Assembly: GCA_019752335.1 (NCBI GenBank)
Contig: JAIEMJ010000023.1
Coordinates: forward strand, 1 to 64,000
Source: Bryobacteraceae bacterium
Lineage (GTDB): Bacteria > Acidobacteriota > Terriglobia > Bryobacterales > Bryobacteraceae
DNA length: 64,000 nucleotides
Direction of reading: 5' to 3'
How positions within the stretch are numbered: the stretch's first letter is position 1; every line of letters starts with the position of its first letter. The translations under genes and the position numbers were made by a program. The notes below the pieces were generated by a model. That model had not been told where the DNA came from. It was given only the letters and a program-made list of their open reading frames with translations, and did not search any database. Positions 1-64,000 of the stretch are shown in pieces.

Positions 1-129
1 TCCCCTCCCTTACGGTCGGGGTTCGTTAGAAGGTCCAAGACCGCAGGCAACACATTTTTTCTGAGCTTCTGACGCGGTGGGCTGTTTTTCGTTGAACGGC
101 CAACGACCCCCTCACTCCGTTCGGGGCTG

Positions 130-451
130 GTTGGCACGCAGCAAATTCGGGGCACACGCGTCGGCGCGGGGTGGGGGCGCTCCGCTTTCCCGGCGGCGTT
201 GGGCGTAGGCGGCGTAGGCTTGGGAGGCCTGCTCTCAGACGGCGCGGGGCAGGTCGAAATCGACCGCGATGCGCGCTTCGGTCAACATCGATTGAAGAAG
301 GCTTCAGGCCGGGCACGGCCGCCAGTTCGGCCCACACCGGGGCGCTGATGACCAGGGGACCCTCCTGCTGCAACGAGATCAGCAACTCTAGCGCGCCGGC
401 GTTGGGTTCGCCCGACAGGATCGCGGAGAGGATGTTGGTATCAACCGAAGT
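130..451 (-). pseudogene. Decayed PIN-domain (VapC-type) toxin gene
   Basis: The minus strand reads SVDTNILSAIL followed by a stretch ending VISAPVWAELAAVPG, the N-terminal half of a VapC-family PIN ribonuclease with its first catalytic Asp. No start codon is present: the frame begins directly after the TAA that ends the neighbouring propeller gene. At about 280 the frame breaks. The typical PIN continuation (MLTEARIAVDFDLPRAV) resumes in another frame, then meets a TGA exactly where the family usually has Trp. The expected distal acidic residues are not recognisable. No antitoxin gene is visible. A hairpin-forming repeat lies at 99-135. The gene is dead: 5' truncated, frameshifted and nonsense-mutated. 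Confidence 0.72.
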
Positions 452-1573
452 TTAAATGCTAAGACCAATTGCGGCGCTGACCGGCGCTGACCCGACGGGG
501 ACCAGATGGAACAGCGGCGCCGACCGTTCCCGCCGAATCACCTTCGTGAAGCGGCCTGTACTCAGCACCGCCATGTCGCCGGAGGACTGGTTGAGCACCA
601 AGGCGAACTGATCGTCGGGCGTCACCACGATGTGACCGGGGCCTTGGCCCACAGGTACGGCGGCGACGATGCGTTGGGTAGGAACGTCGATGACGGTGAC
701 CGCGTTGGACGTAGGGTTCGCGACGAAGAGATAAGCCGGGTTGCCGCTGGCGGCCATCGCGCCCGGCTGGTGGCCCGCGAGCAGAGTGGCGGCGACTTGG
801 CTTTGGAAGGGATAGACGATGGCGACGGCATCGGCGCCGGCGCCGGTGACGAAGAGCTGGCCGAGGTCGCCGCTGAAGCAGAAGCGATCCGGACGAATGG
901 CGAGCGGGAGATCGACGACGAGGTTGCCGGTGACGGTGTCGATCACCGACAAGAGGCGTTCGCCGGGCAGACCGGCCAGAATCCAAAGGCCATTCTTCAG
1001 GAAGCGTAAGGTACCAGCCGGCGAACTCAGCTTCGCGCGACGCACCAGCAAGCGTTTTTCGAGGTCGATGATGGCCAATTCATTCGTGCCGGCCAGGCTG
1101 CAGGCCGCGTAGGACTTCTCGAATGAGACGTCAAAGTCCACGGGCAGGGCGGGTAGCGTAATGCGCGCCAGGACGTCGAAATTCTTGCGCCCTACCAGCA
1201 CCACCTGCTGTTTCACCACCATGCAGAGCGTCGAGGCATCGTTCGCCAAGTGCAAAGCGCGGACGCCCGCGCCGACAGCGACGCGGCGCGTGATTTGCCG
1301 CGAGCGCACGTCGATCTCGTAGAGCATGCCGTCGGCGGCGGAGAGCGCGAAGATGGCGCGGCGTCCGGGCGAGGCAATCACTTCGGTGGGGTCCGCCGCG
1401 AGCGGGATCCGGCCGGCGAGCGTGAACACGGCCAGGTCAATCACGGCGATGGCGCGGCCTTCGCTGTTGGCGACGAAGGCATAGCTATTGGCGACTGGCT
1501 CGGTGCGGCCGCAAGCCGCAAGGCCAAGGCCCGCGGTGGCGGCGACGAAGTCGCGACGGGTTAAGGCGGTCAT
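452..1573 (-). CDS. Tat-exported lipoprotein with YncE-like seven-bladed beta-propeller
   Basis: A 373-residue protein. The start was chosen at MTALTRRDF because this ATG overlaps the hemG stop as ATGA. The N-terminus has a twin-arginine motif (TRRDF) and a lipobox-like LAAC at residues 18-21, suggesting Tat export and possibly lipidation. The rest is made of repeated blades of about 40 residues with YVTN-type signatures such as YLFVANPTSNAVTVIDV. Such propellers are common periplasmic or surface scaffolds, and no catalytic residues are identifiable. It is the last gene of the apbE-hemE-hemG operon, so a link to heme or flavin enzymes is possible but unproven. The function is unknown. Confidence 0.82.
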   Translation of the reverse strand: MTALTRRDFVAATAGLGLAACGRTEPVANSYAFVANSEGRAIAVIDLAVFTLAGRIPLAADPTEVIASPGRRAIFALSAADGMLYEIDVRSRQITRRVAVGAGVRALHLANDASTLCMVVKQQVVLVGRKNFDVLARITLPALPVDFDVSFEKSYAACSLAGTNELAIIDLEKRLLVRRAKLSSPAGTLRFLKNGLWILAGLPGERLLSVIDTVTGNLVVDLPLAIRPDRFCFSGDLGQLFVTGAGADAVAIVYPFQSQVAATLLAGHQPGAMAASGNPAYLFVANPTSNAVTVIDVPTQRIVAAVPVGQGPGHIVVTPDDQFALVLNQSSGDMAVLSTGRFTKVIRRERSAPLFHLVPVGSAPVSAAIGLSI

Positions 1574-2931
1574 GCAAGGATCCTTCCGGCCGTTTCGCGA
1601 GCCAACTGAATGCAATCTGGAATGCCGATGCCGCGATAGGCGTTGCCGATCAGGTGCAGGCCCGGGTGGCGGCGGGTGCGCTCGTCCACCTCGGCCATGC
1701 GGCGCGCGTGGCCCACGGTGTACTGCGCCATCGACCGTGGCCAGCGAGAGATGCTGTGAAAGACGGGCGTGGCGGTGAGGCCGAGCAAGCGCTGGAGGTC
1801 GGCGCGCGTGGCGGCGAGGATCTCTTCGTCGCTCTGCTCCAGCACCGCCGCGCGGCCGGCCCCTCCCAAGAAGCAGCGTAACAGCGACACGCCTTCCGGC
1901 GTCCGGTGCGCGAACTTGCGGCCGACGAAGGTACAGGCCACCAGCGTCTGGCGTTCTTTGGCCGGCACTAGGAAGCCGAAGCCGGTGAGCGGCTTGGCCA
2001 GGTCCTGATCGCGATAGCCTAGTGCCACGGTCATCGACGAACTGTAGTCCACTTGGCGGAGCAGGTTGTGCAGTTGCGGGTCAAGGTCAGCCAGTAGACG
2101 GGACGCGGCCCAGGCCGGCGTAGCGATGATCAGGTGCCTGGCGGCGAGCCACTCGCCGCCGAGTGCCACCTCGTAGCCGTCGGCCAAGTACCGTATCGCG
2201 GACGCTTCGCCGCGCAAGTGCTCCACGCCCGGCAGCCTCGCGGTGAGCGCCTTCACCAAGTCATGCAAGCCGCCCTTCAGCGTGCGGAACAGGCTAGCCG
2301 AGCCAGGCGGCGCTTTTTGGCGGCTGGCGAGCGTGCCGCGGGTGAGGCTGCCGTACTGCTTTTCGAGGTCAACGAAGCGGGTGAGGGTGCTGTTGATGGA
2401 GAGATCGGCTGGGTCGCCGCCGTAGACACCGGAGAGCAGCGGCTCGGCGAGGTAGTCGACGGCCTCCTGGCCGTAGTGGTTGCGGACGAAGTCGGCGACG
2501 GAGCGCTCGGGCAGTTCGTCTACGGGCGGGCGCCGGAAGTACTCGAGCCCCATGCGAATTTTGGTGGGCCAACTCAGGAGCGGTGTGGTCACCATGGGCC
2601 AGATCTTGGTGGGCACCATCATCATCAAGCCGTCCGGCATCGGGACCAGGCGGCCGTGGCGCTGAATGTAGGTGACGCGCTGATGGTCGTTGGAGCCGAT
2701 GAGGTCATCGGCGAGGCCCACCTCGCGAATTAAGTCGGTGGCGGCAGGCTTGGCGGCCAGAAAGCTGTCGGGCCCGGCTTCGATGACGCAGCCGCCGAGT
2801 TGCCGAGTCTGCAGCAGCCCACCGAGCGAAGCCTCGCGCTCGATTAGCGTGACGGAGCGCCCAGCCTTGGCAAGCGTGTAAGCGGCGGTGAGTCCGCTGA
2901 TCCCGCCGCCGATGATGATGACGTCGCGCAT
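1570..2931 (-). CDS. hemG: Protoporphyrinogen/coproporphyrinogen oxidase (oxygen-dependent, HemY type)
   Basis: A 453-residue FAD enzyme that oxidises protoporphyrinogen IX, or coproporphyrinogen III in the alternative pathway, late in heme synthesis. The N-terminus carries the dinucleotide-binding motif IIGGGISGLTAAYTL at about residues 6-20, followed by LIEREASLGG. The middle contains EPLLSGVYGGDP, typical of the HemY family, and the C-terminus has the second FAD contact region (HLIGNAYRGIGIPDCI). Length fits the family. It lies 17 bp after hemE and overlaps the propeller gene by 4 bp. Sequence alone does not separate the protoporphyrin from the coproporphyrin branch, although a Gram-negative host favours protoporphyrinogen. 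Confidence 0.93.
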   Translation of the reverse strand: MRDVIIIGGGISGLTAAYTLAKAGRSVTLIEREASLGGLLQTRQLGGCVIEAGPDSFLAAKPAATDLIREVGLADDLIGSNDHQRVTYIQRHGRLVPMPDGLMMMVPTKIWPMVTTPLLSWPTKIRMGLEYFRRPPVDELPERSVADFVRNHYGQEAVDYLAEPLLSGVYGGDPADLSINSTLTRFVDLEKQYGSLTRGTLASRQKAPPGSASLFRTLKGGLHDLVKALTARLPGVEHLRGEASAIRYLADGYEVALGGEWLAARHLIIATPAWAASRLLADLDPQLHNLLRQVDYSSSMTVALGYRDQDLAKPLTGFGFLVPAKERQTLVACTFVGRKFAHRTPEGVSLLRCFLGGAGRAAVLEQSDEEILAATRADLQRLLGLTATPVFHSISRWPRSMAQYTVGHARRMAEVDERTRRHPGLHLIGNAYRGIGIPDCIQLARETAGRILA

Positions 2932-2948
2932 GCGAGTGCCCCCGCGGA

Positions 2949-3971
2949 TTAAAGGCGGAATTCGCGCACGATTTCGACGGCAGCCTTGACGTTCTCTACC
3001 GGCGTCTCCGGCAGGATGCCATGGCCAAGGTTGAAGATGTGGCCGGGGCGCGAACCGGTGCGGCGCAAGAGGTCATGAATGCGCGTGCGCAGTTCGGGCA
3101 GCGGCGCGAAAAGCACGGCCGGATCCAGGTTGCCTTGGATGGCGGAGCGGTAGCTGATCTCGGTCCAGGCCTGATCGATGTTGATGCGCCAGTCGACGCC
3201 GAGCACGTCGCCGCCGGCGGCGTGCAGTTCCTTGAAGAAGCCGCCGGTGCCGGTGCCGAAGTGGATCACCGGAACGCCGGTGGCGCGGATGCGCTCAATC
3301 AGCGCGCGCGAATACTGCGCGACGTAACGGACATAGTCATCCGGACCCAGCGCGCCCACCCAGCTATCGAAGACCTGGATCGTGCGGGCGCCCGAGGCCA
3401 CCTGCATCACCGCGAACTGGCCCAGCACGTCCACCAGTTTGCCCATCAGGCGGCGCCACAGCGTCTCGTCGCCGTACATCAACTTCTTGGTCTCGATGAA
3501 GTTACGCGACGGCCCGCCTTCAATCATGTAGCTGGCCAGGGTGAACGGGCAGCCCACGAAGCCGATGACGGGCACGCGGCCGGCCAGGGCGCGCGTCACC
3601 AACTGGATGCTCTCGCCGACGTAGCCGAGGTCGTCGGTATTTGAAATCGACAGCGAGTCAATGTCGTTCGACGTCCGTACCGGGTTATCGATGTGCGGAC
3701 CTTCGCCGGCGCGGAATTCGAGCTTCAGGCCCATCGGCTCCACGGGCAACAGCAGATCGGCGAAGATGATCGCCGCGTCGACGTCCAGCACTTCCACCGG
3801 CTGCAAGGTCACTTGCGCGGCCAGATCGGGCTTCTTGCAGAGTTCGAGGATGGTGTTCTTCGCCCGCAGGTCGCGATACTGCTTCATGTAACGGCCGGCT
3901 TGCCGCATGAACCATACGGGGCGGACATCGGTTGGCCGGCGCCGGCAGGCGTCGAGGAATCGGCTACTCAT
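2949..3971 (-). CDS. hemE: Uroporphyrinogen decarboxylase
   Basis: A 340-residue cytosolic enzyme that decarboxylates uroporphyrinogen III to coproporphyrinogen III. The family signature RQAGRYMKQY is at residues 23-32 and the substrate-binding Asp sits in FADLLLPVEPMGL near residue 72. VGCPFTLASYMIEGG and GHGILPETPVENV are also diagnostic. The chosen ATG at 3971 overlaps the apbE stop (ATGA) and gives the usual MSSRFLDAC start. A longer frame begins at 4010 but would run inside apbE. The operon order apbE-hemE-hemG supports coordinated heme synthesis. Confidence 0.96.
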   Translation of the reverse strand: MSSRFLDACRRRPTDVRPVWFMRQAGRYMKQYRDLRAKNTILELCKKPDLAAQVTLQPVEVLDVDAAIIFADLLLPVEPMGLKLEFRAGEGPHIDNPVRTSNDIDSLSISNTDDLGYVGESIQLVTRALAGRVPVIGFVGCPFTLASYMIEGGPSRNFIETKKLMYGDETLWRRLMGKLVDVLGQFAVMQVASGARTIQVFDSWVGALGPDDYVRYVAQYSRALIERIRATGVPVIHFGTGTGGFFKELHAAGGDVLGVDWRINIDQAWTEISYRSAIQGNLDPAVLFAPLPELRTRIHDLLRRTGSRPGHIFNLGHGILPETPVENVKAAVEIVREFRL

Positions 3972-4972
3972 TGGAGCCACGCGCATTTGGGTTCCCATCC
4001 GTCTTCGCACGCAAAAGCGCGAAAACTTCTTAAATCTCGATTGCGGGCCTGGGCTTGGGCGAACCAGGCGCGGCCATTCACGTAAAGCGGTTTCGTCCAG
4101 GCTTCGCTGTCGATGGCCCGGGGGGCGATCACGCTGACGGACAGCATCCCTTCGGCCGGATAGCCGGTGCGGGGGTCCATGATGTGGCTGTAGCGGTGCT
4201 TGCCCGCGACGAAGAACTTTTCGTAGTTGCCCGAAGTGGAGAGGCTTTCGTCCTTGAGGAGCGCCTCGCCGACGGAGCGAGCACGATCCTTCGGGTGGCT
4301 GATCGTCACCTTCCAGCCCGCTTCGCCCGGCGGCGTGCCGATGGCGTAAACCGTGCTGGTGGAGGCCGACACAAAGCCCGACCGGATGCCCGCGTCGCGC
4401 AAAATCTGTACCATTCTATCCACTGCGTAGCCTTTTCCAATACCGCCCGGGTCAATTGACATACCGGGGCGGCCAAAACTCACCGTCCGCCGCTCGGGAT
4501 CGAGGCGAATGTGGCTAGATCCGACACTAGCCAAGACCGACCGGATCTCCGCGCGATGCGGCAGACGGCCGGTGCCTTTATAAAATCCCCAAACCTTCAT
4601 GAGCGGGCCAACGGTGATGTCGAAAGATCCTTCACTTCGCCGGCTATATTCCAGGCAGGCGGATAAGAGGTGGAAGCTCTCCGGAGAGACTACCACGGGT
4701 CGTTCAGCGGCGAAGCGATTGATTTCACTCCACTCACTGGCCGATTTGTAGTTCGAAAGTAAGTCATCCAGCCGCCGCACTTCATCGAAGGCCGCCTCGG
4801 ACGCCGCTTCCAACTGATAACGATCCAGGCCATAAAGTACCAAGGAGTAGGTGCCTCCCATGGCATCCAAATTGGCTTCAAACCGGAGCATTTCTCCGGC
4901 CGGAAGCGCTTGGCCCAACCATAAAACTAGCACAGTTTGAGTCAGTTGGCGGGAAAATGAGCGGGTTTTCAA
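3968..4972 (-). CDS. apbE: FAD:protein FMN transferase (ApbE)
   Basis: A 334-residue protein with a hydrophobic signal-like N-terminus, as expected for a periplasmic flavinyltransferase that attaches FMN to Thr in flavoproteins. The family motifs appear in order: DAMGGTYS (usually MGTxxS), FDITVGPLMKVWGF, SIDPGGIGKGYAVD, STSGNYEKFF and HIMDPRTGYPAEG. The C-terminus (CEDGWEPKCAWLQ) is unusual. It is first in the minus-strand operon with hemE and hemG. No flavinylation substrate such as an NqrC/RnfG FMN-binding protein lies in the window. Confidence 0.93.
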   Translation of the reverse strand: MKTRSFSRQLTQTVLVLWLGQALPAGEMLRFEANLDAMGGTYSLVLYGLDRYQLEAASEAAFDEVRRLDDLLSNYKSASEWSEINRFAAERPVVVSPESFHLLSACLEYSRRSEGSFDITVGPLMKVWGFYKGTGRLPHRAEIRSVLASVGSSHIRLDPERRTVSFGRPGMSIDPGGIGKGYAVDRMVQILRDAGIRSGFVSASTSTVYAIGTPPGEAGWKVTISHPKDRARSVGEALLKDESLSTSGNYEKFFVAGKHRYSHIMDPRTGYPAEGMLSVSVIAPRAIDSEAWTKPLYVNGRAWFAQAQARNRDLRSFRAFACEDGWEPKCAWLQ

Positions 4973-5284
4973 CGCAGCGTGCCCATCCAGGGGCCTCCTC
5001 CCTTATTGGATCAAGTTCGACCCGGCGGCGCAACGCAATTGCGATGTGTAATTTCTCTACGGTTGCAGTACGAGCAGGCCAAAGTCGCTTATTCCTAACG
5101 ATTTAACAGACGGACGGAGACCGGTTTCGTCCCTGTACCTACCTCCCGAGGGGTACCAGGACGGAAATCCCGGTCTGGCGTGGGAAAAACGGGCAAACCG
5201 GGGTAGGGCCTAGTCCTGGGTCGCATCGACCCGGGGGTCCATACGCGAACTTGCACTTCAAACCGCAAGATGGTCCTAAGCCGT
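4973..5284. other. Intergenic leader region with no gene
   Basis: This stretch of about 310 bp separates the divergent apbE operon and the Ser-rich lipoprotein gene. No convincing ORF is present. It should hold both promoters. Its right half is rich in inverted repeats: a long imperfect hairpin at 5118-5176 and a short perfect one at about 5217-5232. It was not recognised as any known riboswitch class. Confidence 0.5.
5118..5176 (+). promoter_or_regulatory. Structured 5' leader hairpin
   Basis: AGACCGG at 5118-5124 pairs with CCGGTCT at 5170-5176. Inside it TTTCGTCC pairs with GGACGGAAA (one G-U), then CTG with CAG and TACC with GGTA. The predicted stem-loop is about 59 nt and lies about 110 nt upstream of the Ser-rich lipoprotein gene. 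A shorter hairpin (GGGTCG/CGACCC) follows at about 5217-5232. No U-run follows, so a simple terminator is unlikely. The class of element is unknown. Confidence 0.45.
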
Positions 5285-6538
5285 ATGAGACTTTCTAAAT
5301 CAGTCCTGCCCATCCTGCTGCTACTAGCCCTGGCTAGCTGCAACCGGCAAGGCACGACAACAAAGTCCGCCGGGCCGTCGCAGGCCGCCGCCAGGAAGAC
5401 GAAGCTTCCCGAGCTAGTCGACTCGCGGCCCCACTATCGAAACTCCGTCGTTCCCGGTGGCGTCGCCACCCCGGAGGAGATGAAGAAGAAAATCGCGGCG
5501 GATCCGGTGGTGCGCTCCCATTACGAGGGGCTCGATCCCGCGAAGATGCGGCCCGCGCGCCAAAGCATCGACGACGCCTACTACGTCTCCTACCGGATCG
5601 GCAATCAGGTCTACTGGACGTCCCGCAAGGTCCCCGTGAAGAAGGGCGAACTCGTGCTCACCAACGGCACCGACTGTGTCCGCGGCCGTTGCGGCAACCG
5701 GATGTCAAAGATCGCGCGCTTTCCGATCCTGCCGCCTGCGGAACCGCACCCGTCCGTCTTTGACACGCCGCTGCCGGCCGCGATGGCGATGGAGCCGCTG
5801 GAAGTGATCCAGTCCCAGGCACTGCCCTTGAACGGCACGTATCTCTCGATTCCGTTTCCGGCAGGCAGCATTCTTCCCGAACCGGTGGCCGTCGTCGGAC
5901 CGCCCCCGGTCGCCGTCGTGACTACCAACGGCGGACCCGGTGGACCGGGCGGCCCTGGTGGCCCCGGTGCTCCGGGCGGTGGGGGCGGGGGCGGAAATTC
6001 CGGTTCCACCGTGATTGTCTGGCCGGGCGCACTCTTCGGTGTCATCAACTGGGGTGACTTCGGCAACCGCGTCATCATGCCCCCCACCAACGTCACCAAC
6101 GTGGTGAACAACAGCAACCTGGTCAGCCAGTTCTTTACCACGGAAGGCTCGACGAACAATAATTCGACGACCCAGAATTTCAATTCCGTGAACAACTCGA
6201 TCAACAACTGGTCCTTCGTCACGAACCTCTGCAACACGTGCTGCATAACGTCGAGTTCGTCGAGTTCGTCGTCCTCATCGTCTTCGTCATCATCCTCGTC
6301 ATCGTCATCGTCATCCTCGTCGAGTTCGAGTGGCTCGAGTTCGTCGTCGTCCTCCTCCACCAGTTCGGGCGGATTCAGTTCGTCGTCATCAAGCTCTTCA
6401 TCGTCCTCCTCGTCGAGTTCGTCGAGTTCCAGCAGTGGTGGATCCGAGATTCCGGAGCCGGCCACGGTTGGCCTGGTGGGGGTCGCTTTGGTGCTAGCCT
6501 ACTTCGCCCGCCGGAAGTCAAGGGCCGAAGGTTATTGA
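5285..6538 (+). CDS. Lipobox-bearing protein with collagen-like segment, poly-Ser tract and PEP-CTERM anchor
   Basis: A 417-residue protein of unknown function, start taken at MRLSKSVLP just before the signal peptide; a second ATG lies 15 bp upstream. It has a type II lipobox (LALASC), a region with CVRGRCG, and a Gly-Pro-rich collagen-like stretch near residues 218-238. An Asn/Thr-rich part follows, then about 80 residues that are almost all Ser (about 6246-6440). The C-terminus is IPEPATVGLVG, a hydrophobic helix and ARRKSR, a classic PEP-CTERM/exosortase sorting signal. Ser codons mix TCN and AGY, which points to selection on the protein rather than fresh repeat slippage. No exosortase gene is in the window. 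Confidence 0.83.
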   Translation: MRLSKSVLPILLLLALASCNRQGTTTKSAGPSQAAARKTKLPELVDSRPHYRNSVVPGGVATPEEMKKKIAADPVVRSHYEGLDPAKMRPARQSIDDAYYVSYRIGNQVYWTSRKVPVKKGELVLTNGTDCVRGRCGNRMSKIARFPILPPAEPHPSVFDTPLPAAMAMEPLEVIQSQALPLNGTYLSIPFPAGSILPEPVAVVGPPPVAVVTTNGGPGGPGGPGGPGAPGGGGGGGNSGSTVIVWPGALFGVINWGDFGNRVIMPPTNVTNVVNNSNLVSQFFTTEGSTNNNSTTQNFNSVNNSINNWSFVTNLCNTCCITSSSSSSSSSSSSSSSSSSSSSSSSSSSGSSSSSSSSTSSGGFSSSSSSSSSSSSSSSSSSSSGGSEIPEPATVGLVGVALVLAYFARRKSRAEGY

Positions 6539-6561
6539 CCGGGGGGGATCAAGCAGCTCGC

Positions 6562-7785
6562 TTATCCCCACCACTTCTCGCCGCTCGCCAAGTGCGCCTT
6601 CACCGTATCCGGATTCAGCGTAAGGCCTAGGCCTGGCCGGTCATGCACGCGGATGTGGCCGTGCTCAATGTAGGGTTGGTCCAGCACCAGCAACTGGTCC
6701 ATCCAGCCACCCTTGCCGGTGACGGTCTCGGTGACCAGGTAGTCGCGAATCGAGGAGGCCCATTGGGCGTTGGCGTAGGTGTGGATTTGGCTCGCCGTGT
6801 TGTGGGTGGACATGGGGAGGCCGAAGGGGTCGGCCATGTCGGCGATGCGTTTGGTTTCGAGGAAGCCGCCGGAGTTACGCAGGTCCGGGTTGAGGATGTC
6901 GCAGCCCTGGTTCCAGATGAAGTCCTTGAAGCCTTGGCGGCGGGAGAGATTCTCGCCCGTACAAATCGGGACGGTGGAACTCGCCACCAGGCGCTTCCAG
7001 GAGTCGCTGTAGTCCACCGGCAGCGGGTCCTCGAGCCACAGGGGCTTAATGGGCGCGACGGCTTCGGCGATCTGGATTGCTGTGCGCAGGTCATACTCCC
7101 AGTGGCAGTGGACCATGATGTCGTGCTCCCAGCCGATCGCCTCGCGGACGTTCTCGAAGCCCTGCCGCACTTGGAGCAATTCGCGCGTGGAGAGCCAACG
7201 GCTGGCGGCGTGCGCGCGTGGGAAGCCAAATTTGTGCGCGGTGGAACCGGCGGGGTCGCTTTTCACCTGTTGCGCCCAGGCGCGGCAGGAGGCCTTATCG
7301 AGCATGTCCTTCGGCGCGCTGTGGTCGTAAACGCGGACCCGATCCCGAAAACGCCCGCCCAGCAGCTTCGACGCCGGGACGTTGAGCAACTTTCCGGCGA
7401 GGTCCCACAGCGCCATTTCAATGCCGGAAGCCGCGCGGGGAAAATTGTGTGCCGAGCCGTCGGTGCGCGTACCGCTCAGGCTCTTGGCGCCCTCTCCCAG
7501 GGTGGTGTAGAGCGTGTCGATCTCGAGCGGGTCCTTACCCTTCAGCCAGCCGCTCAACGAGTGGATCTGCTCCCGAACGCCGAAGCCGGGGGTGCCATAG
7601 GCTTCGCCGATCCCGAAGGTGCCGTCGTCCGCTTCCAGCTTCACCAGGAGGTAGGTGCGATCCCCTTGGATCACCATCGTCTGCAAGTCGCGCAGGCGGA
7701 CTTGGCCCTTCTGAGCGGCGGCGAGGCGGTGATAGGCCAGAAGCCACGGACTGGTAGCTAGGAAATGGCGGCGAGAGAGTAGCAT
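6562..7785 (-). CDS. Tat-exported enolase-superfamily enzyme (mandelate racemase/muconate lactonizing type)
   Basis: A 407-residue protein beginning with a Tat-like signal (SRRHFLATS). The enolase-superfamily N-terminal capping domain is followed by a TIM barrel. Expected metal ligands are visible: E in LWLEDPLP and E in CTGENL. The Asp-containing strand is NPDLRNSGG and the catalytic-type His is in STHNTAS. The third-strand ligand region reads MVHCHWEYD, so the first metal ligand may be unusual. Such enzymes are usually sugar-acid dehydratases or epimerases, and the substrate cannot be read from sequence. Export outside the cytoplasm is uncommon for the superfamily but frequent in acidobacterial homologues. 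Confidence 0.86.
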   Translation of the reverse strand: MLLSRRHFLATSPWLLAYHRLAAAQKGQVRLRDLQTMVIQGDRTYLLVKLEADDGTFGIGEAYGTPGFGVREQIHSLSGWLKGKDPLEIDTLYTTLGEGAKSLSGTRTDGSAHNFPRAASGIEMALWDLAGKLLNVPASKLLGGRFRDRVRVYDHSAPKDMLDKASCRAWAQQVKSDPAGSTAHKFGFPRAHAASRWLSTRELLQVRQGFENVREAIGWEHDIMVHCHWEYDLRTAIQIAEAVAPIKPLWLEDPLPVDYSDSWKRLVASSTVPICTGENLSRRQGFKDFIWNQGCDILNPDLRNSGGFLETKRIADMADPFGLPMSTHNTASQIHTYANAQWASSIRDYLVTETVTGKGGWMDQLLVLDQPYIEHGHIRVHDRPGLGLTLNPDTVKAHLASGEKWWG

Positions 7786-7817
7786 GGCACGCCATTATTT
7801 CACGCCGGCCCCGGCGT

Positions 7818-8336
7818 TTACAGGGCCGCTTCGATCGCCTTGGTGAGTTCTTCGGACGAAGGCTCGACGCCCGAGTCGAACTTCTTGATCACGCGGCCAT
7901 CTTTGCCGATCAGGAACTTCGCAAAGTTCCACTTCACGTCGCCACCCTTCTGGGTGAGGTACTGATAGAGCGGCGCCTGGTCAGCGCCCTTGACGGAGAT
8001 CTTGGAGAAGATCGGGAAGGTCACTTTGTAGGTGCGGTCACAGAAGGTCTTGATCTCGTCGTCGGTGCCGGGCTCCTGCCCCCCGAAGTTATTGGCCGGG
8101 AAACCGGCGATCACCAGGCCCTTGTCCTTGTACTTCTTGTACAGCGCCTCCAGGCCGGCGTACTGCGGCGTGTAGCCGCACTGGCTGGCGACGTTCACCG
8201 CCAAGACCACCTTGCCTTTGTACTTGGCCAAGGGCGTCGCCTGGCCGTCGATCGATTTCATCGTAAATTCGTGGATAGAGTCAGCAGCCATAACGGTAAA
8301 AGCGCTAAGAACAAGCGTAGTGAGTACCTTCATCAT
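7818..8336 (-). CDS. Glutathione peroxidase (Cys type, exported)
   Basis: A 172-residue thiol peroxidase with a short signal peptide (MMKVLTTLVLSAFTVMAA). The full catalytic tetrad is present: Cys53 in NVASQCGYT, Gln87 in FGGQEPG, and Trp136-Asn137 in KWNFAKFL. The usual ASN-NFGGQEPG loop reads PANNFGGQEPG. The family reduces hydroperoxides, often with thioredoxin. The start is the ATGATG at 8331-8336. A longer open frame to 8714 is antisense to the crotonase gene and has no family similarity. It is divergent from the crotonase gene with 57 bp between starts. Confidence 0.94.
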   Translation of the reverse strand: MMKVLTTLVLSAFTVMAADSIHEFTMKSIDGQATPLAKYKGKVVLAVNVASQCGYTPQYAGLEALYKKYKDKGLVIAGFPANNFGGQEPGTDDEIKTFCDRTYKVTFPIFSKISVKGADQAPLYQYLTQKGGDVKWNFAKFLIGKDGRVIKKFDSGVEPSSEELTKAIEAAL

Positions 8337-8393
8337 ACGGTGGGATGCGCGCTGCGCGGCTTCCGATTCACCGATTCCGGTAAAATACGGGCC

Positions 8394-9149
8394 ATGCTCA
8401 CTATCGCGCACCCAGGCTCGTTCACGATTCTCACGCTCAACCAGCCCGCGCGGCGGAACGCACTGTCCTTGGAACTGATGCGTGCCCTGACGGCCGCGCT
8501 GCGAGGCCTTCCCGCGACGACGCGCGTCGTGATTCTGGCCGCCGAAGGCCCCGTTTTCTCCTCTGGCCACGACCTCCGGGAAATGCGCGGCCGCTCTCTT
8601 GAGGATTACCGCGAAGTCTTTGCCGTTTGCACCGGGCTGATGCAGGCGATCCAAGCCATTCCGCAGCCGGTGATTGCCGAGGTGCAAGGCACGGCTACGG
8701 CCGCGGGCTGCCAACTCGTCGCCGCCTGTGACCTCGCTATCGCCGCCGATACGGCCACCTTCGCCACGCCCGGCGTCAAGATCGGCCTCTTTTGCTCCAC
8801 GCCCATGGTGGAACTGACGCGCTCCATCGGCCGCAAACGGGCGCTCGAAATGCTGCTCACCGGGCAGCCGATTTCCGCGGCCTTGGCCGCCGACTGGGGC
8901 CTCATCAATCGCGCCGTACCCTTCAAGCTGCTACGCCCCACGACGCTCGAACTCGGCGAGAGCATCGCCGCGGCCGCGCGCTGCACCGTCGCTACCGGTA
9001 AGCACGCCTACTATGCCCAAGCCGGGCTCGACACGGCCCCAGCCTACGCGCTGATGCAAGAAGTGATGTCGACGAACGCCACCGCCGTCGACGCTCAGGA
9101 GGGCATCGGCGCGTTCCTCGACAAGCGTCCGCCGGTCTGGCAGCCCTAG
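8394..9149 (+). CDS. Enoyl-CoA hydratase/isomerase family protein (ECHDC3-like)
   Basis: A 251-residue crotonase-fold protein. The CoA-binding and oxyanion regions are visible as [22 protein letters not shown] and [21 protein letters not shown]. The block [20 protein letters not shown] followed by [17 protein letters not shown] matches the ECHDC3 subgroup, whose in vivo substrate is not settled. The usual second catalytic Glu position is occupied by a Gly/Leu-rich segment, so hydratase activity is uncertain. The start is the ATG at 8394, just after an AT-rich TAAAAT that could be a -10 element. It is followed by the DUF2200 gene 25 bp downstream, probably co-transcribed. Confidence 0.9.
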
Positions 9150-9174
9150 GAATTCGACTGAGGCAGAGAGAACG

Positions 9175-9525
9175 ATGAACAACACGAGAGTATTCCGCAT
9201 GACGTTTGCGAGCGTCTACCCGCATTACGTTGCCAAGGCGGAGAAGAAGGGCCGGACCCGGGATGAGGTGCACGCCATCATTCACTGGCTTACGGGTTAC
9301 GATGAACCGTCGCTGCAAGCGCAAATCGACAACCAGGTCGACTTCGAGACTTTCTTCGCCCGGGCGCCACGGATCAACGTAAACGTCTCCAAGATCACCG
9401 GAGTGATCTGCGGCTACCGGGTGGAGGAGATCGAGGATCAGCTCATGCAACAGATCCGTTACCTGGACAAGCTGGTGGATGAACTGGCCAAGGGAAAAGC
9501 GATGCACAAGATCCTGAGGAAGTGA
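9175..9525 (+). CDS. DUF2200 family protein
   Basis: A 116-residue protein of unknown function. Nearly the whole length matches the DUF2200 pattern as I know it: [62 protein letters not shown] and [14 protein letters not shown]. The start has AGAGAG just upstream. It follows the ECHDC3-like gene closely, which suggests a two-gene unit with no functional clue. The protein is soluble with no signal peptide. Confidence 0.9.
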
Positions 9526-9592
9526 GAGTGGGCGGATCGACTGCACGGGTTCCGTTCGCCAAGGTGACTTGGGGTCCTAAACGCGACTGCGC

Positions 9593-11278
9593 TCAGTCGA
9601 GCTGCTCCTCGTAGATTTCGCGGCGAGACTGGTTGACGAGGCGCATAATCTCGTCATCGGCGTGGCCACAGTGGGTGAGCACCTGGCGGACCATCTCCAA
9701 GCCGCCTTCAAACTCAGGTTGAACGGCGGAGATGCCGCGGGATTGCAGGTCTTGAAGATACTCGAGCTGCGTGGTGCGAACCACCAGCCGGAGGGCTGGA
9801 TTCAGGCGTCGGCTGCGGTCCGCCGCCAGATCAACCGTGTGCTTGTCCGGCATCGTCAAAAGCAGGACGCGGGCGTGGGGAATGCGAGCGGCCAGCAAGA
9901 TCTCATCGCCGCTGATATCTCCCCAGATGCCAGCGAAGCCAGCGCTTTGAAAATCGCCCATCAACGAGTAACTCGACTCGACGAGAAAGCACGGCACCCC
10001 CGCGCGGCGCAGAGCGCGAGCCACGGCCCGTCCGATTCTCCCGTAGCCGGCGATCACCACGTGGCCAGTCAGCTCTGGCGTGGGCATCGCGACGTACGCT
10101 GGTACTGCAACCGGCTTCATCCTTCGTTTCCAGGCCCGGCCCAGGGGCAAAGCCGCGGCGGAGATCAACGGCGAGAGGGCAATGGTCAGGACCGTGGCGC
10201 TGAGCGCCAGATCGTAGACCGGCTTCGACAGAAGCTTGGCATTAAAGCCGGTTCTGGCCAACACGAACGCGAACTCGCCCACCTGGGATAGGCCGAGCCC
10301 GATCACCCATGGCGCCATGTAGCGATATCCGAAAGCGAGGGCCAGGGCTCCGAAGATGACGGCCTTACCGGCGACAATCGCGGCCACCACCAGCAGAATC
10401 AGGGCCGCATGGTGGATGACGTAGTGGGGATCGAACAGCATGCCCACGGTCACGAAGAACAGGAGCCCGAAGATGTCGCGCAAAGGCACGACGTCACTCA
10501 GCGCCTGGTGGCTAAACTCGGACTCGCTCAGCATGAGGCCTGCCAGGAAGGCGCCGAGCGCGAAGGAGAAGCCGGCCGCGTGCATCGCCGCGCCCACGCC
10601 AAACCCGGTCGCCACGACGGCCACGAGGAAGAGTTCGCGCGATCCCCACGAGAGTAAGTAACGGAAGACCGGCGGCAGCAGCCGCGTTCCGGCAAAGAAT
10701 ACCACTACGAGAAATACGGCGGCCAAGCCCAGCGAGGAGACCACACGTTTGAGGAGATGATCCGAATTGCCCAACTGCGGCAGGACGACGAGCATCGGCA
10801 CGACGGCCAGGTCCTGCACCAGAAGCAGCCCGATCATCACTTTACTGGCCAGCGTGGAAGTCGCGTTGGCCGCCGCGATCACTTTCAATACCACCATGGT
10901 GCTCGAAATGGAGATCATCGCGCCGAACCAGAGCGACTCAGACTGGCTGAAGCCAAGCAGATGCCCGGCGGCCAAGGCGGCCAAGGCCATCGTCAGTAGG
11001 ACCTGCAGCGGTCCTCCAATCAGCGCAATCCGGCGGACCACGTGCAGGTCGCGGAAGGAGACTTCGAGACCGAGAGAGAAGAGCAGGAGGGCCACGCCAA
11101 TCTCTGCGAGCATCTCGATGTCATGCACCTGCGCGACCGTTGGCCCAGCGGTGTAGGGGCCAACGACGATGCCAGCGAAGATGTATCCGACCAGCAGAGG
11201 CAGACGGAGCATCCTGGCGAGAATCGCTCCCGCGAGGCCGCCGACAACAATCAGCACGAAATCTGCGGCGAGGCCCAT
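9593..11278 (-). CDS. Kef-type cation:proton antiporter with TrkA-N domain
   Basis: A 561-residue CPA2-family transporter. The first about 380 residues form roughly 12 membrane segments (LLVGYIFAGIVVGPYTAG, EIGVALLLFSLGLEVS, SISSTMVVLK, LLVQDLAVVPMLVV). A TrkA-N Rossmann domain begins at GHVVIAGYGRIGRAVARALR. Architecture and length resemble YbaL/KefB/RosB proteins exchanging K+ or Na+ for H+. The NAD-binding domain is likely regulatory. A ligand-binding KefC-type Q-loop was not identified, so glutathione gating is unproven. Its start is only 24 bp from the divergent mutM start. Confidence 0.9.
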   Translation of the reverse strand: MGLAADFVLIVVGGLAGAILARMLRLPLLVGYIFAGIVVGPYTAGPTVAQVHDIEMLAEIGVALLLFSLGLEVSFRDLHVVRRIALIGGPLQVLLTMALAALAAGHLLGFSQSESLWFGAMISISSTMVVLKVIAAANATSTLASKVMIGLLLVQDLAVVPMLVVLPQLGNSDHLLKRVVSSLGLAAVFLVVVFFAGTRLLPPVFRYLLSWGSRELFLVAVVATGFGVGAAMHAAGFSFALGAFLAGLMLSESEFSHQALSDVVPLRDIFGLLFFVTVGMLFDPHYVIHHAALILLVVAAIVAGKAVIFGALALAFGYRYMAPWVIGLGLSQVGEFAFVLARTGFNAKLLSKPVYDLALSATVLTIALSPLISAAALPLGRAWKRRMKPVAVPAYVAMPTPELTGHVVIAGYGRIGRAVARALRRAGVPCFLVESSYSLMGDFQSAGFAGIWGDISGDEILLAARIPHARVLLLTMPDKHTVDLAADRSRRLNPALRLVVRTTQLEYLQDLQSRGISAVQPEFEGGLEMVRQVLTHCGHADDEIMRLVNQSRREIYEEQLD

Positions 11279-11302
11279 CCCTTATTGTGTTACCACTGTG
11301 GA

Positions 11303-12058
11303 GTGCCTGAATTGCCCGAGGTGGAAACCGTCGTCCGAACTCTGCGTCCGCGGTTGGCTGGGCGCACGATCCTGGCCGCGACCGGGGGGCCGAAGCTCAC
11401 CGTGGAGCCCGCCGTGGGTCAAACCATTCGCGACGTCACGCGTCATGGCAAGTACATCGCCCTGCACTTCGACACGGGGCTGCTGCTGGTGCACTTGCGC
11501 ATGACCGGGAAACTCCTCTACGACGGCGCGCGGACGCCTTACACCCGGGCCGAGTTCGTGCTCGACCAGGGCACGCTGCTCTACGACGATATCCGGCGCT
11601 TTGGCCGCATTACCTGGTCAACGGAGTATCCCGCGCAGGGGCCGGATCCTCTGGAGGTTTCTTTCGCCGGCTTTGCCGCGTTGTTTCAGCGCCGGCGCGT
11701 GCGTTTGAAGACGCTGCTGCTGGATCAGCGCTTCCTGCGGGGACTGGGCAATATCTACGTCGACGAAGCGCTGTTCCGGGCGCGGCTGCATCCGCTGAGC
11801 GTGGCCGGGTCGCTCAGCCGGGCGAAGCTGGAACGCTTGTACACGGCGATGCGGGAGGTGCTCACCGAGGCCATCGCGCAGGGCGGTTCGTCGGTGTCGG
11901 ACTACGTGGACGGCAACGGCGAGCGGGGGCGCTTTCAGCGCTTTCACCGGGTGTATCGCCGGACGGGGGAGCCCTGCGTGAGTTGTGGCACGCCGGTGGA
12001 GCGGATCGTGGTGGGGCAGCGGGGTACGCACTTTTGTCCGCGCTGTCAGCGGGCGTGA
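11303..12058 (+). CDS. mutM: Formamidopyrimidine-DNA glycosylase
   Basis: A 251-residue base-excision repair enzyme that removes 8-oxoguanine and other oxidised purines. The start is the GTG at 11303, because the mature protein must begin with the catalytic Pro: the sequence reads PELPEVETVVRTLRP, giving Pro2 and Glu3. TRHGKYIALHF, LRMTGKLLYDG and LRGLGNIYVDEALFRA are family blocks. The C-terminal zinc finger is CVSC...CPRC. A strong hairpin terminator follows. Its promoter region overlaps that of the divergent antiporter gene. Confidence 0.95.
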   Translation: MPELPEVETVVRTLRPRLAGRTILAATGGPKLTVEPAVGQTIRDVTRHGKYIALHFDTGLLLVHLRMTGKLLYDGARTPYTRAEFVLDQGTLLYDDIRRFGRITWSTEYPAQGPDPLEVSFAGFAALFQRRRVRLKTLLLDQRFLRGLGNIYVDEALFRARLHPLSVAGSLSRAKLERLYTAMREVLTEAIAQGGSSVSDYVDGNGERGRFQRFHRVYRRTGEPCVSCGTPVERIVVGQRGTHFCPRCQRA

Positions 12059-12060
12059 GC

Positions 12061-12098
12061 AAAAAAAGGGGCGGACCCGAAGGCCCGCCCCTTTTTGC
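12061..12098. terminator. Bidirectional rho-independent terminator
   Basis: GGGGCGG at 12068-12074 pairs with CCGCCCC at 12085-12091. The stem is flanked by an A-run on the left and a T-run on the right, so it can end transcription from both convergent neighbours: mutM on plus and the RNA-binding protein gene on minus. Confidence 0.88.
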
Positions 12099-12113
12099 AA
12101 GTTGAGTCAGTGA

Positions 12114-12506
12114 CTACCAGCGATTGCCGCCGCCGGAACCACCACGGCCGCCGCTGCTGGAACCACCGCGGCCGCCACGGCCACCGCCGCCGCCACCGCC
12201 ACGGTTGCCGTAGCCGCCGCCGCCGCCGCGATTGCCGAAGCCACCGCCGCCGCCGCCCTGGGGCTTGGGACGGGCTTCGTTTACGTTCATGGCGCGGCCG
12301 TTGAGCTCGCTACCGTTCAAGGCGGAAATCGCCGCCTCAGCCGCCGTACGATCCGTCATTTCGACGAAAGCAAAGCCGCGGGATTGGCCGGTGTCACGGT
12401 CCGTTACGATATTTACGCGCTCGACGGCGCCAAAGTTGGAGAAGGCAGCGAACAGTTCATCCTGGGAGGTCTGAAAGCTGAGATTACCGACGAAAATGTT
12501 GGTCAT
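12114..12506 (-). CDS. Glycine-rich RNA-binding protein (single RRM)
   Basis: A 130-residue protein. Residues 1-80 form one RNA-recognition motif with RNP-2 IFVGNL (4-9) and RNP-1 RGFAFVEM (43-50). The remaining 50 residues are a Gly/Arg-rich RGG-like tail (GGGGFGNRGGGG repeats). Such bacterial RRM proteins resemble cyanobacterial Rbp proteins and are often tied to cold or general RNA chaperoning. That role is assumed from the family, not shown here. The tail is encoded by GCC/GCCGCC-type repeats on the plus strand that may be length-variable. It ends at the shared terminator. Confidence 0.94.
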   Translation of the reverse strand: MTNIFVGNLSFQTSQDELFAAFSNFGAVERVNIVTDRDTGQSRGFAFVEMTDRTAAEAAISALNGSELNGRAMNVNEARPKPQGGGGGGFGNRGGGGGYGNRGGGGGGGRGGRGGSSSGGRGGSGGGNRW

Positions 12507-12705
12507 GGAATTCGGTCCTGAGTAGATTCGTCTCTGTCAGACAGCACAATACACGATAGGGTCGCTCGAGGAAACCAAGAGGGTCGCACGGTAAAGACGG
12601 CCAGAAGGCACACGTAATGGAACGGGTAGCGGTCAAAGACAATATAAGCATAGCAGGTTCTGTGGCCTACGGAGTTTTCTCCAAACCACACCCAGCCGCC
12701 CGATG

Positions 12706-13233
12706 TCAAATACTAGACGTACCAGTTCTAGCCCAGGGGAGGCCGGCGCAGGCGCGGAACTCCGGAATCGCCACACCGTGGCGTTGGCGCCATAGCCAAT
12801 AGTCGTTGCGGGAGTCGGCCCAGAAGTTGCCCGAGAGGGTCGGCCGGCGGGCCGTGTCGCGAGTGAAATGATGGGCATACTCATGGGACAGGGTGGTGTC
12901 GACGGCTTGGCGCAGGCCGAGAAAGATCTTGTAGGCCGGCCCCCCACTGGACGACCCTCCGGTGCGTTGGCTGTCGACGTCGAGCCGCAAGGTCTCCGTC
13001 ACAAAAAGGTGCAGGCGCCCCCGCACCAGGAATTGGCTGGGAATCTCGGAGTACGTCTGAGTGCGCAAATAGGCGCCCTCGGTCACCCGCACGTCGAAGC
13101 GGAGGCCGGAGACGCCGAACTCCCGCCGGGCCTGTTCCTGCATGCGCCAGAAGCGCGCGCGTTCGGTGGCGCCGAGTCCGCGGCCGTTGTGCGCGCCTTG
13201 GTCGAAAAGCACTTGCACCTGGATCGTGAGCAT
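12706..13233 (-). CDS. Zincin-like putative metalloprotease, uncharacterised
   Basis: A 175-residue protein. Residues 117-121 are HEYAH within TTLSHEYAHHF, the HExxH zinc-metalloprotease motif, in a context (after FLGLRQAVD) like small peptidase domains. The third zinc ligand is not certain; candidates are downstream Asp/Glu residues. There is no signal peptide. The start at 13233 was chosen because the frame upstream is antisense to the SDR gene. The 18 bp between this start and the divergent SDR start must hold both start-site regions. No family name is offered. Confidence 0.7.
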   Translation of the reverse strand: MLTIQVQVLFDQGAHNGRGLGATERARFWRMQEQARREFGVSGLRFDVRVTEGAYLRTQTYSEIPSQFLVRGRLHLFVTETLRLDVDSQRTGGSSSGGPAYKIFLGLRQAVDTTLSHEYAHHFTRDTARRPTLSGNFWADSRNDYWLWRQRHGVAIPEFRACAGLPWARTGTSSI

Positions 13234-13251
13234 TAGCGATATAGTATCCCC

Positions 13252-13980
13252 ATGCCTGTTTCTCTCGCCGGTGAGCGAGTTCTCGTAGTTGGAGCTTCCA
13301 GTGGCGTTGGCCGCGCGGCGGCCGTCTTGTTTGCCCGCGCGGGCGCGAAGGTCTTCGCGACGGCGCGTCGCGCGGATCGTCTGGCGGAACTCGCCGGCCA
13401 GTTGTCGGAGGAAGGCTTCGCCATCGGCACCTTTGCCGCCGATGCCAGCCAGGTGCCCGAAGTGGAGGCGATGGTGCAAGCCGCGCGCGGCTTTCTGGGC
13501 GGCGTCGATATCCTGGTCCATTCCACGGGTACGAACACGCCGGACCGCAATCTGAAGCGCCTGAACATCGACATCTGGAATCACATGATCGGCGTGAACC
13601 TTTCGGCGGCGTACTACGTGACGCAAGCGCTGTTGCCCGCGATGCGTGAAGCACGCAAGGGTCATCTGATCTATGTCTCGTCGGTCTCGGGCAAGTACCC
13701 GGACGTCTCCGGCGCCTCCTACCAGGCCGCCAAGCGCGGACTGGTGGGCTTCACGCACGCCATTCGGGTGGAGGAGAAGGAGAACGAGGTTCGCACGTGC
13801 GTGGTGTGCCCCGGGCTGATCGATACCGAACTGATGGAGAAGCGCCCGGTGAAGCCCTCCGCCGAGCAACTCGCCCGCGCGCTGAAGGCCGATGACGTGG
13901 CGGAGATCATCCTCGACATCGCCAAGTTGCCGGCGCATGTGACGATTCCCGAACTCGACATCGTTCCGACGACGATTTGA
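13252..13980 (+). CDS. Short-chain dehydrogenase/reductase
   Basis: A 242-residue classical SDR. The NAD(P)-binding motif GASSGVG is at 14-20. VHSTG at 89-93 replaces the usual NNAG, the catalytic Ser is in YVSSVSG, and the Tyr-Lys pair is Y157xxxK161 (YQAAK). The C-terminus PELDIVPT is like many cytosolic oxidoreductases. Arg residues after the second beta strand (ATARRADRL) suggest NADP preference. The substrate is unknown. It is divergent from the zincin-like gene. Confidence 0.93.
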   Translation: MPVSLAGERVLVVGASSGVGRAAAVLFARAGAKVFATARRADRLAELAGQLSEEGFAIGTFAADASQVPEVEAMVQAARGFLGGVDILVHSTGTNTPDRNLKRLNIDIWNHMIGVNLSAAYYVTQALLPAMREARKGHLIYVSSVSGKYPDVSGASYQAAKRGLVGFTHAIRVEEKENEVRTCVVCPGLIDTELMEKRPVKPSAEQLARALKADDVAEIILDIAKLPAHVTIPELDIVPTTI

Positions 13981-14210
13981 TTGCGGTCGTAGCGGTTGTT
14001 CGTTAGGTATCGCGATCAGCCCCCCAACCGGTGCTGGGGCAACTCGGTCTGGAGGCGAATGCAGGTGGGGAAATGACGATTGAAGACGGGGCGCTGGTAC
14101 TACGGCGGCGGCGAATGCGGTTCGGCAGGCTGGGCGGAGGCGGCGAAGGAGCCGGCGAGGCAAAACCGGCCATCCTACCCCGTCCGCGCTTCGTTTACAA
14201 TCGAGGCCAG

Positions 14211-14642
14211 ATGCCTGCGAAGCCATCCGCCATTCCCCTGAAGTGCCCCCATTGTTCGCGCTGGCTGGCGCGCGACCGGCCCGAGCACCGCTGCGTACCG
14301 CCCACGGAACGGGAAGTGGTGGGTCACCTCACCGGCGACTTGAATGACGCCTGGATCAAGCTAAGAGCCGCGGCACTCCAACTCGGACCGCAGGAAATCC
14401 ATGCCTCCGCCAAAGCAGTCATGTTTTCACGCTCCACTTGCTATCTGTTTGTCCGGACAAGGAAATCAGCCTTGGAGCTATGTCTGTTTTTGCCGGAGCC
14501 ATTGGCGCACCCCCTGGTGAAGCGCGTGCAGCAGGTGTCCGCCCGCAAACACGCGCACACGATCCTGCTCCAGCATGAGGACCAGATCGAAGCGCCACTC
14601 ACCGAATGGATGGGGACGGCATGGGGGCATTGCGAGCACTAG
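14211..14642 (+). CDS. DUF5655-domain protein with N-terminal zinc ribbon
   Basis: A 143-residue protein. The N-terminus has CPHC...HRC (residues 11-27), a small zinc-ribbon-like segment. The rest matches the DUF5655 pattern as I recall it, with conserved hydrophobic blocks (ALELCLFLPEPLAHPLVKRV) and a C-terminal HTILLQHEDQIEAPLTEWM. The domain function is unknown. The ATG at 14211 fits the start of the zinc ribbon, and the frame before it has no similarity. Both flanks are non-coding. Confidence 0.72.
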   Translation: MPAKPSAIPLKCPHCSRWLARDRPEHRCVPPTEREVVGHLTGDLNDAWIKLRAAALQLGPQEIHASAKAVMFSRSTCYLFVRTRKSALELCLFLPEPLAHPLVKRVQQVSARKHAHTILLQHEDQIEAPLTEWMGTAWGHCEH

Positions 14643-14808
14643 CTGATCGCTCGCCAACCGCGGTTGCCGGCTACGCGACTGCACAAATTGCCCCACCGCC
14701 GGCCGGCTCGCCGGAACATTCTGCGGCAGCGTCCTGCACCAGAATCCCGTAACTTGCTCACTCCATGGACATCAAGGCGGTTGGCCAAAGACTTGCACTA
14801 ACCGGCGT

Positions 14809-15435
14809 ATGTCTCAAGTCTCAGCTCTCTGTTTCTTTCTCACTTCCGCGGCGCTGGCCCAGCCCATCTCCCTCGGTTTCAAAGCGGGTGTGCCGATCAC
14901 GGATGCGTTCCAAACCGTGCAAGGCAATTCCGGCAGCTACTTCACCAACACGAAGCGGTACCTGATTGGCCCGACGGTGCAAGTGAATCTGCCGGGTCGC
15001 TTCGCGATTGAGGTGGATGCACTCTACAAGCGAATCGGCTATCAGTGTGAGCAGGCTTCCCCGAGTGCGGTCTACGCCAAGACAGTCGCCAATTCCTGGG
15101 AGTTTCCGCTGCTGGTGAAGTGGGCGATTCTCCCCGGCCCGGTGCGTCCTTTTGTCGACACCGGCGCCGCCTGGCGTCATATCTCAGGCATCCAGCAGTT
15201 CCGTTCGGTGGCGAACGCGGCGGGCGTGGAATTGAACAATGCTAGCGAATTCAACAAACGGAACGATATCGGGTTTGTCTTCGGTGGCGGCGTGGAGTTC
15301 GCGGTGGGACGCCTGCGCATCTCGCCGGAACTTCGGTATACGCGTTGGGGATCGGAGTCGTTTCGTGATCCCGTCAACGCTCTGCTCCGCACCAACCGCA
15401 ATCAGGGCGACTTCATCCTGGGCTTCCGCTTCTAA
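14809..15435 (+). CDS. Outer-membrane beta-barrel protein
   Basis: A 208-residue protein with a signal peptide ending ALAQ. Alternating hydrophobic strands follow (ISLGFKAGVPITD, RFAIEVDALYKRIGYQ, VRPFVDTGAAWRHISG, DIGFVFGGGVEFAVGRLRISPELRYTRW), and the protein ends in Phe (FILGFRF), as outer-membrane barrels do. It resembles the OmpW/porin-family beta-barrel (PF13568-like) proteins of about 200 residues. The ATG at 14809 lies immediately before the signal sequence. It appears to be a single-gene unit with no functional clue. Confidence 0.82.
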   Translation: MSQVSALCFFLTSAALAQPISLGFKAGVPITDAFQTVQGNSGSYFTNTKRYLIGPTVQVNLPGRFAIEVDALYKRIGYQCEQASPSAVYAKTVANSWEFPLLVKWAILPGPVRPFVDTGAAWRHISGIQQFRSVANAAGVELNNASEFNKRNDIGFVFGGGVEFAVGRLRISPELRYTRWGSESFRDPVNALLRTNRNQGDFILGFRF

Positions 15436-15589
15436 GTCAGTCTTTCACGTAGCCGGGCCGAAGCATCCAGCCGCAAAGTGACCAGGCCTTGTAAACACGT
15501 AAGTAGTGAAGTCTTCTGAAGTCAGGTAGGGCAGAGCTCGTAGGGCTTATCATAATCAAGCTTGCAATCAATCCGGCTATTCTGGCGTC

Positions 15590-15775
15590 GCGATGGCGAA
15601 GCCGACGAGGCCATGGCTGGCGGCGACGTCGAGCACCTTCTTGGGCGGGCCCGCCATCAGCAGGCGGTCCGCAATCGCCGAGGGCGGCGAAGACTCCCAG
15701 TTCGATGCCGGCCTTGAGCGCGGCGGAGCGTTGGTGGGCCGTCATTAACTCCCACACCAAGCCTGAGTTTGGCTG
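15590..15775 (-). pseudogene. Remnant of a SAM-dependent (O-)methyltransferase gene
   Basis: The minus strand reads MTAHQRSAALKAGIELGVFAAL, the typical dimerisation-domain start of O-methyltransferase-like proteins. After a frameshift near 15685 it reads MAGPPKKVLDVAASHGLVG, the SAM-binding motif I. The frame then ends at ATPE-stop. Everything after motif I is missing, so this is a truncated and frameshifted relic of about 60 codons. Confidence 0.7.
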
Positions 15776-15825
15776 ACTCACGGCCGAGAGTCTACCGTGG
15801 GCGGGATACACTGGCTATATTCGCC

Positions 15826-16830
15826 ATGGCATCACCACGCATTCTTACTACGACGGTTGGCTCTTACCCGGTACCCGATTGGCTCGCCGCTTTGCCGAGC
15901 GAGCAGGCACGCCTGGACGCCACACGCGTCGTTTTCGACTTCCAGCGCCAAGCCGGGATCGACTTACCCACGGACGGCGAACTCTATCGTTTTGACGTGA
16001 ACCATCCGGATACGAACGGGATGATTGAGTACTTCATCCGGCCGATGGGTGGTATTCGTACGCAGGTGGGCCGGAGCGACCACGAGGCCTTCGCCCGCAA
16101 GACGAATATGCAATTTCGTCGGAAAGCGGCTGGCGTGATTGAGGGTCCGTTGGGTGAAGGGTCGCTCAACTTACTCGGCGATTGCGAATTGGCTGCGTCG
16201 GTGGCAGGAGGTCCATTTAAGTTCACCGTTACCAGCCCTTACATGCTCGCTCGCACGTTACTCGATCACCATTATCCGGACTTCGAAAGTATGTTGATGG
16301 CCCTGGCCGACGTATTGGCGGCGCAGGTAGCGGACTTACCCTGCGACTGTGTGCAGGTGGACGAAGCCAATATTCCGGGCAACCCAGCCGACGCGCCACT
16401 CGCCGCCAAGGCCATCAACCGGGTACTCGCCAGGATCAAGGGACGTCGCGCCGTGCATTTATGCTTCGGCAACTATGGCGGACAGACCATTCAGGCTGGC
16501 CATTGGGCGACGTTGGTCGAGTTTCTGAATTCTCTCACCGTGGATCACTTAGTGCTGGAATTAGCGCATCGGCCAATTGAAGACTTAGACGCTCTCAAGC
16601 AGGTAAACGCCAAGATTACGATGGGGCTCGGCGTGATTGATATTAAGGTAAATCATATTGAGACACCGGACGAAATTGCGCGGCGCATGGAGCTGATTGA
16701 AAAGCGGATCGGGCCGGGGCGGTTAGGTTGGGTGCACCCGGATTGCGGCTTCTGGATGCTGAAGCGTTCCATCGCGGACCGCAAAATCGCCAACTTAGTG
16801 CGCGGCCGGAATTTGTATCTCGGCTTATGA
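15826..16830 (+). CDS. MetE C-terminal-like (cobalamin-independent methionine synthase family) protein
   Basis: A 334-residue TIM-barrel protein similar to the catalytic half of MetE. TTVGSYPVP is the usual start, DLPTDGELYRFDV binds substrate, CVQVDEANIP carries the conserved Asp-Glu pair, and the zinc-site region includes HLCFGNYGG and a late Cys in GWVHPDCGF. It is far shorter than full MetE (about 750 residues), so it is a core-MetE or a related methyltransferase using a different methyl donor. Its stop overlaps the next start (ATGA), so the two genes are translationally coupled. It uses more TTA and other AT-rich codons than its neighbours. Confidence 0.87.
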   Translation: MASPRILTTTVGSYPVPDWLAALPSEQARLDATRVVFDFQRQAGIDLPTDGELYRFDVNHPDTNGMIEYFIRPMGGIRTQVGRSDHEAFARKTNMQFRRKAAGVIEGPLGEGSLNLLGDCELAASVAGGPFKFTVTSPYMLARTLLDHHYPDFESMLMALADVLAAQVADLPCDCVQVDEANIPGNPADAPLAAKAINRVLARIKGRRAVHLCFGNYGGQTIQAGHWATLVEFLNSLTVDHLVLELAHRPIEDLDALKQVNAKITMGLGVIDIKVNHIETPDEIARRMELIEKRIGPGRLGWVHPDCGFWMLKRSIADRKIANLVRGRNLYLGL

Positions 16831-17867
16831 GAGAAGCACGGCAAGTTACTCGCTTCGCGGCGATTACTCATCCGACTTACTTTCTGCAAAGCTCCTTTTA
16901 TCCCGAAGGCGGGATGTTTTTTATCTCGTACGAGTCGGGTAGCGCCCAGCTTTGGGAAACCGATCCGGATGGCTTCCGGCAGATGACTTTCGGCCCGGGG
17001 ATTCATCCTTACTCGCCGGCGCTTTCGCCGCTGGGGCATGAGATTGTCTTCACGCGCGCGGGCGCGGTGTGGGCGATCAACCGGCAGACGCTGGCCGAAC
17101 GGCTGATCGCTGACTTCGCGGGGGCGTCTGTCGGCGAGCCGTCGCTGAGCCGGGACGGCGAATGGCTGACGGCGGCCATGAAGCGGGATGGACAGCATGG
17201 CTTGGCCGTCGCTCGCGTGGATGGCTCCGGCGGGCACTTTATCCCTTATCCGCGGACCGTGATCCATCCCCAGTTTCATCCGCGCGAACCCGAGTGGATC
17301 GAATTTGCGGGCGACCCCGCGCCGCGCATGCACCGCATCCGGCGCGATGGCACAGGCCTCGAGTGCCTACACGAACACGGCAACGACGAGTTCGTGGTGC
17401 ATGAGACCTTTCTGGGCGACACGGGCGACATTGTCTTCACCGTGTGGCCGCACCGGCTCTGCCGGCTGGACTGGACCACGCGCGCGATCACGACGATCAC
17501 GGAATTCAACGCCTGGCACATTGCGCCCAGCGCGGACGGGTCGCGCGTGCTGTGCGACACGAACCATCCGGATTCGGGCATTCATCTCATCGACGTGGCG
17601 ACGGGGACTCGCGAGTTCGTTTGCCACAGCGGCGCGAGTAACCAGGGCAGCCAGTGGCGCAAGTCCTGTTATGCGCTGGTGGAGGACTTTGCGGCGGCGC
17701 GGGAGGGCGCTGTGTTGAGTTGGATGGAAGCGGCTACGGATACGGTGTACGGTCCGCAATGGACGCACCCGCACCCATCGTGGAGCCCGGACGAAAGCCG
17801 GATCGCGTTCGCGAGTGACCGGACGGGAGTAACCCAGGTCTATGTTTGTGCGTTGGCTGAGCCCTGA
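16827..17867 (+). CDS. PD40/oligogalacturonate-lyase-like beta-propeller protein
   Basis: A 346-residue protein starting in the ATGA overlap with the MetE-like gene. Repeated WD40-like/TolB-type blades are visible (PALSPLGHEIVFTRAG, EPSLSRDGEWLTAAM, HIAPSADGSRVLCDT, HPSWSPDESRIAFASDR). The overall pattern, with HPHPSWSPDESRIAFASDRTG near the end, resembles the oligogalacturonate lyase (PF14583-like) fold. No signal peptide is seen, so a cytosolic sugar-lyase or a structural propeller is possible. The coupled MetE-like partner does not suggest a pectin role. Function uncertain. Confidence 0.75.
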   Translation: MREARQVTRFAAITHPTYFLQSSFYPEGGMFFISYESGSAQLWETDPDGFRQMTFGPGIHPYSPALSPLGHEIVFTRAGAVWAINRQTLAERLIADFAGASVGEPSLSRDGEWLTAAMKRDGQHGLAVARVDGSGGHFIPYPRTVIHPQFHPREPEWIEFAGDPAPRMHRIRRDGTGLECLHEHGNDEFVVHETFLGDTGDIVFTVWPHRLCRLDWTTRAITTITEFNAWHIAPSADGSRVLCDTNHPDSGIHLIDVATGTREFVCHSGASNQGSQWRKSCYALVEDFAAAREGAVLSWMEAATDTVYGPQWTHPHPSWSPDESRIAFASDRTGVTQVYVCALAEP

Positions 17868-18130
17868 AATGCCCCCCTTGCCGTCGAGTAAGTGGCTCGT
17901 TCTCAGCGGTCGTCGCCCTCGCCCTGCCTCCGTTGCCGCCCTCGGCGGATGCCGTCACAACGATCTTGCCCAAGCCCTTCAACCACTTGCGCCAGTTCCC
18001 TGGATTTCGTCTGCTATCCTCGGGAATAGTGAGAAAGAGGGCGACGAAGCCCTGCCCCGTAGGCCCCCGCTAACCTCCGGGAAAACCGAATCGCTTCAAT
18101 GACTTCCCGGTTCGTTTCGTCGTCCCTAGG

Positions 18131-18370
18131 TTAGTCGATCAGTCGCAAGAGAGTATCCACCCGGCGCAGGCCGTTTCGCAGTTCGCTCGACAGTTTGAAC
18201 GCCCGCAGCACCAGGAGCGCCGCTACTCCGGTACCGCCCAGAGCAAACCACTGCAGCCGGTCCAGGTGGCTGGCGTGGATGTACTCAAGTCCCAGGGAAA
18301 CGAGTACGACCAGATTCAGTACTAAGACAAGTAGTAGCAACAACGGCAGCCCTTTTTCGCGAGTTTGCAT
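18131..18370 (-). CDS. Small two-helix membrane protein
   Basis: A 79-residue protein. Residues 8-29 (LPLLLLLVLVLNLVVLVSLGLE) form one membrane helix and residues 40-58 (WFALGGTGVAALLVLRAFK) a second. A basic/amphipathic tail follows. Codon pattern and hydrophobic layout look real, and GGACGGA lies just upstream of the ATG. No family recognised. It lies alone between convergent and divergent neighbours; the 260 bp on its left hold nothing recognisable. Confidence 0.6.
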   Translation of the reverse strand: MQTREKGLPLLLLLVLVLNLVVLVSLGLEYIHASHLDRLQWFALGGTGVAALLVLRAFKLSSELRNGLRRVDTLLRLID

Positions 18371-18463
18371 TCCGTCCGTATCCTCTGAAGTACTTCTCGG
18401 CGGGCTGGACCAGGAACTTTACATTAAGGAAGCCCATTACGTTTGTCTCGCGAGTTCGATATG

Positions 18464-21010
18464 ATGCCGTCCATGCGGAGCGTGTTCCTCTTCCTCCTGG
18501 CCCTCGCCGCCAACGCCGCCGACTTTAACCGCGACATCGCGCCCGTGCTGACGGCGCGCTGCCTGAAGTGCCATGGCGCCGCGCTGCAGCTCAGCGGGCT
18601 CGACCTGCGCACCCGCGAAGCCGCCCTGCGCGGCGGCGCGCATGGGCCGGCTTTGGTCCCGGCAGACCCCGCCAAGAGTCCGCTCTACCGCATGATCAGC
18701 GGCGAACTCAAGCCCGCCATGCCCATGGACGGCAAGCTCACCCCCGCCGAAATCGAGAGCTTCCGCGCCTGGATCGCGGAAGGCGCCGCCTGGGGCACCG
18801 TCGCCGCCAAGGACGCCGCAGCCGACCTGCTCGCGCTGGAGAACAGCCCCCTCCCGCCCAACGCCCGCGACTGGTGGAGCTTCCGGCCCCTCGCCACTTC
18901 CGCACCGCCCGCCCCTGGCCATCCCATCGATGCCTTTGTGAATGCGAAGCTCAAAGATCTGGTACCCGCCGGTCCCGCCGATCGCCGCACTCTCATCCGC
19001 CGCGCCTCGCTCGATCTCACCGGCCTGCCGCCCACTCCCTCCGAAGTAGAAGCCTTCGTGAAGGACACGTCGCCCCGGGCCTGGGAGACCGTCATCGACC
19101 GCCTGCTGGCTTCGCCCCACTACGGCGAACGCTGGGGCCGTCACTGGCTGGACCTCGCCCGCTACGCCGACTCGAATGGCTTCGAACACGACTTCGACCG
19201 TCCCAACGCCTACCGCTACCGCGACTATGTCATTCGTAGCTTCAATAGCCATAAACCCTATGACCAATTTCTGCGCGAACAGCTCGCCGGCGACGAGTTA
19301 CCGGAAGTTACTCACGATACCCTTACGGCCACCGGTTTTCTGCGTAACTACGCCAAGGTCGGATTTCGGGAAAAAGACAATCCCGAATTTCGCTATGAGT
19401 ATCTCGACGACATGATCGCCACCGTCGGGCGCGGCTTACTCGGACTCACCGTACAATGCGCACGTTGCCACAACCATAAATTCGATCCCATTCCGCAGCG
19501 CGATTACTACCGCCTGCAAGCCACGCTCTTCGGAGTGGTGGAAGTGGATCATCCGTTGGTTTCTCCCGCCGAGGCCGCCGCCTATCAAACGGCGAACGCG
19601 CGCATCGACGCCGAAGTGCAGCAGCGCCGCCAGGCGATCGCGAACCTGGAGCAGCCGTATCGCGCGCAGTTACTTCCGGCCAAGTACAAACGCTTTCCGC
19701 CAAACGTACAGGAGGCCATCGCTACCCCCGAAGCGCAAAGGACGCCGGGCCAGGTCCTGCTGGCCAACCAGGTCACCCGCACCGTGCAGGTACCGGTGGC
19801 GGAAATTCTGAAAATCGCGAGCGCGGCTGATCTGCGCCAGATGGAGGCACTGAAGGCCGAAATCGCGCAATACGAGCGGCAACGCCCCGCACGGATCCCC
19901 ATGGCTATGGGCATCACCGACGGTGACTATCGCTATACTCCGGACGGCGCGGGCGATGAACCCGCTCCTGGCAAAGGTGTGAAGCAGACCGCCACCGGCG
20001 GCAGCTTTCTGCATAACGGAGTGGGCAAATACCAACCGCCGCCGGCTTACTTCTTGCACCACGGCGACCTCAACAGTCGCGGCTCGGAGATGCAGCCGGG
20101 CTTTGCGAGCGTCGCTAGTACCGCAGCTACGCCCGTGGCTCTGCCTCCCGCTAACGGCCGTACTTCCGGCCGCAGATTGGCCCTGGCCGAGTGGCTCGTT
20201 TCGCCGGAGAATCCCTTGGCCGCGCGCGTCATCGTGAATCGCGTCTGGCACCATCATTTCGGCCGCGGCTTGTTCTCCTCGCTCGACAACGTGGGTAAAA
20301 TGGGCGACGCGCCCACGCACCCCGAGTTACTCGATTACCTGGCGCGTAACTTCCGCGAGAACGGGTGGAACTTTAAGCAACTCCACAAACTGATTCTCAC
20401 CTCGGCCGCCTATCAACGCTCTTCGCAGGACGAGAACCCAGTTAACTTGGCCGCCGATCCGCGCAACTTACTCCTCTGGCGTTATCGCGCACATCGGCTG
20501 GAAGCCGAGGCGGTGCGCGACCAGATCCTCGCCGTCAGCGGCGCATTGCGGCGCGAACTCTACGGCCCCGCGGTCTTCCCGCCGCTCGCGCCGGAAGTCC
20601 TGGCGCAAATGAAAAATGGCATCTGGAAGGAGCAAGCCGAGGAAGCTACTTTCCGGCGTAGCGTTTATGTCTATCGCAAACGCGGCTTGCCGTTTCCGAT
20701 GTTCGAAGTCTTTGACCTGCCGGACCAGAACATCTCCTGCGGCGGACGCGCCGTTTCCACCGTACCCACGCAGTCCTTAACCCTGATGAACAACGCCTTC
20801 GTCCTCGGCCAGGCCAAGCTCTTCGCGGCTCGTTTGCGTGAAGCCCATGCCTCGCCGGAAGCTCAGATTGAAGCGGCCTATCAACTGACGCTGGCGCGTC
20901 CGCCGCAGGCCGAAGAGCGGCGCTTGGCGCTCGAGTATCTGCGCTTCGGTACGCTCGAAGGCTTCGCGCATGTGCTTTTGAATTTGAACGAATTCGTCTA
21001 CTTGCGCTGA
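18464..21010 (+). CDS. Secreted cytochrome c/DUF1549/DUF1553 protein
   Basis: A protein of about 848 residues with a signal peptide (VFLFLLALAANA). It opens with a planctomycete-type cytochrome c domain whose heme site is CLKCHG (residues 33-38). A DUF1549 region follows (PAGPADRRTLIRRASLDLTG, WGRHWLDLARYADSNGFE) with a second CxxCH in CARCHNHKFDP. The C-terminal DUF1553 includes NPLAARVIVNRVWHHHFGRG. The family is abundant in Planctomycetes and Solibacter-like acidobacteria, and its role is unproven (often tied to polymer degradation). Three ATGs cluster at 18461-18475, so the exact start is uncertain. No DUF1501 partner follows. Confidence 0.9.
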   Translation: MPSMRSVFLFLLALAANAADFNRDIAPVLTARCLKCHGAALQLSGLDLRTREAALRGGAHGPALVPADPAKSPLYRMISGELKPAMPMDGKLTPAEIESFRAWIAEGAAWGTVAAKDAAADLLALENSPLPPNARDWWSFRPLATSAPPAPGHPIDAFVNAKLKDLVPAGPADRRTLIRRASLDLTGLPPTPSEVEAFVKDTSPRAWETVIDRLLASPHYGERWGRHWLDLARYADSNGFEHDFDRPNAYRYRDYVIRSFNSHKPYDQFLREQLAGDELPEVTHDTLTATGFLRNYAKVGFREKDNPEFRYEYLDDMIATVGRGLLGLTVQCARCHNHKFDPIPQRDYYRLQATLFGVVEVDHPLVSPAEAAAYQTANARIDAEVQQRRQAIANLEQPYRAQLLPAKYKRFPPNVQEAIATPEAQRTPGQVLLANQVTRTVQVPVAEILKIASAADLRQMEALKAEIAQYERQRPARIPMAMGITDGDYRYTPDGAGDEPAPGKGVKQTATGGSFLHNGVGKYQPPPAYFLHHGDLNSRGSEMQPGFASVASTAATPVALPPANGRTSGRRLALAEWLVSPENPLAARVIVNRVWHHHFGRGLFSSLDNVGKMGDAPTHPELLDYLARNFRENGWNFKQLHKLILTSAAYQRSSQDENPVNLAADPRNLLLWRYRAHRLEAEAVRDQILAVSGALRRELYGPAVFPPLAPEVLAQMKNGIWKEQAEEATFRRSVYVYRKRGLPFPMFEVFDLPDQNISCGGRAVSTVPTQSLTLMNNAFVLGQAKLFAARLREAHASPEAQIEAAYQLTLARPPQAEERRLALEYLRFGTLEGFAHVLLNLNEFVYLR

Positions 21011-21924
21011 CCCAGAAACTCGCCTAGGGCGCGCAAAGCCGCCTCGCGATTGTCGTTCAACGTAGCATGGGCCGCGCCCGGGATCACCGCCAACTTCGCC
21101 CCGGGAATCATCTTCTGATAACGGGCCGCCGTCTCCGGACGGGCCTCGTCGAACTCGCCCACCATGAGTAACACCGGCAAGCGTAGTTCGCCCAACCGGC
21201 TAGTAACATCGAAACTGCGCAGGCTGCCCGTCGCATGAAACTCAGACGGGCCCCACATTTGCTCGTAGATGACCTGGTTTCCCGCGGCCCCGGCGCACTG
21301 CGGATCCCGCGTGCCGGCTTTGCGCCGCACAAAGCGTGACGTGTATTCGCGCTCCGCGGTACGATACTCGGCGCTGTTCGTCGTGCCCGCCGCCTCGTGT
21401 TGGCGCAAGGTCTCCTGCACGTCAACGGGTAACTGACGGCGCAGTTCGTCGGCGTCGCGAATCCAGTCCGGCGTGCTCAACAGCGGACTCGCCAGGATCA
21501 AGCTTTCGATGCCCTTCGTACCCTTGCTGAGTACATAAGCCGCCGCTAAGCTGCCGCCCCAGGAGTGCCCCATCAGGTGCATGCGCTTCAAGCCCAGCCG
21601 TTGCCGCAATGCGTGCAGTTCTTCGACGTAACGCTCGACGCTCCATAGTTCCGGCGCCGTGGGACGGCCGGAACGGCCCGTGCCCAACTGGTCATAAGTC
21701 ACGACCGGGCGCTGCGCGCCCAAAGGCTCCAGCGCGCCAAAGCCACAGGAAGTGCCGCCGGGCCCGCCGTGCAACACGACCAGCGGAATGCCTTTGCCCG
21801 TGCCGCTGATGCGATACCAGACGGGTCCGCCAGGCACGTTCAGAAAGCCTTCGCGCGGCTGCCCACCAGCGGGGAGCAGCAGGAGAAAGAAGAGAGCGAG
21901 TTGCTTAGTCAAGCCGTTTCCCAT
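20998..21924 (-). CDS. Proline iminopeptidase-like alpha/beta hydrolase, secreted
   Basis: A 308-residue hydrolase with a signal peptide (LALFFLLLLPAGG). HGGPGG at 52-57 is the oxyanion motif and GHSWGG puts the nucleophile at Ser121. The Asp is in VGEFDEARPET and the His in PGAAHATLND. This set is typical of the S33 prolyl aminopeptidase group, so N-terminal Pro release from peptides is the best guess. Convergent with the DUF1553 gene (13-bp overlap); its 5' end overlaps the upstream Tat-protein gene by 20 bp, suggesting one operon. Confidence 0.88.
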   Translation of the reverse strand: MGNGLTKQLALFFLLLLPAGGQPREGFLNVPGGPVWYRISGTGKGIPLVVLHGGPGGTSCGFGALEPLGAQRPVVTYDQLGTGRSGRPTAPELWSVERYVEELHALRQRLGLKRMHLMGHSWGGSLAAAYVLSKGTKGIESLILASPLLSTPDWIRDADELRRQLPVDVQETLRQHEAAGTTNSAEYRTAEREYTSRFVRRKAGTRDPQCAGAAGNQVIYEQMWGPSEFHATGSLRSFDVTSRLGELRLPVLLMVGEFDEARPETAARYQKMIPGAKLAVIPGAAHATLNDNREAALRALGEFLGQRK

Positions 21925-23125
21925 CGGGTCCCCAGCCCTTGGTGGAAAAGTGCGAAGCCGGCGCAGACTGATAACGCATCTGGGCCAGCGCGGGCGTCTC
22001 GAGTTTTACATAGCCGCGGAAGCGCGACTCCAGGCCGTAGTCGAGAATACCGCTCGTGAGCATCGTCCGCTCCACCGGATAAGGCGCGCGGCCGGTTTCG
22101 AACATACTCTCGATGTTCTTCACTAACGTGCCGAAATGATGGTGCGGCCGGTTATTCTGTAAGTTCATCAGCGTGGTCAACGGCGACGCTTGGCCCTCAA
22201 TATCCAGGGCGACGGTGAAGTCCTCCACCAGGCCGGTCATCAGGAATGCCGCCGCTTTCAGGCCATCCACATAGTCGACGATAAAGACCGCGGGCTCTTT
22301 CACCAATTGCCGGGGTGTGCCAGACTTGCGGGTGTTACTGCGGGAAAGCGCCTGGTCAAACAAGTTACTTACCCAGGAGTTACTCGCAATAAACTCCCAA
22401 CAGGCCTCATTCTGCAAACACTGTACGGCGCGGACCCCCGTTTCGCCGCCGCGGCGACGTTCGGTCATGCACTGTAACGCTTCAAGGACGTGAAAGCCGT
22501 AGATATCCAGGCCGCTATAGGAGATCGCGACCGCATGTTTCTGCTTAGCGCCAAACGGCGCGTCAATCGCGGGAATGCGTTGGGCCACGGGCACCGAAGA
22601 ACCCGCTAGCATCGGGAACCGAAGCTCGCGCGAAATTTCCACCATGCGCCGCGCCTGGCGCCAGTTGTAAGAGAGGTGCTTATCGTTGAAGACCGGTACC
22701 GCGCGCCGGCTTTCGCGGAAGACGTCGGTAATCTTGAGGAACATCTCAAAGCGCGGATACAAGGTCTGCGCTTTGTCGTTCACCGGATACGCACCGTGTT
22801 CGCCGATCAGCAGGACGCCGTCCACCGCCAACGTATCGCCGCCGAGCGTGAGTGCCTCCTGTACGGTGCGAAAGACGGGGACGTTGTATTTCCGCGCCCG
22901 CTCCCGGCTCATGTCGTTGGCGGGTAAGTGCTCCGTAAAGATGGAGGCGATCTTCGAACGCGGGTACGGCGGGCGGTCATCCTGATTGAAGCCTTCGAGG
23001 TACTTCCCCACGACGACATCGGCGTGCGACCCCAGCCAATACTCCGTAATAATGGCCGCGATCTTCTTGGGCGCGGATACCTGCGCCGCCAGCGCCGAGG
23101 AAGCCAGAAAGTCGCGCCGCATCAT
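21905..23125 (-). CDS. Tat-signal protein of unknown function
   Basis: A 406-residue protein starting [15 protein letters not shown], a twin-arginine signal. Blocks such as IITEYWLGSHADVVVGKYLEGF, VDGVLLIGEHGAYP and FNDKHLSYNWRQARRMVE look like a Rossmann-type or sugar-binding fold, as seen in conserved hypothetical proteins of Acidobacteria and Planctomycetes. No catalytic motif is recognised. The start overlaps the ychF stop (ATGA at 23122-23125), and the gene overlaps the aminopeptidase gene, so all three are probably one transcript. Confidence 0.8.
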   Translation of the reverse strand: MMRRDFLASSALAAQVSAPKKIAAIITEYWLGSHADVVVGKYLEGFNQDDRPPYPRSKIASIFTEHLPANDMSRERARKYNVPVFRTVQEALTLGGDTLAVDGVLLIGEHGAYPVNDKAQTLYPRFEMFLKITDVFRESRRAVPVFNDKHLSYNWRQARRMVEISRELRFPMLAGSSVPVAQRIPAIDAPFGAKQKHAVAISYSGLDIYGFHVLEALQCMTERRRGGETGVRAVQCLQNEACWEFIASNSWVSNLFDQALSRSNTRKSGTPRQLVKEPAVFIVDYVDGLKAAAFLMTGLVEDFTVALDIEGQASPLTTLMNLQNNRPHHHFGTLVKNIESMFETGRAPYPVERTMLTSGILDYGLESRFRGYVKLETPALAQMRYQSAPASHFSTKGWGPDGKRLD

Positions 23126-24222
23126 ACGAAAGTTTTGAACTCCATCACGTCACCATCCTGTACGACATACTCTTTGCCTTCCGTGCGCAACTTACCCACT
23201 TCACGGGCTTTCGCAAAAGAGCCCAGCGCGACTAAGTCCTCGTAGGCAATCGTTTCCGCACTGATGAAGGCCTTCTCGAAGTCCGAGTGAATTACGCCGG
23301 CGGCGGCGGGCGCTTTCCAGCCGGCGCGAATGGTCCAGGCGCGCGTCTCTTTCACACCGGTCGTCAAGTAAGTCCGCAAACCCAAAATATGATAGGCGGC
23401 GCGAATCAGGTTGCCCACGCCGGACTCCGTAACGCCGAGGTCCTTCAGATAATCCGCAGCCTCCGCCGGATCCAGCATGACTAACTCGGCTTCAATTTCC
23501 GCCGACACCACGACGGCGATGGTCTCATGGTGCGCCGCCACATACTCCCGCACCTTCTGCACAAAGGGATTCGACTCGGGATCGGCCAAGTCACCCTCGG
23601 CCACATTGCAGGCATAAATGGTGGGCTTATTCGTCAGCAGGAAGAACGACTTCGCCACGGCCTGCTCCTCCGCCGTCATCTCCAGGGTGACGGCGTACTT
23701 ACCGGAAGAGAGATGCGGTTCCAGGCGGGGAATCAAGTCGAGCGCGGCCTGCGCGCGCTTGTCGCCCCCCTTGGCGAGCTTGGGCAGCTTGCCTTTCTGC
23801 TTTTCGAGCGAGTCGAGGTCGGCCAGAATTAACTCGGTGTTGATCACTTCGATGTCGCGGACTGGGTCCACCGTGTCCATCACGTGCTCGATCTGCGAGT
23901 TCTCGAAACAACGCACCACCTGCACGATGGCGTCCACTTCGCGGATGTGGGCCAGGAATTGGTTGCCCAAGCCTTCGCCCTTGCTGGCGCCGGCCACCAG
24001 GCCCGCGATATCGACGAACTGGAAGACGGCGGGCACCAGCTTTTCCGAGCCGGAAAGCTGGCTCAACACCGCCAGCCGGTCGTCCGGCACGGTGACGACG
24101 CCCTCATTGGGCTCGATGGTGCAGAAACGATAGTTCGCGGCCATCGCCTTACGGGACTTGGTGAGCGCGTTAAAGAGCGTGGATTTACCCACGTTGGGAA
24201 GACCGACAATACCTGCTTGCAT
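23122..24222 (-). CDS. ychF: Redox-regulated ATPase YchF
   Basis: A 366-residue Obg-family protein. The P-loop GLPNVGKST is at residues 7-15, the switch region is [17 protein letters not shown], and the base-specificity motif reads NVAE rather than NKxD, as in ATP-preferring YchF/OLA1. The C-terminal TGS-like domain ends [17 protein letters not shown]. Full family length. It binds ribosomes and is linked to oxidative stress in other bacteria. It lies 21 bp after the FecR gene and overlaps the Tat-protein gene by 4 bp. Confidence 0.96.
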
Positions 24223-24243
24223 GAGGAAAGTACCAGTGTAGCG

Positions 24244-25152
24244 TTATCCCGCCCAAGGGTGCTTCCAGGAACGCCACCAACCGGTGGCGCCCAGGCCCAG
24301 CGCGTCCCAGGCCTGATTGATCGCCGCGGCGTCACCCCGGTTGAGCCCCGCGATGTCGAGGCCGGGAATGAGCACGGCGAACCGCTGTACGACGAGATTG
24401 CGTTCCCGGGGGCTCGTCGTTCTTTGGAGTAAGTGCCAAAGGGTCAATCCGTCGCGCGGGCGCGCCGCGGCGAGTAAGCCGGCTAAGTCGCCGCTGTCTT
24501 CCCAACGCACGACGGACTGCAGAAAATCAAGCGGCGCGTCGGTGAAGTAGGGCAAGCCCGGACCTGCGTCGCGGCGTGTCCGGCAAGCGGCGCCGGCGGG
24601 GATGAAGGACTCTCGGGGTCCCGTCTGAAACGCTACCCAGCCGGTCGACACGGATACCAGTCCCGCGCCACGCTCATCGACGGTGAGGGTATAAGCGCAC
24701 CCCAAGTCGATGCTGGTGCCGGCGGGGGTGTCCACTTGAAAGCTCTTCGCAGGCGCAAAGATGAACGCGTGCAGCGTGCCTTGGGCCAGCGCCAGCCGTT
24801 GCAGCCCCGGCGGGGCCGCCATTACCTGCAGGGCGGAACCGGGATCCAGACGGACCGTGCCGACGCCGTTCGCCGACAGGACGGCACGCTGGCCAGGCCC
24901 TGTACTTACTCGCTCGCCCAGGGCAACGCGCCGGCCGGAGTCGAGTTGCCAGGCCGAGGGCGTGGGCCGCGTGAGTTGCCAAGTGGCACCTAGTAAGAGC
25001 GTCGCCGCGATGGCAGCGATCCACCGCCAGGAAGACCTACGTGGCTGTGGTCTGAAGGGCCGCGCCGCGTAAGGGCGTAGTTCCTGCTCCAATCGCGCGA
25101 TCAGTGGATCCGGTTCGCCAGTTCGATCCCAAAGGTACTGGTCATCTTGCAT
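24244..25152 (-). CDS. FecR-domain membrane protein, probable anti-sigma or signal relay
   Basis: A 302-residue protein, start at MQDDQ because a strong GGGAGG site sits upstream and the ATG lies inside the sigma-factor gene (11-bp overlap). A cytosolic N-terminus of about 38 residues is followed by one membrane helix (WIAAIAATLLLGATWQL) and a periplasmic FecR domain (GRRVALGERVSTGPGQRAVL, LDPGSALQVM, FQVDTPAGTSIDLGCAYTLTVDE). The C-terminal 100 residues are helical and unlike known domains. Next to an ECF sigma gene, the likely job is control of that sigma factor. Confidence 0.86.
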   Translation of the reverse strand: MQDDQYLWDRTGEPDPLIARLEQELRPYAARPFRPQPRRSSWRWIAAIAATLLLGATWQLTRPTPSAWQLDSGRRVALGERVSTGPGQRAVLSANGVGTVRLDPGSALQVMAAPPGLQRLALAQGTLHAFIFAPAKSFQVDTPAGTSIDLGCAYTLTVDERGAGLVSVSTGWVAFQTGPRESFIPAGAACRTRRDAGPGLPYFTDAPLDFLQSVVRWEDSGDLAGLLAAARPRDGLTLWHLLQRTTSPRERNLVVQRFAVLIPGLDIAGLNRGDAAAINQAWDALGLGATGWWRSWKHPWAG

Positions 25153-25687
25153 TTCGATCCTCCCTTGCGTAAACCGGACCAAGCTCGTCCCGCAGTAACT
25201 TCATGCCCCGGCAGAGATTGACGCGAACCGAGGCGGGGGCAAGTCCGGTCTGCTCGGCGATTTCCGGTCCCGTCAGCCCTTCCACTAAGCGCAGCATGAG
25301 TGTCTCGCGATAGGCTTCGGGAAGGCGGCGCAGAGCTTGCAGAACTTCGGACTCTTCTTGTAAGTGAGCGGCCGCGCGCACATGCGTCCGGCCGCCATTA
25401 TGCTCAGTAAGTTCCTCAACCCGGGCTGGGCCGCGGCGGAAATGGTTCAAGCGAAAGTTCCGCGCAATGGCCGTGAGCCAGCCGCCAAAAGCCGCCGGCT
25501 CACGTAATTCAGGCAACTTCCGCATCGCGTGTAGAAAGACGTCTTGCGCAAGGTCTTCGGCGTCAGCGGGGCGCAAATGGGCGAGCAGCAAGCCGTGCAC
25601 CAAGCGGTAGTAACGCTGGTGCAATTGCCCGAAGGCTTGGCGGTCACCCCGCTGGGCCGCGGCCACCATTTCTGCTTCCTCGCGCAT
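25142..25687 (-). CDS. ECF-family RNA polymerase sigma factor
   Basis: A 181-residue sigma-70 family protein. Region 2 reads LRPADAEDLAQDVFLHAMRK then FGGWLTAIARNFRLNHFRR (core binding and -10 recognition). Region 4 reads LPEAYRETLMLRLVEGLTGPEIA then ASVRVNLCRGMKLLRDEL (helix-turn-helix for -35). The paired FecR-type gene overlaps its 3' end, typical of a sigma/anti-sigma pair. The upstream neighbour is a small secreted protein only 6 bp away. The target promoters cannot be read here. Confidence 0.95.
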   Translation of the reverse strand: MREEAEMVAAAQRGDRQAFGQLHQRYYRLVHGLLLAHLRPADAEDLAQDVFLHAMRKLPELREPAAFGGWLTAIARNFRLNHFRRGPARVEELTEHNGGRTHVRAAAHLQEESEVLQALRRLPEAYRETLMLRLVEGLTGPEIAEQTGLAPASVRVNLCRGMKLLRDELGPVYAREDRNAR

Positions 25688-25693
25688 CGTTAC

Positions 25694-26104
25694 CTATTCC
25701 GCCAAATGTCGATAGTCCTTAAGCTTGGGTGGCACGCCAAAGTAGTGCTTCATCGTGGCCATTTGCATCTTACGCCCTTCGGCGCGAATCAGGACGCGGG
25801 GCTGGTAACTGCCGTATTCCGGATTGGTGACCGTCAGTTCGATAGTAACGTTGCCGTCCGGCAAGGATCCGGAGATCGCGAAGACACCGTCCTGGCCAGG
25901 CACGGCGGCCACTTGCAGGGGCTGGCGCCGCAGTTGGCCATCGACGACCGTGACAACGCTGGCGCTGACTGTCGATTTGGCTGGCTCGTGACAGGCGGTG
26001 ACGCGCGCTGTAGCGAGGGTACTGCCCGTGCCGGGGGTGACCTCCAAGTAGAGTCCGCCGGCGAAGGCCGTAAGACTCAGAGCAAGAATCAAGAGATAAC
26101 GCAT
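25694..26104 (-). CDS. Small secreted protein of unknown function
   Basis: A 136-residue protein with a signal peptide (MRYLLILALSLTAFAGG). The mature part looks like a beta-sandwich (LYLEVTPGTGSTLATARVTACHEP, VSASVVTVVDG, GNVTIELTVTNPEYG), with a single Cys-His pair (ACHEP). AAAGGA precedes the ATG at 26104; a longer frame to 26269 crosses the divergent promoter region. It is the first gene of the sigma-FecR unit and may be its sensed ligand or target, but this is only from position. No family recognised. Confidence 0.72.
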   Translation of the reverse strand: MRYLLILALSLTAFAGGLYLEVTPGTGSTLATARVTACHEPAKSTVSASVVTVVDGQLRRQPLQVAAVPGQDGVFAISGSLPDGNVTIELTVTNPEYGSYQPRVLIRAEGRKMQMATMKHYFGVPPKLKDYRHLAE

Positions 26105-26267
26105 TGGGTAAGGTCCTTTCGCAGATAGAGACACGAACGCCATGCCTCGCGTTAACCGCCAGACGAAAAATCCACTTCGCCCCACCATGGGCCAGCCACC
26201 CCAGCTATTTTTTCCGTCCAGAATTCTTTTTGACCCGATCAACGTATTGGTGTGCAAGAGGACACGC

Positions 26268-27208
26268 ATGATTTATCTATTGCTGAGTTACCTCACTCTG
26301 AATGAACCAGCATGGCTGGTTTGGCTGGACCGCGCGGAGGCGCTGCGGCGGTCTGGTGACCCTCAAGTTGAGGCCGCCTATGCGGAAGCCCTGCGCGCCG
26401 CGCGCGCAGAACCAGCCGAGTCTCCGGCGGTCGCGTTTGTGATGCACAACACGGGTTTCTTCCTGCAGCGCTCTGGCCGCAGCGCGGAGGCTGAACGCCT
26501 TTATCTCGCGGCCCACCGTTGGTTTGCCGCGCACCAACCGGAGTATCGCAGTTCGCTGATCCGGCAGGTGACGAACTTGGCCGCGCTTTATGCCGAGTCT
26601 GGACGCTGGTACAAGGTAAGCGACCTCCTACAACCCTGGGCGCAGGTCCGCGACGCAACTTACGCGGGCGACTTGGCGCGTCTGCGGGGGGTCTACGCGA
26701 CGGCTCTTGCCGAGCAACGTAAATTCGCGGTGGCCGAACCGATGCTCGTCGAAGTAGTGAGTACGCTGACGCAAGAAGCGCCGAGTGAGATCCAGCAGGA
26801 AAGCCTCGGCTTGAATCTCGGCAACTTGGCCTCGCTCTATCACGCGACGCACCGGTTGCCCGAAGCGCTAACGGCCTTCCAGGAGGCGCTGAAGGTGTTG
26901 GATGCCTTGGCTCCGCGAGGTGCGCTGACGTTGGCGGCGACCCTCTGCGACGCGGCCGGCGCCCTGGAAGCAACGCAGCGCGTGGACGACGCGATCATCT
27001 ACTATCAGCGCGCGCTGGATATTGCCGACGCGCGGATTGACCACGGGCATCCCTTCATCGCCAACCTCTGCTTACGTTACGCCAAGTTGCTCCGGAAGCT
27101 TCATCGCCGGGAAGAGGCACGCGAAGAAGAACGGCGAGCGCAGGCGATTCTGGATCGTTATGACAAAGAGAATCTACCCGGGGCGACGGTGGATGTGCGG
27201 AGCTTCCG

Positions 27209-27212
<4 letters not shown>
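26268..27212 (+). CDS. Tetratricopeptide-repeat protein
   Basis: A 314-residue protein starting after AGAGGA at ATG 26268. TPR motifs fill it, e.g. LNLGNLASLYHATHRLPEALTAFQEALK and DAAGALEATQRVDDAIIYYQRALDIA. The N-terminus (MIYLLLSYLTL) is a short hydrophobic stretch that could be a weak signal. It is divergent from the sigma operon with 163 bp between the starts, so a shared control region is possible and it could be a target of that sigma factor. Its stop overlaps mutL by 4 bp on the opposite strand. Confidence 0.82.
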
Positions 27213-29152
<1,940 letters not shown>

Positions 29153-29484
29153 GGTATCAGGCTAACGCTTTCGCGGACGGAATGGTGGGAGGTGAACGAT
29201 GGGGAGGTGGAAAGCGTAGGAGCCTCTCCTCCGAGAAGGCTCCGAAAATTAAAGCGGGGCGGCACATCGTGGAGATGACGTACCCCCCGCACCCGAAAGA
29301 GAGAAGCGTCAAGAAGTTGTTTCTCGAAAGTCCTTACGGAATCCCGTTGCAGTTCCTTGGCGCGATTGATTAGTCCCACTTTAGTGATAAGCCGGTTACG
29401 CGCCAATCCCGCTGGTGTGGGTTTATTCGAAACGCTTTTGCGGGTATGGCAACTTCCCCCACTTTTGGCGGCAATTGTGCTGAC
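29153..29484. other. Intergenic region without recognisable gene
   Basis: About 330 bp upstream of mutL and downstream of the esterase gene. Short ORFs exist in several frames, but none has similarity or coding character. A small imperfect hairpin (GGAGCC/GGCTCC) is at 29219-29242. No other structure was recognised; it presumably includes the mutL promoter. Confidence 0.5.
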
Positions 29485-30132
29485 TTACTCAACACCCAAG
29501 AAGGCGAGCGTTTGCTCACCCATGAATTCGAGGACATTGCCCAGCTCATGGTCAGAATCGAGCACTTCAAGGCGCACCCAGGGGCGGCTTTCGGCAAAGT
29601 GGAGCGAGTCAGCGACGGGGACGATGTCATCGTGCTGTCCGTGGAAGATCAGCGTGGGCTGCCGGACTTCGGGGTAGCCCTCATACTGGTGCGCATCGTC
29701 GATCAGGCGCGGCCACAGCGGGCGCTCGCGCTGTTCGCCGTAGTGGAAGACCTGGATCTCGCCGGAGGCGCGCCAGTCAGCCATCGCCGCCGGGCCGACG
29801 CGCGCTTCCCAACGTTCGGCCATCCGAAACGCCGGCGCCAGCAGCACGACGCGGGCCACCTCGGGATGCCGGGCCGCGTAGAGCGCAGCCAAGTAGCCTC
29901 CCATGCTGGAGCCGAGCAGGTTGACGGGTTCGCCCGCGGCCAGCCGCTCAACCAACGCCAACTGGGCCGACAGGGTGAGGCGCGAGAAGTCGCCCTCGTC
30001 GAGCGTGGGCACCTCCAACGTGAGTCCCTTTTGGGCGAAACGGGCCACCAGATCCCGCGCCTTGCGCGAGGCCGGGGACGACGCGAAACCGTGCAGGTAG
30101 ATACTTCTACTTGGGGGGATCTTGCACCTCAA
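29485..30132 (-). CDS. YqiA-type alpha/beta-hydrolase esterase
   Basis: A 215-residue hydrolase. HGFASSP at 14-20 is the oxyanion segment typical of YqiA/UPF0227 esterases, the nucleophile Ser76 is in LGSSMGG, Asp lies in HGQHDDIVP, and His in DSDHELG. No signal peptide, so cytosolic. The start at 30132 overlaps the 3' end of the upstream gene by 26 bp, indicating coupling. A short-chain acyl ester is the likely substrate class. Confidence 0.87.
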   Translation of the reverse strand: MRCKIPPSRSIYLHGFASSPASRKARDLVARFAQKGLTLEVPTLDEGDFSRLTLSAQLALVERLAAGEPVNLLGSSMGGYLAALYAARHPEVARVVLLAPAFRMAERWEARVGPAAMADWRASGEIQVFHYGEQRERPLWPRLIDDAHQYEGYPEVRQPTLIFHGQHDDIVPVADSLHFAESRPWVRLEVLDSDHELGNVLEFMGEQTLAFLGVE

Positions 30133-30979
30133 ACTTCAGTTCGGAATCGGCGGCGAACTTCTGAAAACGCTGATACTGAAAAACGTTCTCGGCTACCACT
30201 TGGCCATCGGCGCGCCGCGTGTGGACCACGGTGACAGGAAGCACAAAGCCGTACTGGCTCATGGCGTAGTCCGTCACGCCGATGTCGACAATCACTTGCC
30301 CGTTTTCGCGAATGGCGGAGCCGAGTTCAATGCGCAAGGGCACGCCGGTGGCGCTGAGCCAGATTTCGCCTTGCAGTTGTTGCCGGATGAGCTTGTTGCC
30401 CTCGTAGACGCTCATTTGCCCTTCCCCGGCCTTCTGCTGGAAGCGGACGACGAGCGCGGTGTCCGTGCCTAATTGCCGTGTACCCACGGGAACGAAGGTG
30501 TAATTGAGCATCGCCTGACGGCGGAAGAGGAGCAGGCTGAGGCCGAAGTCGACCGCAGTGCCGATCAGCCCGTGCTTCTCAAACTCAAGCAGCATCTTGC
30601 GCCGCAGGGTATCGTCGGGCGACTTCATGCCCATCGCCAGGCTCAACCGCGCGTCGCGCAGCTTCTGAATCTCGCGGCCATCGACGCGGGTAACGCGGCG
30701 TACTTCGTGCAAGCCGCCGTTCGATTCGGCAAACGCGGCCACGGCGTATTCGGACTGCAACTCGCGCGTTTGAAAGTTCACCGGCGGCGGCGCAGCCTGG
30801 CCAATGCTGGGGCGGAAGCGCGTCCCCCGTTTCTGGGCGCGTTGTTTGAGCGTCTCCTGGCCGACGACGAGAGTGATGTTCTGCTGAAACATCTCGGCCT
30901 CTTCACTGGCGCGGTGCAAGAGGTCCTGCACGTCGGCCGCGAAGGGCGGAACGAGCAGCAGGGGCAGAATCGCGATCAC
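30107..30979 (-). CDS. Secreted hypothetical protein
   Basis: A 290-residue protein with an N-terminal hydrophobic signal (MIAILPLLLVPPFAA). Repeated beta-rich blocks follow (TRELQSEYAVAAFAESNGGLHEVRRVTRVDGREI, GEIWLSATGVPLRIELGS, VDIGVTDYAMSQYGFVLP), resembling LolA/LolB- or YceI-like lipoprotein-binding folds, but no family is assigned. Similar proteins are common in Acidobacteria as uncharacterised outer-surface factors. It overlaps the esterase gene at its 3' end and is divergent from the glycosyltransferase gene. Confidence 0.65.
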   Translation of the reverse strand: MIAILPLLLVPPFAADVQDLLHRASEEAEMFQQNITLVVGQETLKQRAQKRGTRFRPSIGQAAPPPVNFQTRELQSEYAVAAFAESNGGLHEVRRVTRVDGREIQKLRDARLSLAMGMKSPDDTLRRKMLLEFEKHGLIGTAVDFGLSLLLFRRQAMLNYTFVPVGTRQLGTDTALVVRFQQKAGEGQMSVYEGNKLIRQQLQGEIWLSATGVPLRIELGSAIRENGQVIVDIGVTDYAMSQYGFVLPVTVVHTRRADGQVVAENVFQYQRFQKFAADSELKFEVQDPPK

Positions 30980-31006
30980 CCTTCCATTCTAGGATGGAAG
31001 AAACGA

Positions 31007-31651
31007 TTGCGCCTCTCCGTCATCATCCCCACCTGGAACGAAGCCGAACAACTGCCCCGGTTGCTGGCGGCCTTGCAGGATTGCGAGGTGATTGTCGCCG
31101 ATGGGGGTAGCACGGACGGGACGCGCGAAGTCGCCCGGGCGCGCGGCGCGCGGGTCGTCGAGAGCGTGCGGGGCCGCGGAGCACAGTTGGCCGCCGGCGC
31201 CGACGCCGCCACCGGCGACGTCCTCTGGTTCCTGCACGCCGACACGCTGCCACCGCCCGAAGCTCTGGCGGCGATGGCGCCGCACTATGGCGCGGGCAAC
31301 TTCGCCCTACGCTTCGACGGCGAGAGCACGGGCGCGCGTTGGCTGACTTGGCTCTATCCGCGTCTGCGACCGTTGGGCCTGATCTACGGAGACTCGGGCA
31401 TCTTCGTCCGCCGCGACCTCTATCGCCAAGCGGGAGGCTTCGCGCCGCACCCGGTCTTTGAGGATCTGGACCTGGTCCGCCGCCTGCGCCGTCTGACGCC
31501 GTGGGTACACTTGGAGGCCGAGCTCGTAACGTCCTCCCGGCGCTTCGAGCACCGTTTTGGGCGTCAGTTTGCGCACTGGGTGCTGCTGCAGGCGCTGTAC
31601 TGGCTTGGGGTACCGCCGTCGTGGTTGGCGCCAAAACAAGTGATACGCTAA
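31007..31651 (+). CDS. Family 2 glycosyltransferase (TIGR04283-like)
   Basis: A 214-residue GT-A enzyme. RLSVIIPTWNEAEQLP opens the nucleotide-sugar fold, DGGSTDGT is the donor site, FLHADT holds the metal-binding DxD-like element, and FEDLDLVRRLRR is the acceptor or base region. The pattern matches the TIGR04283 group. The start is the TTG at 31007 with GGAAGAA just upstream; no in-frame ATG is near. A short C-terminal amphipathic helix (FAHWVLLQALYWLGVPPSW) may touch the membrane. The HbpS-like gene follows 4 bp later. Confidence 0.85.
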   Translation: MRLSVIIPTWNEAEQLPRLLAALQDCEVIVADGGSTDGTREVARARGARVVESVRGRGAQLAAGADAATGDVLWFLHADTLPPPEALAAMAPHYGAGNFALRFDGESTGARWLTWLYPRLRPLGLIYGDSGIFVRRDLYRQAGGFAPHPVFEDLDLVRRLRRLTPWVHLEAELVTSSRRFEHRFGRQFAHWVLLQALYWLGVPPSWLAPKQVIR

Positions 31652-31655
31652 CCCC

Positions 31656-32135
31656 ATGCGCAAACTACTCTGGACCCTCCTGTTGATGACCCTGATGACC
31701 ACCACCTGGGCCCACGCCCAATTGGCGACCAAGAAGGCGCTGACGCTGGAAGCCGCGAAGAAGATCGCCGAAGCGGCGAGCGCCGAGGCGGTGGCTAATA
31801 AGTGGACCATGGTGATCGTCATCGTCGATGACGGCGGGAATCTCATCTATCTCCAAAAGGCCGATGGGACGCAGATTGGCTCTCTCGACGTGGCGCAGGA
31901 GAAGGCGCGCTCGGCCGTGCGGTTCAAGCGGCCCACGAAGGCCTTTGAGGACACTCTGGTGGGTGGCCGGCAGGCGATTCTGAAGCTACCCGGCGCCATG
32001 CCCGTGGAAGGCGGCGTGCCGCTGATGATCGATGGCGTGATGCTCGGCGCGATCGGAGTGAGTGGCGCGACTTCGGCCCAGGATGGGCAAGTGGCGGCGG
32101 CGGGCGTCAAGGTCTTTGAGAAGATGGCGAAGTAA
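31656..32135 (+). CDS. GlcG/HbpS-family (DUF336) heme-binding-like secreted protein
   Basis: A 159-residue protein with signal peptide (LLWTLLLMTLMTTTWAHAQ). The DUF336 pattern is clear: LTLEAAKKIAEAASAEA, VIVIVDDGGNLIYLQKADG, KARSAVRFKRPT, and MPVEGGVPLMIDGVMLGAIGVSGATS. Related proteins bind heme or act in glycolate-type clusters; the ligand is not shown by sequence. It begins 4 bp after the glycosyltransferase stop, so the two are probably co-transcribed. Confidence 0.9.
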   Translation: MRKLLWTLLLMTLMTTTWAHAQLATKKALTLEAAKKIAEAASAEAVANKWTMVIVIVDDGGNLIYLQKADGTQIGSLDVAQEKARSAVRFKRPTKAFEDTLVGGRQAILKLPGAMPVEGGVPLMIDGVMLGAIGVSGATSAQDGQVAAAGVKVFEKMAK

Positions 32136-32232
32136 CAGCTAAGGCGCAGGCCTTAGTACGAGCGGCGGCCGTAGTTTATTCGCGGCGGCGTTCCTAATCC
32201 GTTAGCGGGAAGACGCCGATCTTCCGCGCACT

Positions 32233-32862
32233 ATGTCGTCCTACGTCGAATACGGTTATCAGGCCGAGGATCAGGATCAGGTGGCGCGCCGCGACCTGAT
32301 GCGCACTTGCAGCTTCACCGAAGCCGACCTCGTCGAAAACCGGCAGGGCCGCATGAGCAGCGCACAACTCGTGCGGGTCTCTGCGAAGGCCGTTTGGCCG
32401 ATCCTGGCGCTGGGCGTGCCGCTGGTGGGGCTAGTGCTGATGGCTGTTTTCGCCGGGACGGTATTCCCCTACATCATCACCAAAGTACGGCTGATGATGA
32501 CGATGGGCAAATACGTAGTGGCCTTCGGCGGCGCTTTGGTTTTCGGCCTGATTGCCTTGGTGATCAACTTCGTCCTGCACTCGGAACGGTTACTGCTTTA
32601 TCTGGCTGACCTCGCCTCGGGCAAGGTACTCAGCGATAGCGGACGGCTGCATGCGACCAAGGGCGAAGAGATTCAAGACGGCATTGACCAAATCCTGCGC
32701 CGCAAGACGCTCACCTACAATTTCGTCGTGAAGGGCCAAACCTACCAGGTAAGCGAGGCCGCCTACGACGCCTTGCTGGACCAGGCGGGATCCGTTTTTC
32801 GCGTCTACTTCACTCCGAAGAGCCGCTTCCTGCTCTCCATCGAGCCTTTCCGGCAAGAGTGA
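32233..32862 (+). CDS. Membrane protein of unknown function
   Basis: A 209-residue protein. Two membrane helices are clear (VWPILALGVPLVGLVLMAVFAG, YVVAFGGALVFGLIALVINFVL), followed by a soluble C-terminal domain (TLTYNFVVKGQTYQVSEAAYDALL, VFRVYFTPKSRFLLSIEP) that looks like a small SH3- or PH-type beta domain. No family recognised. About 100 bp separate it from the HbpS-like gene. Convergent with the transglycosylase gene, with only 3 bp between stops. Confidence 0.75.
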   Translation: MSSYVEYGYQAEDQDQVARRDLMRTCSFTEADLVENRQGRMSSAQLVRVSAKAVWPILALGVPLVGLVLMAVFAGTVFPYIITKVRLMMTMGKYVVAFGGALVFGLIALVINFVLHSERLLLYLADLASGKVLSDSGRLHATKGEEIQDGIDQILRRKTLTYNFVVKGQTYQVSEAAYDALLDQAGSVFRVYFTPKSRFLLSIEPFRQE

Positions 32863-32865
32863 CGT

Positions 32866-33486
32866 TCACTGCTCGGCCGGACCCGTCAACCAGCCTAGAA
32901 TCTGCTGGACGTAATTCTGGGTTTCGGCATATGGCGGCACGCCGCCGTGCTGGTCGACCGGTGTGGGCCCGGCGTTGTAGGCCGCTAGCGCGCTGGCGAG
33001 GTCACCCGGGTAGCGATCCACCAGTTGGCGCAGCAGCCGCGCCCCGGCCTCCACGTTCTGCTTCGGATTCAACGCATCCCGCACCGCGAACTGACGCGCC
33101 GTCGCGGGCATGAGTTGCATCAGGCCGAGCGCGCCCTGCCGGGAGACCGCACAGGGATAGCCCGCGCTCTCCTGACGGATCACCGCCCGGAGGAGGTCGG
33201 GGGAAAGCTGCTCCCGCCGGGCCGCGGTTTCGACAATCGGATTGAGTTGCCCAGGCCCGAGCGGCTCGCAAGCCTGGCTCCAAGCCGCGACCGAGGGCGC
33301 CGGCGGCACTGGGGGCGACGGGGGCTTCGGCCACGGCGTCGTGAAAAAGCCGTCCGGCGCGTCGTCCGCATGGAGCCCCAGGGCCTTCATTTGCCGCGTG
33401 GCGGACTCGCGCTGCTTCTGAATGGAAGCCGCCATGCGATCAGTGGGCGGAGGATCCTGCGCAAGCAGGAGGAGCAAAATCAGCAT
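32866..33486 (-). CDS. Lytic transglycosylase (SLT domain)
   Basis: A 206-residue periplasmic enzyme that cleaves peptidoglycan glycan strands to 1,6-anhydro products. A hydrophobic signal (MLILLLLLAQ) and a Pro-rich linker (PKPPSPPVPPAPS) precede the SLT domain. The domain carries the catalytic Glu106 in VIRQESAGYP, then SRQGALGLMQLMPATA and AALAAYNAGP, all classic GH23 motifs. It lies downstream of guaB, separated by a large inverted repeat. Confidence 0.93.
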   Translation of the reverse strand: MLILLLLLAQDPPPTDRMAASIQKQRESATRQMKALGLHADDAPDGFFTTPWPKPPSPPVPPAPSVAAWSQACEPLGPGQLNPIVETAARREQLSPDLLRAVIRQESAGYPCAVSRQGALGLMQLMPATARQFAVRDALNPKQNVEAGARLLRQLVDRYPGDLASALAAYNAGPTPVDQHGGVPPYAETQNYVQQILGWLTGPAEQ

Positions 33487-33561
33487 CTGCCGAGACTATC
33501 GGCGTGAAACGGGCGGCCACACTATGGGGAAAAGCGCGTAGGGCTGCTAGTCCAGGGAATA

Positions 33562-33645
33562 TCCCCCGTGGCCGGCGCTCTGTCTTGATGGCCACTCAAC
33601 GGTTCTGTCTTCCGCGACGGCCAACAGAGCCCCGGCCACGGGGGA
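33562..33645. repeat. Long inverted repeat between guaB and transglycosylase genes
   Basis: TCCCCCGTGGCCGG at 33562 pairs with its complement ending at 33645, and the arms extend inward through GCTCTGT/ACAGAGC: 22 bp with one C-C mismatch. Inside the loop TGGCC (33588) and GGCCA (33618) can pair again. No T-run follows on either strand, so it is not an ordinary intrinsic terminator. It may be a mobile palindrome or a processing/attenuation hairpin at the 3' end of guaB. Confidence 0.7.
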
Positions 33646-33647
33646 CA

Positions 33648-35700
<2,053 letters not shown>

Positions 35701-35704
<4 letters not shown>

Positions 35705-37335
35705 GTGTAACGTCCAGCAACGACGAGACGGCCCTCCGGGTCACTCACCATTTGGGCGGTGGGGGTCCCGGCAGCCGACGGCGACTCCGGCAGATTCAGC
35801 GACCACCAGCGAGCGGCATCCGTGCGCGACCATTCCTGGATGCCCGCGGCGGCTTCGATCGCCTCGGCCAGTTCCTGCGCGCTGCGCGGCCGCTGGTCCG
35901 GGTCCTTGGCGAGGCAGCGCAGAATCACCGCTTCGAGATCCGCGGGGATGGGGGTTTCCACCCTTTCGGACGGCCGGGTGGGCGTCTTTTGGACGTGCGC
36001 CAGGGACATCGCCGTCGGCGTGGGTTCGTTGAAGACGAGTTGGCCGGTGAGCAGGAAGTAGGCCACGCAACCGAGGCCGTAGATATCCGCCCGCTGGTCA
36101 ATCGCGTCGCTCCCCAACGCGACTTCCGGAGCCATGTAAGCCGGCGTGCCCGTGGCTTGGCCTTCCATGGTCATCAGCGTCGCACCACTATTCGAGGTGA
36201 GCGTCTTCACGAGGCCAAAGTCGAGCACCTTGGTGAAGTCGTAATTCATGCCGAGGCGGCACAGGAAAAGGTTGGTCGGCTTGATGTCGCGATGCACCAG
36301 ACCCTGACGGTGCGCTTCCTCCAAGGAATCACAGGACTGACGGATGATCTGGGCGACGCGGCCGGGCGGCAAGGGGCCGAAGCGCTCGACGATGGTTTGC
36401 AGGTCGAGCCCGTCCAGCAATTCCATCACGTAGAAGAAGCTCTGGTCGCGCGCCATGCCGAAGTCGAACAGGGCCACCGTGTGCGGGGAGCGCAGGCTGG
36501 CCGTCGCGCGGGCCTCTTTTTCGAAACGGCGGCGCAGGGTTTCGGCTTGGCGTCCGCCCTGGTTGGCCAGCACTTCGGGGCGAATCACCTTGATGGCGGC
36601 GTCGCGCTGCAGCATCTTGTGGCGGGCGCGCCACACTTCGCCCATGCCGCCCTTGCCGATGAGGAAGTCGAGTTGGTAGGAGCCCATCTCCTCGGCTTTC
36701 TGGCTGGCCATATGCATGTGGAAGAGCCGTTTGTTGAAAAGATGGCTCCACAGCACGGCCGTGATGAGCGGCAATAGCCAGACGGCGAGCCGGTTGAGCG
36801 GCAGCGGTTCGAAGCCGTAAACCTGCAGATTCACCCAATAGGCCAAGGGCCACATGGAGGCCGAAATGATGGAGGTGGTGAGCTTGAGGCCGGGCGGATT
36901 GGGGATGAGCAATCCGTTGAGGACGATCCACAAGGCCACGAAGGAGACGCCGCGGACGACTTCGTCCTGATGGCTGATGCTGGTTTCGAAAGAGGCGCAC
37001 ATGAAGGCGCCCGCCGCCTCAAAGACGCCGCCCAGGTGAATCAGCGTGATCTTCGAGAACCAATTGAAGCGGTGCGCGGCGGCAAAGCCCAAGGTGAGGA
37101 ATAAAGTGAAGAGCGCCGTTAGGCGCAGCAACGGTTGGTTGAGCGCGAGCCGTACTTCCGGCTGAAAGTAGCCCTGCAAGACAATCATCGCCACCGTGGT
37201 GATGGCGAAAAGATTGGACATCCAGCACAGGCGCGTCGCGGCCTGATTCACCAATTCCGGCGGCATGACGAAGCGCAGCTTGTCTGGCCCACCGCTGGTC
37301 TGGTTCGGCGTGCTGGCCGCTTGAACTACCGGCAT
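35701..37335 (-). CDS. Membrane Ser/Thr protein kinase with N-terminal multi-helix module
   Basis: A 544-residue protein, start at MPVVQAAS. Residues about 40-200 form about six membrane helices with no recognised domain. Residues about 218-490 are a Hanks-type kinase: GKGGMGEVW (227-235), Lys249 in AAIKV, HRDIKPTN (348-355), DFG (372-374) and APE (402-404). Most bacterial kinases of this class have the kinase first and one helix after, so this inverted layout is notable. It may sense a membrane signal. A short tail without a domain follows. The substrate is unknown. Confidence 0.92.
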
Positions 37336-37406
37336 AGTGACACCCTCGAAGGACCCATAGAGATAAGATACAGCTCCCATGAGAAAAGTTTCATTGACTC
37401 CCTTAC

Positions 37407-38705
37407 TTACTTACGCGCAATCTGGAACGAATCCAGCTCACGGCCATCGGCGCCGATTTGACGGATACGGAGCAGTTCGGGGTTGGCGTCGATCTGAGTG
37501 AAGGAGTGCTGGCGGGCCTCGAAATGAGCGGTGAAGGGTAGCCAAGTGCTTGGACGGCCAGTCTTTGCGCCGTCCACCAGGCCCGCGCCGCCAGCGCCCG
37601 TAAGGACGTAAACGACTCCGTTGGGGTCGCGAATTGTCTGGCCGGGAATGGGCTGCTGGCTGCCGAGCGGCGTCGGGTAGGGCTCCGCAACAAACCGGAT
37701 CGGATGGGTGCGCTGGTAGTTATGGACGTGCCCGGCGAAGACGACGGCGACGCCATGGGCTTCAAAGATGGGCGACAACACTCGCAGACGCTGGTGCTCG
37801 GCGTGCTTGCCGGACGAGTGAAAAGGGGCGTGGTGGAAGACGACAAACTTCCAGGGGGCATGGGATTGGGCGAGGTCGTTTTCGAGCCACTGGCGGAGGT
37901 CCGGGCGGGTCCAGTCCATGACGTGGTTGGAGTCGAGGATGGTCCAGTGGACGGGGCCGTAGTCGAAGGAGTAGTTGGCAGCCTGGGGAAACTTCGCGCC
38001 GGCCAGGGCCTTGAATGCCTGCTGATCCGCCGCTGGACCCATAAGCGCCACGGCGTTCCCCGCCGGCCCGTTCAGCGGCGGGCTCCAGACGTGGAAGTAG
38101 GCCAGGCAATCGGGCTGCGCAAGATCGGCGCACTCCTCGAAGTCATGATTGCCGGGCGCGGCCGCGCTGATCCGGGCGCGAAAAACCGGCTGGTAGATGG
38201 GGAACCACTTGCTGAGGTAGTGCTTCAGGCGTCCATTGGGATAGACGATGTCGCCCGGCACGATGACGGCGTCGGGCTGCGCAGCGTTGATGCGGGAAGC
38301 CACGGCACGCTGCCCCGCGCTGCCGGCGCCCGGGTCACCCACGACGGCAAAGCGCGCCGGCGCCTGGGGCGGGGCGATCGCTTTGCCGCGTGCGGTAAAG
38401 ACGGGCGCGCCATCCCGGAGGACGCGATAGTCGAACTCAGCGCCGGGCCGCAGTCCCGCCAGTTCTGCCTCATAGATGCGGAACGGCCGCGTGCCGCGCA
38501 GCGTGACGCGGCGTTGGACGATGCGCTGGACAGGCATCCAGGCGCCGTCGGCTGACTGATGTTCCAGCGCCCAGGTGGCGTCGGCGTCCGGCGCGTGCCA
38601 GAGGATACTCAACCGGTCCGGCGCGGGTCGCGGCCCCAATTGCAGATAGGGTTCGGTGACGAAAGCGGCTTGCGCAAATGACGCCAGCAGCGCGAGCAAC
38701 AGCAT
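37407..38705 (-). CDS. Secreted purple-acid-phosphatase-like metallophosphatase
   Basis: A 432-residue protein with signal peptide (MLLLALLASFAQA). A fibronectin-like N-terminal domain (PAPDRLSILWHAP, RIYEAELAGLRPGAEFDYRV) precedes the calcineurin-type phosphatase domain. Its metal-binding motifs are AVVGDPGAG, VPGDIVYP, PGNHDF, VFHHAPFH and AGHVHNYQR. This order is that of purple acid phosphatases. It would remove phosphate from esters outside the cytoplasm. It begins 1 bp after the NTT-like carrier stop, at the 3' end of the 37-50 kb gene block. Confidence 0.9.
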   Translation of the reverse strand: MLLLALLASFAQAAFVTEPYLQLGPRPAPDRLSILWHAPDADATWALEHQSADGAWMPVQRIVQRRVTLRGTRPFRIYEAELAGLRPGAEFDYRVLRDGAPVFTARGKAIAPPQAPARFAVVGDPGAGSAGQRAVASRINAAQPDAVIVPGDIVYPNGRLKHYLSKWFPIYQPVFRARISAAAPGNHDFEECADLAQPDCLAYFHVWSPPLNGPAGNAVALMGPAADQQAFKALAGAKFPQAANYSFDYGPVHWTILDSNHVMDWTRPDLRQWLENDLAQSHAPWKFVVFHHAPFHSSGKHAEHQRLRVLSPIFEAHGVAVVFAGHVHNYQRTHPIRFVAEPYPTPLGSQQPIPGQTIRDPNGVVYVLTGAGGAGLVDGAKTGRPSTWLPFTAHFEARQHSFTQIDANPELLRIRQIGADGRELDSFQIARK

Positions 38706-38706
38706 C

Positions 38707-40116
38707 TTAGAAGGCCCGGCGGCGGTGCTCCGCCGCAATCCGCGACACCACCCACAGCCACACACCGGTGAGCGCGACGTTGATCCAAGCGAACTCCGTG
38801 GTGGAGAGCTTCAACACTTCGGAGCCCAGGTAAACGATTCCCGCTTGCAGCACATCGCCGGAACGCATGAAGAAGGTATCGATGGCGGCCTTCGCCTTGT
38901 ACTTCGCCTCGCGCGACGTCGGCAGGAAGAGCGCCTGCCGGGCGGTGTTCTGGATCGAGTAGTCCGTCGCGTTCTCAAACGTCTTCGCGACGCGGACCAC
39001 GCTCAGCAGCGGCACCAACGCGAGAATGCTGTAACTCATCAGCGCGATCACCGGCAGGATAAACAGCGCGCCGCGCACGCCCATAAAGCGGAATAGACGC
39101 GAGACGAAGAAGGCTTGCAGGATGGCCCCGGCTAAGTTCACCCAGCCGAAGAACTCGCCGTAGAAGGCGCCAATGTATTGCTTCATGGCCACGGCCGGAT
39201 TCGCGGCGTTAGCCGTGGCGGCCTTCGCCGCGTCCACCACCAGATTGCCGAGCAGATACTCGCCGGAGCTATTCACGATGTTGAGCAACACCATCAGCAC
39301 GGCGATCCAACGCAGGTAGGTATCGCCGAGCACCATTTGAAAGCCCCCGCTGGCGCCGAGCGGCTTCTCCGCCGCGGCCGTCCAGACCTTGTCCGCGCGG
39401 GCGGACTCCAGGCGATCGACGGCGTACACCAAGGCGGCGCAGACGAGCAGTACGCCGGCGCCGAGGAGCATCAGAAAATACGGGTCAGAGCCTTTGACGA
39501 TCTGTCCGGCGGCTTGCGCGCCCAGCCATGCGCCAAGGGAACTGCCGAGGCCAATGAAGGGGAACAACCGCTTGCCCTGGCTCTCCGTGAATAGGTCGTT
39601 GGCGAAGGCCCAAACCTGCGAAATGACAAAGACGTTGAAGATGCCCACCCAGACAAAAAATACGACGCCCTCGCGCGCGCCCTGCTGGCCGGCCAAGTAG
39701 AACAGCACCAGATGCAGCGCGAAGAAGAGGATCACGCCGGTAACCAGCCGCACGCGCTCTACCTTCGACGCCACCCAACCGTACGCGGGCACGACCACTA
39801 ACAACAGCATCGCCTGCAAGGCTGACGAGTAGCTCTTTACCTGGGCCCCGCCTTCGCTCAAAATCAGCGACTCGCGAGCTGTTTTGAGTAAGTAATACCC
39901 CGCCAGCAGCAAGAAGACATTCAAGGTGAGCAGGAGCGTGGTTAAGCCTTCGCCGGCGCGAATGTCGGCGAAGATCGAGAGTACTTTTTCGAGAGCGTTG
40001 CGCGGCTTTGCGCCAACGTGGGAAAACGACGGAAACGAACGCTGCGTGCGCAGCTCCGGCTGCGACTGCAACTGTTCGCGTGGCGTCACCAGGTACGCTC
40101 CACGCCGGCGATGCAC
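38707..40116 (-). CDS. NTT-like (ATP/ADP translocase-related) membrane carrier
   Basis: A protein of up to 469 residues with about 10-12 membrane helices. The opening block LTTLLLTLNVFLLLAGYYLLKTARESLIL matches the start of Tlc/NTT nucleotide transporters and their MFS-like relatives in Acidobacteria. A region with QGKRLFPFIGLGSSLGAWLGA and ATDYSIQNTARQALFLPTSREAKYKAKA are family blocks. True ATP/ADP exchange is not proven: many relatives transport other things or are uncharacterised. The first about 40 residues overlap the upstream gene by 31 bp, so translation may begin later. Confidence 0.75.
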   Translation of the reverse strand: MHRRRGAYLVTPREQLQSQPELRTQRSFPSFSHVGAKPRNALEKVLSIFADIRAGEGLTTLLLTLNVFLLLAGYYLLKTARESLILSEGGAQVKSYSSALQAMLLLVVVPAYGWVASKVERVRLVTGVILFFALHLVLFYLAGQQGAREGVVFFVWVGIFNVFVISQVWAFANDLFTESQGKRLFPFIGLGSSLGAWLGAQAAGQIVKGSDPYFLMLLGAGVLLVCAALVYAVDRLESARADKVWTAAAEKPLGASGGFQMVLGDTYLRWIAVLMVLLNIVNSSGEYLLGNLVVDAAKAATANAANPAVAMKQYIGAFYGEFFGWVNLAGAILQAFFVSRLFRFMGVRGALFILPVIALMSYSILALVPLLSVVRVAKTFENATDYSIQNTARQALFLPTSREAKYKAKAAIDTFFMRSGDVLQAGIVYLGSEVLKLSTTEFAWINVALTGVWLWVVSRIAAEHRRRAF

Positions 40117-41675
40117 GGGCTTTCGCCGCGCCGCAGATAAACCAGCACCTTTTGTTTCGGTTGGGCGGCGCGAGTGAGTTCCGCCAGCAAATAGCCGGAG
40201 CTATTGAAGTCCGGCAGCTTGGCGCTGGTGGCGTTGGGAATCGCCGTGCGTTGTTCGCTTTGGTTGTCGAAATGATGCCACTGGATATTCACGGCGCCGG
40301 CCGAACCGCTAATGTCTTCCCAGGCCAGAGCACCGTCGCGAATCGCGAAACGATCCAACGGCAGAACTTTGCCGAGGAGCGCCTTGCCGATTTTGTTGCG
40401 GCGTTCGATCAGGGTTTGCGTCACCCACTCCGCCGCTTTCGGGTCACTATATTCACCCGTCTCCACGATAGCCTTCAGGTCGGCATCGGTCAACGACATC
40501 ACCTGCTTGGCCGCCCAGAACTCGTCGTCGGGCAAGGCATTCAGGAAGGCCGGATTGGGATACTCCGGCACCCAACGCACGGGGTCAAACGTAGTCGCTT
40601 CGAACCGGCCCACTGAGGGCAGGTCAGGATACTTGGCGAAGTCGACGTAGGAGACGTGCAGGCCGAGCGAGAAGAAATTCTTCGCCGACTCTGACCAGGA
40701 GAAGAACGGCAAGCCGGAGCGCACGCTGTTGGGCTTGGTGCTGGCGCTACCCAACGTGGAGCCAAAATCAAGCAGGTAGTGGCGGACATAGCGAATGCCA
40801 TCCGCCTGCAACGCCACGTCGATATTGTTGATGGCGCGCGAATCCTCGTGGCCCAGCCAGGCGCAGAAGACACGCAGGGCGCGCTGGTCGCGGCGATGCT
40901 CGTGGGGCACCACATCGTTGGGATCGTCCGTGCGGCTGCCGTAGTAGCGCGGGGGCCCGATCGGCTTGCCCGGCAAAGCGAGTGACGCGGTGCCACGATA
41001 CCGGCCATCGGCGGTCTTGGGCACCTTCAGCAGAATCTCGTAGAGGTCACGCAAGGTCATCTTGCGCTTCTTGCCGGCGGCGTTGGCCAGTTCCACGTCC
41101 TCGCCCAACTGGAGTTGATCCTCCTTGAAATAGATGAGGTAATTCTGCGGCACATGGTAGCCCATCGCGTGGAAGATCTTTGAACTGATCCGATCGGCGG
41201 CCGTCGCCATCTCGGGGTTCGACATTGGATCGAACTTGACGAAGTACTGGCGATTGTCGGCGTCCAGCATGCGAAAGCCCGGGGTAACGCCTTCGCTCTT
41301 CACCCCGACGATGGTCCACTTCCCACGCGTGGACGGAGGCGTCGCGTCGCCGGGGCCGCGGCGCAGTTCGTCGGGCGTCATGCGGCGGAAGTAATGGCGC
41401 GGCTCCCACCAATTGTCGTCAAAAGGATTCTCGATGGTGTTGATGCCCATCGCCCGGATCGGCGGCTTGGAACTGCCCGCGGGAGGCTGACGCTCGCCTA
41501 AGTCGCCGAATTGGAGCGAGAAGAGATCGTAGATGTCACTCAACTTACGCGGCTTAAGATTGCCCGTATCGCGCGGTTTGGGCGCGCGCAGGATCGGGTC
41601 ATCGTCATAGAACTTACGCGCGGTGGCGGCGCTGGCGGTGAGGAGAATTAGGAGGGTGAGGCGTCGCATAGTCAT
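40086..41675 (-). CDS. Secreted protein with PI3K/HipA-like kinase-fold signature
   Basis: A 529-residue protein of unknown family with a signal peptide (LTLLILLTASAATA). A Lys at 147 lies in a strand (YFVKFDP), followed by a helix with Glu155 (NPEMATAADRISSKI). At 276-287 comes HEDSRAINNIDV and at 303-305 LLDFGS. This D-x-R-x-x-N-N then DFG order resembles PI3/PI4-kinase and HipA-type active sites. No HExxH, serine-hydrolase or glycosidase motif is present. It is encoded 5 bp after the Omp85-type gene and overlaps the NTT-like gene. The kinase assignment is an inference from motif order only. Confidence 0.6.
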   Translation of the reverse strand: MTMRRLTLLILLTASAATARKFYDDDPILRAPKPRDTGNLKPRKLSDIYDLFSLQFGDLGERQPPAGSSKPPIRAMGINTIENPFDDNWWEPRHYFRRMTPDELRRGPGDATPPSTRGKWTIVGVKSEGVTPGFRMLDADNRQYFVKFDPMSNPEMATAADRISSKIFHAMGYHVPQNYLIYFKEDQLQLGEDVELANAAGKKRKMTLRDLYEILLKVPKTADGRYRGTASLALPGKPIGPPRYYGSRTDDPNDVVPHEHRRDQRALRVFCAWLGHEDSRAINNIDVALQADGIRYVRHYLLDFGSTLGSASTKPNSVRSGLPFFSWSESAKNFFSLGLHVSYVDFAKYPDLPSVGRFEATTFDPVRWVPEYPNPAFLNALPDDEFWAAKQVMSLTDADLKAIVETGEYSDPKAAEWVTQTLIERRNKIGKALLGKVLPLDRFAIRDGALAWEDISGSAGAVNIQWHHFDNQSEQRTAIPNATSAKLPDFNSSGYLLAELTRAAQPKQKVLVYLRRGESPCIAGVERTW

Positions 41676-41680
41676 CGTCC

Positions 41681-42943
41681 TTAAAAAACCGGCTGCGTGA
41701 TATCGGCCCCGAAGCGGCGCTGCCGGAAAACGTCGTTAAACTTTACCCAGACTTGGAAACCCTCCCGGCTGAAGCCAACGTCCACACGGAGAAAGGTCGC
41801 ATTGCGCGCATTGCCGCGCAAGCCGAAACCGTAGCTGCGTTCCAGATTCGAGAAGTTGAGTTGGCCGCGCCGGGAAAAGACCTTGCCCGCGTCCATGAAC
41901 AAGGCGCCATCCAGCCCCGCGAAGATCTCCCAGCGGTACTCGGCGTTGAAGACCACCATGTCACGATCACTAAAGCGGAAGTTGCGAAAGCCGCGCAGAT
42001 CGTCCGAGCCACCCAGAATCGGCTGCAGATAGAAAGGCGCGGTTTCATTGCCATTCGCCTCCGTCAGGACGGTTTTGGCGCGCAAGGCAAAAACCCGGGA
42101 GCGGTTCAAAATCGGGATAAACTGCTGCACCTCGGCATCAATGCGGCGGAAGTTATGGGTATTTAGCTTGATGTCATCAAACCACGTGTATTGAAAAATG
42201 ACATTTCGCCCCGCCTTGGCCGTGATGGGGTTATCGCGCGTGTCGTGCTGCAGAAACACTCCGTAGCGGAAGAAGTTGGTCTGCCGTTGAATACCCGGCG
42301 CCTGGGCTTCGGTGAAGATCCGGTCAGCCGAGATAAAGCGACGGTCGTTGCCCGGTCCAATGTTCATCCACAAACCGCCCACCGTACCGCCAATGGCGAG
42401 TCCGCGGACGGGAGTAAAAACGCTGGTAGCTTCGGCGGAAGTATCTTCCAAACGGTAATTGGAGCGTCCGCCCTTGGTGGAGTTGGCGCCGGGGCCGTAG
42501 TAATTGATGCTGGCGTAATTGTGGTGAACCGTGTAGATGTCCAGGGCGAGTTTGTTTTTAGCCAGGCGCGGCAAGGTCCATTGGTTATCGATCTTGTAAT
42601 AACCGCGCGTGGAAACCTGAGCCGCCGTCCGGAACTGCAGGTATCCCTTGAAAAGATCCTCGCGCGAATACTCTGGCCCTATGGCGAAGCCGCCGCCCGT
42701 CACCATGTTGCCGATCTTGGCGCGAATGCCGTTGAAGCCCTGCGAGAAACGCTCGAGCAGCTTCTCATCTTTGAACCGGCTGAGTAGGTTCTCTGTTTTC
42801 GAAACTTCGTCCGGCTTCAGCCGGGCAGCTTTTTCGCTCCGTGCCTTTTCGATCTCCGCCATCCGGCTATCTTGAGCGAACAAGCCGGCGCCTTGTAACA
42901 GAAACGAAACTATAACCCCAACTGCTAGGTTCCCATTGCGCAT
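41681..42943 (-). CDS. Omp85/BamA-type outer-membrane beta-barrel (surface antigen D15)
   Basis: A 420-residue protein with a signal peptide (GVIVSFLLQGAGLFAQ). It is mostly transmembrane beta-strands and ends in Phe (GADITQPVF). The Omp85 loop-6 signature appears as LGGSDDLRGFRNF with LRGF at 316-319. The N-terminal about 80 residues are helical and show no POTRA repeats, so this is a short single-barrel relative rather than BamA. It may pass or anchor the protein encoded next to it, but no substrate is known. Confidence 0.85.
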   Translation of the reverse strand: MRNGNLAVGVIVSFLLQGAGLFAQDSRMAEIEKARSEKAARLKPDEVSKTENLLSRFKDEKLLERFSQGFNGIRAKIGNMVTGGGFAIGPEYSREDLFKGYLQFRTAAQVSTRGYYKIDNQWTLPRLAKNKLALDIYTVHHNYASINYYGPGANSTKGGRSNYRLEDTSAEATSVFTPVRGLAIGGTVGGLWMNIGPGNDRRFISADRIFTEAQAPGIQRQTNFFRYGVFLQHDTRDNPITAKAGRNVIFQYTWFDDIKLNTHNFRRIDAEVQQFIPILNRSRVFALRAKTVLTEANGNETAPFYLQPILGGSDDLRGFRNFRFSDRDMVVFNAEYRWEIFAGLDGALFMDAGKVFSRRGQLNFSNLERSYGFGLRGNARNATFLRVDVGFSREGFQVWVKFNDVFRQRRFGADITQPVF

Positions 42944-42969
42944 ACTCGATCTTAACAGGAGTACGCGCG

Positions 42970-45156
42970 CTAGGGCCTGCCGGATCTCCCATCAGGAAAC
43001 TTTAGTTGCACCATCGCTTGCGATTGCATCAGGCGCTCCAATGCCTCCGTAGGTGGCTCCGTGCTTTCCGGTTTCGGCGAGCCCTCCAGGACATCCCAGA
43101 GCCGGGTGCGTACGCTGGTGGGCAGAACGCTTTCCAGATACTCCAGCGCCAAGCCGCGCAGTTGCCGGTCTTCGGTGTGCAGCGCGCGAAAAGCGATCTT
43201 CAGCGGTTCGCGCGGCAACACCAGCGCGAGCAGGGAGAAGACATGCTCCAGGCTGAGATTGGAACGTTCGCGGAGTAAGTCGTCGAGAAAATTAAAACGG
43301 TCCTCGGCTTCGTCGCCCGTTGACTCGCGCTTCTCCAAAAGACGATAGCCCTGCCAGATCGGCAGGTTCGTATTCAGTTCGCGTTCGATCACCGCCCAAA
43401 TCGCCGGCTCCGGCAGCGCCAGGCCCGGATGGTGCTGGCGCATCGCATCGAGCGCGCGGCCACATTGAAAGCGAACCTCGAAGCGCGACGCGTCCAGCGC
43501 CTCCACCAGGGCCGCGGCCGCCCGGGGCGAGTGGTGCGCGCGCGCCAATAGCCGCGGGATGCGGCGGCGGATAGCGAAGTCCTCCTGCTCGTCCAACAGG
43601 GCATCGGAAAGCTGCCCCGTGATGGCGGGCATCGACGCCGCCAGACACTTCTCCACTCGCGGCCGCACCTCATCCCAGGCGAGCAGACGGATGAGCTGGG
43701 GCACCACCAACGGGTCCTTCCATTGGCTACCGTCCAGCGCCGCTTTCACCTGCGCGGCATCGCCGGACCGCAAGCTTCCGAGCGTGTCGGCCAACGGGTC
43801 CAGGCTCACCAGGCGAGGAGCGGTGATCTCTGGTTTGGCCGGAGCCGCCGAAACCGGCACCGCGCTGCGCATGATGATCGACATAGTGGTGGAGTCGTGG
43901 ACATCGACCAAGTCCAAATCGACGGCCCGGTCAATCAAGCCTCGCTCCAGGATCACGCGATAGGCCTTATCGAGCCAACTGGCGATGGTACCGGCCAATA
44001 CGGCGAGCAGGATGGTGGCGGCGAGCAACTCCGTGCGGGCCAGCGCCGGGCCCATCCAGATGGCGAATTGGACGATGCCGGCGCCCACGGCGTCACCCAG
44101 CCGGTCACAGCCGACGTCGATCAAGACCTTTACCGAACGCTTGTCGCGCGCCGCGATTGGCGTGTAGAAGATCTCATAACCCGCGCGAAAGAGCGAGCCG
44201 CGCAGGATCAGTTCTAGCGCTCGCACGCTGGCGATCGCCGAAAACACAGGCAGGAAAAGCGCCAGCACGCTGCCCGCGCCCACCGCGAACGGCAGGCTCC
44301 CGACGGTTCGCGCCAGGCCCAGTTTCTCGAGCGACAGCCGGCTCAAGCCCACTTGCACCAGGAACGTCAGCACCTGCGCCGCCGTGTAGAAGAGCGCGAA
44401 ATAGCGCAACAAAGCCGGCGAGCGCCCGCCAAATTGCTGCACCGCGCCGGACTTGAAAAGGTAATCCAACATCGCCGCCGATGTGGTGCCCACCAGCACC
44501 AGCACCGCCAGGCTCCACAGGAAAGGCGCCCGCCCGAAAACGTCGCGCGGCGAAGGTAGCGCTTCAGCCGGCTTGTGCGAGCCCTCGGCCTCACCGCGCA
44601 GCAGACTCAGCGCAACGCCCACGGCCAGATGGCAGGCCGCCAACAGCAGCAGCACCGCGGAGGGCGCAAACCACGCGGCCGTGCGCTCCGCGAGCAGGCC
44701 GCCCGCGATGCCTCCCGCCGTCCCCATGCCGGCGATGCGCCCAAAGCGGACCTTGGCCTCGCGTGGGTCAAACAGTTCACTCGCCAAGGCCCAGAAGCCG
44801 GAGAGCAAGATCGCACCCAGCCCGACGATGTGCAGATAAATGCCGATCACCGCGATGCGCGGCGCCACCGGCAGCATGATCCACTCGGCCAGATGCAGCG
44901 CGGCGCTCACCAGGAAGGTAACCGGCACGGCCAAGCGGGGGCCGGAGTTCGCGAGCAGCCGCGAGAAGAAAAAGCTCAGCACGATCGCCGCTCCCGCCGC
45001 GGCGATTACCATGCCGGGCAAATCCTTGGGCGTGTATTCGGCGAGAAATAGGGCGTCGCGAGCGGCCTTGCCGGCCACCTGATGGGCCAGCATAAAGGCG
45101 GCGCCGGTCATGGTGGTCAGGGTCCACCGCTCGTAGCTGTCGCGCGCACTCCCCAT
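42970..45156 (-). CDS. NTT/MFS-like membrane carrier fused to HEAT-repeat domain
   Basis: A 728-residue protein. The first about 420 residues have about 12 membrane helices and start with KAARDALFLAEYTPKDLP, similar to NTT-type carriers. The C-terminal about 300 residues are helical HEAT-like repeats (VVPQLIRLLAWDEVRPRVEKCL, RRRIPRLLARAHHSPRAAAALVEAL, RFQCGRALDAMRQ). A carrier with such a soluble scaffold is a rare fusion. The start codon overlaps the amidohydrolase stop by 1 bp (TGATG). It may bind a partner protein on the cytosolic side. The transported compound is unknown. Confidence 0.82.
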   Translation of the reverse strand: MGSARDSYERWTLTTMTGAAFMLAHQVAGKAARDALFLAEYTPKDLPGMVIAAAGAAIVLSFFFSRLLANSGPRLAVPVTFLVSAALHLAEWIMLPVAPRIAVIGIYLHIVGLGAILLSGFWALASELFDPREAKVRFGRIAGMGTAGGIAGGLLAERTAAWFAPSAVLLLLAACHLAVGVALSLLRGEAEGSHKPAEALPSPRDVFGRAPFLWSLAVLVLVGTTSAAMLDYLFKSGAVQQFGGRSPALLRYFALFYTAAQVLTFLVQVGLSRLSLEKLGLARTVGSLPFAVGAGSVLALFLPVFSAIASVRALELILRGSLFRAGYEIFYTPIAARDKRSVKVLIDVGCDRLGDAVGAGIVQFAIWMGPALARTELLAATILLAVLAGTIASWLDKAYRVILERGLIDRAVDLDLVDVHDSTTMSIIMRSAVPVSAAPAKPEITAPRLVSLDPLADTLGSLRSGDAAQVKAALDGSQWKDPLVVPQLIRLLAWDEVRPRVEKCLAASMPAITGQLSDALLDEQEDFAIRRRIPRLLARAHHSPRAAAALVEALDASRFEVRFQCGRALDAMRQHHPGLALPEPAIWAVIERELNTNLPIWQGYRLLEKRESTGDEAEDRFNFLDDLLRERSNLSLEHVFSLLALVLPREPLKIAFRALHTEDRQLRGLALEYLESVLPTSVRTRLWDVLEGSPKPESTEPPTEALERLMQSQAMVQLKFPDGRSGRP

Positions 45157-45911
45157 CAGTCCGGCAGCCCGAAGACTTCCTTGGCGGTGCCAAATAGAAT
45201 GTTGCGCTTGTCCTCATCGCTGACAGGTAGTTCAAGTAACTTGAGTAACTCCATGCGCAGATTCTCGGGTAAATCCGTACCGGCCATCAGCCGCTTGCTC
45301 GGGATGCGATGCAGCACTTCCAGCACCTGATGCGGCATCAGGCTCGATAGTTCAAGGTAGATGTTCGCGAACAGCGACGCGGCGACAATAGCTTCACCGT
45401 GGAAGAGTCCGCCGCCGCCGCAGTGCGCGAGGACAAACTTCAGCTCCGGATAGCGGCGCGCCGCAAGTAAGTACATCGACGGCAGCGAAAAGGGAATTCC
45501 TGAACCGGTGTGGACAATCAACGCCATCCGGTTTTCGAGGGCCGTCTCGAAGAGAAACGTACTCGAATCGAGCAGCGGATTCAGCGGCTGAAACTGCGGC
45601 TGAAACTTGAGGGCGCGAAAGCCGTGCACCTCCCGGCAGCGGCGGACCTCATCCCGGAACTCGCGCTCCGGCACAAATGGATTCAAGCAGGCCGCGCCCA
45701 CGAAACGCCCGCGGTAAGTCCGTTGCGCGGCAGCAATTTCGTCGTGCTCCCGGCGGTAGTCCTCCACCAGAGGAAACGGAATCGCGACGGCGTGTTCAAT
45801 GCCGAAGCCGTCCATGGCGCGCACGAGATCCGCGGCGTGATGACGGCGGCCACTGTGCCGCGCGCTCCCGATGTGGACGTGGGTGTCGTAGATGGCAAAG
45901 CCGTCGCGCAT
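45156..45911 (-). CDS. TatD/ACMSD-like amidohydrolase-family protein
   Basis: A 251-residue TIM-barrel hydrolase. YDTHVHIGS at the N-terminus and the later HTGSGIPFS, VLAHCGGGG and GTDLPENLR carry the expected His and Asp metal ligands of the amidohydrolase superfamily, subgroup 2 (DTHVHIG). No signal peptide, so cytosolic. The substrate is unknown. Start and stop touch both neighbours: the previous gene stops right before its ATG, and its stop overlaps the HEAT-carrier start, so it is part of the same operon. Confidence 0.85.
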   Translation of the reverse strand: MRDGFAIYDTHVHIGSARHSGRRHHAADLVRAMDGFGIEHAVAIPFPLVEDYRREHDEIAAAQRTYRGRFVGAACLNPFVPEREFRDEVRRCREVHGFRALKFQPQFQPLNPLLDSSTFLFETALENRMALIVHTGSGIPFSLPSMYLLAARRYPELKFVLAHCGGGGLFHGEAIVAASLFANIYLELSSLMPHQVLEVLHRIPSKRLMAGTDLPENLRMELLKLLELPVSDEDKRNILFGTAKEVFGLPD

Positions 45912-46982
45912 TTAGGCCCCGGTGACTTGCTTGAGTAACTGGAAATAGGCTTTCTTGCGCGCGCTGCTCAGGCCCCAATTCACGGGCGGGCATTGGTAGC
46001 CGTCGGCGTAGTCGCTAGCGCCGGGGTCGAAGTAGCCCCAGGAGGCGTACTCGCTCAGGGCCGACAGGAAGTTGTTCTCGGGCCGGTCGAAGTCGAAGTG
46101 GTCGTCTTCGTTAAACAGGATCGGCATCGGTCGATAGCCTTCCACGGCGCGCGTTTGGCGCACCATCTCAGCGATACGCTTCGGGTCCTTCACGCCGTTG
46201 CCGTGGATGAGCAGAAAGTCAGCGCTCTTCACCACGTTGGGCAAGGGAATCGCGCCACCGCCGTACGAAGTACTCGTCAGCAAGCGCCGGCCCCCGCGAT
46301 TCATGCCCTTTACGGCGTCGATGAGTTCGTGAATGCGGCCGGGTTTCAGAATCTCGTGGTCATAGGCTTTCACGTTCGTCTCGTTGTTCACCTCCACCAG
46401 GACGTTGCGATAGCCCCCGTCGAGCAGCCAGTTCGTCGCATTCGCCACCGCGCGGCGGACGGCAGCTTCGTCGCGCACGTGTTGATCCTGCCCGAAGTAG
46501 AAGTAGCCGACGATGGGCACCATGCCGAGCTCGTCGGCGCGGCGCAAGATGCGCGCCAGGCGCTTCATGAAGGCGGGCCGCAATGAGCCATCGGGGGCGA
46601 TGCCTGAAGTTACCCACGGCTGGCTCTTCGAATAGCCCTCCGGACTGCCGCCCTGCAGGTTAATCGTGAAAGAGAGCAAGCCATGCTGCCGCCAAATGGG
46701 CATGGCGGCGAGAAACTCGCGCACGTTGCGCTCCGCGTCCCACTTCCTGGTGTCAGGATAGGCCCAACGCTTGACGGTTTCCGGATTCAGGTCGTCGAAG
46801 ATCCCCTGCACCATGCGGGAGTTCATCAGCAGGCCTTCGATCTTGCGGCCCTGATAGCTGCGGCCGGCGTAGGTGGGTTGGCCGTTGATGAGGAACTGGT
46901 CGCCGCGAATCGCCACCTCGGTGGGTTTGGCGGCGGCCCGCAGAAGTGTTGGGGCGGCAAGAAGCGTACGTCGAGTGAGCAT
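45912..46982 (-). CDS. Tat-exported TIM-barrel glycosidase-like protein
   Basis: A 356-residue protein starting MLTRRTLLAAPTL, a twin-arginine signal. It appears to be a (beta/alpha)8 hydrolase: VLVEVNNETNVKAYDH could hold an acid/base Glu and MPILFNEDDHFDFD a nucleophile, as in clan A glycosidases. DUF4038/cellulase-like proteins share this outline, but no family is certain. It lies 1 bp upstream of the amidohydrolase gene and 23 bp downstream of the solenoid gene, within one long unit. Confidence 0.72.
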   Translation of the reverse strand: MLTRRTLLAAPTLLRAAAKPTEVAIRGDQFLINGQPTYAGRSYQGRKIEGLLMNSRMVQGIFDDLNPETVKRWAYPDTRKWDAERNVREFLAAMPIWRQHGLLSFTINLQGGSPEGYSKSQPWVTSGIAPDGSLRPAFMKRLARILRRADELGMVPIVGYFYFGQDQHVRDEAAVRRAVANATNWLLDGGYRNVLVEVNNETNVKAYDHEILKPGRIHELIDAVKGMNRGGRRLLTSTSYGGGAIPLPNVVKSADFLLIHGNGVKDPKRIAEMVRQTRAVEGYRPMPILFNEDDHFDFDRPENNFLSALSEYASWGYFDPGASDYADGYQCPPVNWGLSSARKKAYFQLLKQVTGA

Positions 46983-47005
46983 CGGTCTGCCCATGATATC
47001 CCGCG

Positions 47006-48517
47006 CTACAGCACGTTCGCCGGGAGCTTATCGCCCTTGCCCCGGAAGTTGATCTGCAAGGAGTGCAACTCCTCGCCGAGCAGGCCACGAGCCAGCGCCA
47101 CTTGCGCGATCAGCCGCAGTTCGACGTCCTTCACTTGCTCGAGCAGCGGCTCCGCCAGATCCGGATGATTGGCCCCCAGGCCCATCATCAAGCCGCGCAT
47201 CAGTTGCGTGGATGGCCATTCGTCGCGATCCGCCAGGTTGGGCTCGTCGGGATCGAGATCGCGCTTCAGGCAGCGCGTGATCGCCGCGAACGATCCTTCA
47301 ACCAACTGGCTTTGGAGTTGAGGAGTGAGTAACTTGATCAACTCGTCATCGGCCATCGCCATGATCACGCTCAAGATCGACATGGCGCGTTGCAACTCCG
47401 GCAGTAACTCGATGGCGCGGGTGACGGTAGCCCGCGCGGCATCGGCGTCTTTCGTACCCACGGCGTCGAGAACGGTTGCCAGGGCGCGGGCCTTTAGGTC
47501 AGCGTCCTTCATCTGGCCCGCTTGCTTCATCGCCTCCCGCGGATCCTTTTGCGCTAGCTCGCTTAAGCGTTGCAACATCTGCCCCTCTATAGCGAACGGA
47601 CCCATCATTTCGGCGGCCTTCTGGTCACTCTGCCCCGTCCCGGACGCGCTCATGGAAGTCGTATTGTTGCCCAAAGATTCCCGGCCCTTCGGGTAGCGTT
47701 CCAGGGCCTCCTTCAGCATCGGCCGAGATACGAGAATCTCGTCGAGTAACTTCGGCTCAAATTGCCGGATGACATGAGACGTATCGAAGATCATCGCATC
47801 CATGGCGGTCTGCAGCAGCACCGGACCCTTCTCGCCGTTGAGCGAGAGCGCGCTGCCCTTCGCAAACTTCGCCTCGGCGACACGGCCGAGTAACATCGTG
47901 ACGGCGCTCTGCACCGAAGTCCTCGGCAGCGTCGCGGCGCGCTTTACGAGTAAGTTGGGGAATTCGCCTCCGCCGTTGGCTCCATACGCGGTCACCGCGC
48001 GGCCGAAGAGAATTACCTGGCGCGGATCGTCGACGGGAAGTTTCTCGAGCAAAAGATTCAACGCCAGAAACGGATAATACCCGCCGGAATAAGTCTCGAA
48101 GAGTTCCACCGCGGCGGCCGTCTTGTCACGTTGCAACAAGGTGCGCACAAGACTCTCATAAAGGGCCGGCTTGCGGCTGGGATCCGCCGGTTGGTAGATG
48201 CCCACACGTTCGATAGCCTCATCCAGATCGACCTCAGCCAAACTCGCCAGTACCCTTCCCTGCTGCACGTCCCGAACTTCCGCCGGCAACTGCTGCGTGC
48301 CGGAAAAAGCTTCGGTGAGTAGTTTTACTGATTTCTTGCGGTCCAGTTTTCCGTAAAGCTCACCCAGGTCGCGCAGCAGCAGTACCTGGACGCTGGGGTT
48401 CGCCACGGAGACTGATGCCGCGGTCTGATCCAGAATTTTCCGTGCCTGGGCTTTCCGTGCCGCGTTCGGCTCAGCGGCGTAAGTTAGCGCGGTGATCAGC
48501 AGCAGGGCGAGCTTCAT
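47006..48517 (-). CDS. Secreted alpha-solenoid protein of unknown function
   Basis: A 503-residue protein with a signal peptide (LALLLITALTYA). The rest is nearly all helical, with TPR-like pairs (LLLRDLGELYGKLDRKKSVKLLTEAF, ALYESLVRTLLQRDKTAAAVELFE, ALATVLDAVGTKDADAARATVTRAIELL). No catalytic residues. It overlaps the sulfatase gene by 4 bp (ATGA) and could be its scaffold. Acidobacterial homologues are usually listed only as hypothetical. Confidence 0.75.
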   Translation of the reverse strand: MKLALLLITALTYAAEPNAARKAQARKILDQTAASVSVANPSVQVLLLRDLGELYGKLDRKKSVKLLTEAFSGTQQLPAEVRDVQQGRVLASLAEVDLDEAIERVGIYQPADPSRKPALYESLVRTLLQRDKTAAAVELFETYSGGYYPFLALNLLLEKLPVDDPRQVILFGRAVTAYGANGGGEFPNLLVKRAATLPRTSVQSAVTMLLGRVAEAKFAKGSALSLNGEKGPVLLQTAMDAMIFDTSHVIRQFEPKLLDEILVSRPMLKEALERYPKGRESLGNNTTSMSASGTGQSDQKAAEMMGPFAIEGQMLQRLSELAQKDPREAMKQAGQMKDADLKARALATVLDAVGTKDADAARATVTRAIELLPELQRAMSILSVIMAMADDELIKLLTPQLQSQLVEGSFAAITRCLKRDLDPDEPNLADRDEWPSTQLMRGLMMGLGANHPDLAEPLLEQVKDVELRLIAQVALARGLLGEELHSLQINFRGKGDKLPANVL

Positions 48518-49965
48518 AGTGCCGCCGCCGCGCCGGGAATCTCGCGGCCGGCGAAACGCGGATCGCCACCGGTGGCCTTGAGTAACTCCTCCATCCGGCC
48601 TTGTAAGCTATCGACGAGCTTCTTCAATTCCGGATTGTCGATCCGCATCGCCAAACGCGTGCGCTGATGCGGGAGTAACTTGTACTTCCCCACTAGGTTA
48701 TTCATCTGGTGTGGATCTTTTTCGAGATCGTATAACTCGTCCAGGTCCCAAATGCCGTAATACTGCATCAGGCTATAGCGCTCCGTGCGCAGGCCGTGAA
48801 TCGTCGGCGTGGCCGGGAAGTCGCGCTCCCATTCGTATTCGTAGAGAAACTCGGTGCGGCCCGGGGCCTGGGCGCTACGCATCACCGGCAGCAAGGATTG
48901 TCCATGCATCGACGGCGGCGGGCTGATGCCCGCGGCGGCCAGGAACGTCGGTGCGATATCGAGGTTCAGCGCGAACTGCTTGCGGCGCCCCGGCGAGAAC
49001 AGCTCCGGGCAATGCATCAGCAGCGGCACGCGCAACGAAGGCTCGTGCATGGTGCGCTTGTCCACCAGGCCATGCTCACCCCACAGGTAACCGTTGTCGC
49101 CCATGTAGACGATCAGCGTGTCGTTGAGGATGCCCTTCTTCTCGAGCGCCGCCACCACGCGTCCAGTGGACTCGTCAATCGCCGCGAGACAACGGGCATA
49201 GCCCAGGTAGAGGTCTTCCAACGGCATCGTCTGGCCAATCGCTCCGTCGACGCCATGCCGCGTGAAGCGTCGGCGGCGCAGCCATTCGGGCTTCTGCTCG
49301 TACCAATCCTCGCGATACCACATGCTCTCCGGCCGCGGCATACGCTGGCCGGCGTAGAGGTCCTTGTGGCGCGGCGCCGGCTGGAAAGGCGCGTGGACCG
49401 CCTTGTGCGAGAGATACAACAGGAACGGCCCGTTTTGTTTCGCGATGAACTGCTCGGCCTCGTCGGTAAGCGTGTCCGTGATGTAGCCCGCCTTCTTGCC
49501 ACGCTGGCCATTGATGTTCAGCTCGCAATCGAAGTACTGCCCTTGGCCTTCGAAGCTCACCCAATGATCGAAGCCCGGACGCGGCTCGTCCGAAGCACCG
49601 CCCATGTGCCATTTGCCGAGAAAACCCGTGCGGTAGCCGTTCTTTTGCAAGAGCACGGGAAAGGTGGGCAAACGCGGATCGAGCGGCGTGAAATTGTCCT
49701 GCACCTTGTGCGTATGCGGATAGACGCCCGTGAGAATGGACGCGCGGCTGGGCGAACACAACGACGACGTGACGAAGGCATTCTCGAAATAGAGGCCGCC
49801 TTGCACCAACCGGTCCAGGTGCGGCGTCTTCACCCAGGGGTGGCCGGCGCAGGAGAGAAAGTCGAAGCGATGGTCGTCAGTCAGTATAAAGACGATATTG
49901 CGCTTGCGCGCTTGCGCGGCCAGGGCAGGAGCGAGAGCGGCTTGCAGAGCTTGGCGTCGAGTCAT
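48514..49965 (-). CDS. Arylsulfatase-type sulfatase
   Basis: A 483-residue type I sulfatase with a short Tat-like signal (MTRRQALQAALAPALAAQA). Catalytic Cys70 lies in CSPSR, which formylglycine-generating enzyme converts to fGly. Metal and substrate motifs ILTDDHR, LTGVYPHTHKV and GKWHMGG are intact, and YMGDNGYLWGEHGL supplies further metal ligands. It probably cleaves sulfate from a sulfated polysaccharide, but family S1 subgrouping needs a database. No FGE gene is in the window. First gene of the 37-50 kb block. Confidence 0.93.
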   Translation of the reverse strand: MTRRQALQAALAPALAAQARKRNIVFILTDDHRFDFLSCAGHPWVKTPHLDRLVQGGLYFENAFVTSSLCSPSRASILTGVYPHTHKVQDNFTPLDPRLPTFPVLLQKNGYRTGFLGKWHMGGASDEPRPGFDHWVSFEGQGQYFDCELNINGQRGKKAGYITDTLTDEAEQFIAKQNGPFLLYLSHKAVHAPFQPAPRHKDLYAGQRMPRPESMWYREDWYEQKPEWLRRRRFTRHGVDGAIGQTMPLEDLYLGYARCLAAIDESTGRVVAALEKKGILNDTLIVYMGDNGYLWGEHGLVDKRTMHEPSLRVPLLMHCPELFSPGRRKQFALNLDIAPTFLAAAGISPPPSMHGQSLLPVMRSAQAPGRTEFLYEYEWERDFPATPTIHGLRTERYSLMQYYGIWDLDELYDLEKDPHQMNNLVGKYKLLPHQRTRLAMRIDNPELKKLVDSLQGRMEELLKATGGDPRFAGREIPGAAAAL

Positions 49966-49994
49966 GGAACTGCCCTTGATTCTACCTCTCGAGG

Positions 49995-50210
49995 CTATGT
50001 ACGCAGTCGCTTCAGCATCGCCTCTACGGCCGGTGTGCGCCGAATTGCCATGGCGCGCTCCAGGTAAATCGAGGCGAGAGCATAGTCTTGAAACTCGGCC
50101 GTGATGGCCGCCAAAGTCACTAAGCTATCGAAGTGCTTGGCGTCGAGCTTCAGCGCTTCCTCCACCAAGGCGCGGCCCGCGTCCAAGCGGCCGGCCGCGG
50201 CATCTCGTAA
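49995..50210 (-). pseudogene. 3' remnant of a TPR-type gene
   Basis: About 70 codons: LRDAAAGRLDAGRALVEEAL, LDAKHFDSLVTLAAITAEFQDYALASIYLERAMAIRRTPAVEAML. This is the end of a TPR or O-linked-GlcNAc-transferase-like repeat protein. The upstream frame runs into the TGPRPPEGK-family gene in another frame with no similarity, so the 5' part is gone, perhaps displaced by the insertion of that gene. Confidence 0.55.
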
Positions 50211-50212
50211 GG

Positions 50213-50860
50213 TTACTGGGTAGGCGGCTCCCAGTCGGGGTGGCGGCCTAGGTTGATGTTGATGTGGCGCTGGAAGGCGCGGCGCTTCTCTTCGGCGGCT
50301 TGTTCTTCCGGGGTGGGTTTGGGTTCGATTGGGGTGGGCTCTTCTTCCGGCTCCGGGATATGACGTTGGGCTTGTAAGTCGCGGAGATCTTTGAGGCAAT
50401 TGCGGTAGATGCGATTGAGTTGGGCGTCGTAGCGGAGGTAGAGCTTTAGGATCTGTTCGGATTTGGCGATGCCGTTGGCGAGGTGGGCGCGGGGGTCGGC
50501 GTTGGGGAGGGTTTTTCGGAATTCCTTTTCGTCTTGGGCGATGGCGACTTCGAGTTGCGCAGCTTCGGCGGCCCAGAGCCTTTGTTGGCGGAACTTGGCG
50601 AAGACGGCTTCGGTGAGTAAGTCGAGCTCGTGTTGGCTTTGCGGGGAGTAAGTGGCCAGATATTGGTTGAGCATGCCTAAGTACTGGTCTTTATCTTCCA
50701 TTTGCAGGAAACACGCTGCGGCGAGCGGGTTGCGGTTGAGGCTGGAGAGTCCGTGGGTGGTGGCATTTTGCGCGGAGCGGGCTTTGCCTTCGGGGGGCCG
50801 CGGACCGGTGGAGCGCTGCGCGTTGCGGCGGTTGGCTTCGATTCGTTTTTCGGATGACAT
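50213..50860 (-). CDS. TGPRxPEGK-family small protein, multicopy type
   Basis: A 215-residue protein. The N-terminus RIEANRRNAQRSTGPRPPEG followed by KARSAQNATTHGL is the conserved box of a family found in many copies in acidobacterial and planctomycete genomes, usually near repeats. The middle (HELDLLTEAVFAKFRQQRLW) is helical; the C-terminus is Pro/Glu-rich (PEPEEEPTPIEPKPTPEEQ). No function is known. The copies behave like small mobile or selfish genes, though no transposase motif is seen. Its end abuts a truncated TPR gene. Confidence 0.8.
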   Translation of the reverse strand: MSSEKRIEANRRNAQRSTGPRPPEGKARSAQNATTHGLSSLNRNPLAAACFLQMEDKDQYLGMLNQYLATYSPQSQHELDLLTEAVFAKFRQQRLWAAEAAQLEVAIAQDEKEFRKTLPNADPRAHLANGIAKSEQILKLYLRYDAQLNRIYRNCLKDLRDLQAQRHIPEPEEEPTPIEPKPTPEEQAAEEKRRAFQRHININLGRHPDWEPPTQ

Positions 50861-50889
50861 GTGGGGTTCCTTTCGTTTGTTGGTTTTTG

Positions 50890-50935
50890 TCGGGCCAGGG
50901 GGCCCGAGTTACAGGTGTCGGGCCAGGGGGCCCGA
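50890..50935. repeat. Two copies of a GGCC-rich palindrome
   Basis: TCGGGCCAGGGGGCCCGA occurs at 50890-50907 and again at 50918-50935: a 7-bp stem (TCGGGCC/GGCCCGA) with AGGG loop. The 16-bp core of these copies recurs, reverse-complemented, in the thiC 3' hairpin at 62037-62052, so this is probably a dispersed genomic REP-like element. Confidence 0.85.
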
Positions 50936-50993
50936 CCTACCAATGATTGTTTTCAGTGAGATCGCCGGGTTTGTTTTCCGATATTTTATTTTT

Positions 50994-51296
50994 CTAGGCT
51001 GGGTGTGGGTTGCGCCAGCCGCCGTGAGCGGTGAAGCGCGGAGCAGACGGCGTCGCTGACGGAGAGGCGGATTTCGGGGTGGGGTTCGAGGCAGGCGAGG
51101 ACGGTGCGGTTGACGAGGGAGCCCGGGTGAGCGGGACGAGGATGATTTTGTGCTCGGGGTGGGCGGCCTGGAGAGCTTCGCGCCTGGCGGTTTGTTTCGC
51201 TTCCCATACGGCGACGGGGAGTTGGATCCAGTGCAGGTCGAGGTCGAGATCGACGGGCGGGAGGGTGTCGTAGTCGAAGTCTGTGTAGGCGGTCAT
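50994..51296 (-). CDS. Small hypothetical protein, accessory zone
   Basis: A 100-residue ORF starting MTAYTDFDYDTLPPVDLDLDL after a good AGAGGA site 4 bp upstream of the ATG. The N-terminal half (LPVAVWEAKQTARREALQAAHPEHKIILVPLT) looks folded; the C-terminal half is low-complexity Ser/Pro/Ala. No family is recognised. It sits beside RAYT remnants and could be part of the accessory repeats rather than a conserved gene. Confidence 0.45.
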   Translation of the reverse strand: MTAYTDFDYDTLPPVDLDLDLHWIQLPVAVWEAKQTARREALQAAHPEHKIILVPLTRAPSSTAPSSPASNPTPKSASPSATPSAPRFTAHGGWRNPHPA

Positions 51297-51592
51297 GGTG
51301 TCCTCTGACGATGAGCGTAGCAGCCGGTTGGAAGTTTTCCGGGTGCGGGAAACGGCTAACTGACTCAGCGGGAAATGAGTTATGCGTTTTCAATTCGTCG
51401 TGAACGAGGCACCGCCGTGGGCGGGAGAGAATACCGCCGAAAACCACCCGGTCACTATCGTTCCCAGCTGCACTGGCGCGGCGCCGCCGGGAACGAGCCA
51501 CTTACTCGCGTGCGTGGCTGGGGGGACGTCGCGTTCTGTGGATGGGAGAGAAAATATGTGAGAACTTTGGCGCGCGAAACCCACTTATAAGC

Positions 51593-52307
51593 ATGAGAGA
51601 TCTACGCGATTTCCAGCCGCAACACCTTTATGGGGTGACGCAGCGGGGGAATCAGGGTAAGTGGGTTTACCGGGACGATGATGATTTCCGGAAGGCTCTG
51701 GAATTGATGCGCCGCTATGCGCGGAGGTACGAGGTGCGCATTCATGGGTATTGCTTGATGCATAACCATGGGCACTGGATCTTTGAGGCTTCGACCGAGG
51801 ATTCGATATCGAATTTGATGCGGGATATGCAGGGCAACTACTCGCGCTATCTCAATCAGAAGTATAAGGATCGGCCTTGGGTGCTGTTTGTGCCTTTTGG
51901 GCGTAAGGCCGATCCGGGGATGATGGCCTACTTCCGGGCCGGGCCGGTGAACGCGCTTTGACGCGGAACTGCTTGAGGGAGCAGGCTTTAAGCTTTTCCT
52001 GCGGTACTTGGAGAATAATCCGGTGCGGGCTCGATTGGTGTCCAAGGCGCGGAAGTATAAGTGGTCCAGCGCGGCGGCGCATTGTGCTGGCAAAGACGAT
52101 ACCGGCTTGTTGTGCCTGGAGCGTTGGCAGCATCTATTTGCCCGGCCCGCATTCATCGCCGAGGACTGGCAGACGTTCGTGGATGGGCCGATTCAGGAGC
52201 ACGAACGGAACGAAGCGGCGACGGCGCTTTGGTGTGGGCCGTATAACCGGGTTCGCGGGTGGCGGCGTCCGGAAGTAGCCCAGTCGGCGGGGAGCCGGGC
52301 GGGGTAG
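51593..52307 (+). pseudogene. Frameshifted REP-associated tyrosine transposase (RAYT)
   Basis: The first frame (51593-51961) carries LYGVTQRGN, GYCLMHNHGHWI (the HUH pair as HNHGH) and NLMRDMQGNYSRYLNQKY with the candidate catalytic Tyr. It then stops at GPVNAL. The rest, FDAELLEGAGFKLFLRYLENNPVRARLV and SSAAAHCAG, continues one frame over, at about 51955. A single extra base explains the break. RAYTs nick and join single-stranded REP palindromes. The C-terminal half runs to 52307 without other damage, so decay is recent or a programmed shift exists. Confidence 0.85.
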
Positions 52308-52481
52308 GTCGGGGGTAGCGGGTGGGGGCGAACCCTCACCAGATCTTGCACCGTAGCCTACCGCTCAAGCTCCACTAAGTCGCCCAGAAAATCCCTCGCT
52401 CAGTCACGGCCGTCCGGCCGATTGCCCCCGCTTGCGCAGTCATTTTCACCCTTTTGCGGGTAGGGCCTTTTTTCATGAAAT

Positions 52482-52509
52482 GACCGGCGCCGAAATTTTG
52501 GTGCCGGTC
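52482..52509. repeat. Inverted repeat, REP-like hairpin
   Basis: GACCGGCGCC at 52482 pairs with GGTGCCGGTC ending at 52509, one G-T pair, around the 8-nt loop GAAATTTT. It lies between the frameshifted RAYT and the copy A repeat, where REP palindromes are expected. Confidence 0.75.
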
Positions 52510-52536
52510 GCGTTACCTCGTGGCGTTACCTCGCGA

Positions 52537-52764
52537 CAGGTCCAGGTACACGTCCCGGTCACCGGCTTGGCGGAACACATCTTGCCGATCCGTACCTCGT
52601 TGGGTCACATGATAGGCGTATCCAGGCAGAACATAGCGTTGATTTCTCGGCATCTACAGATAAGTGTCTTTTGCCGGCCATTATTCTCATCCTTGTTGCG
52701 GGTAGACCGCCTACTCTTTTGCGGGTACAGTGGGGTCATAGCAGTCTGTGCCCGTCAGCCCGTC
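52537..52764 (-). repeat. Direct repeat copy A (truncated RAYT 5' end plus upstream region)
   Basis: These 228 bp match 55322-55549 at constant offset 2785 with only three mismatches by eye. On the minus strand copy A includes MPRNQRYVLPGYAYHVTQRG and about 39 codons of a RAYT, then diverges. Copy A is therefore the broken 5' end of a second RAYT of the same type as the intact one at 54710-55438. Confidence 0.93.
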
Positions 52765-52810
52765 GTGCCCGTCAGCCCGTCAGCCGTGTCCCCGTCAGCC
52801 GCCGTCAGCC
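52751..52810. repeat. Short tandem CCGTCAGCC array
   Basis: Five near-identical 9-10 nt units (CCCGTCAGCC) lie within 60 bp, spaced irregularly. Two such units also follow repeat copy B at about 55535-55555, so the units mark the outer ends of both RAYT copies. Confidence 0.75.
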
Positions 52811-52840
52811 GTCCAGCAAATACAATCGAGGCAGCACTTG

Positions 52841-54232
52841 TCATGGCTGGCGCAACTCCATTTCTTTGGATAGTTGCTCAGCCTCTTCAGCGATCAACGC
52901 CAAAGCAGCCTGATTCTTTGGAGCAAGGGAACGCTCGGCTAAGCCAGCGTATTCTCGAGCGATTCTCGCCTGGCCACGTAATCTAAATGCGAGGGCCAAT
53001 GTTTCATAGGCAAAGTGCGGTTCCTTCGCCACTGACACAAAATTCAGGAGTGCGCGGACGCCAGCGGCGAAACTGCCGCAACTAATTTGCCACTCAGCGC
53101 CCACTACTGCGGGTCCGCCCCAATGCTGGTCTTCGAGTTCTCGCGACGACCGAGCGAGAAGTGTCTTCGCCTCACCGCAATGCGTTCCGGCATCGGTTTC
53201 ACGACCGAGTTTCCTTAGTACCCGTCCGCTGCCTAGTTCCAGCCGATACCGAACAGCGGACGAAACGCTTCCAGCTTGCAGACCTTCCGTCTCGCCGAGA
53301 GCAGCTTCAAATAGCTTTAAGGTTTCTGACCATCTGCCAAGCGCCTCCAGTTTCTCACCCAAGACTTTCTGGCCTAGCACGATTTCGTAGGGTGCGACGA
53401 GAGGAGCGTGGAGTTCGCGCAGATGCTTCATGGCCCGCAATCTGTCTGCCAATGTGCTGGCGACTGCGTCCGGGCGATCTAGGTTTTCAAACAGGGTCTC
53501 CGCGACCAGCGCCGCTTGTATCTGGACCGGAAGTGGAGGGCTCTTTTGCTGAAATTCGTCAAGCGCATGTTCAGCCCCAAGCGTGTTGCCGGCGCTAAAG
53601 AAGGCCCGGATCAATCCTATGTGTGCCTCCCAGAAGTCTGGCTTAATCTCTAGTGCGATCCGAAAATGCCTGATCCGCTCCGATTTATTCTTCACCAGCC
53701 CATTGGCTACGGCAAGATTGTAATGCGCGACCTCGGAGTTAGGAGCGAGCTCCAACGCCTGGCCAAGGCACTGCAGAGACTCTCCCGCATGGTGGCGATT
53801 GCCATAGCGAATGCCTTGAGCAGTCAGCTTTTCGAATGTCCAACCGCTGCTGGCATCGCAGCGTTCATCTTCCCCGACACCTCGCAAGAACGCCAACAAT
53901 GCTGACTGCCGAGGAGCCTTCGCTACTACTATTGTGCGGCCCGCCGGGTCGTTGGTCCGGCCGAAAAGTTCCTCGATCTCGCTCCATGCGAGGCTCACCC
54001 CGGCCAGTGGACTGGCGCACTCGAGCGGCCCGTTCAGCCGCTTTGACATTAGGACGATCGAGGACTGAGGCGGTAACCAGAGCAGTGCAGCGCGCCATTT
54101 TGGATGACTCTCGATCGTTTTTACTGCGGCAGATCCACTCCCGCAATGTGGTAGCAGTTCTGGTGTTGCGCTCGCCGGCTCTATCAGAGCTGATAGCAAC
54201 ATCACACACCGCGTCACCGCCCTGGTCCTCAC
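52841..54232 (-). CDS. TPR-repeat protein of unknown function
   Basis: A 463-residue protein starting with GTG that overlaps the previous stop (GTGA); an internal ATG at 54202 gives a better signal-like N-terminus (MLLSALIEPASATPE). TPR-type helices are visible (LGQALELAPNSEVAHYNLAVANGLV, FRIALEIKPDFWEAHIGLIRAFF). The first 130 residues have no known domain. Base composition is lower in GC than its neighbours and codon use looks foreign, consistent with a passenger of the RAYT-bounded segment. Confidence 0.75.
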   Translation of the reverse strand: MRTRAVTRCVMLLSALIEPASATPELLPHCGSGSAAVKTIESHPKWRAALLWLPPQSSIVLMSKRLNGPLECASPLAGVSLAWSEIEELFGRTNDPAGRTIVVAKAPRQSALLAFLRGVGEDERCDASSGWTFEKLTAQGIRYGNRHHAGESLQCLGQALELAPNSEVAHYNLAVANGLVKNKSERIRHFRIALEIKPDFWEAHIGLIRAFFSAGNTLGAEHALDEFQQKSPPLPVQIQAALVAETLFENLDRPDAVASTLADRLRAMKHLRELHAPLVAPYEIVLGQKVLGEKLEALGRWSETLKLFEAALGETEGLQAGSVSSAVRYRLELGSGRVLRKLGRETDAGTHCGEAKTLLARSSRELEDQHWGGPAVVGAEWQISCGSFAAGVRALLNFVSVAKEPHFAYETLALAFRLRGQARIAREYAGLAERSLAPKNQAALALIAEEAEQLSKEMELRQP

Positions 54233-54696
54233 CGGTGCAACTCCCTTGCGCGGTCCTCGTTAAGTTCCTCAAGGTAGCACTGCGCTCCGTGGCATCCCTG
54301 GTCCGTCTCAATCACTCGAACCCTCGAATTGCCCCCGAAAATGCGCGACCAAATTGAGGGACGAAGATGACCACCTGGCGCGGAAAGAAGACGGTTGTCA
54401 TTTCGGCTAGAGATAATGCGAGTCTGCCCGGAGTTTGCCGCCGCGATGTTGGAGACCCGACCCGGATTCGCGGTATTCGGTGCAATGACCACAGCGTTCG
54501 TGATCCCGCCTGAAGGAAGGCCAGAGGCAAATTGGCCAGCCGCGTTGACGCCATTGCTGTGAGTGATGATCTGGACACCAAGCCCCGCTTTCGTCGCGTC
54601 TGAATAGACCGCGTTGGCAGTGTCAACTTCGGGAAAAGGGGTCACGCTGGCAAGAGCCCTCTGTACCAGGGTATCGCGACTACGACCGGACTGCAC
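54229..54696 (-). CDS. Probable 5'-truncated alpha/beta-hydrolase-like fragment
   Basis: A 155-codon frame: DTLVQRALASVTPFPEVDTA, then IITHSNGVNAAGQFA (a GHSxG-like nucleophile elbow, here THSNG) and ITNAVVIAPNTANPGRV. The pattern suggests the C-terminal half of a lipase- or RHS-type hydrolase. The only start is GTG at 54696, 13 bp from the end of the intact RAYT gene, so the RAYT may have cut off the 5' part. It overlaps the TPR gene at its 3' end (GTGA). Confidence 0.5.
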   Translation of the reverse strand: MQSGRSRDTLVQRALASVTPFPEVDTANAVYSDATKAGLGVQIITHSNGVNAAGQFASGLPSGGITNAVVIAPNTANPGRVSNIAAANSGQTRIISSRNDNRLLSAPGGHLRPSIWSRIFGGNSRVRVIETDQGCHGAQCYLEELNEDRARELHR

Positions 54697-54709
54697 CTGG
54701 ACGATGAAA

Positions 54710-55438
54710 TCATGATGCGGAGGCCGCCTTTGGGGTAATCTGGTCCAAGATAAGAGTCAGCTCGGAGTCGACGAGTTCTTTGTCGAAAGTCCAGCGCTTC
54801 CAGCGGCGCCCCAGCTTTTCCTCAAATTCCGCGACGAAACTTTCCGGCCCGAATGGCCGTTCGGCGTGGCTGCAGCGACGAAGGAAATGATTCAAAACTT
54901 CGGGATGCGTTCGGCCAAGCATGGTTCTCCACCCCTCAGCACTGCCTCCTCGTTCTTTCCAAAATTCCACGTCTAGCAGATCCTCCGAATCAGCCAGTCC
55001 ACCACCATGAGCCGCGGCGCTCGACCATCGGTAATCCATTGGATTCAATACGATACCGGCCCGTACCGGGTTGTATTCGACATACCGTAAGGCGATTTCC
55101 AGATGTTGCGGAGACAACGGACAGGAGAAGAAACGGCCTTGCCAGAGGTGTCCGCTGCGCCGGTAGCGCGCGTTAAAGTATTGCGCGTATCTTCCATGCA
55201 CCCGGCGAAACAGCACGGCCAGCGAATCGCCATGCTCCGGCGTCACAATCAGGTGAACGTGGTTGGACATCAGGCAATAAGCCTGCACGCTCACCCCCGC
55301 ATCCTGGCGTTGGTCGCGTAGCAGGTCCAGGTACACGTCCCGGTCACCGGCTTGGCGGAACACATCGTGCCGATCCGTGCCTCGTTGGGTCACATGATAG
55401 GCGTATCCAGGCAGAACATAGCGTTGATTTCTCGGCAT
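54710..55438 (-). CDS. REP-associated tyrosine transposase (RAYT, Y1_Tnp family)
   Basis: A 242-residue protein, apparently intact. The HUH nuclease motif is in AYCLMSNHVHLIV and the candidate catalytic Tyr is in RVHGRYAQYFNARY. GYAYHVTQRGTDRHDVF opens it and VEYNPVRAGIV then DYRWSSAAAH close the domain. RAYTs act on REP hairpins as single-copy domesticated relatives of IS200/IS605. The 5' end lies within direct repeat copy B. It is of a different subgroup from the frameshifted RAYT at 51.6 kb. Confidence 0.95.
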   Translation of the reverse strand: MPRNQRYVLPGYAYHVTQRGTDRHDVFRQAGDRDVYLDLLRDQRQDAGVSVQAYCLMSNHVHLIVTPEHGDSLAVLFRRVHGRYAQYFNARYRRSGHLWQGRFFSCPLSPQHLEIALRYVEYNPVRAGIVLNPMDYRWSSAAAHGGGLADSEDLLDVEFWKERGGSAEGWRTMLGRTHPEVLNHFLRRCSHAERPFGPESFVAEFEEKLGRRWKRWTFDKELVDSELTLILDQITPKAASAS

Positions 55439-55549
55439 CTACAGATAAGTGTCTTTTGCCGGCCATTATTCTCATCCTTGTTGCGGGTAGACCGCCTACT
55501 CTTTTGCGGGTACAGTGGGGTCATAGCAGTCTGTCCCCGTCAGCCCGTC
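55322..55549 (-). repeat. Direct repeat copy B (RAYT 5' end plus upstream region)
   Basis: Partner of copy A. It covers the first 39 codons of the intact RAYT gene and about 110 bp upstream, ending in CCGTCAGCC units. Together the copies flank a 2.6-kb segment carrying the RAYT body, the hydrolase-like fragment and the TPR gene. Confidence 0.93.
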
Positions 55550-55567
55550 AGCCTATCTCCGGGAAGT

Positions 55568-56029
55568 TTATCTGGCCCCGGTCTTGCTAATCAGGAATCG
55601 CCGGAGTGCTTCCGCTCTGGAAGTAGGTACGAGGATTCGCCCCCCCTTGAGATTGATCCAAGATGACCCGATTTCCTCGGCATCGGGATCGATTTTCAAC
55701 TCGTGGGCATCGACTGGCCGTAGATCAACGGCCACAAAGAGTTCGTCATAGAGGCTCTCGCCGCCTAAATTGTAGATCGAGCACGCGACACCCATGCTTG
55801 GCTGTGCCGGGGAAACGCATACTTGCCACCAACCGCCCTTCGGGCCAGGCACCAGTACGGCGTTCGTCGGCACTCCCTTGGGTGGGTGATCAAATGTGCC
55901 TGCGCGCCAACAGGAAAAAAGGACAAGCACTAACAGGAAGAGGATCGCATGCTTCGTCCTAAGCGATGGAAAAGCGATGGAAAGTGCCTGGCACCGGGTC
56001 GGGGGAATCGGAACGGAACGATGGTTCAT
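55568..56029 (-). CDS. Secreted or lipoprotein-like hypothetical protein
   Basis: A 153-codon frame with a hydrophobic segment ILFLLVLVLFSC that resembles a signal with a lipobox Cys, starting about 28 residues in. The mature part (VPGPKGGWWQVCVSPAQPSMGVACSIYNLGG) is short and Cys-containing. The only ATG, at 56029, gives an oddly long N-terminal region, so the true start may be non-canonical. No family is recognised. It lies just outside repeat copy B. Confidence 0.5.
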   Translation of the reverse strand: MNHRSVPIPPTRCQALSIAFPSLRTKHAILFLLVLVLFSCWRAGTFDHPPKGVPTNAVLVPGPKGGWWQVCVSPAQPSMGVACSIYNLGGESLYDELFVAVDLRPVDAHELKIDPDAEEIGSSWINLKGGRILVPTSRAEALRRFLISKTGAR

Positions 56030-56141
56030 TTTGGAACGGGATATTTTTCACTTTGAAACGCTTCACGACTTCAAGACTCCCGCAAACCATTGTAACCACG
56101 TACGCCGACTTTGGCCCGCCGCGTGCCTCTACCTTCGGGTG

Positions 56142-56500
56142 CGCAAACCGCGTGACTTTCGTTCGGACCAACTCTACGCCATCACCCAACGCGGCAATGG
56201 CGGCCAGTGGATTCATCTCGATGACGAGGACTTCACCCAGGCCATCGCTTTCATGCGGAAATACGCCGCTATTCGAGGCGGCCAAACCCAAGTCCATCTC
56301 CAATCTCATGCGCGATATGCAGAGCCGCTACTCGCATTACCTCAATGTCAAGTACCGTGAAACCCCTTGGGCGCTGATCGCGCCCCTCTTCAGCGGCAAA
56401 AATATCGCTGACTTCGCTCCCTACCTCCGCACCGGCCCCGTCAACTGGACTCCCCGCTTTGACGCCCGCCACCTGGACGCGCAGGGCTTCCTGAATTCCT
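56142..56500 (+). pseudogene. RAYT remnant lacking the HUH motif
   Basis: Two frames: RKPRDFRSDQLYAITQRGNG then QWIHLDDEDFTQAIAFMRKYAA (56142-56270), and FEAAKPKSISNLMRDMQSRYSHYLNVKY then RTGPVNWTPRFDARHLDAQG (56272-56500). Aligned with the 51.6-kb RAYT, about 20 codons that include the HUH motif are deleted at the junction and the frame changes. It is an inactive copy of that subgroup. Confidence 0.85.
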
Positions 56501-56661
56501 CCGCTCGAGGGTTCGCCCCCACCCCGGCTCTTTTGCCGTTGGCTACCACTCAAGCTCCCCTAACCCCACCCAGGCAGGCCCCCAAGTATTCGGTCCGCCC
56601 TCGAAACCGTTCCCTTGATACTCTGGAGACGTATGCCAAGAATCCTGCAAGGAGAATGTTG

Positions 56662-57885
56662 ATGAAATTTGTTCGCACCGCACTGCTGTTCACGCTGGTG
56701 TCCACCGCGGTTTGGGCCCAAATGAATGTGGGCAGCCAAGTCCCGGAAGCCACACTACCCTTCAAGATGACCACCGTGTCGACGTTTGGCCTGCCTTGGC
56801 GAATCGCCTTCCTGCCCGATGGCCGCATGTTGATCACCGAGAAGATCGGCCCCGTGTGGCTGGTATCGGCGCAAGGAGAAAAGATCGCGCCGCTGGCCGG
56901 TACGCCGGCCGTCTACTGGCAGGGCCAGAACGGCATGCTCGGCGTCTTCATCTCGCCCCGCTACGCGACGGATCAAAGCATTTACCTGACCTACATCGAG
57001 CCCGGTGACTACGGCGGCGGCCAAGCTCTCGCGCGGGCCAAACTGATCTCCACGGGCAACCGTCCCCGCCTCGAAAACTTCGAAGTCCTTTGGCGCCAGT
57101 TGCCCCGAGGTAAGGGTGGCCAGGCGGGCGGCCAAGTGGTCTTCGCTCCCGACGGCCAGTCTCTCTATATGACCGTCGGCGACCGCCAGCGCATGACTCC
57201 TGCCCAGGACCCGAATCAGCCCGTCGGCAAGATTCTACGCCTCACCCTGGACGGCAAGCCCTTCCCCGGCAATCCGAATTTTGGCAAGACCGGCGCTTCC
57301 AGCATTCCGCTGATCGATCCGCCCCGTGACACCGAAGCCGCCAAGACGGCCAAGGTCGTCAGCACCTATACCTTTCCCGGCCCCAACCTGACGCCGTCCG
57401 AAACCTGGGCGAGCGGCTTCCGCGCTCCCTACGGACTTGCCCTTTCGCCTACCGGAGAACTGTGGGAAGTGGAACACGGCCCCGCCGGCGGCGACGAACT
57501 CAACCTGATCGAAAAAGGGAAAAACTACGGCTGGCCCGCGGTCTCCTTCGGCAAGAACTATGACGACGTGCCGATTCCCAGCCACGATTCGAAGCCCGAG
57601 TATGCCAAGCCCGTGCTCTACTGGGTCCCCGTCGTCGCCCCGGGCAATCTGATGTTTTACCGCGGCAAGAGTACCTTTCCGCAATGGGACGGAAGCGGTT
57701 TCATTAGTGGCTTGGCGACCACGTCGCTGAACCGGATCATCTTCGACGGCAAGGGCGGCGCCAAAGTCGCCGAACGCTGGAACGTCGGCAAGCGCATCCG
57801 CGATGTGGAGCAGGCCCCGGATGGCTCGCTCTGGTTGCTGGAAGACGCGAACCCCGGCGCCTTGATCCACGTCACGCCGAAGTAG
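56662..57885 (+). CDS. PQQ-dependent glucose/sorbosone dehydrogenase-like beta-propeller
   Basis: A 407-residue secreted protein with signal peptide (MKFVRTALLFTLVSTAVWA). The GSDH/YliI fold is seen as repeated blades: WRIAFLPDGRMLITEKIGPVW, QNGMLGVFISPRYATDQSIYLTY, VFAPDGQSLYMTVGDR, FRAPYGLALSPTGELWEVEHGP and GGDELNLIEKGKNYGWP. AAGGAG precedes the ATG at 56662. It likely oxidises aldose sugars with PQQ. The longer open frame back to 55966 is the RAYT remnant, not the gene. Confidence 0.93.
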   Translation: MKFVRTALLFTLVSTAVWAQMNVGSQVPEATLPFKMTTVSTFGLPWRIAFLPDGRMLITEKIGPVWLVSAQGEKIAPLAGTPAVYWQGQNGMLGVFISPRYATDQSIYLTYIEPGDYGGGQALARAKLISTGNRPRLENFEVLWRQLPRGKGGQAGGQVVFAPDGQSLYMTVGDRQRMTPAQDPNQPVGKILRLTLDGKPFPGNPNFGKTGASSIPLIDPPRDTEAAKTAKVVSTYTFPGPNLTPSETWASGFRAPYGLALSPTGELWEVEHGPAGGDELNLIEKGKNYGWPAVSFGKNYDDVPIPSHDSKPEYAKPVLYWVPVVAPGNLMFYRGKSTFPQWDGSGFISGLATTSLNRIIFDGKGGAKVAERWNVGKRIRDVEQAPDGSLWLLEDANPGALIHVTPK

Positions 57886-57892
57886 AGCGGCT

Positions 57893-59632
57893 TCAATACG
57901 CCCGCACGGACACCTCGCGCGACGCTGAACCCGCGCGCACTTGCAACGTCACGTCGGATTGTACCCGCAGCTGTAACTGATAGAGCCCCGGCACGGTGCT
58001 GTTCCAACCCGCGCGCAGCACTGTGCCTCCCTGGACGCTAATCGTCGGTACCGCGCCCGCCACCACCAGGCCTTGGGTATCTACCACGCGCAAGCCGAAG
58101 TCAATCGCAGCGCCGCGTGGGGCGGACCGCGGGAGGTCAATGGTCGTGATCGAATCGGCTGCACCTACCACTTCCGGCCGCCAGTAAGGAACGCGCAGCT
58201 TCTGCGCCGCGCCTTCGCAGCTCACCGTCACAAAACCCTCCGGCGCGTTCGCCTCGACTCGTAGACTAAAGGGCGCGTCGCCCACGAACTGCGTGGCCGA
58301 CAGGGTCAGACCGGGAGCGTCCACGGTGCAGAGACCAGCCGAGCCGCTCACCGGCTCAACGGTCAGCGTTGCTCCCTGGCCGGTCAGCTTCAGCGAAGAC
58401 GGCGCCGCCGTGAGCGTCGCCGCCAGCGCCTGGGTGCCATCGAGCTTCCCCGCCCCACCTTCCACCACCTTGAACGGCAGCGCGGTCGCGCTGTTGATCA
58501 GCAGCGAGCGGTATTGCCGCACCGCCAAACCGGGGCGTTCTGCCTTCAGGATGGCCGCGAGCCCCGCAGCGATGGGCGCCGCCAGGCTGGTGCCGGCGAC
58601 GGTGCGGTAGCCCGTGGAACCGGGGCGCTGCAGCGTGTCGGCCGTGTAGAACTGGTCACCCACGGCCAGCAGATCCGGCTTCAGGCCATCGCCCAGGTTC
58701 GGTCCGCGGCCAGAGAACCAGGCCAGTTGCTGCGTGGCCGTGTGCGCACCCACCGTGATCGCGCGCGGCGCCGTACCGGGGCTCGAAATCGAATTCAAGC
58801 CAGGTCCGGCGTTGCCCGCGGCGACAACCACGATCACGCCCTGGTCTATCGCGCGTTCGAGCGCTTGCACGATGATGTCGTCTTCGGGGCGCGGCGCGAA
58901 CGCCGAACCCAGGCTCAGGTTGATGACGTCCATGCCGTCCGCCACGGCGTCGTCAATCGCCTTGAGAATCCCGGCCGAGGTGCCCGAGGCGTCGTCGCCG
59001 ATCACCTTGTAGTTCCCCACGAAGGCACGCGGCGCCACGCCCGATACGGTGCCTTCCGGCGCCTCGTGCCGGACCCCGGCCGAGATCATGGCCGAGCCCG
59101 TACCATGGCCGTATATGTCGCCGGCATCCGTACCAAAACCTTTGCCGTTGAAGCGCTCATAGCTGCGCGCCACGATCACCTTGCCGCTGGTGTGACGGCG
59201 GTTCTTGGCGTTGTCGACGCGGGGATAGCCGGCCGGTGCTTCGAGGCCATTGGCGGCCAACCCCGGATGCGTCGCGTCGATACCGGTATCGATGATCCCG
59301 ATCTTGATGCCCGCCCCAGCCCGGTCCTCTCCGCCCACCCGATCCCACACCTGGCTAATAGCCTGCGTCGCCTCAATCACGTCGCCCGTGGGCTTGTAAG
59401 TTACCACCGGATACAGGCGCTTCACCGTGGGATGGCTGGCGACGGGGTAGAGGTCAGCATCGTCGATGTCGGTGATCAGAGTGTGGACCGTGCGGCTGGT
59501 CCGCGCCGTCACCTTGGCGCCACGCCGGGCGATTCCAGCATCGACGCCCGGAGAAAGCAACTCGACGATGTATTGACCAGCTTGAAGAGAAACGCAGAAA
59601 CTAAGGGAAACGATGAGGAACCGGGTAAGCAT
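57893..59632 (-). CDS. Subtilisin-like serine protease (S8)
   Basis: A 579-residue secreted protease with signal peptide (FLIVSLSFCVSLQA). The catalytic triad is Asp115 in IGIIDTGIDATHPG, His176 in DIYGHGTGSAMISAG and Ser349 in VAGTSLAAPIAAG. The C-terminal about 190 residues are beta-rich and may be a surface domain. The His context lacks the usual HGTHVA (it reads HGTGSA), but geometry suggests activity. Convergent with the dehydrogenase gene, 7 bp between stops. Confidence 0.93.
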   Translation of the reverse strand: MLTRFLIVSLSFCVSLQAGQYIVELLSPGVDAGIARRGAKVTARTSRTVHTLITDIDDADLYPVASHPTVKRLYPVVTYKPTGDVIEATQAISQVWDRVGGEDRAGAGIKIGIIDTGIDATHPGLAANGLEAPAGYPRVDNAKNRRHTSGKVIVARSYERFNGKGFGTDAGDIYGHGTGSAMISAGVRHEAPEGTVSGVAPRAFVGNYKVIGDDASGTSAGILKAIDDAVADGMDVINLSLGSAFAPRPEDDIIVQALERAIDQGVIVVVAAGNAGPGLNSISSPGTAPRAITVGAHTATQQLAWFSGRGPNLGDGLKPDLLAVGDQFYTADTLQRPGSTGYRTVAGTSLAAPIAAGLAAILKAERPGLAVRQYRSLLINSATALPFKVVEGGAGKLDGTQALAATLTAAPSSLKLTGQGATLTVEPVSGSAGLCTVDAPGLTLSATQFVGDAPFSLRVEANAPEGFVTVSCEGAAQKLRVPYWRPEVVGAADSITTIDLPRSAPRGAAIDFGLRVVDTQGLVVAGAVPTISVQGGTVLRAGWNSTVPGLYQLQLRVQSDVTLQVRAGSASREVSVRAY

Positions 59633-60261
59633 CTGAGTCGATTCTCAGGGAAAACTCCTAGAACTAGAAGCATCTTGAGTCCCTATAGCTGGCTACACCG
59701 GGGGATAAGTAAGGAGTAAGGCGCGACGGACACCTCATCTCGCGCGGTTGCCATGCTCGTTTTATCCTTCGCCTTGGTCCTGGGGATAGGCTCGTACCGG
59801 CAAAGCGCTATCTCCAGTAGGAAAGAGCCCATCGCGTGAGCTGAGCGATGGGTTACAGTGCGGAGGATGTGCTTGTCTTGCTGGGCTTCTCGCCGGTCCG
59901 ACAACGTAACCCACCGCTCAGAAGCTCAGAAAATCTGTCCGGCACCTCCGAAATGAAGCGAAATCTGGAGAGGCCGCCGCGTGAGCGGCGGGGCGCGTTT
60001 CGACGCTTTTCCGCGAAAACGCCAATAAAACAGCTATATTCTGCGTAGGTGGCCCCATCGCTCACGCGATGGGCTCTCACGGTCATGCGAGCCGAAACCA
60101 TTTTTGCTGAGCGTCTGAGCGATGGGGCACCTGACACGGAATTGAGCCTGTTTTCCTTTGCCTTTCGCCGCAAAAGCCGACACGTGCCCCATCGCTCACG
60201 CGACGGGCTCTCGGTACTCGCGTACGGGGCCACTATCCCCCGGCAGGTTCTGCTAACGTGA
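59633..60261. repeat. Gene-free REP-like palindrome array
   Basis: No gene is seen in about 630 bp. Palindromes built on CCCATCG...CGATGGG occur at about 59827-59852, 60053-60076, as a half-site at about 60113-60127, and at 60184-60206 (with one change). A different stem CCGCCGC/GCGGCGG lies at 59970-59987. The spacer segments share some short words but not overall sequence. They lie just upstream of the TPP riboswitch and could affect thiC transcription or be mobile REPs. Confidence 0.75.
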
Positions 60262-62034
<1,773 letters not shown>

Positions 62035-62056
62035 GGCGGGCCCCCTGGCCCGCCCG
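62035..62056 (+). terminator. thiC 3' hairpin, related to the dispersed palindrome
   Basis: GGGCGGGCC pairs with GGCCCGCCC around CCCT. The core, reverse-complemented, matches the 50.9-kb palindromes. No T-run follows, so it may be a REP-type mRNA stabiliser rather than a simple terminator. Confidence 0.6.
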
Positions 62057-62072
62057 CCTCTACTTGTCTATC

Positions 62073-64000
62073 TCACAATGGCCTGGACCAGTCGGTAAAC
62101 CGGCGGCCTTCGGTTGCCAATTGGACCAGCAGTGGAGCGGGCGTCCAGCCAAAGCTCTTCATCTTCTCCACCACCTTTGCGAGGCCTACCGTGTCGGCAT
62201 AGAACATCGGACCGCCGCGCCAGGCGGGAAAACCGTAGCCCATGACGTAGATCATGTCAATATCGACCGAACGCAGAGCGAAGCCCTCTGCGAGGATATG
62301 CGCCCCCTCGTTGATTAAGGCGTAGATGGTGCGCGTCACGGTCTCTTCGGCGGAGATCGCGCGCGGCACGATCCCGTTTTGCTTCCGTACTTCCTGAATG
62401 AGATTCGTAACGAAGGCATCTTCCTGCGGACGGCGCGACGCGTCGTAGGTGTACCAGCCTTGGCCCGTCTTCTGGCCGTAGCGGCCCGCCTCCACGAGCC
62501 GGTCTTCGATCACCGGTTGCCGGACGCCGGCGAAGTGGGCCGGATTCTCCTGGCGCACGCGCCAGCCCACGTCGAGGCCCGCTAAGTCGCCGGTCGCCAG
62601 CGGACCCATGGCCATGCCAAAGTTATACAGCGCGGCGTCCACCTGCTGAGGCGTCGCGCCTTCCTGCACGAGTAACTCGGCTTCGCGCCGGTACGGGCCA
62701 AACATGCGATTACCGACAAAGCCAAAGCAATTGCCCACCATGACGCCGGTCTTTTTGAGTTGCTTGGCGAGGGCCATGGCCGTAGCTTGCACCGTGGGCA
62801 GCGTGCGCGCGCCGCGTACCACTTCAAGTAAACGCATCACGTTGGCGGGGCTGAAGAAATGGGTGCCGATCACCCATTCCGGGCGCTTCGTGGCGGAAGC
62901 GATCGCGTCAATGTCGAGCGTGGAGGTATTCGAGGCCAAGATACAACCAGGGCGCGCCACGGCGTCGATCTCGGCGAAGATCTGCTGCTTCAAGGCCATG
63001 TTTTCGAAGACGGCTTCGGTAATCAGGTCCACCGCGTCGAAGCCGTCGTAAGTCAGCGTGCCGGTAATGCGCCCTAAGCGCTGCTCCATTTCGGCCTCAG
63101 TGAGCCGCCCCTTTTGCACCGTGTTGGCGTAGTTCTTGCGAATGGTGGCGAGGCCGCGTTCCAGCGCTTCGGGCGTCGATTCTTTGAGCAAGACGGGGAA
63201 ACCGGCGTTGGCATAAACCATCGCAATACCGCCGCCCATGGTACCGGCGCCGATCACCGCGACGGACTTCACCGGCAGGACGGGCGTGTCCTTGGCTAAG
63301 TCCGGAATCTTGGCGACGGCGCGCTCGCCGAAGAAACTATGGATCATGCCCTTACTCTGATTCGAGAAGAGGCACTCCTTGAAGTACTCGGCTTCCTTGG
63401 CGCAGCCGTCGGCGAAACTCAGCTGCGTCGCGGCTTCAATCGCGTCAATGGCCCGGGTCTCGGCCAGGAGAGCCCGGCCTCGCTTTTCAAGCTTGGCCCG
63501 TGCTGCGGCAATGGCGCCGGCATCGGTTAGCTTGTCCTGGCGATCGCGGACCTTCGAAAAAGGCAATCCGGCTTTATCGCGGGCGAAGTCAATCGCGCCC
63601 TGGAGTAAGTCGCCCATGATGACGTCGTCGAGGATGCCGCAGTCGAGCGCGGCAGAGGCGGAAATCGGCGCGCCGTAAACGCACATGTCAAGCGCCACCG
63701 GCAACCCAGCCAACCGCGGCAGACGCTGCGTACCGGCGGCGCCCGGTATGATACCGAGCTTCACTTCGGGTTGGCCCACCTGCGCCGAAGCCACCGCAAC
63801 GCGGTAATGGCCGGCCATGGCAGTTTCGAGACCGCCACCGAGCGCCGTGCCGTGAATCGCCATGATCACGGGCTTGGCGGAGTCCTCAATCTGTAAACAG
63901 ACGTCCACCAGTCCAATAGCGGCGGACTTCTGGCCGCTGGTGATCTTACCGAATTCCTTGATGTCCGCGCCGGCAATAAACGTGCGTCCACCGCCGATCA
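62073..64000 (-). CDS. FadB/FadJ-type 3-hydroxyacyl-CoA dehydrogenase/enoyl-CoA hydratase (5' partial)
   Basis: At least 642 residues; the 5' end lies beyond the window (the frame is open at 64000 and reads [17 protein letters not shown] there). The N-terminal crotonase domain has [22 protein letters not shown]. The NAD-binding domain of hydroxyacyl-CoA dehydrogenase starts [34 protein letters not shown] and [17 protein letters not shown] hold catalytic residues (His and Ser). Bifunctional beta-oxidation step for fatty acids. No thiolase gene is visible in the window. Confidence 0.95.

Follow-up and report, generated by a model that had tools for sequence, protein, structure and literature searches.

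It is generally held that the periplasm contains no ATP and, to our knowledge, few bacterial kinases, such as the spore-coat protein CotH and injected effectors, act outside the cytoplasm. Nor do we know of any association of CotH with ATP/ADP translocase (NTT) carriers or Omp85 proteins. In animals, Fam20C and other secretory-pathway kinases carry an extracytoplasmic kinase fold needing ATP across a membrane, in the eukaryotic Golgi and without an Omp85 partner; their ATP is supplied by transporters unrelated to NTT. CotH is a bacterial atypical kinase with surface-layer protein substrates in the Gram-positive spore coat of Bacillus (PMC7821199, PMC12189002) and is missing the DFG motif (PMC12189002). 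HipA and HipT, which share a family likeness with CtkA, are cytoplasmic toxins with antitoxins. Characterised NTTs come from parasites and plastids and take up or exchange ATP and nucleotides, NTT-HEAT proteins known from free-living bacteria are given no known function, and the part of that survey available to us makes no mention of linkage to exported kinases or phosphatases (PMC5381601). For POTRA-less ('noNterm') Omp85 proteins, which have a barrel without the N-terminal POTRA domain, their survey suggests no role beyond membrane protein biogenesis (PMC4104836).

The DNA examined here, referred to as the window, comprises 64,000 nucleotides of a contig from a Bryobacteraceae bacterium (Acidobacteriota). 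It carries a locus that in our assessment probably, though by no means certainly, specifies an envelope phosphorylation module in which an exported kinase is fuelled by NTT carriers and accompanied by an Omp85 partner and a phosphatase; catalysis, transport direction and substrate are inferred. Six minus-strand genes make up the set, namely CAR1 (42970..45156; 728 aa), in which C-terminal HEAT repeats follow an NTT-like membrane domain, OMP (41681..42943), an Omp85-superfamily barrel with a signal peptide, KIN (40086..41675), an exported atypical kinase-fold protein of 529 aa, CAR2 (38707..40089), an NTT homologue, PAP (37407..38705), an exported calcineurin-like/purple-acid-phosphatase-like metallophosphatase, and STK (35701..37380), a multi-pass membrane protein with a C-terminal Hanks-type Ser/Thr kinase domain. 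The first five had been reported in an earlier note as minus-strand neighbours ranging from 26 bp spacing to a 31-bp overlap; all five were recovered in place, and the overlap is probably shorter. The CAR2 reading frame extends to 40116 and its start is most likely the GTG at 40089, a codon overlapping the KIN stop (GTGA), so that the two genes share a few bases rather than 31. Similarly, the PAP frame extends to a GTG at 38765, and its most likely start is the ATG at 38705, which lies one base past the CAR2 stop and gives a signal-peptide-like N-terminus. The same-strand run continues past the five genes at both ends, with STK starting 26 bp beyond PAP and an amidohydrolase gene overlapping the CAR1 start by one base. 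The upstream amidohydrolase, TIM-barrel and sulfatase genes were dropped as module members, being non-recurrent at other loci. An IMP dehydrogenase gene is also found near the locus (33648-35108).

Searches of Pfam, NCBIfam and the PDB with the single KIN sequence returned no match, and a family alignment and structure were therefore needed. The 529 residues comprise a Sec-type signal peptide (~1-19), a kinase domain (~110-437) and a C-terminal Ig-like beta domain (~438-529), the last resembling known Ig-like domains only weakly (E 0.096 for that of SCAB1), which gives no functional clue. The AlphaFold model (pLDDT 91.7, pTM 0.91) has a two-lobed kinase fold, and the matches listed by VIA-align were kinase-fold proteins with Z of at most 14.6, led by CtkA (14.6) and followed by Fam20C (13.7), CotH (12.9), PI4KII (~12.8) and HipT/HipA (~10-12). 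Among 39 KIN sequences conservation was near complete at K147 (38/39), E155 (36/39), D278 (39/39), N283 (37/39), D303 and G305 (39/39 each), with N283 at D278+5, the spacing of the HRD loop. The catalytic Lys, the catalytic Asp with its Asn at +5 and the metal-binding Asp are thus in place, as assigned by motif order and spacing and not by superposed coordinates, which bears out the kinase-like character claimed earlier for this protein. KIN has a DFG motif, unlike CotH, and differs from HipA and HipT in its signal peptide and additional Ig-like domain. A signal-peptide-like N-terminus was present in 38 of the 39 sequences and none carried a lipobox at the N-terminus. At E<=1 the window KIN matched neither HipA family (PF07804, PF20613) and no member of the 39 matched the Fam20C family (PF06702). 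Weak Pfam HipA_2/HipA_C matches did occur in some members, HipA_2 being matched by nine of the 39 relatives, at 0.0033 or weaker and, wherever a score was given, under the cut-off. The best 80 of 500 KIN relatives in one genome scan were nearly all from acidobacterial records, and no KIN was found in the plasmids searched.

The most constant neighbour of KIN is OMP: of 137 distinct loci from the Acidobacteriota, 130 have it immediately upstream. OMP matched Omp85 PF01103 at 65.6 bits (cut-off 24) and carries LRGF and RFxD motifs, and thereby qualifies as an Omp85 barrel. No POTRA domain was detected in it by Pfam and only ~75 residues separate signal peptide and barrel, which does not make a BamA/TamA/TpsB-type N-terminus. 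In this it resembles the 'noNterm' Omp85 proteins (PMC4104836), and differs from those surveyed in its linkage to an exported kinase gene. OMP is associated with KIN and not with the carriers. An exported phosphatase is a less regular companion: a metallo- or PAP2-type enzyme lies no more than 1.5 kb from the OMP-KIN core at 45 of 108 loci (42%), with a sharp distance peak, metallophosphatases accounting for 26 and PAP2-superfamily enzymes, in many loci directly after KIN, for 19. In the window this role falls to PAP, which the earlier note had called a secreted purple-acid-phosphatase-like enzyme. The signal-peptide-like start, Metallophos PF00149 match (66.1 bits, cut-off 21.5) and intact metal motifs (GD-GD-GNHD-HH-GHxH) support a secreted calcineurin-like metallophosphatase; the domains specific to purple acid phosphatases proper fell below cut-off (Pur_ac_phosph_N, 15.1 vs 30 bits; Metallophos_C, 15.6 vs 23 bits). 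The exact five-gene order was rejected as a conserved unit, the window showing one among many arrangements. Neighbourhood in related genomes holds almost always for OMP-KIN, and the positions of carriers and phosphatase vary. Among cultured strains with KIN, the stretch analysed from Edaphobacter aggregans DSM 19364 shows OMP-KIN alone, and strain F-183 has carriers and STK as well.

Both carriers are NTT homologues by profile, as had been proposed from the window alone. CAR2 matched TLC/NTT PF03219 (41.9 bits, cut-off 21), and its profile matched the chlamydial ADP,ATP carrier 9j3n (1.8e-20) and plant NTT1 9j3j (1e-13). As a single sequence CAR1 fell just under the same cut-off (17.6 bits) and gave a weak HEAT match, and its profile matched 9j3j (4e-16) and the CAR2 profile (prob 99.6). 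Its architecture is that of the NTT-HEAT proteins described from free-living bacteria (PMC5381601). The homology of the two carriers rests on these profiles, and transport of adenine nucleotides and its direction are inferred. STK, which was not among the five genes first noticed, belongs to the set, lying within 150 bp and on the same strand in 30 of 38 close CAR1 homologues.

Of 116 scorable KIN loci, 73 (63%) have an NTT close by, in nine arrangements that imply no fewer than 28 changes of label along the KIN tree; the remaining 43 had no NTT within 5.5 kb. In the window genome (7.2 Mb) no more than three NTT-type carriers are detectable, each of them beside a KIN gene, which is more than chance would give; the third KIN copy of this genome has no NTT nearby. 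Among 200 genomes NTT was present in 58 of 61 with KIN versus 24 of 139 without, and this tracking extends to genera (33/34 versus 8/41) and to the whole phylum (58/61 versus 96/335). In KIN-less lineages the same carrier is often a neighbour of KIN2, a second family of exported kinases, in some cases together with an exported phosphatase; a calcineurin-like phosphatase is present in KIN2 arrays. No alignment was obtained between the KIN and KIN2 profiles, and KIN2 members matched Fam20C (PF06702) only below cut-off (0.0013-0.002). Across genomes the carriers are coupled to these two unrelated families at p 5.6e-37, uncorrected; for none of the coupling p-values was shared ancestry corrected for beyond the genus-level tallies, and no species tree was used. 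Mere genome richness was rejected as the cause of co-occurrence, given that cytosolic HipA, unlike KIN, does not track NTTs (odds ratio 0.76, p 0.38). Some CAR2 homologues had no recognised kinase nearby, and seven of 82 NTT genomes lacked both kinase families.

On this basis, Sec would export KIN to the periplasm, from where it might pass on to the surface, and it would act there as an ATP-dependent kinase with the HipA/CtkA/Fam20/CotH class of fold. Since ATP is normally lacking outside the cytoplasm, we propose that CAR2 and CAR1 in the inner membrane exchange ATP from the cytoplasm for ADP from the periplasm, which would both supply the kinase and retrieve the ADP. The POTRA-less OMP may serve KIN as docking site, as substrate, or as the path to the outer leaflet for the kinase or its product. 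PAP would remove the phosphate or recycle spent nucleotide, a part that PAP2-type or other calcineurin-like enzymes might play elsewhere, and the cytoplasmic kinase domain of STK may regulate CAR1. The earlier note had offered as one reading of the locus a nucleotide or phosphate-donor exporter feeding a periplasmic or surface kinase opposed by a phosphatase; the fold, the neighbourhood and the tracking of a second kinase family by the carriers favour that reading, and the pathway itself is an inference. Neither of the conditions named in that note as refuting it, a fold of the 529-residue protein unlike a kinase or a lack of the gene neighbourhood in related genomes, was borne out. More generally, we lean, only slightly beyond an even judgement, towards acidobacterial NTTs exporting ATP, opposite to their parasitic relatives, to exported kinases drawn from two or more unrelated families, which are paired with exported phosphatases, the trio having been repeatedly assembled from non-homologous parts.

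One alternative differs from this proposal only in substrate, in that KIN would phosphorylate an envelope lipid, glycan head group or small molecule, with the phosphatase removing the phosphate and the NTTs supplying ATP. PI4KII (Z ~12.8) and Fam20B share the fold class, KIN2 matches Pfam PI3_PI4_kinase (4e-5), and the PAP2 superfamily so often following KIN is a class that frequently acts on lipid phosphates. However, the protein kinases CtkA, Fam20C and HipT score equally or nearly so, PAP2 enzymes do not outnumber metallophosphatases at these loci, and the window contains no obvious maker of a lipid or glycan substrate, so that we regard this alternative as possible and rather unlikely.

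Departing further from the proposed module, the KIN fold could perform other extracellular chemistry such as AMPylation or glutamylation, or be a dead scaffold, with the NTTs carrying another nucleotide or a cofactor. Some kinase-fold enzymes do perform non-kinase chemistry and some KIN2 copies look catalytically degenerate, but nearly all of the 39 KIN sequences retain the catalytic residues, unlike typical pseudokinases, and the frequency of linked phosphatases fits phosphotransfer; we consider this improbable. We give marginally less credence still to nucleotide salvage, in which barrel and PAP would degrade external nucleotides for import by the NTTs, KIN being incidental or itself salvaging nucleosides. 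Metallophosphatases can act on nucleotides, the IMP dehydrogenase gene is close by, and known NTTs take up nucleotides (PMC5381601). Salvage nevertheless leaves unexplained both the tracking of two exported kinase families by the carriers and the pairing of OMP with KIN, PAP2-type phosphatases would be unusual in it, and an exported kinase would itself need exported ATP to salvage nucleosides.

Each component superfamily is known, and their combination is without a described counterpart in the open-access literature searched, which yielded no account of such a system (subscription literature lay outside the search). The conserved gene set suggests that in soil Acidobacteria ATP passes outward and is used to phosphorylate some component of the cell envelope, for which no bacterial precedent is known to us. 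If this is true, the NTT and NTT-HEAT carriers of free-living bacteria, of open function (PMC5381601), would gain a testable role, as would POTRA-less Omp85 barrels, and the module would represent phylum-wide reversible phosphorylation of the envelope, parallel to that of the animal secretory-pathway kinases.

The locus reads leftward on the minus strand as CAR1 (45156-42970), with a predicted NTT (ATP/ADP translocase) domain and HEAT repeats; OMP (42943-41681), an Omp85 barrel; KIN (41675-40086), a kinase-fold protein; CAR2 (40089-38707), a second NTT homologue; PAP (38705-37407), a metallophosphatase; and STK (37380-35701), a multi-pass membrane Ser/Thr kinase. The close spacing described in the earlier note proved tighter still once the CAR2 and PAP starts were revised by inspection: the most likely CAR2 start is a GTG that overlaps the stop of KIN, and the most likely PAP start is an ATG one base past the CAR2 stop. 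Amidohydrolase, TIM-barrel-like, hypothetical and sulfatase genes (45156-49965) run into CAR1 on the same strand with small overlaps or gaps, and these genes did not recur at other KIN loci. An IMP dehydrogenase gene (33648-35108) lies nearby on the same strand, with a plus-strand elongation-factor-P-like gene between it and STK.

KIN alone was not recognised by family libraries. A model based on 39 relatives (mean pLDDT 91.7) gave CtkA (Z 14.6), Fam20C (13.7), CotH (12.9) and PI4KII (12.8) as best solved structural matches, with HipT/HipA at about 10-12, and the alignment shows K147, E155, D278, N283 and D303-F-G conserved in nearly all members, N283 lying five residues after D278, the spacing of the HRD loop in kinases. 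KIN, the 529-residue protein to which the earlier note gave a kinase-like motif order, has a kinase fold by its model and structural matches, with the catalytic residues conserved. Some relatives weakly match HipA_2 or HipA_C, and KIN is therefore best seen as forming a new family within the HipA/CtkA/Fam20/CotH region of the kinase superfamily, belonging to none of these. A signal-peptide-like hydrophobic start is present in 38 of the 39 sequences, a lipobox-like site in none of the 39, and a separate, weakly Ig-like beta domain forms the C-terminus. KIN is probably an exported, active kinase, its activity and substrate being inferred.

Within the order, 61 of 200 genomes carry KIN, and within the phylum 61 of 396. 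KIN forms a fixed pair with OMP, whose gene lies directly upstream in 130 of 137 distinct loci; of the other seven, most are the second member of a tandem KIN pair or sit at the end of a contig. OMP carries Omp85 barrel motifs with no match to POTRA, resembling the 'noNterm' class of Omp85, a barrel without POTRA (PMC4104836). KIN is in tandem copies at L108 and L131, and at L100 a stop breaks it into two reading frames. A full acidobacterial-type OMP-KIN-CAR2/CAR1-STK block (L123) occurs in a record titled Arcobacter sp., probably a misbinned contig.

A phosphatase accompanies the pair. The neighbour family to which PAP belongs occurs at 26 loci no more than 1.5 kb from the OMP-KIN core, with 26 occurrences in the first kilobase and 0-1 in each kilobase beyond it; a PAP2-type phosphatase behaves likewise (19 loci), and together the two types account for 45 of 108 loci.

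Profile comparisons identify both carriers as NTT homologues: CAR2 matches the chlamydial ADP,ATP carrier 9j3n (1.8e-20) and plant NTT1 9j3j, CAR1 matches the latter (4e-16), and the two align across the whole membrane domain. The NTT-HEAT architecture of CAR1 is reported to be widespread and functionally uncharacterised (PMC5381601). STK adjoins CAR1-type carriers in 30 of 38 cases, and this conserved adjacency suggests a role for STK in regulating the carrier. The 7.2-Mb genome that contains the window yielded just three NTT-type carriers, each adjoining a KIN gene; its third OMP-KIN copy (C18:144543-146042, L036) has no carrier alongside.

Across the order, NTT genes occur in 58 of 61 genomes with KIN (the exceptions are G065, G066 and G136) versus 24 of 139 without, or 33/34 versus 8/41 genera; phylum-wide the counts are 58/61 and 96/335. 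Apart from the genus tally, the p-values are uncorrected for shared ancestry, and several genomes are incomplete MAGs. General kinase richness does not account for this, because cytosolic HipA, a patchily distributed control that shares the fold class, is not associated with NTT (odds ratio 0.76, p 0.38). Presence of a nearby NTT switches at least 28 times on the KIN tree and nine arrangements were seen, so the association has repeatedly formed, been lost or been rearranged.

In four genomes from the order, KIN is missing and the retained CAR2 lies next to KIN2. This short exported protein has motifs of its own, N-x-D-R-x3-N and I-D-H-S/T-R, and matches the Pfam families PI3_PI4_kinase, HipA_2 and Fam20C below threshold. 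KIN and KIN2 profiles did not align, and KIN2 is a non-homologous replacement for KIN. Either kinase is present in 75 of 82 NTT genomes, and neither in 110 of 118 NTT-free ones. Among genomes with a readable genus, those of g2, g12 and g14 have NTT and kinase together or neither, as do 5 of 7 in g8. A further test used CAR2 loci from phylum lineages outside the order where KIN was not found. At eight (L249-L255, L257), one to four KIN2-like genes flank CAR2; signal peptides are visible in many of them, and the catalytic residues of some are degenerate. Four of the loci that were checked also carry a neighbouring gene for a calcineurin-like phosphatase. Neither KIN2-like genes nor phosphatase were found at L256, L260, L262 and L263, so the carrier-kinase rule is strong, not absolute. 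Between two and four KIN2-type genes surround CAR2 at L249:2013-7819, L250, L251, L255 and L257 in arrays that mix catalytically intact copies with possible pseudokinases, and a 760-aa ORF (L230:9533-11812) joins a KIN2 kinase domain to a long TolB/WD40-like, propeller-resembling C-terminal extension.

Gene adjacency is no proof of function; what the analysis demonstrates is fold, export signals, residues, homology and gene associations. Two main rivals remain. A nucleotide salvage locus would leave the kinases unexplained, and a KIN acting on a lipid or glycan substrate would leave the ATP supply unchanged. The simplest account, which infers the activity and substrate of KIN, the direction of transport and what OMP does, is that KIN would act as an exported kinase supplied with ATP through NTT exchange, that the exported phosphatase would take the phosphate off, and that OMP may be anchor, substrate or route.
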